From Prochlorococcus sp. AG-315-C08 (GTDB lineage Bacteria > Cyanobacteriota > Cyanobacteriia > PCC-6307 > Cyanobiaceae): a stretch of DNA of 42,261 nucleotides. The notes beneath the pieces are model-generated. The model was given only the letters and a program-made list of their open reading frames with translations, did not search any database and was not told the DNA's origin. The position numbers were made by a program, and so were the translations under genes. Positions within the stretch are counted from its first letter, which is position 1; the number at the start of each line of letters is the position of its first letter. This document shows, piece after piece, positions 1 to 42,261 of this stretch. Where the stretch lies: assembly GCA_003284185.1 (NCBI GenBank), contig QBWB01000005.1, forward strand, positions 1-42,261, given 5' to 3'.

Positions 1-60
1 CAAGAAAAGCTAGAAAGGCTCCAGCTTCGGAAAAATAAAGCGATAAACCACTCCGTTTAA
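1..60 (+). CDS. C-terminal end of a protein cut by the window edge
   Basis: Frame 1 is open from the first base and gives 19 charged residues ending in NKAINHSV before TAA at 58-60. The composition (Lys, Glu, Arg, Gln) fits the end of a cytosolic protein or a helical tail. The family cannot be recognised from this piece. A small stem-loop follows directly (68-86), as expected at a gene end. Confidence 0.5.
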   Translation, partial: QEKLERLQLRKNKAINHSV

Positions 61-93
61 GCGGATTGAGAGGTGCAACTCCTCTCTGTGGTT
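46..93 (+). terminator. Branched hairpin at the end of the first gene
   Basis: GAGAGG (68-73) pairs with CCTCTC (81-86). TCCG (52-55) can pair with CGGA (62-65), and AACCAC (46-51) with GTGGTT (88-93), so the stretch can fold as a three-way junction that includes the stop codon of the upstream gene. There is no long T run, so if it is a terminator it is an unusual one. A small structured RNA is the alternative. Confidence 0.35.
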
Positions 94-214
94 ATTGACT
101 AAGTGTTTTGATCTTGATACGACGTTTTTATATTTATGGTTAATCATTCAATTAAAATACTTTGCTCAAAGCCTTTAGATGATTTAGTTTTCTTCAAGGA
201 GTTATAAGGATATT

Positions 215-553
215 TTAGTCAGTAATTATTAACCTAGAGTTGCAGAGGGTATTGAAAACCCTCTTCTTACGTGTTGATTGACCTTCGATTGGTCTAAGTA
301 TGTCTAATATTGAGGCCATACAACTTATTTCCAGAGAGTTGCGAGCTATTAACGCTGCATCACAAACGATATCATCTGCAATTTGTGGTCTTACACCAGT
401 GAATTTTACCTTTTGAATAGATGCTATTAATGCTTTTTCTAAATATTCAATTTGGTCATCGTTGAGTGATTTTCTATTTGCATAATCCAACAAGACTGAA
501 GAGATAGTCATAAATTTAATTATATAGATTAATTTTTCGAAAGGGTTCGCCAT
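215..553 (-). CDS. Small conserved helical protein of unknown function (112 aa)
   Basis: An ATG start directly follows the TAA of the upstream 42-aa gene (554-682), so the two are almost certainly one operon with coupled translation. No signal peptide or clear membrane segment; a mixed helical protein. Its C-terminal part (ASILDILRPIEGQSTRKKRV) resembles the C-terminal part of the protein at 3190-3459 (VVLDRLCPVKAGQPRTLI), and both carry an IEYLE/IELLE helix earlier, which suggests distant paralogues. Function not recognised. Confidence 0.75.
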   Translation of the reverse strand: MANPFEKLIYIIKFMTISSVLLDYANRKSLNDDQIEYLEKALIASIQKVKFTGVRPQIADDIVCDAALIARNSLEISCMASILDILRPIEGQSTRKKRVFNTLCNSRLIITD

Positions 554-682
554 TTATTCATTTTTATTTTTATTGACTATTGGGTCTTTGTTCTTATCAA
601 CCTTATAGGCATCCAGTGCTTCATTTGTTCTTCCAGGAATAAATGGGTTTTTACCTTTTGCTGCTTTTTTGCTTCTTGCCAT
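554..682 (-). CDS. Small basic protein (42 aa), first gene of a two-gene operon
   Basis: An ATG opens a 42-residue lysine-rich frame (starts MARSKKAAKGKNPF, then IPGRTNEALDAYKVDK). TAA at 554-556 is followed immediately by the ATG of the 112-aa gene, an arrangement unlikely by chance. The basic N-terminus could bind nucleic acid or the ribosome, but nothing specific is recognised. A GAGAA stretch before the start is a plausible weak ribosome-binding site. Confidence 0.6.
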   Translation of the reverse strand: MARSKKAAKGKNPFIPGRTNEALDAYKVDKNKDPIVNKNKNE

Positions 683-747
683 GCGTTCTCAATTTCTTTC
701 TTAGCTACATGATCATCATTGAAATTGTTATACAGCTTAAGAAGATA

Positions 748-819
748 TCAACTACTTAAAATTAATACTCCTAGCCCTAATAAAACAATATTTCCTCGAT
801 ATTTACGACAACTAACCAA
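748..819 (-). CDS. Possible very short membrane peptide (23 aa, TTG start)
   Basis: An open minus-strand frame runs from about 895 to 748 without an ATG. The last part reads SCRKYRGN followed by one hydrophobic segment (IVLLGLGVLILSS), a positive-inside membrane peptide pattern. TTG at 819 is the only usual start near it. It could also be the end of a gene that has lost its start. Confidence 0.25.
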   Translation of the reverse strand: MVSCRKYRGNIVLLGLGVLILSS

Positions 820-1330
820 GAATTTGTGCGAATTGTCTATAAATAAAAAAAAGCTATCAAAAGACTTTAATTTTAGATTTTTTGAAAAACACTAGTAATT
901 TAGTTGATTCAACTTATAAGGCAGTCAATATCCTCTCGCTATTGTTTTCCCCTTCTCTACAATGCCTGTTAACTTTATTTATAGGGTTTAGGTGGCGACT
1001 TAGTAATTTCATATAAACAACTTTCGTAGCTTTTATATTGTTTGAGACATGACTTTTTTATCTCATATTTATTTCTTTGATTTTACGTCACGAAATCTAC
1101 GCTATAGTTGAAAACTATGTTGTAGCAATCATGTTCAGTTATAGACACCTTTTGTATATATCGGATTTATATTATACTTATTAGGTTTAAATCATATTTT
1201 CTTTTGGCTCTCTTTTATAGCTTTTCTACCTTTTTTTAGAGTTTTGCCTATCCACCAAGATAATGTTCATAAAAAGATAGCTGTTAATGTCAATATAGAA
1301 AGTATTGATGAATTCAAGGTTTACACACAT
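820..1330. other. Intergenic stretch without recognised genes
   Basis: AT-rich sequence with no convincing frame on either strand. The frame that continues into the next gene is open from 1244, but the first plausible start with a signal peptide behind it is the ATG at 1331. Confidence 0.5.
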
Positions 1331-1570
1331 ATGAATCAAACATTAAATGCATTAATTGCTTGTTCTCTCTCTCTTCTTTTTGTTTTTATCCCCTTCTCTA
1401 CTGTAATTAGGGGTGAGTCTAATTTTAAAACTAATGAGAGTAATTCTAGTCGAGAGCTAATGGATAAAAAGAATATTGATGATCTTTTAGGACCTGATCC
1501 TTATCTTTTTGATCCAGGGAACCATATGGATGGATTCGATCCGACACAACGACAAGGCAGTAATAATTAA
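1331..1570 (+). CDS. Secreted or membrane-anchored small acidic protein (79 aa)
   Basis: The ATG at 1331 gives an N-terminal hydrophobic segment (LNALIACSLSLLFVFIPF, residues 5-22) typical of a signal peptide or anchor; longer starts at 1244 would place a hydrophilic stretch in front of it. The mature part is polar and ends in a motif IDDLLGPDPYLFDPGN. The same kind of tail (MEDIFGSDQVFPFPPG) closes the secreted protein at 5316-5561, and a broken copy (LDDLLVLDTIFA) lies at 1963-2158, so this is a local family of exported small proteins. Function unknown. Confidence 0.65.
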   Translation: MNQTLNALIACSLSLLFVFIPFSTVIRGESNFKTNESNSSRELMDKKNIDDLLGPDPYLFDPGNHMDGFDPTQRQGSNN

Positions 1571-1729
1571 GGTGATGGGTCTTTTCGGAATCGGTTTTAT
1601 ACTTCTTTTGAAGTTGAATATTACTATTTGCTGATAAATGAGAGTATTAGCTAAGAATTTGAGGATAAATTCACTTGCGATAGTGCCTCTTTATTGTTTA
1701 TATCAAAGTTATATTAATGAGGTGATCTT

Positions 1730-1890
1730 ATGAAGTTACAAACTTTTTTAGCGTCCCTAAAAATGAAATAGGTGACATTGTGAGAAGGCATGAATCAGTT
1801 AATAAAGAAATGAAAGTAGTTTCTTCCTATTGGGAAAAAGAGTGTAAAGCTAATCCATCATCTCCTGCATGTCTGATTTTTGAGGATTGA
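1730..1890 (+). pseudogene. Frameshifted small gene (about 53 aa)
   Basis: A good ribosome-binding site (GAGGTGAT at 1719-1726) precedes the ATG at 1730, but this frame ends after 13 codons. One missing T in the run of six at about 1743-1748 would join it to a long second frame reading VPKNEIGDIVRRHESVNKEM, then SSYWEKECKANPSSPACLIF and a TGA at 1888. The coherent downstream peptide and strong start site show that this was one gene. It could be a real mutation, a sequencing error in a homopolymer, or (less likely) programmed slippage. Confidence 0.6.
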
Positions 1891-1962
1891 AAATCTTTAA
1901 AAAGGTAGCGGATTGATGTTTCTTTTTATATCTAGATAAATTAAAAGTTTTTCTTGTTCCCT

Positions 1963-2158
1963 ATGAGAAAAACTTTAAAAGTTTTATTTGCAGTTTGACT
2001 AGGAATATTTTGTACCTTAGTTTCTTCATCAATACAGTCCAGGTATATCAACTTTAATTACTTGTGATGTAGATAATATTCAATAATCGGTAAACGAAAA
2101 GAGTCTTGATGATCTCTTAGTACTTGATACAATTTTTGCTTTGAGCCTTCAAGCATAG
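1963..2158 (+). pseudogene. Decayed copy of the local secreted-peptide family
   Basis: ATG at 1963 opens a signal-peptide-like start (MRKTLKVLFAV) stopped by TGA at 1996. The same frame then reads LGIFCTLVSSSIQS before another stop. Near the end a frame reads ESLDDLLVLDTIFA up to TAG at 2156, matching the tail motif of the proteins at 1331-1570 and 5316-5561. Hydrophobic start plus family tail, with at least two stops in between, indicates a dead paralogue. Confidence 0.5.
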
Positions 2159-2224
2159 GAATCTTTCCAACTCTAGATAAAGGTTTTAAAGATCAGTAAT
2201 AAAAAATTTTAAATTCTGCTTGGT

Positions 2225-2437
2225 TTATTTTTTAAGTAAAATCTCTAAGCGCTTTTTTTGTTCAGATAATGAATAATTCTTTTCTTTTCTTTTGGCATTC
2301 ATTCTTCTTTCTATCGCCTTATCTGCTTGTCTAGAGAGATTCATTTTCCTGATAAATATAAGGATGGTTACACCAGCAAAGAGTACAGCTAAAGAACCTA
2401 GTGGAACTAATGTTGGGCTGAATTCATCCATTAGCAT
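2225..2437 (-). CDS. Single-pass membrane protein (70 aa)
   Basis: The N-terminal hydrophobic segment (LGSLAVLFAGVTILIFI, about residues 13-29) is followed by a strongly basic tail rich in Lys and Arg, so the C-terminus should face the cytoplasm. The ATG overlaps the stop codon of the 54-aa gene upstream (TAATG), so translation is probably coupled. No known domain. An opposite-strand frame over the same bases is judged to be a shadow. Confidence 0.65.
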   Translation of the reverse strand: MLMDEFSPTLVPLGSLAVLFAGVTILIFIRKMNLSRQADKAIERRMNAKRKEKNYSLSEQKKRLEILLKK

Positions 2438-2601
2438 TAGTAATTACAAGAGTTGTACAAGCGATTGGCTTTCTGCTGATCTTCATATTTTTTGAGTTTC
2501 CCTTCTAATTCTTGCATTTCCTTTTCAGCTTGAGCAATTAAAGCTAGTGACCATTTCCAGTTACGTTCAGTACAATGTTTCTTTGCTGATTCCCAATCCA
2601 T
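2437..2601 (-). CDS. Small Trp-rich, coiled protein (54 aa)
   Basis: The ATG gives MDWESAKKHCTERNWKW followed by an amphipathic Glu/Lys/Gln-rich helix (AEKEMQELEGKLKKYEDQQ), probably a short coiled coil. The stop codon shares one base with the next gene's ATG (TAATG at 2439-2435), which supports both genes and suggests that they act together, perhaps with the helix protein tethered to the membrane peptide. The MDW start recalls the protein at 3190-3459 (MDWKTSLDW). Function unknown. Confidence 0.65.
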   Translation of the reverse strand: MDWESAKKHCTERNWKWSLALIAQAEKEMQELEGKLKKYEDQQKANRLYNSCNY

Positions 2602-2809
2602 ACTTGTAGTTAAAAATAGAGGCTTTTATAATTATAAATCTTTTATAAACATAAATGAACAAGCCTTAGCAAAAACAATGTGATTTTTTTTCATAATTTT
2701 TGGGTCAATGGATCTTTCCGATAATTCTAAGTTTTGTACTTCAATGATCTGAACCTTTATAAACATAATACAAGTCTTGCTGGCTTAAGTTTAAAACTAT
2801 AAATAAAGA

Positions 2810-2991
2810 ATGGAAACATCTTTCGCTTTGAGACTTTTTCTTAGCCGTATTATTTTGTCTATGGGGCCATTGATTTTGTTCGTGCTAAGACAGCTGTTTC
2901 TTTAGAGAATATGTGTAATTCAAGTGCTTTATTTGGTGAACTTTAATTTTGTAGTGATAGAGCTGTTTGGTGTCATCAATATTTTAGGTAA
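2810..2991 (+). pseudogene. Broken small exported protein
   Basis: ATG at 2810 gives a hydrophobic N-terminal part (FALRLFLSRIILSMGPLILF). A frame change near 2880 then joins to a coherent cysteine-containing piece (AKTAVSLENMCNSSALFGEL) ending at TAA 2944-2946, and the same frame goes on to CSDRAVWCHQYFR before a second TAA. A signal peptide followed by a Cys-rich tail, broken by one frameshift and one stop, is the best reading. Confidence 0.4.
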
Positions 2992-3003
2992 GTACTGCGC
3001 ATT

Positions 3004-3141
3004 TCATCCTCCTTCCTGTCTTTGATGCCATATCGCTGGTGTTTCTCCCCTGTTGCGATAATAACTGCATTGCTTCAACGTCTTTTTAGAGTTAGATATA
3101 CCTCCTCCTGCTAGAAGCCTTTGTTTGCCTACCTGAATCAT
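3004..3141 (-). CDS. Small basic protein (45 aa), unknown
   Basis: The ATG at 3141 opens a 45-residue frame with a Gly-rich basic start (GKQRLLAGGGISNSKK) and a distinctive end (CSYYRNRGETPAIWHQRQEG). The unusual Tyr, Trp and His content looks like constrained coding sequence rather than a chance frame in AT-rich DNA. It lies just downstream of the 3190-3459 gene on the same strand and may belong to that operon. Confidence 0.5.
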   Translation of the reverse strand: MIQVGKQRLLAGGGISNSKKTLKQCSYYRNRGETPAIWHQRQEGG

Positions 3142-3189
3142 TCATATGTAGTAATACACTTTTGTTTAAAGAGGGTTTAACTAATTTGA

Positions 3190-3459
3190 CTATTTTCTTA
3201 ATTTGTCGATTATTAAAGTTCTTGGTTGTCCAGCTTTTACTGGACATAGACGATCTAGGACTACTGCAACAGCTTTAATCCATAGACTATTATATGGAAT
3301 TCCGGTTTGAGTACAGATATGTTTTGGAGCTACTTCTAATTTAACTTCATTATTATTTGCTTTTAATACCTGTTGATATTCATTTTCTAAAAGTTCAATA
3401 TCTTTGTTATCTAGTGTATTGCCTGAGCAATACCAATCAAGAGATGTCTTCCAGTCCAT
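3190..3459 (-). CDS. Small conserved protein of unknown function (89 aa)
   Basis: The ATG at 3459 (MDWKTSLDWYCSG) is preferred over a TTG two codons upstream. It follows the stop of the LOG-family gene by a few bases, so the two are likely co-transcribed. Residues IELLENEYQ and the tail VVLDRLCPVKAGQPRTLIID match the layout of the protein at 215-553, so they look like distant paralogues. No membrane segment. Confidence 0.65.
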   Translation of the reverse strand: MDWKTSLDWYCSGNTLDNKDIELLENEYQQVLKANNNEVKLEVAPKHICTQTGIPYNSLWIKAVAVVLDRLCPVKAGQPRTLIIDKLRK

Positions 3460-3465
3460 AAGCAA

Positions 3466-4314
3466 CTAACGACTTATAATGTCCCAAGCCTCAGAGGCAC
3501 TATCTGCATATTCAAAGAGATTAAGATCGTTGTCTTTTATCAGTCCATAATCGGCAAGAAGTTGAAAATTAATAACCTTAGACCAATATTCTCTGCCAAA
3601 AAGAATAATTGGGATCTGATTTTTCATTCCAGTTTGACGTAGCGTTAATAGTTCAAATAATTCATCAAACGTTCCAAACCCTCCGGGAAAAAATACTGCT
3701 GCTACAGAACGCATAACAAAGTGAAATTTACGTAATGCAAAGTAATTAAATTTAAAGCAAAGTCCTGGGGTGATAAATGAATTTGGATGTTGTTCGTTTG
3801 GAAGACTGACATTTAATCCAATCGATTTACAGTCCGCATCAAAAGCACCTCTATTAGCAGCCTCCATTATCCCTGGCCCACCTCCGGTGACAATGACGTG
3901 AGAGCCACAGGAAGTGATTTGGTTTTTTCTTGAGACGATCCTGGCGAACTCTCTGGCTGAATCATAGTAATGAGAAATTGAATCTAAATTCTTGAGTCGT
4001 TCTAAGTCCCTTTTATGGTTTTTCGCTTTTGGATTTTTGAAAAATGAGTTCTTGGCTATTTGAATTTGTCTATTTATAAAATCTTTTTCGGATAGGCTTG
4101 CACCTCCAAAAACAATGATCGTAGACAATATATTTTGTTCCTCTAAGATTTTTTCTGGTTTAGTGATCTCTAGGAGCATTCTTACTCCACGCATCTCATC
4201 GCTGTTCAACAATTCTTTATCCTCATGTGCCAGTTGATAATTTCTTGAACTAATAATTAGTTCAAGATTTTTATTTACTAGGTCAATGTTGTTACTACGC
4301 TGTTTCTCTTTCAC
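3466..4314 (-). CDS. LOG-family protein (possible cytokinin riboside 5'-monophosphate phosphoribohydrolase)
   Basis: A 282-residue protein with the two hallmark motifs of the LOG / former lysine decarboxylase-like family: GGGPGIMEAANRG (residues 144-156) and PGGFGTFDE (210-218). Family members with these motifs hydrolyse the N-glycosidic bond of nucleoside monophosphates, releasing a base and ribose 5-phosphate; some make free cytokinins, others act on other nucleotides. The N-terminal 60 residues are an extension found in longer members of the family. Cytosolic. The small gene at 3190-3459 follows within a few bases, so an operon is likely. The exact substrate is not visible. Confidence 0.85.
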   Translation of the reverse strand: MKEKQRSNNIDLVNKNLELIISSRNYQLAHEDKELLNSDEMRGVRMLLEITKPEKILEEQNILSTIIVFGGASLSEKDFINRQIQIAKNSFFKNPKAKNHKRDLERLKNLDSISHYYDSAREFARIVSRKNQITSCGSHVIVTGGGPGIMEAANRGAFDADCKSIGLNVSLPNEQHPNSFITPGLCFKFNYFALRKFHFVMRSVAAVFFPGGFGTFDELFELLTLRQTGMKNQIPIILFGREYWSKVINFQLLADYGLIKDNDLNLFEYADSASEAWDIISR

Positions 4315-4442
4315 TTTAAGATTTCTCCAAAGTTATGAATTTCATTAAGTAGTAATTAAACGAATAATGCATAGAGTCAATTCTCTACTTGTAAGTTTAT
4401 AACTTCTGATCGGAGTTTTTGTCACGGTTGAAAGCTTATTAG

Positions 4443-4784
4443 TTACATCCCCATTGCTCTTTTGAGCTTCGTTGCTTCATCCATTCCCTCCATGATTGTG
4501 AAGGTTGAGTTTTGTGTGGCAGCCTTACGAATCTTAGATAATTCAATATATTCATCTGATTCATAGGCCTCTACTGCTATGCGCATGGTAGGGAACTCAG
4601 TAATAACAGCTAAATTTGCACTTTCAGTATTCTCTTTACCTGCTGGTTCAGTATCTTTTGCAAATACCTTTCCGCCAACTTCTTTTAGCCAAGGTCTTAC
4701 TTTCTCTACATACTCAGCAAATAATTCTTGATCAGTCACTTTTGAAGTTGAAATCCAGTAGCCTTTTGCATCTTTTTTATCCAT
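4443..4784 (-). CDS. DUF1330 family protein (113 aa)
   Basis: The sequence begins KGYWISTSKVTDQELFAEYVEKV and continues with AVITEFPTMRIAVEAYESDEY, the standard order of the ferredoxin-like alpha/beta barrel family DUF1330: a GYW strand, a Y...V helix, then an EFP strand and an A..AY.S.EY helix. These small cytosolic proteins are probably dimers; no reaction is established. Family assignment is strong, function unknown. Confidence 0.8.
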   Translation of the reverse strand: MDKKDAKGYWISTSKVTDQELFAEYVEKVRPWLKEVGGKVFAKDTEPAGKENTESANLAVITEFPTMRIAVEAYESDEYIELSKIRKAATQNSTFTIMEGMDEATKLKRAMGM

Positions 4785-4837
4785 GTTGATTTTTTGTTCT
4801 TTTCTGGGAATATAGCGATAAAAAGTCTATGTCAAAA

Positions 4838-5245
4838 TTATTTCCATAGACTTTTGTTTTTCAGAAGATCTTCGATATTTGGCCACGCTGCAATTAATTC
4901 TTTTAATGCTTGTCGATTTGGTGCATATAAAATGCATGAAAAGGCACTAATCACATATAAGAAAAACCAGGTTGAATTTAGCGAATAAACAGTAACGAAA
5001 GAGAATAGAAAACTACCTATGAAGATAAAAAATAATAATCTATTAATAACCTCAAGAGGAGATTTCCTTAACCGCCTAAGACGTTCTTTAGATGATTTTC
5101 TTCTTTTAATCTTTTTTATTTCTTGTTCTTCTTTTATAATTCTGGCTTTTTCTTGATCCAATGCTTCATTTGATCTCACTAGATCTGCTATTTCTTCGCT
5201 TGATAAGTTCTCAAGAGGTTCAGACCCTTTTTTAACGGATGTCAT
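4838..5245 (-). CDS. Membrane protein with charged N-terminal coiled coil (135 aa)
   Basis: Residues 1-65 are highly charged (Glu/Lys/Arg, likely helical, ending in a very basic KKIKRRKSSKERLRRLRK stretch). Two hydrophobic segments follow (about 70-88 and 92-107) and then a short cytosolic tail. The basic block before the first helix puts the N-terminus in the cytoplasm. Topology resembles small cyanobacterial thylakoid assembly proteins, but I cannot assign a family. Confidence 0.65.
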   Translation of the reverse strand: MTSVKKGSEPLENLSSEEIADLVRSNEALDQEKARIIKEEQEIKKIKRRKSSKERLRRLRKSPLEVINRLLFFIFIGSFLFSFVTVYSLNSTWFFLYVISAFSCILYAPNRQALKELIAAWPNIEDLLKNKSLWK

Positions 5246-5315
5246 AATTTCAGAAGTCTAATAGGTATGATTTTTATCCATTCCTAGATTACTAACGCGA
5301 ACCAATAAATATTAC

Positions 5316-5561
5316 TTAATTTCCTAAACCGGGAGGAAAAGGAAAAACTTGATCGCTTCCAAAAATATCTTCCATACTCCTTTCATTCTTTTGTAGTTCG
5401 AGATCTCTATTCTCTTCAGATGGATCATTTAGCATTTCGATAGAATCCCCTTTTCCATAATCTTCTGGTGGTACCCAGCCTTGTATTGCTGCCTCAGTCT
5501 TAACCCAACCTGAAAAGACGATGGAACAAATTAAAACTAAAGAGAGAAGTAGGTCTTTCAT
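5316..5561 (-). CDS. Exported small acidic protein (81 aa)
   Basis: Residues 1-24 form a clear signal peptide (MKDLLLSLVLICSIVFSGW, cleavage perhaps after TEA). The mature protein is acidic and ends MEDIFGSDQVFPFPPG, the tail seen in the exported protein at 1331-1570. Expected in the periplasm or thylakoid lumen. Function unknown. Confidence 0.65.
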   Translation of the reverse strand: MKDLLLSLVLICSIVFSGWVKTEAAIQGWVPPEDYGKGDSIEMLNDPSEENRDLELQKNERSMEDIFGSDQVFPFPPGLGN

Positions 5562-5689
5562 AAATTTATCCTCTCATCACTTGGTTTGTTGTTTAGTTGT
5601 TTTTTGATTTAACTTTAGATCTTGTAAAGACTTTTCTTTGAATTTTCTAATTATGGTCAATATTTTCCACTTTAAATCTATCTGTTAGT

Positions 5690-5824
5690 TCAATCAGCAT
5701 TTTGTTGGACTGGTATCATCATTCCACCACTATCATCGTCGTCGTCTCCAAATCCGAAAAACAACCATGTAATAGCAAAAACAGCTATTGCACCAGATAA
5801 TGTCAATTCTTGGAATTCATTCAA
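5690..5824 (-). CDS. Small membrane protein with acidic run (about 44 aa)
   Basis: The frame gives one hydrophobic segment (SGAIAVFAITWLFFGFG) followed by DDDDDSGGMMIPVQQ. There is no ATG in frame; TTG at 5824 or a second TTG 18 bases later are the possible starts. The same layout (membrane helix, five Asp, Gly-rich, Met-Pro-Val) is found in the protein at 10171-10347, so the frame is very likely coding. Function unknown; probably a small membrane-complex subunit or assembly factor (inference). Confidence 0.55.
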   Translation of the reverse strand: MNEFQELTLSGAIAVFAITWLFFGFGDDDDDSGGMMIPVQQNAD

Positions 5825-5880
5825 AGCTTTTTTTATTGTGGTTGAAGGAACCTAGCCTCTTTTTTGCTGAAGTTGATTAT

Positions 5881-6033
5881 CTAAACGTTTTTTCTTGTTA
5901 AATTGTTTAAACTTATTTTTATGACTAATGGAAGAATTAACCAAAAGAGTGGAAGATCTTGAGCGTCGAGTCCAGCACTTAGAAGCAGTGCTGCAATACC
6001 AAGTAAGAAAAAGCAAATAAGTTCTGTCGACAT
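5881..6033 (-). CDS. Small two-segment membrane protein (50 aa)
   Basis: The ATG lies directly behind the TAA of the 64-aa gene 6034-6228, so the two are probably translated together. The peptide is hydrophobic in two blocks (LICFFLLGIAALLLS and LPLFWLILPLVIKI) with a short acidic loop and a basic tail. It fully overlaps a 30-aa gene read on the other strand (5928-6020); both frames look constrained. Confidence 0.5.
   Translation of the reverse strand: MSTELICFFLLGIAALLLSAGLDAQDLPLFWLILPLVIKISLNNLTRKNV
5928..6020 (+). CDS. Coiled-coil micro-protein (30 aa), antisense to another small gene
   Basis: An ATG opens MEELTKRVEDLERRVQHLEA followed by a short basic end. It has near-perfect heptad spacing of hydrophobic residues (leucine-zipper type). 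It lies wholly inside the minus-strand gene 5881-6033, so only one may be expressed as protein. The heptad regularity argues that this one is real. Confidence 0.4.
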   Translation: MEELTKRVEDLERRVQHLEAVLQYQVRKSK

Positions 6034-6228
6034 TTATCCAATACCTGGGATGTCAAAAGGGAGTTTTTCTTCTAATGTCACCAAATATTTTTGAACAACT
6101 GGGATGCGTAATAACGCAAGAGGTAACAATATATTTAAAGCAATCCAAGCTCCTCCAATAATGGGGCCCCATTGTCCGGCTTTTTTTAGAAAACTCATTT
6201 GGTTATTTTGTTCTTGCTTTTGATTCAT
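6034..6228 (-). CDS. Small membrane protein (64 aa)
   Basis: Polar Gln/Asn-rich start, then GQWGPIIGGAWIALNILLPLALLRIPVV as one or two membrane segments (shown in parts: GGAWIALN, ILLPLALLRI), and a conserved-looking end KLPFDIPGIG. The TAA is followed at once by the ATG of the 50-aa gene. Likely an inner or thylakoid membrane protein of unknown role. Confidence 0.65.
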   Translation of the reverse strand: MNQKQEQNNQMSFLKKAGQWGPIIGGAWIALNILLPLALLRIPVVQKYLVTLEEKLPFDIPGIG

Positions 6229-6466
6229 AGTTTTTTATTTAATTTATTTGTATCTAGTTGATCTAACAAGCTTAAACTTCCTATTTTCAGTCCAAAAGCT
6301 TATAAAAGCAATGGGCATTAAGGCTGATTGCTTTGGAGCAGAAACAGAGTAAAAATATGAATATCGAACTCAGAGGCACCTATTATGGTCGACATTCCAC
6401 CTGAGTATTTAAGAGAAGCGAATTGAATTCTGGTTCCTGCTCCAACATTCTCAATATAATAGTGGG

Positions 6467-6647
6467 CAGTTCGTCTGAAGCGACAAGGATCAATGATTTA
6501 GGTGAGTCAATTCAGTCGAAACTCCTCTGCATCGTTTAGGTGCCCTATAGGAGAAAAGCCTTTCAACTAGAAACTTGGCCCCAGGTGCCATTTACAGAAG
6601 CTTCCAAAAAAACGATAAAGAAAAGGGCCTTTTAAGGCCCTTTTCTT
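6467..6647 (+). ncRNA. Probable small RNA in repeat copy 1
   Basis: A -10 box TATAAT (6455-6460) stands about 7 bases upstream, and a strong intrinsic terminator closes the segment. About 180 bases between them have no open frame, higher GC than the surroundings and several short stems (for example CTCCT with AGGAG, ACTTGG with CCAGGT). The length would suit a 6S-type RNA, but I cannot show the 6S fold and do not assign a family. The identical copy is at 11011-11191. Confidence 0.45.
6618..6647. terminator. Strong bidirectional terminator hairpin
   Basis: AAGAAAAGGGCC (6618-6629) pairs perfectly with GGCCCTTTTCTT (636-647 of the same block). The T-rich right arm gives a U tract for plus transcripts and the A-rich left arm gives one for minus transcripts. 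Confidence 0.75.
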
Positions 6648-6962
6648 ATGGCTAATTTATATTTAGCTGTAAGCATTCGGCCTTTCAAAGATGAAGACCC
6701 AAAAGAGAATTCAGAATAAGATTATGTTGAACAACTAATTACTAAAAGTAGTTATTGGTGCTTCTGTGTAGGAGGACTGACGCTCTTTTCTTTTTATAAT
6801 CAACCTTCTGATGTTCAGGATAAAAAAGGAGGTTGTTCTAATATGTTCAATATAGATAGAACAATTAACCTATCCCTGCGCAGTATTATTTACTTAAGGT
6901 CTCTAAAAGTTATTTTCTCTAAAGTTTATTTTTTATTGCAGTCTTCCTCTTTTGGTAGTTGA
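6648..6962 (+). pseudogene. Interrupted reading frame spanning the end of repeat copy 1
   Basis: ATG at 6648 directly after the terminator gives 23 codons (begins MANLYLAVSIRPFKDEDPK) to TAA at 6717. The same frame then stays open for another 81 codons (DYVEQLITKSSYWCFCVGG and onward) past the repeat edge to TGA at 6960. The long open stretch after a single stop suggests a gene fragment carried in the repeat. It could also be chance. Confidence 0.3.
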
Positions 6963-7156
6963 AGCCATCCACTCGTCCATTTTGAAAAAGTTTTAAGTTC
7001 AGACCAACAAACCTTAATTAGAATTTCTTTATTATTCACAGGGTAAAGCTCTACCCATCTATCGTCTTTTTTACCACCATAGCTTTTAACTTCAAAGTGC
7101 CGATAGCCCTCCCTTCTTTGCGCTGATGTCCATGCTTTATTAGGCGGCCATCTCAT
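6926..7156 (-). CDS. TIGR02450 family Trp-rich protein (76 aa)
   Basis: The pattern W-PP-KAWTS near the N-terminus, then GYRHFEV, a basic GGKK stretch, VELYPV, CW-EL and a closing FSKWTSGWLQLP matches the small tryptophan-rich family TIGR02450 found in cyanobacteria and some proteobacteria. It is cytosolic and basic. Six Trp in 76 residues. The function of the family is not known. The gene sits just outside repeat copy 1 on the opposite strand. Confidence 0.8.
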   Translation of the reverse strand: MRWPPNKAWTSAQRREGYRHFEVKSYGGKKDDRWVELYPVNNKEILIKVCWSELKTFSKWTSGWLQLPKEEDCNKK

Positions 7157-7884
7157 CTGATTCCTCGTTCCTATTTGATTTATTAATTATCTTTTAACTT
7201 TAGATCAAATCTTTCTTTATTTATTTTGTATCTCGATTCATTAACCCTTATCTATTTTGTCATTAATAACTGTTCTAAAGCCATCTTCTTCTTTTTATTA
7301 GATGTGGATGATTATTCATAAAGATTATGCATACCTACTTTAGGATTGAATTAGGTTAATATCTGTATTAGATTGCCACTAAGATTCAGATAAAAAGCTA
7401 TTCTTTAATTCTTGTGCTATCAATTATATTTTCTTCAAAATCTGAGGTGCATAACTATTATGGTGCTGTTATGGTTTTAATTTGTTACTATTTATGTTGA
7501 TAGTTATTTACTTTAATCCAAAAATATAGCCTCAATTGATAATTTGCTACGAATGGAATGAGTTGGGTATTGCTCTTGATATATGTATATAATCAATGGT
7601 AAGAAGCAACTAATTAATATTAATAGTTTCATTTTCTTTTCTTTTCTTGATTCCATTTTTGCCTTTTGTTATATGGATAGATAACTATATTAATTTTATC
7701 TTATGATATCCTTAATTATAGTTTTATTGAATCTATATCACTCCTTTATTTTATATTTTTAGCGAAATCGATATAATAATTTGAAATAACTTTGGACAAT
7801 GATTTCCTAATTTAATTTTTAAATTGATTATTTGTACCTATTAAATGCTATGAAATACAAGCAAAGCTTCTTTTTAGGCTTGTT
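7157..7884. other. Long AT-rich leader region upstream of the PstS-like gene
   Basis: No strong gene. A plus frame ending at 7500 reads KIQIKSYSLILVLSIIFSSK then EVHNYYGAV, like a signal peptide, but has no ATG, so it may be a remnant. The remainder probably holds the regulatory region of the downstream PstS-like gene; no clear Pho-box tandem was recognised by eye. Confidence 0.4.
7375..7500 (+). pseudogene. Start-less remnant of an exported peptide
   Basis: The frame from about 7375 to TGA 7498-7500 encodes a hydrophobic signal-like block followed by a short polar end. TAG lies just upstream and no ATG, GTG or TTG stands before the hydrophobic block, so it appears to have lost its start. 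Confidence 0.25.
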
Positions 7885-8856
7885 ATGACCTTCGCCAAAA
7901 AGGCCCTTATTTTCTCCTCTGTTCTTGCCATTGGAGCAGGTATGAGAGCTCCTGCAGCTATGCGTCTTAGCGGAGCAGGTGCATCTTTCCCCGCTAAAAT
8001 TTATACCCGTTGGTTCTCTGACTTGGCTAAAGAAAGAGGACTACGCGTTAATTATCAAGCTATTGGTTCTGGTTCTGGTCGTAAAGCATTCATTGATCAA
8101 ACCGTAAATTTCGGTGCCTCTGATGATCCCATGAAAGTTGAGGATATCGATAAAGTTACTCGTGGCCTGATCCAAATCCCAATGGTAGGTGGGACTATCG
8201 CTTTTGGTTACAACTATGACTGCGATCTTAAACTCACACAAGAACAGGCCGTTCGTGTCGCTATGGGTAAAATTAAAAATTGGAGTGATGTTGGTTGTCC
8301 AGCAGGCAAGCTAACTTGGGCACATCGTTCTGATGGATCTGGGACTACTAAGACTTTTACAAACTCAATGGAAGCATTCTCCAAATCATGGACGTTAGGT
8401 ACAGGTAAATCTGTTGCATGGCCAGCTGGTATTGGCGGAAAAGGTAATGCAGGTGTTGCTGGTATTATTCGTAATACCCCTGGTGCTATTGGATATGTAA
8501 ACCAGTCTTATATCAAAGGGAATATTAAAGCTGCTGCACTAAAGAATTTGGCGGGAGAATATTTAAAGCCTTCCTCAGAGTCTGGAGCAAAAGCCCTTAA
8601 CAGTATTAGTTTGGATGAAAATTTAGCAGGTATAAATCCTAACCCAACAGCAAAAGGTGCATACCCAATAGCAACATTGACATGGATTCTTGCTTATGAG
8701 AAAGGTAATGGTAGAAATACTAATGCTCTTAAGGAAGCCTTTAACTATCTATTAAGTGACAAGGCTCAAGCCAAAGCTCCATCTCTAGGGTTTGTACCTC
8801 TTGAAGGTGCCATTCTGATTAGGTCTCGTAATGCAGTAATGCGCATAGTTGAATAA
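7885..8856 (+). CDS. pstS: PstS/SphX-like periplasmic phosphate-binding protein (323 aa)
   Basis: The N-terminal 26 residues form a signal peptide (KKALIFSSVLAIGAGM, then APAAM). The phosphate-binding signature follows: LSGAGASFP (28-36), GSGSGR (61-66), FGASDDP (76-82), IPMVGG (98-103), HRSDGSGTT (147-155) and GAIGYV (200-205), in the usual order and spacing. These loops bind inorganic phosphate through backbone amides and Ser/Arg/Asp side chains, feeding the PstCAB ABC importer. No pstC, pstA or pstB is near, so this is an orphan or extra copy. The last 15 residues (AILIRSRNAVMRIVE) do not look like a usual PstS end. The coding region is more GC-rich than its surroundings. It lies between the two 626-bp repeats. 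Confidence 0.85.
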   Translation: MTFAKKALIFSSVLAIGAGMRAPAAMRLSGAGASFPAKIYTRWFSDLAKERGLRVNYQAIGSGSGRKAFIDQTVNFGASDDPMKVEDIDKVTRGLIQIPMVGGTIAFGYNYDCDLKLTQEQAVRVAMGKIKNWSDVGCPAGKLTWAHRSDGSGTTKTFTNSMEAFSKSWTLGTGKSVAWPAGIGGKGNAGVAGIIRNTPGAIGYVNQSYIKGNIKAAALKNLAGEYLKPSSESGAKALNSISLDENLAGINPNPTAKGAYPIATLTWILAYEKGNGRNTNALKEAFNYLLSDKAQAKAPSLGFVPLEGAILIRSRNAVMRIVE

Positions 8857-8979
8857 ACTGCTATTCCTGGTACTCATAGCAATAACACAAGCTATAAAGT
8901 CTCCTTTTATTATTGCTATTTTAGTAAATCGATATTCTTATTTGTGTTGATGTTTGAGTCTTGAAATTCAGGCGAATAA

Positions 8980-9186
8980 TTATTCTTTTTGTTCAGAAGG
9001 ATCTGCTAGGTCTAGTATCTTTTCGAAATTAATAATCTCCTCATCAGAAACACCTGTTTCTTTTTGTAGTTCATTCAATAAAGATTTGATCTTTTTTTCT
9101 ATATTTTCTATAGTCACAGGAACATTAATAAGTGGTTTGTCTATTATAAGTATATTTTCAATCTTAATACTTTTATTAACTTCCTC
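8980..9186 (-). CDS. Small acidic helical protein with no clear start codon (up to 68 aa)
   Basis: The minus frame reads IENIEKKIKSLLNELQKETG then VSDEEIINFEKILDLADPSE to TAA at 8980-8982, clearly protein-like and amphipathic. There is no ATG between the upstream TGA (9187-9189) and this part; GTG (within VPVTIEN) or a rare ATT start are the options. It may therefore be a 5'-truncated gene. The opposite strand over the same region is also open but has shadow-like composition (Ser, Ile, Phe). Confidence 0.45.
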   Translation of the reverse strand, partial: EEVNKSIKIENILIIDKPLINVPVTIENIEKKIKSLLNELQKETGVSDEEIINFEKILDLADPSEQKE

Positions 9187-9236
9187 TCAAGGATTCTATT
9201 GATATTTTCAAAAATATAAGATTTTTATAATCAGTC

Positions 9237-9265
9237 TTTGCAGGCTTTTTACCAAAGCCTGCAAA
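9237..9265. repeat. Perfect 12-bp inverted repeat (hairpin)
   Basis: TTTGCAGGCTTT (9237-9248) and AAAGCCTGCAAA (9254-9265) flank a 5-base loop. No T run follows on either strand, so it is a poor intrinsic terminator; a processing site, a protein-binding dyad or a small repeat element is possible. Confidence 0.6.
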
Positions 9266-9408
9266 TGCTTTACATCTTCTAATTTAGGAGCTTTAACTGT
9301 TTTGACTCCATCATATCTTTTATTAGCTAGCCTTTCGTAGATTATCAATCCTTATTTTTAAATATTAATTTGTTTTTGTATCTATATCTTTTTAATTATT
9401 GCAAAATG

Positions 9409-9630
9409 TCAGTCTTTATCTTTATTTCTTTTAATAGCTTTATTAGCAAGCTTTTTTAATTCTTTGGGGCTAACAATTTTTCTCTTTTTCTTGCTTTCTA
9501 TATTAGTTCTAATTATAGAAGTAATTATCGCTATTCCAAAAAATCCACCTAAGATTAACCAGAAAATTCTTTCTATTAAAAGAGTTAAAGGATTACCAAC
9601 TAGATCAGTTGCTGGTTCCATTGTAGGCAA
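9409..9630 (-). CDS. Single-pass membrane protein with basic tail (73 aa)
   Basis: Starts MPTMEPATDLVGNP, then one hydrophobic segment (FWLILGGFFGIAIITSII, about 23-40), then a lysine-rich cytoplasmic tail (SKKKRKIVSPKELKKLANKA). The topology is the same as the protein at 2225-2437. Function unknown. Confidence 0.55.
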   Translation of the reverse strand: MPTMEPATDLVGNPLTLLIERIFWLILGGFFGIAIITSIIRTNIESKKKRKIVSPKELKKLANKAIKRNKDKD

Positions 9631-9746
9631 ATACAGAAAGTCGATGGATTAATTTTTAATGGTTTCTGGCTTAAGTCTAATTCGAGAATGCCAATTAGTA
9701 GAACCCCTTTGGAACAATAATTTCGGCATTTATTGCTTATCAAGAC

Positions 9747-9771
9747 AAAAAAAAACCCCTTTCTATAGGGG
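9747..9771 (-). terminator. Probable terminator of a minus-strand transcript
   Basis: CCCCT (9756-9760) and AGGGG (9767-9771) form a stem preceded on the plus strand by a run of nine A (9747-9755), which is a U tract for a minus-strand RNA. No coding gene reads into it from the right, so it likely ends a non-coding RNA. Confidence 0.5.
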
Positions 9772-9995
9772 CTTCATCATACTGAGAGATCCCCATCACC
9801 CAGCGATTTTGAAATATTACACTCGGATAATAGAATAGGCAAGTATTTGATTCTAGATATGGCCCTTATTTTGCATTCTTTTAATCTTTCGGACACTAGA
9901 TATGGTAGGGGTTGCAATTTGCGAGAAAAACAGCTAAAAATAAGATCCCCATCACCCAGGCCCGCAGGACACCATACCTAGGGTCTTTTTTATTG
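9772..9995. ncRNA. Probable non-coding RNA locus with a duplicated 17-nt motif
   Basis: No reading frame is convincing. The motif AGATCCCCATCACCCAG occurs at 9787-9803 and 9943-9959, and CTAGATATGG at 9853-9862 and 9896-9905. A minus-strand terminator closes the left side. On the right, AGATCCC (9943) can pair with GGGTCT followed by T6 (9981-9991), a plus-strand terminator. GC is locally high. Multi-copy small RNAs with a shared loop motif are known in picocyanobacteria (the Yfr families), but I cannot assign this one. Confidence 0.45.
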
Positions 9996-10170
9996 AAAAC
10001 ATCTCTACCCGAGTATTTGAAAGAAAAGTTTAGTTGCTAGCTGTGGAAAAAACTATGCTAAATAAAGCGCGCTCTTTCTTTTTTTATCCAATACACAAAA
10101 TATCTTCGTACTAACCGTAACTTAAAAAACAAACAAATCAGTTAGGGTCTTAAAACTAAGAAAAGGCTAA

Positions 10171-10347
10171 ATGTCAGATCTTCAGTTGGTAGATTCATTC
10201 CCTATATGGAAAGCTCTTCTTTGGTGCTTTTATCCTATGGCTGTTCTGGTTCTGTTCGAATTAGTTTCACGGGTGCTTCCCGACGACGATGACGACTTTG
10301 GAGGAGGTAGAAACATGCCTGTATACAAAACGGTGAGATTCAAATAG
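10171..10347 (+). CDS. Small membrane protein with DDDDD motif (58 aa)
   Basis: An ATG opens MSDLQLVDSFPIWKALLW, a hydrophobic segment with Trp and Cys (ALLWCFYPMAVLVLFELV), then LPDDDDDFGGGRNMPVY and a short basic end. The Asp run plus Gly-rich and Met-Pro-Val ending repeats the plan of the protein at 5690-5824. Probably a subunit or assembly helper of a membrane complex; this is inference only. Confidence 0.65.
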   Translation: MSDLQLVDSFPIWKALLWCFYPMAVLVLFELVSRVLPDDDDDFGGGRNMPVYKTVRFK

Positions 10348-10401
10348 ATATTGGATCGATTCCTTAATCTTAATTTGAATTTTAAAAGATTTTTATTGAT
10401 T

Positions 10402-10671
10402 TTAGCGAAAACATGTATCTCCTACAATTTTGAGTTTGTCCAGACGGTTAAGATCTTGTCTTTTTAATATGGTTTTTGGAGAAATGGCTAAGCCTAATTT
10501 TATTTTGTTTGGTAAAGACTCAATCACAGATTCAATATCTGTTAATTCCTCTTCTGAAGATGCCACAATATCTTTTGCACATTTCCAACCTTTAATAGTT
10601 GTTATTTGAGGCCATATAAACCAAAGCCCACTAAATACGCCCAGTAAAAAAAAGAATAAATTTCTAGCCAT
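10402..10671 (-). CDS. Membrane-anchored protein (89 aa), unknown
   Basis: The N-terminal hydrophobic anchor (LFFFLLGVFSGLWFIWP, residues 5-21) is followed by an extended soluble part with two Cys (WKCAKD near 30, DTCFR at the end) that could form a disulfide in the lumen or periplasm. No family recognised. Confidence 0.6.
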   Translation of the reverse strand: MARNLFFFLLGVFSGLWFIWPQITTIKGWKCAKDIVASSEEELTDIESVIESLPNKIKLGLAISPKTILKRQDLNRLDKLKIVGDTCFR

Positions 10672-11010
10672 GAAAAAAATGTCTTATGTTTTTCTATCAA
10701 TTTTATGATTGTTTTAATTCAGGTCAATCTTCTTTAGCCTTTTAGATCTTTTCTTTTATTTCTTCTTTCATTCTCATTGTTCCTTGAAGACTTCTTTAGC
10801 CTACAACCAACATTATTAAACTTCCTATTTTCAGTCCAAAAGCTTATAAAAGCAATGGGCATTAAGGCTGATTGCTTTGGAGCAGAAACAGAGTAAAAAT
10901 ATGAATATCGAACTCAGAGGCACCTATTATGGTCGACATTCCACCTGAGTATTTAAGAGAAGCGAATTGAATTCTGGTTCCTGCTCCAACATTCTCAATA
11001 TAATAGTGGG

Positions 11011-11191
11011 CAGTTCGTCTGAAGCGACAAGGATCAATGATTTAGGTGAGTCAATTCAGTCGAAACTCCTCTGCATCGTTTAGGTGCCCTATAGGAGAAA
11101 AGCCTTTCAACTAGAAACTTGGCCCCAGGTGCCATTTACAGAAGCTTCCAAAAAAACGATAAAGAAAAGGGCCTTTTAAGGCCCTTTTCTT
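11011..11191 (+). ncRNA. Probable small RNA in repeat copy 2
   Basis: Exact copy of the 6467-6647 element: TATAAT box at 10999-11004, GC-richer non-coding body and the bidirectional terminator at 11162-11191. Two identical copies would double the dose of the RNA if both promoters are active. Confidence 0.45.
11162..11191. terminator. Strong bidirectional terminator, copy 2
   Basis: Same 12-bp perfect stem as at 6618-6647, with A-rich left arm and T-rich right arm. Confidence 0.75.
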
Positions 11192-11512
11192 ATGGCTAAT
11201 TTATATTTAGCTGTAAGCATTCGGCCTTTCAAAGATGAAGACCCAAAAGAGAATTCAGAATAAGATTATGTTGAACAACTAATTACTAAAAGTAGTTATT
11301 GGTGCTTCTGTGTAGGAGGACTGACGCTCTTTTCTTTTTATAATCAACCTTCTGATGTTCAGGATAAAAAAGGAGGTTGTTCTAATATGTTCAATATAGA
11401 TAGAACAATTAACCTATCCCTGCGCAGTATTATTTACTTAATTATTATAATTTTAATTATATCTTATTTCGTAAGTCACTATTTTTTCTATTTTCTATTA
11501 TATATATTTTAA
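11192..11512 (+). pseudogene. Interrupted reading frame spanning the end of repeat copy 2
   Basis: The same 23-codon frame with TAA and continued open frame as in copy 1. After the repeat edge it runs into a hydrophobic AT-rich tail (LIIIILIISYFV) and stops at TAA 11510-11512. The different tails in the two copies show that the repeat boundary cuts through the frame. Confidence 0.25.
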
Positions 11513-11849
11513 GTTAATGATTTCATATGACATGTTTTAGGAAAGAACTTATTCTTATTGACCATGAATTGCTCACGTAGCTAACCATTTAAATTGTTGT
11601 TTGAGTTCATATAAATCTTTATTCTAATTTATAGTTAATTATATTTAGGTATAAACGATTTTTTTCATCATTTATATAATTATGATTTATTCAAGGCATA
11701 TCTATGTCTTTGATGCTAATCAGCTATAACTGAAACTTGTATTTTTCATATTTATCGTGGAAATATTAATTTATGATTATAAATTAATTCGTTTTCTATG
11801 TTTTTATTTTTTATCTCTATAATTTTAATAAATAATATGATATTCGTTT
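11513..11849. other. AT-rich intergenic stretch
   Basis: No convincing gene or structured element seen. It separates repeat copy 2 from the small operon that starts at 11850. Confidence 0.5.
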
Positions 11850-12002
11850 ATGAATCATCAGATTGCTACCTACATCGATTTTATTCAAAGTATTGGTTTT
11901 ATCATTTTGGCTGGGATATCTTTTTTAGCAGTTAGTCGAATTTTGATAAAGGCAAAAAAAGTGAATGAGATACATCTGGTAAAAATAACTGTTGAGAAAT
12001 GA
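11850..12002 (+). CDS. Small membrane protein (50 aa), coupled to the next gene
   Basis: ATG, a short polar start (MNHQIATYIDFIQS), one hydrophobic segment (IGFIILAGISFLAV) and a basic tail (SRILIKAKKV). The TGA overlaps the ATG of the next gene (ATGA), a classic translational-coupling arrangement, which supports both genes. Confidence 0.6.
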   Translation: MNHQIATYIDFIQSIGFIILAGISFLAVSRILIKAKKVNEIHLVKITVEK

Positions 12003-12205
12003 TTTCTTTGCTAGAACTTGAAAAAAGTTTAATTATGCTTAAGGCTTTTGAGGAATTTAAATTTACTGATGTCCAAAATAAGGGGCCTGTTTCAGACTTT
12101 TGGGAAAATGTTCATATCGCGGCAAAGGCTTTAAAGCATGACACAAATTGCTCAGATAACATAATTGCAAGTGGACTCCGAGCTATTGCCGCTGAATGGG
12201 ACTAA
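11999..12205 (+). CDS. Small TxC-motif family protein (68 aa)
   Basis: Residues WENVHIAAKALKHDTNCSDN then IIASGLRAIAAEW follow the pattern [FYW]xxIxxAxxxLxxxTxC[SP][DN]xx[IV], which is also found in the proteins at 16948-17115 and 26789-26971. All three are 55-68 aa, acidic, all-helical and without membrane segments. The ATG overlaps the stop of the membrane peptide gene, so the two products may interact. Function unknown. Confidence 0.65.
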   Translation: MISLLELEKSLIMLKAFEEFKFTDVQNKGPVSDFWENVHIAAKALKHDTNCSDNIIASGLRAIAAEWD

Positions 12206-12229
12206 TTTCTTCGCTATTTTAAATAAGGA

Positions 12230-12367
12230 CTATTTCTTTTTAATTTCATTTTTAGATTGGATTTGTTTTCCTTCTTCAGATTTGAACTGTTTCATTGCTC
12301 GTACTCCCACAGCATCTTCAATTAATTCAAAGAACCATGTTTTTATACTTTTTATTGGATTTCCCAT
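12230..12367 (-). CDS. Small basic amphipathic protein (45 aa)
   Basis: The ATG three bases after the upstream hli stop gives MGNPIKSIKTWFFELIEDAV and a Lys/Gln/Glu-rich end (VRAMKQFKSEEGKQIQSK). The tight spacing to the Hli gene indicates one transcript. The first half could lie on a membrane surface. A longer plus-strand frame over the same bases is judged a shadow. Confidence 0.6.
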   Translation of the reverse strand: MGNPIKSIKTWFFELIEDAVGVRAMKQFKSEEGKQIQSKNEIKKK

Positions 12368-12370
12368 TGC

Positions 12371-12475
12371 TCAACCTACTAGCAGGATCTTTAATACCCA
12401 AATGCCCATAACAAACATCGCTGCACGACCATGAAGGATTTCAGATCTGCTCAAGCGAGAAAAGATAGGCATCAT
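12371..12475 (-). CDS. hli: High-light-inducible protein, short form (34 aa)
   Basis: It contains the chlorophyll-binding helix signature of the LHC/Hli superfamily: EILHGRAAMFVMGIW (ExxxGRxAM). Hli proteins are single-helix thylakoid proteins that bind chlorophyll and carotenoid and protect photosystem assembly and repair under light stress. This is a very short version with little outside the helix. An ATG pair starts it; the second ATG is equally possible. It heads a two-gene unit with 12230-12367. Confidence 0.8.
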   Translation of the reverse strand: MMPIFSRLSRSEILHGRAAMFVMGIWVLKILLVG

Positions 12476-12675
12476 TACTATGCATCTTCTTTTGTTATAT
12501 CAGCTCGATTAATAAAATGCATGGGTAATTACTTGGATAACCGAATAAATATTTATTTTATTAAATTTCTTAGCTTTTGGAGTTTTCTCTAAATGACTGT
12601 TTTCAAGCTGTTCATGAATTGATTTTATTGTTGTGAGAGTATAATTTCTTCTAAATTATTACTTTATATTTTATG

Positions 12676-13047
12676 TTATCCTCTACCTTTCTCACAGTTA
12701 CCAATTAAAATTCTATTGGTTTGAGGATATTCTACCGAATAGATCCCTAGAATTTTATTGATACTATATTTTGACTTGACTTTTCTATTTTTATCCCTTT
12801 GAGTAATGTAATAAGATCCTCTTCTCTTAATTGTCCGACCTTCTTTTATGATAAGACCATTATTAATTTTCGAAATTAGTCCATCTAGGTTTATTGAAAG
12901 ATAAGTAGTTTCCCAGTCAGGTTTTATAAGTCTGCCTCTATCTATTTCAAATTTACCTGTACAAATGAGATTGATTTCTTCTGATTTGGCTGTTTGTGAT
13001 GGTAACCATAGTAAGGTGGTTAGAAATGCTAAGAAAAATCTGGTCAT
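12676..13047 (-). CDS. Exported protein of unknown function (123 aa)
   Basis: A clear signal peptide (MTRFFLAFLTTLLWLPSQTA, residues 1-20, cleavage near AKS). The mature part is a beta-rich basic protein with Cys29 and a second Cys near the end (GNCEKG) that could form a disulfide. No domain recognised; it may form a small beta-barrel or sandwich in the periplasm. Confidence 0.65.
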   Translation of the reverse strand: MTRFFLAFLTTLLWLPSQTAKSEEINLICTGKFEIDRGRLIKPDWETTYLSINLDGLISKINNGLIIKEGRTIKRRGSYYITQRDKNRKVKSKYSINKILGIYSVEYPQTNRILIGNCEKGRG

Positions 13048-13242
13048 TTATGCTCGATTAGATAGATTTGGATAATGTGAGAATTACTCTTTTTGTCGTT
13101 GCGATATTTATCATCCTATGTAATTTAATCATTATTTCATTCATTTTCTACCTCCATAATATAAATAGTTTGAGATGAATAAATAAACCAATCACAAAAG
13201 TGATTTTAACGCCTCTTACTATTTAGGAGTTTATAAATAGTA

Positions 13243-13929
13243 TTAATAAAAGGTATAAGCCCAATTTATTGATATTTTATTTTCTCCAAGATATTTCTGG
13301 AATTTCTTTGAATTAACTTTCAATACTATCCCTTTTGTTGGATATTTATTAAAGATTTTACCATCTTTATAATATTTCTGAAAAAGATGAACATCTGTTA
13401 CGTCCTTTGTGATTTCTGTTTCTGGAATTTCGAATTTTAGTCTTTGTAGTTCTTGAATTGATTGGAAGTGATTAAGTTTACAATTTAAAATTTGGAAAGC
13501 ACAGAAATTAAGTTCTTCTTTTTTATTAGTATTTTCTCTTAGAAGACATGTTTTCATTCTTTGATTACCTGTGGTTGTAATAATTGGCCTATATAACTCT
13601 CCAAGTATTTCTATACTTTGCTTAACAGGAATATCTTTAGGTATTTTTAGTATAAGCTTAGTATAAAATGTTAGATCTTTACCATTCTTAGTGATTACTT
13701 TTTGTAATTCTCCATTCCTATAGTGAATAGCTAAACATATTCCATTGATTTTAGGTTCTATGATCAATCTTGTGTTAGGTAAAAGTGAGTTTAACCAATC
13801 ATTTACATTTCCTTTTCCTAATGATAAAAAAGCTCTTTCTCCATATTTACAATTAAGTATTGACTTCTTATTCGATATTTTCTCTAGGTTTATTATGAGG
13901 TGGTAAAATTTATCTGTAGAGTTCTCCAA
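13243..13929 (-). CDS. Stand-alone NAD-dependent DNA ligase-like adenylation domain (228 aa)
   Basis: The order of nucleotidyltransferase motifs matches LigA: FLSLGKG (34-40, like MLSLxxA before the active site), motif I IEPKING (57-63, lysine K60), GELYRP (110-115) as motif III, PTKGIVLKVN (197-206) as motif IV and a final NWAYTFY (222-228) as motif V. The protein stops exactly there: the NMN-binding Ia domain and the OB, zinc, HhH and BRCT domains of real LigA are all missing. Motif residues are altered (DG to NG, RGE to LGE, the motif V lysine replaced), so normal ligation is doubtful. It may be a degenerate remnant or a repurposed AMP-transfer protein. Confidence 0.7.
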   Translation of the reverse strand: MENSTDKFYHLIINLEKISNKKSILNCKYGERAFLSLGKGNVNDWLNSLLPNTRLIIEPKINGICLAIHYRNGELQKVITKNGKDLTFYTKLILKIPKDIPVKQSIEILGELYRPIITTTGNQRMKTCLLRENTNKKEELNFCAFQILNCKLNHFQSIQELQRLKFEIPETEITKDVTDVHLFQKYYKDGKIFNKYPTKGIVLKVNSKKFQKYLGENKISINWAYTFY

Positions 13930-14014
13930 TTCATATACCTAAAAAAATATTATTTTTATTTTATTTATTATTTGATTCTATTATACTTAATATTAACATA
14001 ATTATATTTACAAT

Positions 14015-14287
14015 ATGAGTAGCTATTTTTGTTCTTTTTGTTCATCTCGTTATCAATTTCATACTACCAGAACTGATGGTGTAATGATCTGTGGTCAGTG
14101 TGGAGAAGAATTAATCAAAGCTCCCTTAGTAAAGATGACTCAGGTTATTGGATTATTTGTAGCTTCATTCTTTCTAGTTCCGTTGTTAATGATGGTTGTT
14201 TTTATAGTTGATGACCTAAACAATCTGAGAATAAATAACTCATCTGAACACTTAACCTTCTTGTCCTTGGATCTCGATGATGAATAA
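14015..14287 (+). CDS. Zinc-ribbon membrane protein (90 aa)
   Basis: Two knuckles, CSFC (residues 6-9) and CGQC (27-30), form a rubredoxin-like zinc ribbon at the N-terminus. One hydrophobic segment follows (VIGLFVASFFLVPLLMMVVF, about 45-64) and then an acidic tail. The ribbon should face the cytoplasm. Such proteins may handle metal or act in assembly; no specific role known. Confidence 0.7.
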   Translation: MSSYFCSFCSSRYQFHTTRTDGVMICGQCGEELIKAPLVKMTQVIGLFVASFFLVPLLMMVVFIVDDLNNLRINNSSEHLTFLSLDLDDE

Positions 14288-14593
14288 ATCTAGTTTCAAT
14301 CAATATCTAAAATCATAAACAATAGTAATAGAGACTACTTAGCTAAAACTCTTAAATAATCTCCATCTGCTTGAACACTAGTGTCACTCCTCTATTTCTC
14401 TTTTACCCTCTACGCACTCTCGACTGAAGTCAGGTTTTGGATTCGATAAGCTCAGAAGTCTCTGTTTTCCTTGCCTTTTTTTTCAGTTGTAGCAGTATTT
14501 ACTTTCTTAATGAGGCAAGCCGTACTTTAATTGCCTTTACCTAAGTTAACACTTGCTTTACATTAGTTCATATAAATTATTCGGATTTATTCC
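14288..14593. other. Leader region of the hli cluster
   Basis: No gene seen. Probable promoter region of the cluster; an AT-rich TATAAATTAT lies at 14571-14580, about 15 bases before the first ATG. GGCAA/TTGCC can pair around 14513-14535. Confidence 0.4.
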
Positions 14594-14701
14594 ATGACTC
14601 CAGAAGCAGAAAAGTTTAACGGTTGGGCTGCAATGCTCGGCTTTGTTGCAGCATTCGGTGCATACGCAACAACTGGTCAAATCATTCCTGGTATTTTCTA
14701 A
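14594..14701 (+). CDS. hli: High-light-inducible protein (35 aa)
   Basis: First gene of the cluster. The Hli helix EKFNGWAAMLGFVAAFGAYA carries a variant chlorophyll signature (NGWAAM in place of GRxAM) and the conserved end TTGQIIPGIF. Expected in the thylakoid membrane, binding pigment with photosystem intermediates. A high-light or stress response is likely from family knowledge. Confidence 0.85.
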   Translation: MTPEAEKFNGWAAMLGFVAAFGAYATTGQIIPGIF

Positions 14702-14711
14702 CCATAAAATA

Positions 14712-14831
14712 ATGCAAACATCTAACAAAGCAATTCTAGAAAGAAGCATTGGCAGACCTGCCATGATGGCTTTCGTTCTACTAGCAGGTATTTACCTAAC
14801 AACTGGTCAACTTATTCCAGGTGTTGTGTAA
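14712..14831 (+). CDS. hli: High-light-inducible protein (39 aa)
   Basis: The ATG at 14712 is chosen; an upstream frame extension overlaps the first gene. The helix ERSIGRPAMMAFVLLAGIYL has the GRxAMM motif and the end TTGQLIPGVV. Its TAA shares a base with the next ATG (TAATG). Confidence 0.85.
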   Translation: MQTSNKAILERSIGRPAMMAFVLLAGIYLTTGQLIPGVV

Positions 14832-14974
14832 TGACAAACCTAACTAAATCAAGAAAAGTCGAAGAAGGCAAGCAGGTTGCTGAAAGACTAAACGGTTATG
14901 CAGCTGTTATTGGTTGCTGGGCACTTGTTGGTGCATACTTCACAACTGGCCAAATCATTCCAGGTCTTGTGTAA
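14831..14974 (+). CDS. hli: High-light-inducible protein (47 aa)
   Basis: A basic 15-residue N-terminus, then AERLNGYAAVIGCWALVGAY with the ERLNGxAA form of the signature and the end TTGQIIPGLV. It is coupled on both sides by TAATG overlaps, so the cluster is one translational unit. Confidence 0.85.
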   Translation: MTNLTKSRKVEEGKQVAERLNGYAAVIGCWALVGAYFTTGQIIPGLV

Positions 14975-15120
14975 TGTCATCAAAAAAAAATAACCTTAGA
15001 AAGATTGATCCAGAAAAAATAACTGCTGAAAGGCTTAATGGCTACGCAGCAATATTTGGATGCATTGCTCTTGTCGGAGCTTATGCAATTACAGGTCAAA
15101 TTATTCCAGGTTTTGTTTGA
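14974..15120 (+). CDS. hli: High-light-inducible protein (48 aa)
   Basis: Closest to the preceding gene (AERLNGYAAIFGCIALVGAY, ITGQIIPGFV), showing recent tandem duplication inside the cluster. The basic N-terminus differs (SKKNNLRKIDPEK). The TGA overlaps the next ATG. Confidence 0.85.
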   Translation: MSSKKNNLRKIDPEKITAERLNGYAAIFGCIALVGAYAITGQIIPGFV

Positions 15121-15242
15121 TGGATTACAACAACTTTTGGAAAACAGCAGAACAAATGAATGGCCGTCTAGCCATGATTGGTTTATTTGCTGCTGTTGTT
15201 AATTACGGATTCACTGGATGGATTATCCCTGGCTTCGTCTAA
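15120..15242 (+). CDS. hli: High-light-inducible protein (40 aa)
   Basis: Last Hli of the cluster: FWKTAEQMNGRLAMIGLF has the full ExxNGRxAMxG signature, the best match of the five, with the end FTGWIIPGFV. Its ATG overlaps the preceding stop (TTTGATGG). Confidence 0.9.
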   Translation: MDYNNFWKTAEQMNGRLAMIGLFAAVVNYGFTGWIIPGFV

Positions 15243-15263
15243 TTATTTTAAATTTACTAAAAA

Positions 15264-15374
15264 ATGGCTTTAAGTTACTGGCTTCGTACTGATGTTGATG
15301 ATCTTCTTGACGAAGATACATTCTTTAACTTTTTTGAATACTCATCTTTCTTAGAGGATACTGAATGGACTTAA
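15264..15374 (+). CDS. Small acidic protein after the hli cluster (36 aa)
   Basis: An ATG 21 bases after the last hli stop gives MALSYWLRTDVDDLLDEDTF and an acidic aromatic tail. Nine or more Asp/Glu in 36 residues. Probably co-transcribed with the hli genes. Function unknown. Confidence 0.6.
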   Translation: MALSYWLRTDVDDLLDEDTFFNFFEYSSFLEDTEWT

Positions 15375-15473
15375 TATCATTGTTTATATAAATATAAAAT
15401 AGTTTACTTATCATATCTGTTATTAACAATTCATTGATTGTTGCCAGAGATGAGATGCCTTAGTCATAATCAA

Positions 15474-15523
15474 ACATGATAAAAAGATTGAAATAATTAT
15501 ACTATTTTAATCTTTTATCATGT
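15474..15523. terminator. Long AT-rich hairpin after the hli cluster
   Basis: ACATGATAAAA at the left pairs with TTTTATCATGT at the right, and the stem continues through GATT and AATC with one bulge, for about 20 bp in all. It lies some 100 bases after the acidic protein gene and probably ends or stabilises the hli transcript. Confidence 0.55.
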
Positions 15524-15641
15524 TATTTATTGAATTATTTAATTACAGCTTTAGGCTTTAATTCATTTAATAACTTTTAGTTAATTTTATTATTTGAAAA
15601 GTCTTGAAAACATATAAGTAGTTGTAACAAAGGTCTTGAAA

Positions 15642-15872
15642 ATGTATATTGTAATAAAAGACTATTCCTTGAGATCAGAAGAAATAGTTGCACCTTCTTA
15701 TGTCCAATTCATTTCAGGCATGAACAATAGATACAGTTGGCTTAGGTTTTTCTCTCCATTTTTTGGAATACTAATGTGTCCATTAACAATTTTATTCATA
15801 TGGTCAGTTTTTACTAGTCCAAGTAATGAATCAGATATTCAAATAATTGATTCAACCCAAGCACTACAGTGA
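15642..15872 (+). CDS. Single-pass membrane protein (76 aa)
   Basis: The ATG at 15642 (MYIVIKDYSLRSEEI) is preferred to a TTG two codons earlier. One hydrophobic segment (FFGILMCPLTILFIWSVF, about 42-59) and a short polar tail. No family recognised. Confidence 0.55.
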   Translation: MYIVIKDYSLRSEEIVAPSYVQFISGMNNRYSWLRFFSPFFGILMCPLTILFIWSVFTSPSNESDIQIIDSTQALQ

Positions 15873-16074
15873 TTATTTTGTAAGATATGATTTTTGAATT
15901 ATAATTAAAGCTATATTTAAGCATTTGGTTATGTTTAATATCTATTAGATTATTATTGTTTTAAATAAAATAGGTTTAATAAGAAGCTTATTCTTTATTT
16001 ACTACGAAAATGATTGAGTTTTATTTGTCATGTTTTTTTATTTGTTAGTAAATTAATTTTATTTATAAACCTAT

Positions 16075-16329
16075 TTAGGAAACTTCTAACTTAAACCCCT
16101 TATCCAAAAGTTGTTGATAGGTTAACCTGGCTTGGAATGCAAGTATTTCTAGAGGTTCTTTATCATCTCTTTGCATAATGAAAAAATGATTATCTTCCTC
16201 TTTTCTAGCGAATATAACAATTTCTGACCCTCTTGTTAGCCTCCAGCAGTCTTGATTTTTGTACTCAGATAAAGGTCCTAAATCCCAAGGTGCTTTCTCA
16301 GGATACTTCTCACGTTTAACCCTAGGCAT
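16075..16329 (-). CDS. Small basic protein, tandem paralogue 1 (84 aa)
   Basis: Begins with KREKYPEKAPWDLG, then CWRLTRGSEIVIFARKEED, and ends FQARLTYQQLLDKGFKLE. The neighbour at 16395-16646 has the same blocks (REKYPENIPWD, WMLTKGENVFTFTR, YEARFTYQRLFDEGYLL), so the two arose by tandem duplication. Soluble alpha/beta fold likely. Function unknown. Confidence 0.7.
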   Translation of the reverse strand: MPRVKREKYPEKAPWDLGPLSEYKNQDCWRLTRGSEIVIFARKEEDNHFFIMQRDDKEPLEILAFQARLTYQQLLDKGFKLEVS

Positions 16330-16394
16330 GTATTGAATGTAACTATTTACTTTAGGTTACTCTTATCAGCTTTAACGTCAAGATTTAGTTTTAG

Positions 16395-16646
16395 TTAGGC
16401 AACAGCTGCTAACAAATACCCCTCATCAAACAACCTTTGATAGGTGAATCTAGCCTCATATTCTTTTACAGCTTTTTTTTGCTCTTTGTTTTTTTTGATG
16501 TATACGTATTTATCGTTTATTTGGCTTCTTGTAAAAGTAAAAACATTTTCTCCTTTTGTAAGCATCCATTGAATCTGTTTTGACTGATCAAGTTTGCTAT
16601 CGGCATCCCAGGGAATGTTCTCAGGATATTTTTCTCTTATTGTCAT
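16395..16646 (-). CDS. Small basic protein, tandem paralogue 2 (83 aa)
   Basis: The start at 16646 (MTIREKYPEN) is chosen because it aligns with the start of the neighbour paralogue; an upstream ATG at 16685 would add 13 unrelated residues. About 40 percent of residues look shared with 16075-16329 by eye. More lysine-rich in the middle (IKKNKEQKKAVKEY). Function unknown. Confidence 0.7.
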   Translation of the reverse strand: MTIREKYPENIPWDADSKLDQSKQIQWMLTKGENVFTFTRSQINDKYVYIKKNKEQKKAVKEYEARFTYQRLFDEGYLLAAVA

Positions 16647-16947
16647 GATTTTTTGAGAGCAAATATAAATTATGTCCATATTCATTTAATGCAATGAGAA
16701 AAAATACTGTATTGTGAGATGAAATGAAATAGCCAATAAATAAAATTCTTCTAGCTTGCTTTTAAGGCCTTTTATTTTTAAAGCATTGCTTCAGCTATTT
16801 AGTCGTATGCTAGTTAATCAGTACTTGATTGAAGAAAGAGAACTTAGTATATTGTTTTTATTGAACTAGTAATACGATAAGTTCTTACGGAAGTTGCAAA
16901 AGCAGCGTTGAGAAAATAAGGTGATTTTTAGAATACTTACCAATTCT

Positions 16948-17115
16948 ATGGATTTTACTGATGATCAAATGTTGAAAGCAATATCTAACAATGATGATGT
17001 TAAAAATTGCTATGAAAAAATAACAGACGCATGCATAGAGCTAAAAAGCAAAACGGGATGTCCAGATGATGATGTAGATAGATTTCTCAAGTTTATTATT
17101 GGAAAATGGCAATAA
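16948..17115 (+). CDS. Small TxC-motif family protein (55 aa)
   Basis: The ATG at 16948 (MDFTDDQMLKAI) is preferred over a GTG at 16921. The core CYEKITDACIELKSKTGCPD then DDVDRFLKFIIGKW matches the pattern of the proteins at 11999-12205 and 26789-26971. Acidic, helical, cytosolic. Function unknown. Confidence 0.6.
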   Translation: MDFTDDQMLKAISNNDDVKNCYEKITDACIELKSKTGCPDDDVDRFLKFIIGKWQ

Positions 17116-17331
17116 GTGCAAAATACACTTGTAAATTTTTTGATAAGCGAATAATAGAAATTTTTAAATTTAGGCTTTTATTAACGAAAACAACTAATTA
17201 TGTAGATATTTACTTTTGTTAATTTCGAATTTCTAGTATTTTTATAATTATTATGTTTATCGATAATTACATGGAACTATGAATGGTTCAAATGAAATAA
17301 GCTTTAATAAAGGAACTTATATAATTATAGA

Positions 17332-17586
17332 ATGAGCGGTTCAATACAAAAATTCTTTTTGGCCATAACTTCGATTGCAGTTACTTGTGTAGCTATTGAA
17401 CTGTTACCTATCTCTAAAAAGGCCTCTAGATGGAATAGTTGCATTAATAAGACGACTGAAACGTTAAAACAAGTTACTGCTGTTCAGCTAATGGATGATA
17501 AAGGTAAGGAAGTCATAGCTGTGATGATATGTAATGGAGCAGTCTTTGAACCAAAGATAAAGGAATCTATTAAGAAATCTAATTAG
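17332..17586 (+). CDS. Exported or anchored small protein (84 aa)
   Basis: The N-terminal hydrophobic segment (KFFLAITSIAVTCVAIELLP) is followed by ISKKASRWNSCINKTTE and a second Cys near the end (MICNGAVF). The layout resembles the protein at 33604-33867 (hydrophobic start, RIPFSREKELSNLCR, late NFCNSF), suggesting one family of exported two-cysteine peptides. Confidence 0.6.
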   Translation: MSGSIQKFFLAITSIAVTCVAIELLPISKKASRWNSCINKTTETLKQVTAVQLMDDKGKEVIAVMICNGAVFEPKIKESIKKSN

Positions 17587-17712
17587 ATTTTAAGTAGCAC
17601 TAATTTTTGCTGTTAATCGTGGGATAAATTCAAAAGGTTTGAATAGTCTATTCATTCTTGCCAATTTACTAAACGTTCTTACTATTTAAGAAGTTAATGA
17701 TACTGTATATTC

Positions 17713-17805
17713 CTAGGAATTTAAAAGAGTCCCAAATAATCCAGCAAATGCAGAAAGGATAAATATAGAAACTATGCAAATGGCAAGAATTTTTGAGAGT
17801 TTCAT
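17713..17805 (-). CDS. Micro membrane protein (30 aa)
   Basis: The ATG gives MKLSKILAICIVSIFILSAF and a short end (AGLFGTLLNS). The start overlaps the TGA of an upstream minus frame (ATGA at 17805-17802), pointing to coupled translation. One membrane helix or an uncleaved signal peptide. Confidence 0.5.
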   Translation of the reverse strand: MKLSKILAICIVSIFILSAFAGLFGTLLNS

Positions 17806-17891
17806 TTTGTTTTTGTAGTAATTAGAGATTTCGTGGTTTTTTTTGTATAACCAATAATCAGAAGTGAAGCTTCATCGACTAATCCAATCAA
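17802..17891 (-). CDS. Short coupled peptide, start uncertain (29 aa or more)
   Basis: The frame reads RTHPQSILIGLVDEASLLII then GYTKKTTKSLITTK to TGA, open back to TAA just before about 17924, with no ATG. TTG at 17891 is the likeliest start. The 4-base overlap with the next gene's ATG and the coherent sequence argue for a real gene, possibly one that lost its ATG. Confidence 0.35.
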   Translation of the reverse strand: MIGLVDEASLLIIGYTKKTTKSLITTKTK

Positions 17892-18221
17892 AATTGATTG
17901 CGGATGAGTTCTTAATGCATTTTTTTATCCTCTTAATACTTTTTATCTATTTTATAAATTTATTTAGCTATTGCTTGGCTTTGAGCTTTTTGTAATAGAA
18001 GAATGCTTCTGTGCATTATTCCCTAGTCTTTACCTCAATAGGGATCTTCTAATGGAATCTATATTTTGATCAAAGAAGCAAATTATGTACAACCTAGATT
18101 TTGAGAGTTTATCAAGTTGATTTGGTTGCCATAATTTTTACCTTTAATGTCTAGGACTAATATAGACATTGTCTGATTCTTAAATATAAGTTAGTATAAG
18201 AAGTACAACCATTTATTTATC

Positions 18222-18578
18222 ATGCTCACTGGTAAGGATCTATTAGCCAAGGTAAAGGACTTGGGCGATGTCTCAAAATCTGATCTCGTTAAGGCATGTG
18301 GATATGTATCCACAAAAAAAGGAGGCGGAGAACGTCTTAACTACACTGCATTTTATGAAGCTCTACTTGAAGCTAAAGGCGTTAACCTTGCAGCTGAAAG
18401 TGCTGGCGGCATTGGTAAAGGTGGTAGAAAGCTTAGCTATGTTGCAACCGTTCAAGGAAACGGAAACCTATTGATAGGAAAGGCATACACAGCTCTTTTA
18501 GATCTCAAACCAGGTGATAATTTTGAGATAAAAATGGGACGTAAAGGCTTCCGTTTGGTACCAGAAGGAGAAGGCTAG
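18222..18578 (+). CDS. cyAbrB-type transcriptional regulator (118 aa)
   Basis: MLTGKDLLAKVKDLGDVSKS at the start, then ACGYVSTKKGGGERLNYTAF, and an AbrB-like swapped-hairpin domain at the end (LKPGDNFEIKMGRKGFRLV) identify the cyanobacterial AbrB family. These small dimeric DNA-binding proteins are abundant and adjust carbon and nitrogen metabolism and stress genes. A strong terminator follows directly. Highly confident by family signature. Confidence 0.9.
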   Translation: MLTGKDLLAKVKDLGDVSKSDLVKACGYVSTKKGGGERLNYTAFYEALLEAKGVNLAAESAGGIGKGGRKLSYVATVQGNGNLLIGKAYTALLDLKPGDNFEIKMGRKGFRLVPEGEG

Positions 18579-18610
18579 ATTACTTAAAATTAGTCGACAT
18601 CATCTATTTA

Positions 18611-18646
18611 TAGCCAGTAAGCCTTAAAGCTTACTGGCTATTTTTA
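18611..18646 (+). terminator. Intrinsic terminator of the cyAbrB gene
   Basis: TAGCCAGTAAGC and GCTTACTGGCTA form a perfect 12-bp stem with a short loop, followed by TTTTT. Confidence 0.9.
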
Positions 18647-18955
18647 TACAAATAATTTCCTACAAATTTAGCAAGGATTGATCCTTTTTTATTTTGTTTC
18701 AGTTCATAGTAATGGCATTTACTGCGTCAATGCTTTTGATATTTTTCAATTTTTTTATTTGAGTTTAGGCCATTCCCGCAGTTTCTGAATTCGCTTTCCT
18801 CTCGACCCTTATTATTCGGTAAAAAAAATTTTGTATTTTCTTTTATTTTATTCTCCCTACAATTTTTAGCGTTTAGGCAAATTTTAAATTTTTCTCTTAT
18901 TCGCATTTTTTTTAGATTTTACTTCAAATGTTAATTTGATTTTATTTTTAAGAAA
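18647..18955. other. AT-rich stretch with one weak frame
   Basis: Apart from the low-confidence minus frame at 18727-18906, nothing is recognised here. Confidence 0.4.
18727..18906 (-). CDS. Possible basic protein (59 aa)
   Basis: The ATG gives MRIREKFKICLNAKNCREN, a Lys/Asn-rich middle and the end ESEFRNCGNGLNSNKK. No ribosome-binding site and a composition that AT-rich DNA produces easily, so it may be chance. It lies downstream of the frame at 18956-19159 on the same strand. Confidence 0.25.
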   Translation of the reverse strand: MRIREKFKICLNAKNCRENKIKENTKFFLPNNKGREESEFRNCGNGLNSNKKIEKYQKH

Positions 18956-19159
18956 TTAACCATTTCGAGGATAATTCTCCGTAAATGCCCCTCTAGCCTC
19001 AATTGATGCATTTATTATTTTGAGTATTTGTCTAGATTTGATTTTCTGCTTTTTTTCTATATCCATTTCTTCATATCTTTTCGCGTTAAATCGGAAATGA
19101 ATTGTAAATAAATGTATCTTGTTTGATCCTCTTACACATGAATTAGTAAAAGTTAGGTC
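18956..19159 (-). pseudogene. Start-less reading frame (67 codons) of coherent sequence
   Basis: Open from 19159 to TAA 18956-18958: CVRGSNKIHLFTIHFRFNAK, then RYEEMDIEKKQKIKSRQILK and a specific end ASIEARGAFTENYPRNG. The only ATG (19066) gives a 36-residue version. The upstream part reads just as protein-like, so the gene probably lost its start, or a shorter form starts at 19066. Family unknown. Confidence 0.4.
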
Positions 19160-19383
19160 TTAATGTTTAATCTTTTTTGCAGGAATTCTCTTATAGAGCT
19201 AGCCATAATGTTTCTATCTTTGTAGGGTCAATGCTAATTATCTTTGTTGAATTCAGTTGGATACCACATATACTAAAAAAAAAGGATTGGTTGAAGGTTA
19301 AAAGAAATTTAAAATTAATCAATTGATTACAAATATAAATTAAATTAACTATTCAATTTATTAAGAATTTTATTTAATAATAA

Positions 19384-19503
19384 CTATAATAAATCATTCT
19401 TTTTTTTATTTGAGTTTTTAGAACCTATTGCAAAATATATCACCGCTAAAAATAATACTAAAACAAGTAAAGCATTGCTATGACTAAAAATCTCTATAAG
19501 CAT
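19384..19503 (-). CDS. Micro membrane protein (39 aa)
   Basis: The ATG gives MLIEIFSHSNALLVLVLFLA, one membrane helix, then a basic Asn/Lys-rich tail (GSKNSNKKKND). The topology (helix then basic tail) recurs in several small proteins of this window. Function unknown. Confidence 0.5.
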   Translation of the reverse strand: MLIEIFSHSNALLVLVLFLAVIYFAIGSKNSNKKKNDLL

Positions 19504-19627
19504 ATCTGTATTCCCTATATATGAATTTCCTTATTTCTTCATTAATCTACTAATAAAAAAAATAAGTAGCAAGTGTGTGTTAAAAGCCGTTATATAATAT
19601 AGATATTTAGATAAATTCTTTAAAAGG

Positions 19628-19777
19628 TCAATTAATAAAGTTTTTTCCTCTCAATTTCCAAAGAAAGCTGTAGTAGTAATTATACCTATTCCAAGATGCA
19701 TCTTGTTCGTATTCCCAATGACTATAAAGGCACTAATACTTTTTCCTTTTTAAAGTATTGTTAGTTGCTCCTTTCAT
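19628..19777 (-). pseudogene. Small gene interrupted by one in-frame TAG
   Basis: A good ribosome-binding site (AAAAGGATC) and ATG at 19777 start MKGATNNTLKRKKY, then TAG at 19735-19733. The frame then continues CLYSHWEYEQDASWNRYNYY and SFLWKLRGKN to TGA at 19628. The aromatic, clearly constrained second part has no start of its own, so this was one 49-residue gene. A tryptophan codon (TGG) mutated to TAG is the simplest explanation; read-through is an alternative. Confidence 0.55.
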
Positions 19778-20025
19778 GATCCTTTTAATTAAGCTAACTC
19801 GAGAAGTAAAATGGAAATATAGTTAATCAAGGAGTATTATTTATTTGAGTTGAATTAGGCCTGACTATTTGCGTAAATCTTTCAGCGATCAATATTAGTG
19901 ATATTTTAATCTTCAATATAAGAATAATGGAGTGATTTTAATTAATTCAGGAGGTGATAATTCAATATTTCTAATTAATCCATGTTTTTTTATCTTATTA
20001 AATTTTTATAGGTATAAAGAAACTA

Positions 20026-20424
20026 CTAAAATTGAATATTTTCGCTAACGGGTTGCCAACTTTTTCTTTTTATCGTTAGTAAGAGTCTTCTAGCTATTAG
20101 AAGGAAAGGGAATAGCCACTTACTTCTTTTCTTTGATTTGAAAATTATACGAAGTAGTTCAAGCAGTGAATCTTTTGGTTCTTTTATTTGTGAACATATA
20201 AAATTTACTGCATCTGAACCATGTAGTATTTCCTCTTTATTTATAAGAATTGCACCATTATTTAGATCATATCCTTTTTTGTATAAATTAGTGAGTTGTG
20301 ATAAATTTTTTCTACCATCTAGTATTTTAAGATTAGGAAGGGAACTCTTTATATTCAGTAACTGAGCAAAATGGTTACAAAAAGGACATTCTCCATCATA
20401 GATTAATATTATTTCTGTTGACAT
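20026..20424 (-). CDS. DCC family (DUF393) thiol-disulfide-like protein (132 aa)
   Basis: The family signature YDGECPFC lies at residues 9-16, with the two cysteines C13 and C16 in a CxxC redox arrangement on a thioredoxin-like fold. SDAVNFIC near residue 70 (a family motif G-DA) and a basic C-terminal part with a hydrophobic helix (WLFPFLLIARRLLL) complete the usual layout. Probably reduces or exchanges thiols on unknown partners. Confidence 0.8.
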   Translation of the reverse strand: MSTEIILIYDGECPFCNHFAQLLNIKSSLPNLKILDGRKNLSQLTNLYKKGYDLNNGAILINKEEILHGSDAVNFICSQIKEPKDSLLELLRIIFKSKKRSKWLFPFLLIARRLLLTIKRKSWQPVSENIQF

Positions 20425-20571
20425 AATAAATATCTTATTTCTTTAGTCTACATGAGCTGCTTCTGTTATCCAGTTTCTCCATCATAATATATTTATACTA
20501 ATACCAATATTATTCCTGTGACATTCCAGAGCTTTAATGAATGTTTATTTCTATTTTACTTACTATACCTT

Positions 20572-20606
20572 AAAAAAAAGGACTGTTATTGAAACAGTCC
20601 TTTTTT
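20572..20606. terminator. Bidirectional intrinsic terminator
   Basis: AAAAAAGGACTGTT pairs with AACAGTCCTTTTTT around a 5-base loop. It separates the DCC gene region from the small gene at 20677-20841 and serves transcripts from the right. Confidence 0.85.
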
Positions 20607-20676
20607 ATATGAATAGTCTGTGAATCTTTAATATAAGTATTATTTAGGGTTTGTAGCGTATAGATTAGAAATTAAA

Positions 20677-20841
20677 TCATTGAAATCTTGAACTTTTTAC
20701 ATTCTTTTCTTGTATCATTGGACGCAATAAGGACATTGGGAGAGCAGTAACTATCGCAAAAGAGAGCACCAATATGATGTCAGTCGTAAAATGACTTATA
20801 CCAATTTCAGAGTGGGCTAGAGCAAAGTGTGATAAAAACAT
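20677..20841 (-). CDS. Small membrane protein (54 aa)
   Basis: The ATG gives MFLSHFALAHSEIGISHFTT, a hydrophobic segment (IILVLSFAIVTALPMSLL) and a basic end (RPMIQEKNVKSSRF). A strong terminator follows (20572-20606), which supports transcription on this strand. Function unknown. Confidence 0.5.
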   Translation of the reverse strand: MFLSHFALAHSEIGISHFTTDIILVLSFAIVTALPMSLLRPMIQEKNVKSSRFQ

Positions 20842-21498
20842 CGAAATGCATCAACTACTTTTTTATACTATTTTGAAATCGAAAGATATTTGTCATCACT
20901 TTGCAAAAATTATTAGATAGGTTTTTAATCCAGTGGACTGTGTCCGTTTCCCTTAGTTAATCTCACTAAATAAAATGATTTCTGAAGCTAGAGACAAAAT
21001 ATTAAAAAATCATATGCTATTTAAATTTTTTAACTATTTTTATTAATTATGACTTTTCTTTTTTTTGCTGTTTGTGTTTCTCTAAAAGAAATTAATTTAT
21101 ACTTTTATAGCTCTACTCTTTTCATTCTTATTTTGTATTTCATATTGAAAAATTAAAATAGAGGCGGGGCATGAATTTCTTGGGAAGAGAGGGATCTTTT
21201 GATTAAGAAAAGGTAATAAAGAGGAGAAAGTAGGTTTATTTACTTTACATCTTAAGTCAACGGAAATATTTTTATAGAAATTAAGATAGTGAGAAGTTTT
21301 TATATTCTTTTTGAGCTAAATAACTCAGGCTTGTAATTTTTCAGCAAAGTAGATTGATAGAGTAGATGATTTTCTATTTATAGCTTGAAATGTGTCATTA
21401 TTTTATTTTAGTCTCTTGGCTTTAACAAAATCCTTGCTTGGCTATGAATATAAGGATAAAAAGAGATTATTCAATGATTTTCTTACCAGTTTTTTTGC
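20842..21498. other. 657-bp AT-rich gap before the DUF2130 gene
   Basis: No gene longer than about a dozen codons is convincing on either strand. It presumably includes the promoter of the two-gene unit that starts at 21499. Confidence 0.5.
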
Positions 21499-22791
21499 AT
21501 GAATGAAATCAACTGTCCAGAATGCGGTAATTTATTCAAAATTGATCAGAATAATTATTCAAATATTCTAAAGCAAGTAAGAGATACTGAATTTGATCAG
21601 GAACTGAGCAATAGACTTGAGTTAGCTCAAGAAGATAAAAATAAATCTATTCAGCTTGCTATTCAAAATTTAAAAATTGAAATGCAGGAGACCTCTTCGA
21701 TTCAAAATAATAAAATTCAGTATCTTAAGTCAAAGTTATCTGCGGCTGAAGCGGATAAAAAACTGGCAGTTAATACTGCTAAAAATTCCGCGGAAAAAGA
21801 ACGTGATTCAATTGCATATATGCTTGAGAAGACTAAAGAAACAAATCAATATGATCAAAGAATTGCTGTCTCTAAGGCTATTAGTGAATTAAAGCAAGGG
21901 TATAATGAGCTGAAAAATAAATTAGATAAGGCTGAGCTGGAAAAGCAATTATCAGAAAGATCAATTAAAGAAAAATTTGAAATTCAAATAAAAGAGCGAG
22001 ATGACGCAATTGAGAGACTAAGAGATATGAAATTGCGCCTTTCAACCAAAATGGTTGGAGAATCACTTGAACAACATTGTGAAAATGAATTTAATAAAAT
22101 TCGATCTATAGCTTTCCCTAATGCCTACTTTGAAAAAGATAATGATGTAAGTTCTGGTAGCAAAGGAGATTATATTTTCCGAGATATAGATTCTAATGAT
22201 AATGAAATCATTTCAATTATGTTTGAAATGAAGAATGAGAGTGATAGTGGATCTAGTAAGAAGAAAAATGAGGACTTTTTAAAAGAATTGAATAAAGATC
22301 GTCTTCAAAAGGGCTGTGAATATGCTGTTCTTGTTTCTTTATTAGAGCCTGAAAGTGATTTCTTCAATTCTGGGATAGTTGATGTATCTCACCGTTTTCC
22401 CAAAATGTATGTTGTTAGGCCTCAATGTTTTTTACCTATAATCTCTCTTCTTCGTAATGCTTCACTAAAGTCTTTGGAATATAAAACAGAGTTAGCATGT
22501 ATAAAAGAACAAAATATTGATATAACTAATTTTGAAAACAGTCTTGAGATCTTCAAGAATTCATTTGGTAAAAATTACAGTCTTGCTTCAAGACGTTTTG
22601 AAACTGCAATTAGTGAAATTGATAAGTCTATTAGCCATTTACAGAAAACTAAGGAAGCCCTAATTGGGGCGGATAGAAATCTTCGATTAGCAAATGATAA
22701 AGCACAGGAAGTAACAGTTAAGAAATTGACTAGAAATAATCCAACTATGGAAGAAAGATTTCAAATTCTCAAAGATAGATCTGCTGCATAA
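21499..22791 (+). CDS. DUF2130 protein with coiled coil and nuclease-like motif (430 aa)
   Basis: It opens with a possible zinc-binding CPEC (C6-C9), then a long charged coiled coil (about 20-190), then the DUF2130 region: [16 protein letters not shown] (184-199), [10 protein letters not shown] (220-229) and IMFEMKNES (240-248). G-D224 ... E243-x-K245 has the spacing of a PD-(D/E)XK nuclease core (inference). A further helical C-terminus follows. Family members are uncharacterised. The next gene starts 20 bases on, so both form one unit. It may be a DNA-acting accessory or defence protein. Confidence 0.75.
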
Positions 22792-22811
22792 AATTTAATT
22801 GGTTTAAATTA

Positions 22812-23366
22812 ATGACTGGATGGATTTACTTAATCAGAAATGGTGGCTTGTATAAGATTGGGATTACTAAAAATATTAATAATAGAATGAGACAACTAAA
22901 ACCTGATGAGGTACTTGTAAAATCATACATATCTAATTATCGAGAATTAGAGAAGGATCTTCATTACAGATATAAGAAGGTTCGTATCCCTCAAACTGAA
23001 TATTTCCGATTAAGTATTTTTGAAATTAGAGAATGCAAAAGAAGAATTCTTTATAATAAGTATTCTAATTATTTATTTAAACTATGTATCACTTCATTAT
23101 TATCAGTATTTATCGTATTTTTATTATTTATTTGTCTGAATATATATATTTTCAGTAATTGGAGACTTGTTATTAGTAATTCTATTAATGGAACAGAGAA
23201 GGTTACTTATTTATTTATGCTCATTTCATGTATCACAACTTCAGGAGAAAAATTTAATTTTATTCACGAGTTTAGATTTAGAATATTAAAAGTAACTATT
23301 TATTTAATATTCAACATTTGTCTGAATATGATATCTCAAGTTTTACAAAATTATTCTATTATTTAA
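22812..23366 (+). CDS. GIY-YIG (T5orf172/MUG113-like) domain fused to membrane segments (184 aa)
   Basis: The N-terminal 75 residues match the GIY-YIG branch seen in T5orf172/MUG113 proteins: WIYLIRNGGLYKIGIT (4-19), an arginine in NNRMRQLKP (R25), and RELEKDLHYRYK with a following EYF. The rest is hydrophobic in at least three blocks (for example ITSLLSVFIVFLLFICLNIY), so the enzyme domain would be held at the membrane, which is unusual for the family. It is paired with the DUF2130 gene. No terminator between them. The true activity (nuclease or not) is unknown. Confidence 0.75.
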   Translation: MTGWIYLIRNGGLYKIGITKNINNRMRQLKPDEVLVKSYISNYRELEKDLHYRYKKVRIPQTEYFRLSIFEIRECKRRILYNKYSNYLFKLCITSLLSVFIVFLLFICLNIYIFSNWRLVISNSINGTEKVTYLFMLISCITTSGEKFNFIHEFRFRILKVTIYLIFNICLNMISQVLQNYSII

Positions 23367-23570
23367 AAAGTTCTGTTAATTCAAATAATTAACTTCTATT
23401 AGATAGATAAAAAATAATTACTGCTCTCTTTTTATATCAAAATATATTGATATAAGTTAATTATTTATATACCAAAATAATTCTTTTGTATTATTAAAAT
23501 ATTAATCTATTGATCTCTTAGATTTTTCCAATGATTAAGTTATTTAAGCTAATAAGTTATTGATTTTATG

Positions 23571-23924
23571 CTACCACATATCTTTGGGGGCTTGGCTTTC
23601 TTGTTGCCTTTCAAGAAGGTTTAATCTTTTATCAAACTCAAGCTCTTCAGGACTTTTCGTTTCGTTTTTGTTTTTCTTCTTCCCTTTCAATCTTATTTCT
23701 TCTATTTGTCTAGCAAAATCTTCCGAAAAATGTTCTTTCATCTCTAACCAGGCTTCTTTTTCCTCTTCGTTACCTACGGTACCTTTTATTTGATCTTCAA
23801 TAATTTGTCTTACAAATATTCTTAGATCATGTTCCGACATGGAATTGAGTCTACTTGCAATATATATGTCCTTGAGACTATTTAATTCCTCCTGCGATAG
23901 GTCCTTGTAATTAAGTTCTTCCAT
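23571..23924 (-). CDS. Acidic helical protein (117 aa), unknown
   Basis: All-helical, highly charged: LSQEELNSLKDIYIASRLNS, then LRIFVRQIIEDQIKGTVGNE and EEKEAWLEMKEHFSEDFARQ, with a lysine-rich linker and coiled end. Looks like a conserved cytosolic cyanobacterial protein that may bind another protein. No domain name can be assigned. Confidence 0.65.
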   Translation of the reverse strand: MEELNYKDLSQEELNSLKDIYIASRLNSMSEHDLRIFVRQIIEDQIKGTVGNEEEKEAWLEMKEHFSEDFARQIEEIRLKGKKKNKNETKSPEELEFDKRLNLLERQQESQAPKDMW

Positions 23925-24071
23925 AATATTTATTTATATAACTCATTAGTTTTACACTTCTCATTAGGCATGGAGAGCTTGTAGCAAATTTATAGTTAGT
24001 ATATTATATATATATTTTATAATGCAACAGCTTTTATATTAACAAGCTGATATTTTATTATTTTCATTTTT

Positions 24072-24317
24072 TTATAGTCGGATTCGAGTTGTCACCGCTT
24101 CTGATAATATTGCTGTAAAGAATATACTTAGAGCAGGAATAAAAATCGGGAACCATAGTCTTTGGAATAATTCGTATAGTTTTCCATTTCCATTTGCACT
24201 TAGAAAGACAGCGACTAGAAAAAATAAAGCTCCAATAATTATAATTAGTAGATTAAAAATAAGGAAGTTGTCAATTACTTTTTTCCATTTATTTTCTTTT
24301 TGGTTTCTTTTTGCCAT
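24072..24317 (-). CDS. Two-segment membrane protein (81 aa)
   Basis: A basic start (MAKRNQKENKWKK), then two membrane segments (FLIFNLLIIIIGALFFLVAV and LWFPIFIPALSIFFTAIL) joined by a short Gly/Asn loop, with both ends in the cytoplasm. The minus gene 24357-24485 lies just upstream and may be co-transcribed. Confidence 0.6.
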   Translation of the reverse strand: MAKRNQKENKWKKVIDNFLIFNLLIIIIGALFFLVAVFLSANGNGKLYELFQRLWFPIFIPALSIFFTAILSEAVTTRIRL

Positions 24318-24356
24318 GAGTATTAGAAATAAATTTTATTTTAGCTCACATAGCTA

Positions 24357-24485
24357 TCAGGAACTCCCTCTGAAAGCTAAAAGATCAATTCCTCTGGAAT
24401 TTAAGTAAAGTACTCCTATAAAAGCAAAAACATTTAAACCTAAAACAAATACCCACAAACGCCATGGTTGCTTTGACTCTACCAT
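24357..24485 (-). CDS. Small membrane protein (42 aa)
   Basis: The ATG gives MVESKQPWRLWVFVLGLNVF, continuing hydrophobic (AFIGVLYL), then NSRGIDLLAFRGSS. One membrane helix with a conserved-looking RGIDLL end. Another ATG frame overlaps but gives a less plausible product. Confidence 0.55.
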   Translation of the reverse strand: MVESKQPWRLWVFVLGLNVFAFIGVLYLNSRGIDLLAFRGSS

Positions 24486-24643
24486 TTTCTATCATACTTA
24501 AGCATATTAATTATAAACTAATAAATCATTGGTTTTTCATTCTTTTCACTTAAAGCGTATGAAATGTCATTAAATGTTTATATATTTAATGATGTGTGTT
24601 ATTATAAATTAATATATTGATATTACAAAATAAATAAATTGTT

Positions 24644-24865
24644 ATGACTGAATTAATGCCAGACGATAAGAAAGAGTTATTTAAAGAGGCTTTTAATGAT
24701 ATTTCTACAATTCTTGCAGGTCTTAGAGATCAAGGTCTTTCAGATATGGAGATTTTTGAATTCGGAAAATCTGTTATAAACCATTTTGATCCTGCAAAAA
24801 TGGAGCAACTGAAGAAAATATCAGATGAACAAGATGCATTATTTAGAGAAGCAAATGATATGTAA
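24644..24865 (+). CDS. Small acidic helical protein (73 aa)
   Basis: PDDKKELFKEAFNDISTILA, then GLRDQGLSDMEIFEFGKSVI and MEQLKKISDEQDALFREAND: a soluble helical bundle with no cysteine and no membrane segment. Convergent with 24931-25122. Function unknown. Confidence 0.6.
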   Translation: MTELMPDDKKELFKEAFNDISTILAGLRDQGLSDMEIFEFGKSVINHFDPAKMEQLKKISDEQDALFREANDM

Positions 24866-24930
24866 TTAATTAACCATTAAAATAAATATAAAGCTTTTGT
24901 GATTTAACTATTATTAAATTTAAAGTAATT

Positions 24931-25122
24931 CTAATTACTGAATTCATTCTCATAAAAATCACTTATTTTCTTACATTGTTCTATAGATAAGGATGTTAAG
25001 GGTGATGAAGCCGGAATCTTTAAGATGGCACATGTTGCAATAATGTCGCTTTCATCAACATTTAAGGCATCGGCCAGTTCTTTGACTCTAAGCTTTGCTG
25101 TATGAAAGGTCATAATTGCCAT
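24931..25122 (-). CDS. Stand-alone IF2 N-terminal-like domain (63 aa)
   Basis: RVKELADALNVDESDIIATC then AILKIPASSPLTSLSIEQC follows the small helical domain found as repeats at the N-terminus of translation initiation factor IF2 (KVxELAKELGVSxxELIxxLxxLGI, then S.LxxE). Here the domain is the whole protein. Start at the first Met or at MTFHTAK three codons on. It could bind the ribosome or another translation factor; this is inference from fold similarity. Confidence 0.55.
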   Translation of the reverse strand: MAIMTFHTAKLRVKELADALNVDESDIIATCAILKIPASSPLTSLSIEQCKKISDFYENEFSN

Positions 25123-25218
25123 GTGTTGGATTTAATAAAATGATCATTTAATAATTTTTGAGGTGTTTTTTTTAATTCATTGCTATCTATACTTAAGAGA
25201 ATTTTTAAGTAATTATCT

Positions 25219-25335
25219 ATGGTGAATGATACTGATCTAAAGATTACACTAAAAAATATTGTTTTATGTGTGATCAATAAGTTGGAATCAACAAATGAAA
25301 AAAGGAATAGGGAATGCTTGTATCAAGAGTACTAA
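25219..25335 (+). CDS. Possible small protein (38 aa)
   Basis: The ATG gives MVNDTDLKITLKNIVLCVIN and a charged end (KLESTNEKRNRE). Plausible but short; no clear ribosome-binding site. A second small frame (25314-25397) overlaps its end. Confidence 0.35.
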   Translation: MVNDTDLKITLKNIVLCVINKLESTNEKRNRECLYQEY

Positions 25336-25397
25336 GAATGGCTTGGACCTCCATTGATGATTGGGTTCTGTCATTACCTAGTGATTGGGGCAAATAA
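25314..25397 (+). CDS. Possible micro-protein (27 aa)
   Basis: ATG in MLVSRVLRMAWTSIDDWVLS, ending LPSDWGK. Three Trp in 27 residues is unusual for chance sequence. The second ATG (MAWTSIDDW) may be the real start. A ribosome-binding-like AGGAATAGGGA lies just upstream. Confidence 0.3.
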   Translation: MLVSRVLRMAWTSIDDWVLSLPSDWGK

Positions 25398-25481
25398 GAT
25401 CCTATAGTTTTATACGCTTCGTTTTATTATATTAGTTAACTGTATTAAATACCTAATTTATTCTAAATGAATTATATATTA

Positions 25482-25718
25482 TTAATTAAAGTTCTTTAGT
25501 GCACATTCATATCCAGATTCTCGTATATCTTTATTTTCATCAATAATTGCTGTAAGAGCACAATCGCAATATTTTATTATGGATTCTTCGGAAATATTTT
25601 TGACTGACGGATTTTCATTAGCACTTACTATACAATCATTCATTTTGCTCTCAGGATATGCATAAGCAGGAATTACTAAAATTAAAAGCAACAAAATAGT
25701 AATAACAAGTTTTTTCAT
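25482..25718 (-). CDS. Exported four-cysteine protein (78 aa)
   Basis: A signal peptide MKKLVITILLLLILVIPAYA, cleavage after AYA at residue 20. The mature 58 residues hold four Cys (DCIVS, YCDCA, YECAL), enough for two disulfides, so it is likely a small folded periplasmic protein. Reminiscent of small exported peptides of this group, but no family known. Confidence 0.7.
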   Translation of the reverse strand: MKKLVITILLLLILVIPAYAYPESKMNDCIVSANENPSVKNISEESIIKYCDCALTAIIDENKDIRESGYECALKNFN

Positions 25719-25916
25719 CTTATTATAAATTAAATTTCTATACTATCCTATAATCATAATGTTAAATAGTTTATTTTGAAGATTTTCTAATATCTTTGCA
25801 TTATGGATAATAAAGCTATATAATTTTTTCTTTTATTTCTTATCATTTAGTTTTAAGATATATTATTTAAATAATTTTTTTATCCTATAATAGGATCTAT
25901 AAATTGAGCTACTCAA

Positions 25917-26132
25917 ATGTCGTTTGATCAGATTAGGAAATTTTTAATTGAAATGCAAAGAGATAACTTATTAAAGCATGAAGTTCTTTCATCCTCTACA
26001 GCTGATGATGTTGCTCTTATTGCATTAAAACTTGGTTATGAGTTTTCTGGAGATGAATTACTTCGTTTCTCTGGTAAGAAAGTCGATAAAGTTACTGTTA
26101 GAAAAAATGATGTTCCAGGAGAGTATAATTGA
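25917..26132 (+). CDS. Nif11-like small protein (71 aa)
   Basis: SFDQIRKFLIEMQRDNLLKH, then STADDVALIALKLGYEFSGD and ELLRFSG match the Nif11 domain (MSxxxLxxFLxxVxxDxxLxxxL, then A.A.D.VxxIAxxxGFxFSxDEL). In marine picocyanobacteria this domain is used as leader of lanthipeptide precursors (prochlorosins). This one has no double-glycine cleavage site and no Cys/Ser/Thr-rich core, so it is more likely a stand-alone Nif11 protein of unknown role. Confidence 0.65.
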   Translation: MSFDQIRKFLIEMQRDNLLKHEVLSSSTADDVALIALKLGYEFSGDELLRFSGKKVDKVTVRKNDVPGEYN

Positions 26133-26198
26133 AAATCTGTGAAAGATATTATTAAAATTAATTATATATATTAACTATTTTATCAACTCTATTTAGTT

Positions 26199-26339
26199 TT
26201 AATTTCTATTTCTTAGCTCATCGACAATGTTATCCCATTTTTTGGCAGCATTTACATATTTTTGTTTTTTATTCCAAATTTCTATCGATATTATTGAGTA
26301 AATTAAGATTATTATAAATAATAGTATTATCAGTCTCAT
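26199..26339 (-). CDS. Micro membrane protein with charged tail (46 aa)
   Basis: The ATG gives MRLIILLFIIILIYSIISIE, then a helical charged part (IWNKKQKYVNAAKKWDNIVD). A typical membrane-anchored short helix. No homologue recognised. Confidence 0.5.
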   Translation of the reverse strand: MRLIILLFIIILIYSIISIEIWNKKQKYVNAAKKWDNIVDELRNRN

Positions 26340-26788
26340 TATTTAACATTTTTTTATAATATATACAATTACAGAGCCTTTGTCAATGTTTTAGTTTTCA
26401 GAATCTAAATCTCATTAAATTCAATATATTTATTATAAAATAATTTCTATGTAATTAAGCTTATTGTTTATAATTTTCATTATTATTTTATCTTAAAACT
26501 AGTATTATATTTTATGGCTATTATTAATGAGCATCTAATTTTCGAATATTACCCATTATGACATATCATTCAGATAAGTTAACGTATGATTGCTTTATAA
26601 GATAAGTATTCTTTATAAATATCCGTTTCACCTCAATTTTTTATCAGAATTGATTATTTCTTTTATTAGTTTATCTATTTATCTTTACCTTGTAAATATA
26701 AATTAAGTATCTATATATATTCTTGTTTCTTTTCTTTTTATTATATTATTTTCAGACTAGTATAATTATAATTTCTTTATTTGATGAC
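26340..26788. other. AT-rich gap
   Basis: About 450 bases with no gene that can be supported. The frame of the next gene is open from 26723, but the ATG at 26789 fits its family better. Confidence 0.5.
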
Positions 26789-26971
26789 ATGGAGAATAGT
26801 AATTCGAATGATCAGCTTTTCACGGAATTTCATGAGGATGCTTTTGTAAATATTAAAGAGGCTTGCGTTAGACTTCAAGAGAGAACTAAATGTTCTAATT
26901 CTGTTGTTATTGAAATGCTTCATAATGTAGCAGATTTTTATATTGAGCTAGATAAAAAGAGCATTAATTAA
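26789..26971 (+). CDS. Small TxC-motif family protein (60 aa)
   Basis: The ATG at 26789 (MENSNSNDQLF) is chosen; the upstream extension would be hydrophobic and unlike the relatives. The core AFVNIKEACVRLQERTKCSN then SVVIEMLHNVADFY fits the pattern shared with 11999-12205 and 16948-17115. Soluble, helical, acidic. Function unknown. Confidence 0.6.
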   Translation: MENSNSNDQLFTEFHEDAFVNIKEACVRLQERTKCSNSVVIEMLHNVADFYIELDKKSIN

Positions 26972-26994
26972 ATTTGTATTTTTTCTATCTATTA

Positions 26995-27732
26995 TTAATT
27001 AATTAATTTGTATCTAATCCCAGTATCAGGATTGATAAATTTTGTTCTATTATTTAGTGTTAATCTTACCTTATCTTGTGATCCTTCTACACTAATTAGT
27101 CTATTTAATAGACCTGTAAATTTGACATCAGCTCCTGTAATACTGGCTACTATAGTTGAGGGATTGAATAGTCTTATAAGTTTATCTAATGAAGTTTTTC
27201 CTTTTATGAATTTCCCTACTAATGGTAGGCTAATATCTATTACAGGTGTTATTATAATATCTAATTTTCTTGGTTTAATTTGTTTATCAATAAAACCATG
27301 AGGTTCAATATAAATTGAATGTGATTTGTTCGATACGATATAACCATTTTCTATGTTAGGAACTGGTGCACCAGATGTGGCTTCAATGACCAGATCATTT
27401 ATTATTAATTTATTACCTGGACTTAGAGTTGTTACATTATTAAAGTTCAATTGATTTACAATTTTTATAGCTGCTTCTGATCCAACAACAGGTATTGATC
27501 TGTTAATTTTTTCTAATGTAGGGGGGTGTGCATGGTCTGGTTGCCCTTGAGTTAGCAGAATCATATCAATATTTTCTGGTATTTTATTTTGCTTATTTAA
27601 CTCTCCTTTGAAAAACCAATCACCTGGAGGGAAAGTTAAAGATCCTATTAACCATGGATCAATCAATATATTGAAATCATCTAATTCAATTAACCATCCA
27701 TTCGATCCGTAGTAGGTTGCTGCTAATGGCAT
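26995..27732 (-). CDS. Metallo-beta-lactamase-fold protein with altered metal motif (245 aa)
   Basis: MPLAATYYGSNGWLIELDDF, then ILIDPWL (the strand-Asp-loop seen at the start of UlaG-like MBL proteins), and MILLTQGQPDHAHPPTL (57-73) at the place of the HxHxDH metal site. The first two histidines are Gln here (QxQPDH), so metal binding must differ. Later parts keep the MBL layout (VEATSGAPVPN, DIIITPVID). Similar proteins with this motif are known from cyanobacteria and chloroplasts as uncharacterised. Cytosolic; substrate unknown. Confidence 0.75.
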   Translation of the reverse strand: MPLAATYYGSNGWLIELDDFNILIDPWLIGSLTFPPGDWFFKGELNKQNKIPENIDMILLTQGQPDHAHPPTLEKINRSIPVVGSEAAIKIVNQLNFNNVTTLSPGNKLIINDLVIEATSGAPVPNIENGYIVSNKSHSIYIEPHGFIDKQIKPRKLDIIITPVIDISLPLVGKFIKGKTSLDKLIRLFNPSTIVASITGADVKFTGLLNRLISVEGSQDKVRLTLNNRTKFINPDTGIRYKLIN

Positions 27733-27834
27733 GATTTTTTAATTTTAATCAAATTGTGTTTGATCGACATAGGGAGATATCCATTTAACTACACTTATAA
27801 AATTTCTAAGTTGATTTATTTTATTTTCAGCTCA

Positions 27835-27939
27835 TCATATCAGAATTATTATTAATGAAGTGACAACAATTGAAACAACAATAAGCAATGCAAATCTTTT
27901 TATATATTTCTGGAACTCATGTAACCAGTCATTTTCCAT
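27835..27939 (-). CDS. Micro membrane protein (34 aa)
   Basis: The ATG gives MENDWLHEFQKYIKRFALLI then a hydrophobic stretch (VVSIVVTSLIIILI) to the end: a tail-anchor-like single helix with an amphipathic polar head. Function unknown. Confidence 0.45.
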   Translation of the reverse strand: MENDWLHEFQKYIKRFALLIVVSIVVTSLIIILI

Positions 27940-27990
27940 GCTGTTTTTTCCAATTATATACTAAAGTATAATGCTTTTTATTGAATTCTC

Positions 27991-28689
27991 TTGGATAGGC
28001 AAATCTTGGCGATAGGTGGTGGTGGGTTCGGTAGAAATAGTAGTGATTTCTTAATTGAAAACTATCTACTTAGTCTATCTAATAAATCTTTACCGAAAAT
28101 ATGTTTTATACCAACAGCAACAGGAGATAATGATAGTTATATTGTTCGATTTTATTCAACTTTTAATAAATTGAACTGTAATCCTTCGCATATCGATTTT
28201 TTTAAACGCACTATAGATTTTGAATCCCACATTAAGTCTCAGGATATTATTTTTGTTGGTGGTGGTAATACTAAAAGTATGTTAGGAGTTTGGAAGGAGT
28301 GGGGTATTGATAAGGTTTTGCACGATGCATATTTGAAAGGAGTTATTATGAGTGGAGTTAGTGCTGGTGCAATTTGTTGGTTTACTAATGGTATTACTGA
28401 TTCATGGATTGATGAACTAAAAGTATTACCTTGCTTAGATTTCGTTAAAGGTACATGTTGTCCTCACTATGATGAAGAAGTTTCACGTAAACCTTATGTT
28501 GAAAAATTAATTAACGAATACAATTTAGATAACTGCATCTCAATTGAGGGAGGATGTGCTCTTCATATTGTTAATGGAGGATCCTTCTCTAGTATTAGTT
28601 TTAATCAAAACCAATACAAATATAGTTATAAGGTTTATCTTACTAATGGTTCTATTATTCACAAGCCATACCCTTTAATTCAGCTTTAA
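27991..28689 (+). CDS. Peptidase E / S51 family protein (232 aa)
   Basis: LAIGGGGFGRN (6-16), FVGGGNTKSML (88-98), and the nucleophile elbow SGVSAGAICWF (121-131, Ser124) define the S51 family (dipeptidase E, alpha-aspartyl dipeptidase, and the related cyanophycinase). CPHYDEE near 157 supplies the usual His region. Probably cytosolic hydrolysis of Asp-X dipeptides. The start is TTG at 27991; no ATG stands in a good position. Length is normal for the family. Confidence 0.8.
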   Translation: MDRQILAIGGGGFGRNSSDFLIENYLLSLSNKSLPKICFIPTATGDNDSYIVRFYSTFNKLNCNPSHIDFFKRTIDFESHIKSQDIIFVGGGNTKSMLGVWKEWGIDKVLHDAYLKGVIMSGVSAGAICWFTNGITDSWIDELKVLPCLDFVKGTCCPHYDEEVSRKPYVEKLINEYNLDNCISIEGGCALHIVNGGSFSSISFNQNQYKYSYKVYLTNGSIIHKPYPLIQL

Positions 28690-29187
28690 TATTTAATCTA
28701 TTAGGGATAAAATTTCTTTGTTTTTCATTTTATTTTAAACAATATAAAATTATACTTTATGCTTAGTTGAGATTTTCAGTAGCTCTTTTATTTATTTTTA
28801 TATTATCTTTATTATGCAATGTAAATATTATGACAATTCGTTTAACTCTCACACCATTTATTCATTATAATTTTACTTATAGCCTATTTATTGCCTAGTA
28901 ATTAAATATTTGATTCTTTTAAAAGCTATAATATTTTATGTTGAGAAAGGTTGTTTATTTTGTTTAAAACTATTTCTCAGAATTATCTTACTTCTTGTTC
29001 GTAACTAAGAGTTTTAGTAAAATCTTTCTGCAAATTATATTCTGTTCATTTCTCTTAGTATTTTTAGTAATAAATTGTTTCTATTTAGCTGTCATTTAAT
29101 GTCAACTAGTAAAAATATATAGTAATTGAATTTTATATTGATGACTTTAACTTATATTAATGGATTTAGTCCTGGAATTATTTTAGA
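28690..29187. other. AT-rich gap
   Basis: About 500 bases without a supportable gene. A 25-codon frame near 29141 overlaps the next start and is not convincing. Confidence 0.5.
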
Positions 29188-29418
29188 ATGTTGTATTTAT
29201 CTGTTCCATCTTCTTTGATTTTATTCTCTTTATCATTTTCTGAAATTGGACTAAATTCTTGGCTTATTCTCTTAATGTTATTATTTGGAGGCTTTTTTAT
29301 TATTAGTTTCCTTATTACTAGTCCGAATATGGATACTAAGGGGTTGTTGCGAGTTCTTTATTCAAAGCCTATTCGAAAGAGGGATGGAACTGTTAGTTAT
29401 CCTCATAAAGAAGAATAG
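29188..29418 (+). CDS. Membrane protein (76 aa)
   Basis: Mostly hydrophobic (LIPSS-like start, then SWLILLMLLFGGFFIISFLI) with one or two membrane segments. It ends in a basic cytosolic tail (MDTKGLLRVLYSKPIRKRDG). The tail looks conserved. No family name. Confidence 0.55.
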   Translation: MLYLSVPSSLILFSLSFSEIGLNSWLILLMLLFGGFFIISFLITSPNMDTKGLLRVLYSKPIRKRDGTVSYPHKEE

Positions 29419-29644
29419 GTTTTAATATCAAAATATTTCTTATTGTATTCTTAATTAAGTACTTTCTTATATGATTTGCATGATTCCACTTCATGGTATT
29501 TTGTATTCATAGGTTATTTCTTGCTATGTTGAGAATGTTCAAAAGTTTTTGAATCCTCTTTAATGAATGTCGGTGTTTCTTTCTATTCGCTGCCATCTGT
29601 TTGAGAGACTTTTTAATAGCTTTAAAACATACTACAAATAAAAG

Positions 29645-30820
29645 TTGAAGAAATTGACCTTTAACGAAAATTTATTCAGTGAATCCACCCATATTCAGTC
29701 ATTTATGCCTTCTGGCCTTAAAGGACAAGCTTTGAATATATCTTTGGATGATATTCCCTCTAGATCAGAAGTCAGATCAGTTCTCCCAAAATATTGTTTT
29801 AGCCGTCAGACCCAAACATCAATTTCATATTTGGCTTTGAGTGTTGTGATTCAATTTTTTGTTGTACTACTTGGTCTTTCAATTCCTCTAACTAAGAGCA
29901 TGACTCCCGTATGGTTTTTTTATGCTCTTTTTTCTGGCACAACTGCTATGGGACTTTGGGTGATTGCTCATGAGTGCGGTCATGGTGCCTTCTCTGATAA
30001 TCGTAAATTGCAAACAGTTGTCGGGTACGTGTTGCATTCATTTTTGCTAGTTCCATATTTCTCTTGGCAAAGGTCACATGCAGTCCATCATGCCTTTACT
30101 AATCATGTTACCGATGGTGAGACTCATGTACCTCTTGTTATTTTTGGAGATGGTGAAATCGAAAATCCTGGAGGGACTAAAGAGATGGAATCCTCACTGT
30201 TTTTGGGAAAAACGATTTATGGATCTATGCAATTAGTACTACATCTGATATTTGGCTGGCCGGCTTATCTCCTGGCTGGGAAAACAGGGGGACCTCGCTA
30301 TGGGACGAGTAATCACTTTTGGCCTATAGCTCCATTCTCAAAAAAACTTTGGCCTGGAATTTGGTCTAAAAGAGTATGGGCATCTGATTGGGGGATCTTA
30401 TTTATGTTTTGTCTATTGTTTCTGTGGACAATTAACTTTGGCATATATTCTATGATTACTCTTTATCTATGCCCTTTAATTGTAGTCAATGTTTGGCTTG
30501 TTATTTATACTTGGCTACACCATACAGATACAGATGTTCCTCATCTTGGAGGAGATGAATTTTCTTATATGAGAGGAGCTTTTTTATCTATTGATAGACC
30601 TTATGGAAATATTATTAATTTACTACATCATAATATTGGATCCACACATGTAATACATCATATTGAACCGACTATTCCTCATTATAATGCTGTTATTGCT
30701 ACGAAGATAATTAAGCAATCATTCCCAAAAGTTTATTTATTTAATCCGTCTCCTATCTATAAATCTTTGTGGCGTATAGCATCTAATTGCGTTGCTGTGA
30801 AAAAGGATAAGAATAAATAA
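29645..30820 (+). CDS. Membrane fatty acid desaturase, FAD2/omega-6 type (391 aa)
   Basis: Three histidine boxes in the expected places: HECGHGAFSD (109-118), SHAVHHAFTNH (144-154) and THVIHHIEPTIPHYN (334-348), which bind the di-iron centre. The hydrophobic pairs before and after give four membrane helices. The third box followed by IPHYNA resembles plant and algal oleate delta-12 desaturases (HVAHH..ST.PHYNA) more than the usual bacterial DesA text. It introduces double bonds in membrane lipids, so it should adjust fluidity at low temperature or high light. A TTG start at 29645; MPSGLKG 20 codons in is an alternative. Confidence 0.85.
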   Translation: MKKLTFNENLFSESTHIQSFMPSGLKGQALNISLDDIPSRSEVRSVLPKYCFSRQTQTSISYLALSVVIQFFVVLLGLSIPLTKSMTPVWFFYALFSGTTAMGLWVIAHECGHGAFSDNRKLQTVVGYVLHSFLLVPYFSWQRSHAVHHAFTNHVTDGETHVPLVIFGDGEIENPGGTKEMESSLFLGKTIYGSMQLVLHLIFGWPAYLLAGKTGGPRYGTSNHFWPIAPFSKKLWPGIWSKRVWASDWGILFMFCLLFLWTINFGIYSMITLYLCPLIVVNVWLVIYTWLHHTDTDVPHLGGDEFSYMRGAFLSIDRPYGNIINLLHHNIGSTHVIHHIEPTIPHYNAVIATKIIKQSFPKVYLFNPSPIYKSLWRIASNCVAVKKDKNK

Positions 30821-30924
30821 AACATTCAATTCCAAAAAGTGATCATACTGAGAACTCAAAGTTACAGATAGACTATTAAAGATAGTCAAAGAATTTTCAC
30901 AGAAAAATTGGATTGAGTAATTTC

Positions 30925-31671
30925 ATGGACCAACAAAATGAGCTAAAGGTACTTATATATAAGCTTTCTGCTATCACTGATAGAGGACAGAGAATGAACG
31001 CTTTAGTAGCCCCTATGTATACAGAAAAATTGATAGAGATGGAAAAGCTAGTGGAGGAGCTTGTACCTTTAACAAAAAAGATTACGGAGAGTTCTTTAGA
31101 TGGTGAATGGGAACTGATCTATTCTTCGGTTGAACTTTTCCGAAGCTCGCCTTTTTTTCTTGCAATTGAAAAAGCATTAAACAACAAAGGAAAGAGTGAC
31201 ATCTTTTTCAAGCTTCACCTCCTACAAGTGGGTTCATTTGGTTTATCTACTGTTGGAAGGGTAGGACAAAAACTAGATTTCAAAAAAAGAGAGCTACTTT
31301 CAACCTTCGACACAACTATCTTCGGCCTAACAACCATCCCAATACTTGGGTGGTTTAAACTGCTACCAACATTTGGAGGGCGAGTCATAACTTTAGCTAA
31401 TTCATTAAGACTTACCATGGACAACAAATTGACAATGGAAGTGGAGAAAACGAAGGTATCCTCATTAGAAGGACTAGACAAGATCCCGTTAATAAATAGC
31501 ATCCTTATGGAAAAATGGTACCCCGTAAATGCTGTATGGAAACTGTTGCCATGGAATAAAAAAAATCCTAATTGTGAAGTGACGGTTGTCTACATCGACG
31601 AGGAAACACGAATAGTCAGAGATATGTATGGTTCCTTATTCATCTATGTACGTCCATCTGTATCTCTCTGA
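30925..31671 (+). CDS. PAP/fibrillin family protein (248 aa)
   Basis: The lipocalin-like plastid lipid-associated protein signature LDGEWELIYSSVELFRSSPF (62-81 of the longer form) and a late VTVVYIDEETRIVRDMYGSL plus FIYVR match the PAP/fibrillin family. In cyanobacteria and chloroplasts these bind carotenoids or lipids at thylakoid membranes and protect photosystem II under light stress. The ATG at 30925 is preferred to a TTG four codons earlier. The desaturase lies upstream in the same direction, so a shared lipid or light-stress role is plausible. Confidence 0.8.
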   Translation: MDQQNELKVLIYKLSAITDRGQRMNALVAPMYTEKLIEMEKLVEELVPLTKKITESSLDGEWELIYSSVELFRSSPFFLAIEKALNNKGKSDIFFKLHLLQVGSFGLSTVGRVGQKLDFKKRELLSTFDTTIFGLTTIPILGWFKLLPTFGGRVITLANSLRLTMDNKLTMEVEKTKVSSLEGLDKIPLINSILMEKWYPVNAVWKLLPWNKKNPNCEVTVVYIDEETRIVRDMYGSLFIYVRPSVSL

Positions 31672-31789
31672 TTGAACCAACAAAATTTAATATATTTTTG
31701 ACTTATTTAAAATACATTTAAAAGGAGTACTTCGAAATATCTTTTGAAGAAAAGAAGAGACAAGTCACTTTATAAGCTAATTCAATCAA

Positions 31790-33315
31790 TTGAACAACCC
31801 ACAAGTCATTGTTATTGGAAGTGGTATTGGAGGTTTATGTTGTGCAGGATTGCTAGCAAAAGCCGGTAAGAAAGTCCTTATTCTTGAAGCTCATAGGAAA
31901 CTGGTGGAGCTGCACATGCTTTTGAAAGAAATGGCTATAAATTTGAATATGGCCCTTCATTATGGAGTGGAATAGGTAATTGGCCAACTACGAATCCCCT
32001 GGGTCAAATATTGAAAGCACTAGGACAAGAAATTGAATTACTAAAATATCAAGATTGGAATGTGGAGGTTCCCAAAGGTAATTTCACAATGGGTGTAGGA
32101 GATAAACGATTTATAGAGAAAATAAAAGCCATTAGTGGAGATAACAGTAATAAAGGAATGGGAAGCATTTTTGAATGCAGTCAAACCTATTGGAGAAGCA
32201 GCAAATGCAATTCCTTTATTCGCTTTCAATCCAAACAAAGCTGATATCCTTGAACTCATGAAAAGGAGTAAAAATATAATTCCACACTTAAGTTCTATCA
32301 AATATCTTGGAGGTGCCTTTGAATCAGTGGTGGATGAACATATTGAAGACCCTTTTTTGAGAAATTGGGTTAACTTACTTTGTTTTCTTATAAGCGGTTT
32401 AACCAGAAATGAAACAAATGCAGCAGCAATGGCAACTCTTTTTAGAGATTGGTTTAAACCTAATGCATAATTGGAATATCCAAAAGGAAGAAGCGAATCT
32501 ATCGTAAATGCACTTTTAAATGGTATTTATTCGTTTGGCGGAGAACTACAACTTAATTCAAAAGTTGATGAAATCATTATTTAAAAGAATAAGGCTAGCG
32601 GAGTAAAACTACAAAATGGAGAAAGACTGACTGCTGAGCATATTGTTAGTAATGCTGATATATGGAACACAATTGAGTTCTTCCAAAAGAAGTAGCAAAG
32701 AGATGGAAAAGAGAAAGATCAAAAACTCCTAAATGTGAGTCATTCCTCCACATTCACCTAGGTTCATGCAGAAGGACTTTAAATATTCCTATTAACTCAA
32801 TATGGGTTGATGATTGGAACGAAAGTATACGTGCTGAATGAAATGTAATTGTTTTATCAATCCCATCTGCCGTGGATCCATTTATGGCTGCACCAAACAA
32901 ACATATCCTTCATGGATACACACCAGCAAATGAACCATGGAGATTTTGAGAAACCCTAGGACATAAAGATGAGAAATATAAAAACTTAAAAGTAGAACGC
33001 TGCTCTATTTTTTGGAAACCACTTGAGAATTTAAATCCTGATATCAAAGAAAGATGCGATAGAAAAATGTTTGGAACTCCACTGACTAATAGGAAATTTT
33101 AAAATGCAACGAATGGAAGTGATGGACCAGCATCGTCTGAAGCTAAGGGACTTTTTCCTGGAAATGAAACTCCAATAAAGAACCTATTCCTTTGCGGGAC
33201 AAGTACTTTGCCGGCTATCGGTATACCGCCAGTTGACGCCAGTGGGGCATTAACAGCCAATACAATTCTTGGAACAGTATTTCCAAGGAACCTTCTTAAG
33301 GATTTAGGCTTATAA
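31790..33315 (+). pseudogene. Decayed carotenoid isomerase / phytoene desaturase-like flavoprotein
   Basis: Starts intact with the FAD-binding motif [21 protein letters not shown] missing base near 31902 breaks the next block ([17 protein letters not shown]). Frames shift again near 32150 and 32680, with stops at 32468, 32582, about 32839, 32947 and 33100. Between them are CrtISO-type pieces: LHGYTPANEPWRF, KYKNLKVERC and the C-terminal LFLCGTSTLPAIGIPPVDAS and GALTANTILG. Full length would be about 505 aa, normal for the family. The gene cannot make a working enzyme; the decay is far advanced but the ends are still well kept. Confidence 0.85.
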
Positions 33316-33381
33316 ACAATTAGCAATTCGCAAGAATAATCAGTCAATCTATTGCAAAACAAAAATAAAATTTTAATTTAA

Positions 33382-33489
33382 ATATCATTTATAGAACATA
33401 AAAAAAATATATATTCTTACGGCTGGAAAGATCTTGTTATAGATCTCGGAATAATCGCTATAACCATAGGTATTTTTTTTTATCATTAG
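33382..33489 (+). pseudogene. Start-less small membrane frame
   Basis: IEHKKNIYSYGWKDLVIDLG then IIAITIGIFFYH ends at TAG 33487. Coherent for a small membrane protein, but no ATG, GTG or TTG precedes it after the TAA at 33379. It may be a rare start codon or a remnant. Confidence 0.25.
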
Positions 33490-33603
33490 TTTTTCCTTGC
33501 AAATTCTTAGAAATCTTCCTTAATCTTTAATAATAAAGTAACTATTATAAAAACATACCTTGCTCTTAAAGCGACATAATGGCTAAAGACGAAAGATCAA
33601 CCA

Positions 33604-33867
33604 ATGACTAATTCACTTAACAAAGCATTTACAGGAGTCATAGCTCTTTCTTTGGTTGTTATAGCAGTAGGACGTATTCCCTTCTCAAGGGAAAAAGAAC
33701 TATCAAATCTATGCAGAGAGTATTATGCAATGTATCTAAACCAGGAAGATTACTCACCAAAAGAAAAAACTCAAAAGATAAAAATTATTGCCAATAAAAC
33801 AGGGCTCAAGTCAGAAACTAATAATGTTGGGAATTTCTGTAATTCTTTCTACTTTAATCAAAAATAA
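33604..33867 (+). CDS. Exported or anchored two-cysteine protein (87 aa)
   Basis: The ATG gives an N-terminal hydrophobic segment (AFTGVIALSLVVIAVGRIPF), then REKELSNLCREYYAMYL and a late GNFCNSFYF. Signal anchor plus two Cys, same plan as 17332-17586. Likely periplasmic or luminal with a disulfide. Function unknown. Confidence 0.6.
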   Translation: MTNSLNKAFTGVIALSLVVIAVGRIPFSREKELSNLCREYYAMYLNQEDYSPKEKTQKIKIIANKTGLKSETNNVGNFCNSFYFNQK

Positions 33868-33935
33868 GTTCTATCCTAGAATTAATACTAAAACTATTCT
33901 CAAAACCCATCTATTCGATGGCTCATACATCGTCT

Positions 33936-34523
33936 TCAACAGAGAAATAATAAAGCCCCCGCGATAAAGCCTGAAAGATGCCCAACTAAACTTACCCCAG
34001 GTATAAGAGAGAAAAGTAGACCAATTCCAGTCAAAAGAAACATCAATTTAGTTGTTTCTTTATTTTTCTTCAATCCAAACAATAATCCAAGAAATCTTTT
34101 TTTACCATAAATCGATGTTAGAAGTATAAAAGCATTTACACCATAAAGAACTCCGCTAAAACCAATAGCTACTGACATTTGATTGCTATAGAGATAGACG
34201 TCAATAAACCAAAACATAAAACTTTGCAATGGAATTAACAAACTAATAAGTAATAGAAAGAAATAATTGTTTTTGAGTAGTAGCGTATTAAGGGAATACC
34301 TTGCGATTAAAATTCCAAGAATATTTGCTAATAAATGATTTATGTCAGCATGTATAAAATGAGACGTGACAATTCTGTATGGCTCAATTAGTAAGCCTCC
34401 AGACCAATAAGCAAACATTGTCTTTTCTATTAAGCCAAAAAGGTCTGTAGCAACAAAACAAATTGTGCAAATCAAAAAAGGTAGAATATATTGGAACTCG
34501 TTTTTTGAAATATCCTTAAGCAT
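33936..34523 (-). CDS. Rhomboid family intramembrane serine protease (195 aa)
   Basis: Six hydrophobic segments with rhomboid signatures in order: EPYRIVTSHFIHADINHLLAN (47-66, shown in parts: YRIVTSHFIHAD, NHLLAN) with the HxxxN cluster, GFSGVLYG (121-128, catalytic Ser123) and GHLSGFIAG (181-189, catalytic His182). Cleaves substrates within the membrane. Compact version without extra domains. Substrate unknown. Confidence 0.85.
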   Translation of the reverse strand: MLKDISKNEFQYILPFLICTICFVATDLFGLIEKTMFAYWSGGLLIEPYRIVTSHFIHADINHLLANILGILIARYSLNTLLLKNNYFFLLLISLLIPLQSFMFWFIDVYLYSNQMSVAIGFSGVLYGVNAFILLTSIYGKKRFLGLLFGLKKNKETTKLMFLLTGIGLLFSLIPGVSLVGHLSGFIAGALLFLC

Positions 34524-34595
34524 TCTTTTGAAGAAGTATTCAATCCCTATCTATAAATATAGCCAATCATCACAACATCTTTAATAGAATTATCT

Positions 34596-34691
34596 ATGGA
34601 ACTCAATAAAGTGAAATTAGAACTTTATTTTTTTGAGCATGGTCAAAATCTTTATATAGGTTTAGATAATGAATATTCCTACACAAAATAA
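34596..34691 (+). CDS. Possible short peptide (31 aa)
   Basis: The ATG gives MELNKVKLELYFFEHGQNLY then IGLDNEYSYTK. Protein-like but short; may be a fragment. No ribosome-binding site is clear. Confidence 0.3.
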   Translation: MELNKVKLELYFFEHGQNLYIGLDNEYSYTK

Positions 34692-36136
34692 TAAAATCCC
34701 TCTTATATTTAGATTAGTACTGATGAAGGAGTTAATACGTAGTTAATGAAAACCATACAAAAAGCAAAAACTATAATTTTAATCTACTCAAACGTCTCTG
34801 AATATGTACTTATTAATTAAAGACATATAATTCAAGACACAATGCTAAATCTATTCTGAAAAAAGTTTTTTATAGTTATTGCCTTGCTATTGCATAATTG
34901 ATCTATCGACCAGTTATCTTGGAGGACAAGAGAAAGTCGACACTAGACGTTCGGGATATTTTCAGAATCAGCAGCAGATATATAGTTATAGGTTTTCATA
35001 ACCAGATAGGGAAAACTGAAATGCGTTTGTACTCAATTCTTCTTGAGAAGCATCCCACTTGATTAACCGGTCAAATCCAAGAAGCAGTTAACGCTAAAAA
35101 TAAATAAAGGTAAATTCAGATTTCCACGCTGGAGATTCCTGTATCAGGCAAGCTTGTACGTCATCTCCTCATAGCATTTGAAACACTGATAAGTTAAAGC
35201 ACTAAAGTAGCAAGATTTGCCACTTTTGAAGATGTTGGGATCGGGTGCAACCCTCACAAATGAAGAATAAATCTCATTCATAGATTGGAAATTGATCTAA
35301 CACACACACTGTAAGAGATGAGTCCTTTTATTAATGTATTTTTTATTTCAATATAAAGAGCATCTAAAACCAATCACTTAGTCATACAAAGCAGTTAAAT
35401 ACATCAATTTTCGAAAACCATAGAACTCAAATAAAATAGTTGTAGAACTTGTATGAGAGGTAGACCCTTAAATATTCAAAAAGAGAAAAATTATTATTCG
35501 TGTGCCATTTGTTACTTTTACACAATTCAAGATATCCTTTCTTGCTCTTCTGATTTTTTATAATTAAAAGGAGAAATCAAATAATTAATAAAAATCAAAA
35601 CAAGTCTAGCTTTAGCAACGAAAGGGTTTCTCTATATTTTTATTAAGTGTACTGATAGTAGACGAGCAAAATTCTTTGAAATTAAAGTTTTTATAAAACA
35701 AAGTCACTTCAATAGTTTTATTGAGTGAAGACTTTGTAAGCTATACCTTCATCAGCAGTAGTAATTCTTTTTTTTTTCAAAACAAATGCAAGATTTATCT
35801 ATTTTCGTCGTTCAATGAGACTAAGAGGAATTATTATATGACCTATCAGGGAAACTAATCAATGAATTTCACTACAGTTTTTCACAAGATAAATTTATTT
35901 TTTTCCACAGCTATTCCACAACAAGTTCATTATTATTATCTCTATCATTGAAACAAGTGGAAAAGAGAAGAAAAAATGCCTTATAACCTTAGTTGATTAC
36001 AAAAATAACAACATAGTATTGACATGCTTGCAGTGCAATGGATCTCGTCTTGAGATCATTTAAGAATCACTTTTATGCACTCCTTGACTCTTAAAAAAAA
36101 AAGAGGAAGATAGACAGACAAATCAATACAGATTGA
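34692..36136. other. 1.4-kb gene-poor stretch with possible gene remnants
   Basis: The part 34879-35270 has higher GC and reads in pieces like protein: DLSTSYLGGQEKVDTRRSGY up to TAA 34999, then MRLYSILLEKHPT followed by stops, and KVARFATFEDVGIGCNPHK near 35260. No family can be named. The rest is AT-rich and holds a perfect hairpin GATCTC/GAGATC at 36042-36058 upstream of the DUF2811 gene. Confidence 0.4.
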
Positions 36137-36418
36137 ATGCAAAAGCTTCAACAAGAAACACTTAAAGAAAACATAACTGGAGAGTCTGGAGCTCTATCTA
36201 CAAATGATGATGTCGTCAGTTTTATTGAAAAAGTTCCTTCTCATTTAAATGATGCCATGTCTATGTTCATGGACGAACATCCAAATTGGGATCAACATAG
36301 ATTAATTCAAGCTGCCATATCTGGATTCCTTGTACAGAAAGGTGTCTCTTATAGAGAAATTAATCGGATTTACTCTGAAAGTATGTTTTGCAGAAAAGCG
36401 TTTAGTAGGAATCTGTGA
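36137..36418 (+). CDS. DUF2811 family protein (93 aa)
   Basis: VVSFIEKVPSHLNDAMSMFM then DEHPNWDQHRLIQAAISGFL fits DUF2811: an ExP helix, LxxxxxxFxxxHPxWDQxRxxxAAxSxFL, then VSYREINRIYSESMF at the end. This is a small cyanobacterial family of ribbon-helix-helix-like appearance. Function unknown; DNA binding is possible but unproven. Confidence 0.75.
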   Translation: MQKLQQETLKENITGESGALSTNDDVVSFIEKVPSHLNDAMSMFMDEHPNWDQHRLIQAAISGFLVQKGVSYREINRIYSESMFCRKAFSRNL

Positions 36419-36697
36419 AGAAAGAAATAGCGTCACAGGAGTGTCTTTTAATGTATAAGAATATTCTTTTATCCATTTAGAAGCTTTTTAACTTTTTTAT
36501 TAATAAGTAGGTGATCTACAAGTAAGAATTGACTTGAAGGATAAATCTATTGAAAAAATGCCAAAAAGAAATCGTTCATTAAAATACGGAGTATTTATAT
36601 TTAAAAATATCTAAAAACATCTAAGTTATTTAAATTCATATAACCTAGTTAATAACTATAAAGTGATTCAAACGTCAACACCAAATAGGTTTAACAT

Positions 36698-38149
36698 ATG
36701 AGAGAACAAGATATTCCTCCAATATCTGGTGAAGAACAGAAAATTCTTTCCCTAGTAAGTCAAACAAATGATCTAACTTCAAGAAAGTCAAGGTTGGACT
36801 TAAAGAATATCCAATCAACTTTTGCATGTGCTCTACATATGCATCAGCCAACTATACCGGCGGGAAAAGATGGGAAATTTATATCACATTTGGAATACAT
36901 GTTTGAGAATATCAATGAAGGTGATAACCATAACGCCGAACCATTTGCTGAATGTTATAAACGCCTGGCTGAAATAATTCCTGAGTTAATAAAAAAAGGA
37001 TACAATCCACGAATCATGCTTGATTATTCAGGGAACTTACTCTGGGGTATTGAGCAAATGAATCGTAAAGATATTCTTTCTTCATTAAAACTGTTGACAT
37101 GTGATGAAGCTATTCAACCCCATGTTGAATGGCTTGGGACATTTTGGAGCCATGCAGTTGCATCTTCAACTCCTATAGAAGACTTTAAGCTTCAGATATT
37201 AGCCTGGCAACAGCACTACTTTTCAATGTTTGGGGAGCAAGCCTTAAAAAGAGTGAAAGGCTTTTCGTTACCTGAAATGCACCTCCCCAATCATCCAGAT
37301 ACTCTCTATGAATTAATAACAGCACTTAATGAATGTGGATACCGTTGGCTACTTGTTCAAGAACATACTGTAGAAAACTTAGATGGCTCAACTCTTATAG
37401 ATGACCAGAAATATATACCAAATATAATTCAAGCTAGAAATTCCAATAATGAAATTGCGACAATTGTTGCACTCATAAAAACACAAGGATCAGATACAAA
37501 GCTAGTGGGACAGATGCAACCCTATTACGAAGCACTAGGTCTAAATAGACAATCATTGGGTACAAGAATTGCTCCTTCTATAGTCGTACAAATAGCAGAT
37601 GGTGAAAATGGTGGAGTAATGATGAATGAGTTTCCTCAGGCCTTTATTGAAGCTTATAAAAAGATTGGTCTTAAAGGTAATGATATTAGTACTGCTCCAA
37701 TAAACGGCACTGAGTATTTAGATTTATTAGATAACATAGGTATAAAGTCAGAGCACTTCCCCGTAATACAGGCAGCCCATCAACACAAACTATGGCAAAA
37801 GATTGGGGACTCCATTTCAGCGAAATCGATAGATAAAGGAATAAAAGAACTGACTTTTTCAGATCAATCTTTTTCAATGACTGGAAATAGCTGGACCAAC
37901 GACCTTGATTGGGAAGAAGGATATAAAAATGTATTGGAACCAATTAGGCTGCTTAGCTCGAAATTTCACAAGAAATTTACACCTTTAGTCAATAAAGATC
38001 CTTCAGTAACTAAAACTCACAGATATAAAGAGGCACTTCTCCATCTTCTATTACTTGAGACAAGCTGTTTCCGATATTGGGGACAAGGTACATGGACCAA
38101 TTACGCTAATGAAATATATAAAAGAGGAGATAAAATACTTGAAACCTAA
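36698..38149 (+). CDS. Glycoside hydrolase family 57 protein (483 aa)
   Basis: Conserved GH57 motifs are visible: ALHMHQPTIP (45-54, HxHQP), GFSLPEMHLP (188-197, nucleophile Glu193) and QIADGENGG (298-306, DGE with Asp301 as the likely acid/base). The family includes alpha-amylases, branching enzymes and 4-alpha-glucanotransferases acting on alpha-glucans with retention. Length fits the short bacterial branch. In cyanobacteria it probably acts on glycogen or related glucans in the cytosol. A glutamine amidotransferase gene follows in the same direction after a long hairpin. Confidence 0.85.
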   Translation: MREQDIPPISGEEQKILSLVSQTNDLTSRKSRLDLKNIQSTFACALHMHQPTIPAGKDGKFISHLEYMFENINEGDNHNAEPFAECYKRLAEIIPELIKKGYNPRIMLDYSGNLLWGIEQMNRKDILSSLKLLTCDEAIQPHVEWLGTFWSHAVASSTPIEDFKLQILAWQQHYFSMFGEQALKRVKGFSLPEMHLPNHPDTLYELITALNECGYRWLLVQEHTVENLDGSTLIDDQKYIPNIIQARNSNNEIATIVALIKTQGSDTKLVGQMQPYYEALGLNRQSLGTRIAPSIVVQIADGENGGVMMNEFPQAFIEAYKKIGLKGNDISTAPINGTEYLDLLDNIGIKSEHFPVIQAAHQHKLWQKIGDSISAKSIDKGIKELTFSDQSFSMTGNSWTNDLDWEEGYKNVLEPIRLLSSKFHKKFTPLVNKDPSVTKTHRYKEALLHLLLLETSCFRYWGQGTWTNYANEIYKRGDKILET

Positions 38150-38205
38150 TTATTAAAACTTAAACAGAGCTACTTCAATAAAATTCAAACATATTCAGTC
38201 AGAAA

Positions 38206-38262
38206 ATCTAATTCCCTTCTTGATAAGGAATAACATATTCCTTATCAAGAAGGGAATTAGAT
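38206..38262. repeat. Perfect 27-bp inverted repeat overlapping a start codon
   Basis: Arms 38206-38232 and 38236-38262 are exactly complementary around a 3-base loop (ACA). The right arm includes the purine-rich AAGAAGGGAA that should be the ribosome-binding site and the first two bases of the ATG at 38261. As RNA the start site would be fully buried. There is no T run after it, so it is not a plain terminator, though it may also end the GH57 transcript. Confidence 0.9.
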
Positions 38263-38995
38263 GAGAAGATTAGTAGTTCTACAACATTTGGAGAGAGAAG
38301 GACCTGGGTTGTTTTCACTCATAGCCAAAGAAAGAGGACTGACTGTTAGCTTATTTCGTCTAGATCTAGGAGAAGATCTGCCAAGTTTGATTAAAGGAGA
38401 TTTACTTTTAGTTTTAGGTGGACCTATGGGAATAAAAGATATTAAAAATCCAATTTATCCATGGTTATTAAAAGAGGTTGAATTTATACAAAAAGCCTAC
38501 AATCAAAAGATTGCAATCATGGGAATCTGCTTAGGTGCTCAACTTTTGGCCTATGCTACTGGTGGTAATGTTAAAGCTTTAAAAGGAGGCTCGCCTCCAA
38601 AACCTTTGCCAGAGATAGGATGGTCCGCTATCTTTTCCGATGGAATAAACAAAGAAGATCATTTGATTTCTTTTTGGGATCTACCTTTGACTGTTTTGCA
38701 CTGGCATGGAGATAGGATTGTATTACCTATGACCGCGGAGTTAATAGCAAGTAGCGCACGATGTAAAGAACAATTCTTTAAGATTGGATCTTTAGCTTTT
38801 GGACTTCAATTTCATATTGAGACAGATGAGAGAATGGTTAACAGATGGATTAATGAAGATGCTGAATTTATAACGTCAACTTTAGGTGCAGAAGGGAAAT
38901 CAATTTTACAACAACAACAACAATACTATGGGAATAAAACTCTTCAATCCAGAGTGGCATTAATAAACAAATTATTTGATTCTCTGGGGGCTTAA
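38261..38995 (+). CDS. Class I glutamine amidotransferase (GATase1) protein (244 aa)
   Basis: The catalytic triad is complete: nucleophile MGICLGAQ (Cys90), and FGLQFHIE with His185 and Glu187. LVLGGPMGI (50-58) is the usual oxyanion loop. This is the stand-alone GMP synthase-like amidotransferase type that releases ammonia from glutamine for an unknown acceptor. A run of glutamines (residues about 215-220) lies near the C-terminus. The ATG sits at the edge of the 27-bp inverted repeat, so translation may depend on melting the hairpin. Confidence 0.85.
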   Translation: MRRLVVLQHLEREGPGLFSLIAKERGLTVSLFRLDLGEDLPSLIKGDLLLVLGGPMGIKDIKNPIYPWLLKEVEFIQKAYNQKIAIMGICLGAQLLAYATGGNVKALKGGSPPKPLPEIGWSAIFSDGINKEDHLISFWDLPLTVLHWHGDRIVLPMTAELIASSARCKEQFFKIGSLAFGLQFHIETDERMVNRWINEDAEFITSTLGAEGKSILQQQQQYYGNKTLQSRVALINKLFDSLGA

Positions 38996-39043
38996 ATTAC
39001 TAACAGATTATTGATATACATTCAAAGAAAAGATATCATCTGA

Positions 39044-39268
39044 TTTGGTCAAAAAGTTTCAATATTAACAGAGATTTCAAAAATTGCAGCAAATTATGGA
39101 TGCAATTTCTATGAAAGCGAATACAAGAAAGTTGATTATCCCTTCTACAAGTCTAAAGAAAAGCTTAATACGATTACGAAATGGTTAATGGTTAATGTTG
39201 AGAAACAAAAACAACAATTATCGAATAAATGCGTTAGGGTCACTGATCTTCTTTACGACTATGACTAG
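39044..39268 (+). pseudogene. Start-less reading frame (74 codons)
   Basis: Open from TGA 39041 to TAG 39266: VSILTEISKIAANYGCNFYE, then YKKVDYPFYKSKEKLNTITK and VEKQKQQLSNKCVRVTDLLY. Coherent and soluble, but the only ATG is late (MVNVEKQ). It overlaps the start of 39195-39452 in another frame. Likely the end of a gene whose 5' part is gone. Confidence 0.35.
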
Positions 39269-39452
39269 CACTAATTTTGATAGAAATGGGCTTGATGCTG
39301 CAGGGATTCATTGGATGCAATATCTTTCAATGACATCAATGTCATTACTAATATTCATTGTGGCATTAGACAAAGCTGTACCCAGCTTCCATCATTTTAT
39401 CTTGTTTTCAATGGGCCAAGCAGGAATTATCTGTAATGGATTTGCCAGATAA
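39195..39452 (+). CDS. Membrane protein (85 aa)
   Basis: The ATG gives MLRNKNNNYRINALGSLIFF and two hydrophobic stretches (LGSLIFFTTM and MTSMSLLIFIVALDKAV), with FHHFILFSMGQAGIICNG near the end. Its start overlaps another coherent frame (39044-39268), so only one may be real over 39195-39268. Family unknown. Confidence 0.45.
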   Translation: MLRNKNNNYRINALGSLIFFTTMTSTNFDRNGLDAAGIHWMQYLSMTSMSLLIFIVALDKAVPSFHHFILFSMGQAGIICNGFAR

Positions 39453-39741
39453 GGAGAAAATGGTAGGTAGTCCGAACAAATCGAATGATCATTATTAGCT
39501 TTAAATAATAATAGAGAAGATAATGGGTTGGACAACTCAAAATCTCATATGAGTGACATTATTTGAGGAGTAATATTTCTTCTTTCCAAACAAGAAAAAT
39601 CAATCAAACTCAGAGAGTTAAATTTCAGATAAAAACGATCGCATAAATCAAAAAACAGTTAAAATACTCATATACAGTCGTATCAAAGCTTCCTCATTGT
39701 ATGTTGTTCATAATTGTTTTAACTTGTATTTGCATAAAAGG
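39453..39741. other. AT-rich gap before the recombinase
   Basis: No gene or attachment site is recognised. No tRNA is present nearby, so the usual tRNA-end attachment site cannot be located. Confidence 0.4.
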
Positions 39742-39755
39742 ATCCCTTAAGGGAT
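39742..39755. promoter_or_regulatory. 14-bp perfect palindrome upstream of the recombinase
   Basis: ATCCCTTAAGGGAT ends 20 bases before the ATG of the recombinase, a place where a dimeric repressor could block it or where the recombinase could bind. No known operator matched by eye. Confidence 0.4.
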
Positions 39756-39775
39756 ATTAAACAATTTAGTAATTA

Positions 39776-41062
39776 ATGAAAGCATCCTCAGATTCAGAAA
39801 ATTGGGTGCAGAGCCTTAGAAAGCTAATCAAAGAATCTTTGGGTGCAAACTGGCAGATCAAACCCATCGAAGGCAAAACAAAACTTAGAATACGCCTAGA
39901 AGATGGAAGTCGCATTGAAAAAATGCTTGGAATTAATTGGTCAGAATCAGAAGCAGAAAAAATCTTAAGCACAGTAGAAGATATCCATCAGTTAACTACC
40001 AAACAAAAGGTTCCACTAGAAGTAGCGATAGTACAAGTTAAAAAGATCCGAAATAAAGTGCAACGTCTGGCCTCAACACCTAGTCCAAAACTTTTATTAA
40101 ATGCTTGGGAAAAATATGAGAATCACAAAGTTAATGTTGAGAAAGACATAACTCAAAGCACTTGGAATCAAGAATATGGAGGGAAGCCTAATTATGGAAT
40201 ACTACCGCCACGAAAAAAAGATCAGGGTAAAACTTATTTACAGCTAAAACAAGTCAAAGCAAGCACTGCAAATGAATTGCTGCTAAGAATTGCTGAGAGA
40301 TTTGAGTATGGAACAAAAAACCAATATATCAGAGTTCAACATATTGCAGCTTTTTTAAAATGGGCAACGTCAAAGGAATCAGGATTTCTTTTAACAGAAA
40401 AAGATTGGTCTCCTCCTCCAAAAAATTATTTAAAAAATTATTACGGCAGAGAATCATCTCAAAAGCCAGTAAAAGATTCAGTTCAAATAGTTGCCATAGA
40501 AGATAAAGATCTTCTTCAACTAATTAATTCATTACCTATTGACGTTGATAAAGATAAAAAGAAGCATCGACTTAGAGATCGTGCAATGGAATGGGACTTA
40601 GCTATAAAACTCTCGATAGTTTATGGATTGAAGCCTAGTGAAGTAAGCCACGAATATCTAGAAGTAAAAAAGAATGGGAAAGAATTTATATGGAGTAGTT
40701 ACTCTAAAAAAGTAGGTAGTCACAAAACAAAACAAAGAAGATTATGGCCACTTCATCCAAAGTGGGAAAAAGAGTGGCATTTAATTAAAAGAATTAAAAA
40801 CAAAGCTCCACTTCCTCGAATGAAAGGAGTTGCTGCAGAATCTTTTAAAAATTATTTGAGATTTAACGTAGTTTGGAATCGTCTTAAGGCTCAAAACGAT
40901 GTAAGTCCATATTCATTTCGACATTCATATAGCAAGCGAGCACATCAAATTTACAACTTAAAGGCTAGTAAAGTTGCTGCTTTTCTAGGTCATTCAATTA
41001 CTGTACATAATTCAACTTATGCACAATGGATTACTGCAACAAAAATAAAAAACAACAATTAA
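39776..41062 (+). CDS. Tyrosine recombinase / phage-type integrase, altered (428 aa)
   Basis: The C-terminal catalytic part is clear: SPYSFRHSYSKR (377-388, box with R382), FLGHSITVHNSTYAQWI (403-419) with His406 and nucleophile Tyr415. The first catalytic arginine, normally in GLR-x-SE, is lysine here (YGLKPSEV, K286). The N-terminal 230 residues include a helical DNA-arm part and a Pro-rich linker (PPRKKDQG, SPPPKNYL). The family cuts and rejoins DNA through a 3'-phosphotyrosine. With K286 the activity may be reduced. It lies alone, with no excisionase or phage genes, so it may be a relic of an island. Confidence 0.8.
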   Translation: MKASSDSENWVQSLRKLIKESLGANWQIKPIEGKTKLRIRLEDGSRIEKMLGINWSESEAEKILSTVEDIHQLTTKQKVPLEVAIVQVKKIRNKVQRLASTPSPKLLLNAWEKYENHKVNVEKDITQSTWNQEYGGKPNYGILPPRKKDQGKTYLQLKQVKASTANELLLRIAERFEYGTKNQYIRVQHIAAFLKWATSKESGFLLTEKDWSPPPKNYLKNYYGRESSQKPVKDSVQIVAIEDKDLLQLINSLPIDVDKDKKKHRLRDRAMEWDLAIKLSIVYGLKPSEVSHEYLEVKKNGKEFIWSSYSKKVGSHKTKQRRLWPLHPKWEKEWHLIKRIKNKAPLPRMKGVAAESFKNYLRFNVVWNRLKAQNDVSPYSFRHSYSKRAHQIYNLKASKVAAFLGHSITVHNSTYAQWITATKIKNNN

Positions 41063-41121
41063 GTAAGAGATGGGGGAGTAGTTAACTTGAAATCGAACAA
41101 ATAAATAAATCTTCTAGCGGA

Positions 41122-41340
41122 TCAATGAGATATATAAGTCCCTTTTGGATAAAGACGAGATATTTCATTAAATTGCTTGGTTATTTGGTTCTCTTTATCG
41201 CTGTCAATTTTGTACTTAAGCATCAAAATATTATGAATACACCAGAAGATAAAACTAACTAAAAAATACCAAGGGATGGGGTGAGCCAATTTCACATAGA
41301 TAAATATCCTTATAATTACAATCTTTAAAATAATTTTCAT
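41122..41340 (-). CDS. Membrane protein (72 aa)
   Basis: Starts MKIILKIVIIRIFIYVKLAH, then a second hydrophobic part (WYFLVSFIFWCIHNILML), then a polar tail with KYKIDSDKENQITKQFNE. Two membrane segments. Convergent with the recombinase gene. Function unknown. Confidence 0.5.
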   Translation of the reverse strand: MKIILKIVIIRIFIYVKLAHPIPWYFLVSFIFWCIHNILMLKYKIDSDKENQITKQFNEISRLYPKGTYISH

Positions 41341-41576
41341 AAGTAGTTAGACCTTTTATCACACTCCAAGAATTTACGATATTGATTTATTATAAATATT
41401 AATGCATTCAAAATGCATACAAAAGAGATAACTATATAAGTAATTGAATAATCAAACTGAGATTTGATTATTCATTAAATTGCAGTTGTAATTAATAAGT
41501 AAGAAGATTCTTTAATAAGTATAAAATAACGGTAAGGTACAAGAGAGAAATAACGTCGAGGGAGTCGGTCTAAAAT

Positions 41577-41759
41577 TCAAGAGGACCACATTCCACCATT
41601 TTTAATTAGTTCTAAAAAACGTTTATTATGTCTGGATTGATTCTCAAGAAGTTCGCTTGATTCATCCAACTGAATTGTCTTGCTCTGGAAAGAATGAACT
41701 GACGAAGGCCATAGTCTAGTAAGCCATGATTTAGTTCTTGCTCTTGCAAATGAAACCAT
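41577..41759 (-). CDS. Small basic protein (60 aa)
   Basis: The ATG gives MVSFARARTKSWLTRLWPSS and a helical second half (LDESSELLENQSRHNKRFLE) ending in LIKNGGMWSS. Soluble, with a charged amphipathic start. No family recognised. Confidence 0.5.
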   Translation of the reverse strand: MVSFARARTKSWLTRLWPSSVHSFQSKTIQLDESSELLENQSRHNKRFLELIKNGGMWSS

Positions 41760-41897
41760 TGCTAAATAGAAAGATTAATTACTGGGAAACTATTTCAAGA
41801 TTCCTATTCTTTTATAGCTTTGAATCAGAGGTAGGAAATCAAATATGTCTTGAGATAGAGATTATTTCTCCAACTTAAATACCAAGGAATATAGAGA

Positions 41898-42026
41898 ATG
41901 AATCATATCAATATCCAAAAGGACCTCGTTATACTCCCATGGGCCTATTCTCAACTATCAGAATGGGTTTATCTTAAGAGTGAAGGACATGGAGAAATTT
42001 TATCGAAACTTTACCCAATAATATAA
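41898..42026 (+). CDS. Possible small protein (42 aa)
   Basis: The ATG with AGAGA in front gives MNHINIQKDLVILPWAYSQL and ends SEGHGEILSKLYPII. An overlapping frame (YQYPKGPRYTPMG) is also protein-like, so a frameshift between the two cannot be excluded. Confidence 0.3.
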   Translation: MNHINIQKDLVILPWAYSQLSEWVYLKSEGHGEILSKLYPII

Positions 42027-42238
42027 CTAATGCCGTTGGGGAAATGAATAGCAAGTAAATGGTTGTATTATCGATATCTCAATATATTCTCTTATATAAA
42101 AGAATTAGTTATCTCAAGATGAGATCGCAAAAGATTTAGGCAACTAATTCAGCTAAGAACATCAACGTTTTTTAAATGACATAAGAACAATTCAAGAACA
42201 TGCTTACACCATGTCCATGATCAAGGAGGAAAATCCTA

Positions 42239-42261
42239 ATGAAGAAAGAAAGCTATAGCTC
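42239..42261 (+). CDS. Start of a gene cut by the window edge
   Basis: A strong ribosome-binding site (AAGGAGG at about 42223-42229) stands before ATG 42239; the first codons read MKKESYS. Product unknown. Confidence 0.5.

Follow-up and report, generated by a model that had tools for sequence, protein, structure and literature searches.

How can a gene be translated when its start codon lies within a long and perfect RNA hairpin? The question is raised by a 42,261-nt stretch of DNA from Prochlorococcus sp. AG-315-C08 (contig QBWB01000005.1; hereafter the window), whose genome assembly, G000, holds 961,761 bases in 77 contigs and is 51.87% complete. An initial annotation had described a 27-bp perfect inverted repeat with a 3-base loop, the right arm of which holds the ribosome-binding region of a glutamine amidotransferase (GATase) gene together with part of its ATG. 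Our search for arms spaced up to 300 nt apart recovered exactly this structure: at 38206-38262, two 27-nt arms that are 100% complementary enclose a 3-nt loop. The GATase ATG occupies 38261-38263, and its A and T fall in the right arm (Table 1).

The second 27-nt arm pair in the window, found with the same spacing limit, was only 78% complementary, and the next-longest perfect arms among the 25 longest pairs listed measured 14 nt. From base composition, 1.4e-9 perfect 27-nt arm pairs with a loop of 3-20 nt are expected per window; in 60 order-2 Markov sequences of window length, perfect arms (loop 3-10) reached 13 nt at most. A chance origin of the 27-nt perfect arms is excluded. The RNA of the hairpin folds with -44 kcal/mol (z = -7.86), and none of 200 shuffles was equally stable; the GC content of the stem-loop is 30%. 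It is the longest perfect hairpin in the part of G000 that we sampled (709 kb).

Table 1. Features of the GH57-GATase locus in the window.
Feature	Position	Strand	Remarks
GH57 glycoside hydrolase gene	36698..38149	+	upstream; stop to hairpin, 56 nt
Left arm of the perfect inverted repeat	38206..38232	+	27 nt
Candidate -10 box TAACAT over the loop	38231..38236	+	TSS at about 38243 would skip the left arm; loose consensus from general knowledge, common by chance
Loop	38233..38235	+	3 nt
Right arm	38236..38262	+	27 nt; holds the start-proximal region and the first two ATG bases
Weak Shine-Dalgarno-like AAGG	38250..38253	+	paired in the stem; consensus from general knowledge
In-frame TAG immediately 5' of the ATG	38258..38260	+	excludes an in-frame start further upstream
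Class-I glutamine amidotransferase (GATase) gene	38261..38995	+	244 aa; Pfam GATase PF00117
85-aa gene	39195..39452	+	directly after GH57 in 19/19 relatives' loci examined

No stop interrupts the 244 codons of the GATase frame, and its relatives match over its length; the NCBIfam glutamine amidotransferase models match it only below their cut-offs. In a collection of named genomes the best matches come from Prochlorococcus, the closest with 64% protein identity. The initial annotation had held that a true start further inside the gene would refute it. In 27 of 29 non-self homologues, a Met aligns with residue 1 of the window protein, the two other alignments beginning at residue 2 or 3, and an LQHLERE-like motif follows the start Met in most of them. 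Because the homologue starts coincide and a TAG stands directly upstream, an internal start is unlikely and the annotated one appears correct.

We expressed the accessibility of a start as the computed cost of making positions -15 to +12 single-stranded at 24 C, using a 131-nt context for the ranking across the genome. The comparison set comprised 456 starts, called at the first ATG of frames of at least 150 aa in the sampled 709 kb of G000. Opening the GATase start costs 36.1 kcal/mol, the highest value of all 456; the median is 9.6, the 95th percentile 17.1, the 99th 22.3, and the next highest cost 26.3 kcal/mol. By this computation, and as the initial annotation had supposed, the GATase start is buried in any transcript from upstream. 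RNAs that begin at 38150, 38190 or 38206 and carry the whole hairpin cost 39.8, 36.1 and 38.4 kcal/mol, respectively. For 5' ends within the left arm the cost is 23.1 (38216) or 7.2 kcal/mol (38226), and for those in the loop or right arm it is 12.3 (38233), 12.2 (38237), 7.0 (38243) or 6.7 kcal/mol (38248). At 60 C, transcripts with the full hairpin still require 18.6-21.8 kcal/mol to open at the start. The ordinary accessibility of the 5'-shortened RNAs indicates that the start would be freed in a transcript beginning at or within the loop or the right arm, and not by heat.

Start-masking leader hairpins and RNA thermometers are known to hold the start region in a stem, as does the GATase hairpin; the latter differs in having 27 uninterrupted pairs, which makes it far stabler than a switch that needs to open. 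The initial annotation had listed an RNA thermometer among its options, and a thermometer or other melting switch on a full-length leader would agree with the location of the start within the stem. The GATase stem, however, has no internal loops or mismatches, and opening the start of the full hairpin takes a computed 36-40 kcal/mol at 24 C. With the start still closed at 60 C (at least 18.6 kcal/mol), an RNA thermometer is not supported, and we regard this or another melting switch on the full-length leader as extremely improbable.

Another option in the initial annotation, that only read-through from GH57 is blocked while a leaderless RNA is translated, fits the computed accessibilities best. 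Strict leaderlessness proved unneeded in this proposal, since it would be enough for the RNA to begin at or within the loop or the right arm. The reading that we favour, tentatively and as a prediction of function, is that a hairpin born by template switching uncouples GATase from GH57 read-through. RNA running on from GH57 would fold the GATase start into the 27-bp duplex and yield no GATase, which would be translated only from RNA with its 5' end at or inside the loop or right arm. Such an end might come from a promoter within the palindrome or from cleavage of the duplex by an enzyme of the RNase III type.

Neither source is without difficulty. The putative -10 box over the loop is weak, and RNA from a TAAAAT at 38179 would hold the whole hairpin, both of which count against uncoupling. 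As for cleavage, the 3' fragments left by cutting within the right arm have a computed opening cost of 2.8-12.3 kcal/mol within themselves; if the duplex were cut close to the loop, however, what is left of the left arm could pair again strongly with the RNA (-39.6 kcal/mol with cutting at 38236, against -8.3 at 38252). RNase III (TIGR02191) occurs in 33 of 41 genomes of the genus, in 31 of them over the cut-off, but we did not find it in the 52% complete G000, which also speaks against the model. Intercistronic RNase III sites are known from the early mRNA of phage T7. Like these, the GATase hairpin is a long hairpin just 5' of the next gene's start, possibly on a joint transcript, and cleavage would free the 3' cistron; unlike these, its stem is perfect and extends into the ATG, and its cleavage is hypothetical. 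For Prochlorococcus MED4, leaderless mRNAs are thought likely and many transcripts are reported to start inside genes (PMC5607370). A further source reports that cyanobacterial genes preceded by a Shine-Dalgarno sequence show very low selection for accessible starts (PMC3121790), and for that reason a buried start may matter less here than in other bacteria.

Masking of the GATase start could instead be a side effect of a hairpin that serves GH57. We found no U-tract on the sense strand after the stem; the terminator scan placed a terminator-like site at the stem on the minus strand only, and none of the listed frames is a long minus-strand frame running into it. Without a sense U-tract, and with a stem-loop of 30% GC, the sequence leads us to reject a canonical intrinsic terminator of GH57. 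A terminator of the U-tract-less, I-shaped type, or a barrier at the 3' end of the GH57 mRNA, would agree with a stem that starts 56 nt past the GH57 stop. Hairpin ends of this kind have been classed as I-shaped terminators (PMC7406221), which resemble the GATase hairpin in forming a strong hairpin soon after a stop codon without a U-tract; the latter differs in sitting on the next gene's start codon. Cyanobacteria are described as lacking Rho, yet in the same source the Synechococcus elongatus ends without a U-tract have strong upstream structure in only 46% of cases (75/163), compared with 89% in E. coli (PMC13289151). Together with the minus-strand orientation of the terminator-like site, this makes a role in ending the GH57 mRNA rather improbable. 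A known RNA family was rejected, as Rfam gave no match in the window at the gathering score. Elsewhere in the window, at 6618-6647 and 11162-11191, there are two identical terminator-like hairpins with the same flanks.

The neighbourhood points to a relocation. In the window the order is GH57, hairpin, GATase and 85-aa gene, whereas in all 19 relatives' loci examined GH57 is directly followed by the 85-aa gene (one of them, L040, has a negative gap by the rule used). This comparison of gene orders indicates that GATase was inserted at this point, the hairpin bordering it on the upstream side. In the relatives examined, GATase is located elsewhere and has different upstream DNA; where both genes share a contig (nine relatives), they are convergent and lie 8.7-10.7 kb apart in eight and 74.8 kb apart in G020. 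The genes beside GATase in genome G011 (467679-467879, 468702-469010 and 469496-469870) match contigs C23 and C8 of G000, and G000 is broadly rearranged relative to G011 in the GATase region. Two short genes near the G011 GATase match the window near 15.1 kb and were taken for a multicopy family. We dropped a simple inverted chimera as the explanation of the GH57-GATase junction, the 85-aa gene that adjoins GH57 in relatives having been found further along the window. When viral contigs were searched with GH57, two stretches matched by pattern and none was confirmed.

Other features of the surroundings deserve mention. A gene at 39776-41062, recombinase-like by reading, lies between the 85-aa gene and a minus-strand frame (41122-41340). 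It shares 70% identity with a gene in G027 and 69% with one in G023, is weakly similar to many others, was not seen at the matching place in G011, G014, G025 or G026, and has no Pfam or NCBIfam match. This gene prompted us to consider an integron-like cassette site. Cassette sites of the integron type have bulged core sites, and the candidate was dropped on account of perfect arms without such sites and a gene without a family match. Coding density in the window is low, 0.38 in frames of at least 100 aa as against 0.82-0.97 in 34 of 40 other G000 stretches; the G011 stretches that match the window are also of low coding density (0.47 and 0.48). A 509-aa gene, FAD-oxidoreductase-like by reading and intact in G011, is present at 31790-33312 in four pieces in changing frames and is possibly a broken gene or the site of assembly errors.

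The hairpin is a single copy in the DNA that we searched. Searched with up to three mismatches, a 23-nt segment of the arm matched only its own two arms in the G000 contigs, and a 21-nt piece with up to two mismatches was found in one of 41 genomes of the genus, namely G000 itself (several of the 41 are incomplete). The exact 24-mer of the arm had no match in viral contigs, and the arm none in phages. A dispersed palindromic repeat of the REP or MITE type was rejected, since these searches of G000 and the 40 other genomes found no related copies. Nor did the homologues carry such a structure: no perfect arms of at least 9 nt occurred from -150 to +40 of the GATase start in the 49 informative loci of a first set of 50 (L150, with 5 nt upstream, was uninformative), nor over the same range in 28 of the 29 loci of a second set, and the 29th (L030) is the same contig region as L162, where no arm of at least 9 nt was found. 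The homologue set used for the start alignment and the first of these two sets overlap in part.

How, then, did the hairpin arise? DNA-polymerase template switching would make a perfect fold-back hairpin, probably in one step, and would have done so at the time of the GATase relocation or later. Perfect stems that are created or repaired in a single step have been described (PMC8794818), and quasi-palindrome mutation in E. coli is a related template-switch system (PMC7202029). Perfect arms and a short loop, traits of template switching, are both found at the GATase hairpin, which also shares with the published template-switch-born hairpins a long stem, unique flanks and absence of the structure from the relatives examined. 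Those published cases, in the portion of the paper at hand, are microRNA and rRNA stems rather than a bacterial gene start, and the GATase hairpin differs from them in being known without its ancestral state. Because the earlier state is seen in no close relative, a template-switch origin is inferred from other loci, and by this analogy we consider it likely.

An artefact of amplification or assembly in a genome of the single-cell type would offer a different origin. The nearest named GATase homologues bear AG- names, which we take to denote single-cell genomes; G000 itself is 52% complete in 77 contigs, and the upstream gene at 31790-33312 changes frame three times. Chimeras made by phi29 polymerase are often inverted, but the inverted ones join distant parts, with an overlap peak at 6 nt and a distance peak at 250-300 nt (PMC4595205). 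A hairpin of 27+3+27 nt with unique sequence on both sides would presumably need two switches. Moreover, similar perfect hairpins are present in G011 and G033, both single-contig genomes, so that long perfect hairpins are not merely a product of fragmentary assembly. An artefact seems to us quite improbable.

We surveyed such hairpins (loop 3-10) in 709 kb of G000, 640 kb of G011, 240 kb of G014 and 400 kb of G033, with one order-1 Markov control per stretch. The four genomes yielded 24 perfect arms of at least 16 nt (9, 6, 3 and 6, in this order), as against none in each control. Arms with one mismatch numbered 3, 5, 1 and 1 (10 in total; controls 1, 1, 0 and 0), those with two mismatches 10, 2, 1 and 5 (controls 1, 4, 0 and 0), and those with three 27, 21, 10 and 14 (controls 14, 13, 5 and 3). 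The numbers of perfect and of one-mismatch arms, set against their controls, speak for an origin by template switching. Some of the counted hairpins are ordinary terminators. Two of the longest, G033 L218 (30 bp) and G011 L106 (28 bp), are terminator-like by reading, with pairing that extends beyond the T-tract; the automated count scores both as lacking a T-run, which sits deep in the stem. Hairpins that touch a start codon are few, 8 of the 97 listed, and this scarcity weighs against uncoupling as the role of the GATase hairpin. Starts in that list follow a longest-frame rule, which admits false starts and misses L189 (below): among the eight, G011 L194 was rejected as a start-codon hairpin, being coding sequence within a longer reading frame, and L190 is followed by a T-run. 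A separate observation in G000 is an 18-bp perfect hairpin (L093:12303-12341) that is separated by 19 nt, AGGAG among them, from the downstream ATG of a cytidylyltransferase-like gene (by reading).

Relatives could be aligned at several of these hairpins (aligned sequences out of other genomes with a match: L103, 14/28; L189, 14/37; L216, 19/27; L194, 19/32; L214, 1/4, only G037 being long enough). The most informative was a 19-bp hairpin in G011 (L189:12826-12868), a few bases 5' of an ATG in a gene tandem; by reading, its neighbours are the end of a gene for a metal-binding transport protein-like product and a short gene followed by a CobW-like GTPase. Across 15 sequences, 14 of them distinct (relatives L244-L258), 91.0% of the cells were paired and 9 of 19 pairs had changed on both sides. 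Covariation was 0.313, compared with 0.085 in shuffles (reached in 0 of 500) and at most 0.082 when the structure was slid. An intervening stop rules out an earlier in-frame ATG in 10 of the 15 sequences; in the other five, including G011, the frame extends back to an earlier ATG, which in four cases lies within the left arm, and the ATG beside the hairpin is a putative start. G000 has no hairpin of this type at the matching place.

The perfect 18-nt arms of G011 L103:9078 correspond to a longest perfect arm of 5-8 nt in 14 aligned relatives, and the arms of G033 L214:10935 are imperfect in the sole comparable relative, G037. At G033 L216:10635-10668, a hairpin 3 nt upstream of the start codon in a sugar-kinase-like gene (by reading), perfect arms measure 14-17 nt in four of 19 aligned relatives (L291, L292, L293 and L294, out of L286-L304), 11 nt in L287 and 4-9 nt in the other 14. 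In L293 and L294 the arms pair around a different centre, a pattern more in line with repeated template switching than with gradual compensation of single changes. Covariation may come from selection or from repeated switching, and the aligned sequences do not separate the two.

It is possible that the GATase hairpin has no selected role at all and is a scar, neutral or slightly harmful, left by recent template switching over the start of a perhaps little-used gene; although this is an unlikely outcome taken by itself, we rank it nearly as likely as uncoupling. The lack of further copies and of the hairpin at the homologues examined is in keeping with a scar, as are the perfect arms, which are perhaps young. 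A 21-bp perfect hairpin also lies within a long reading frame of G000 (L177:7353-7397), presumably that of a TldD/PmbA-like protein, and the broken gene at 31790-33312 suggests that the region tolerates damage, unless assembly errors account for it. Yet the GATase frame has stayed open over 244 codons with a full-length match to its relatives, and one other start-abutting hairpin of the genus, that of L189, covaries, which may point to use.

If uncoupling is the role of the GATase hairpin, it may matter to the cell and may have counterparts. As a speculation to which we give little credence, sequence-unrelated hairpins with homogenised arms on start codons in gene tandems might form a regulatory class of the regulator-poor Prochlorococcus. 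Its members would arise complete through template switching, and further switching would keep their arms perfect; translation of the downstream gene would then depend on RNA ends generated within the hairpin, either at an inner promoter or through cleavage by RNase III. Among them, that of GATase would stand as the extreme, newborn case and that of G011 L189:12826-12868 as an old one. In titles and abstracts we found no description of a class of perfect start-codon hairpins in cyanobacteria, an absence that is not proof. A newly arisen perfect hairpin covering a start codon would illustrate how, in a streamlined genome, a single error of replication can change the expression of a gene that has moved. 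With a covarying hairpin present elsewhere in the genus, a wider question becomes testable, namely whether start-codon hairpins in Prochlorococcus are selected or are merely mutational products.
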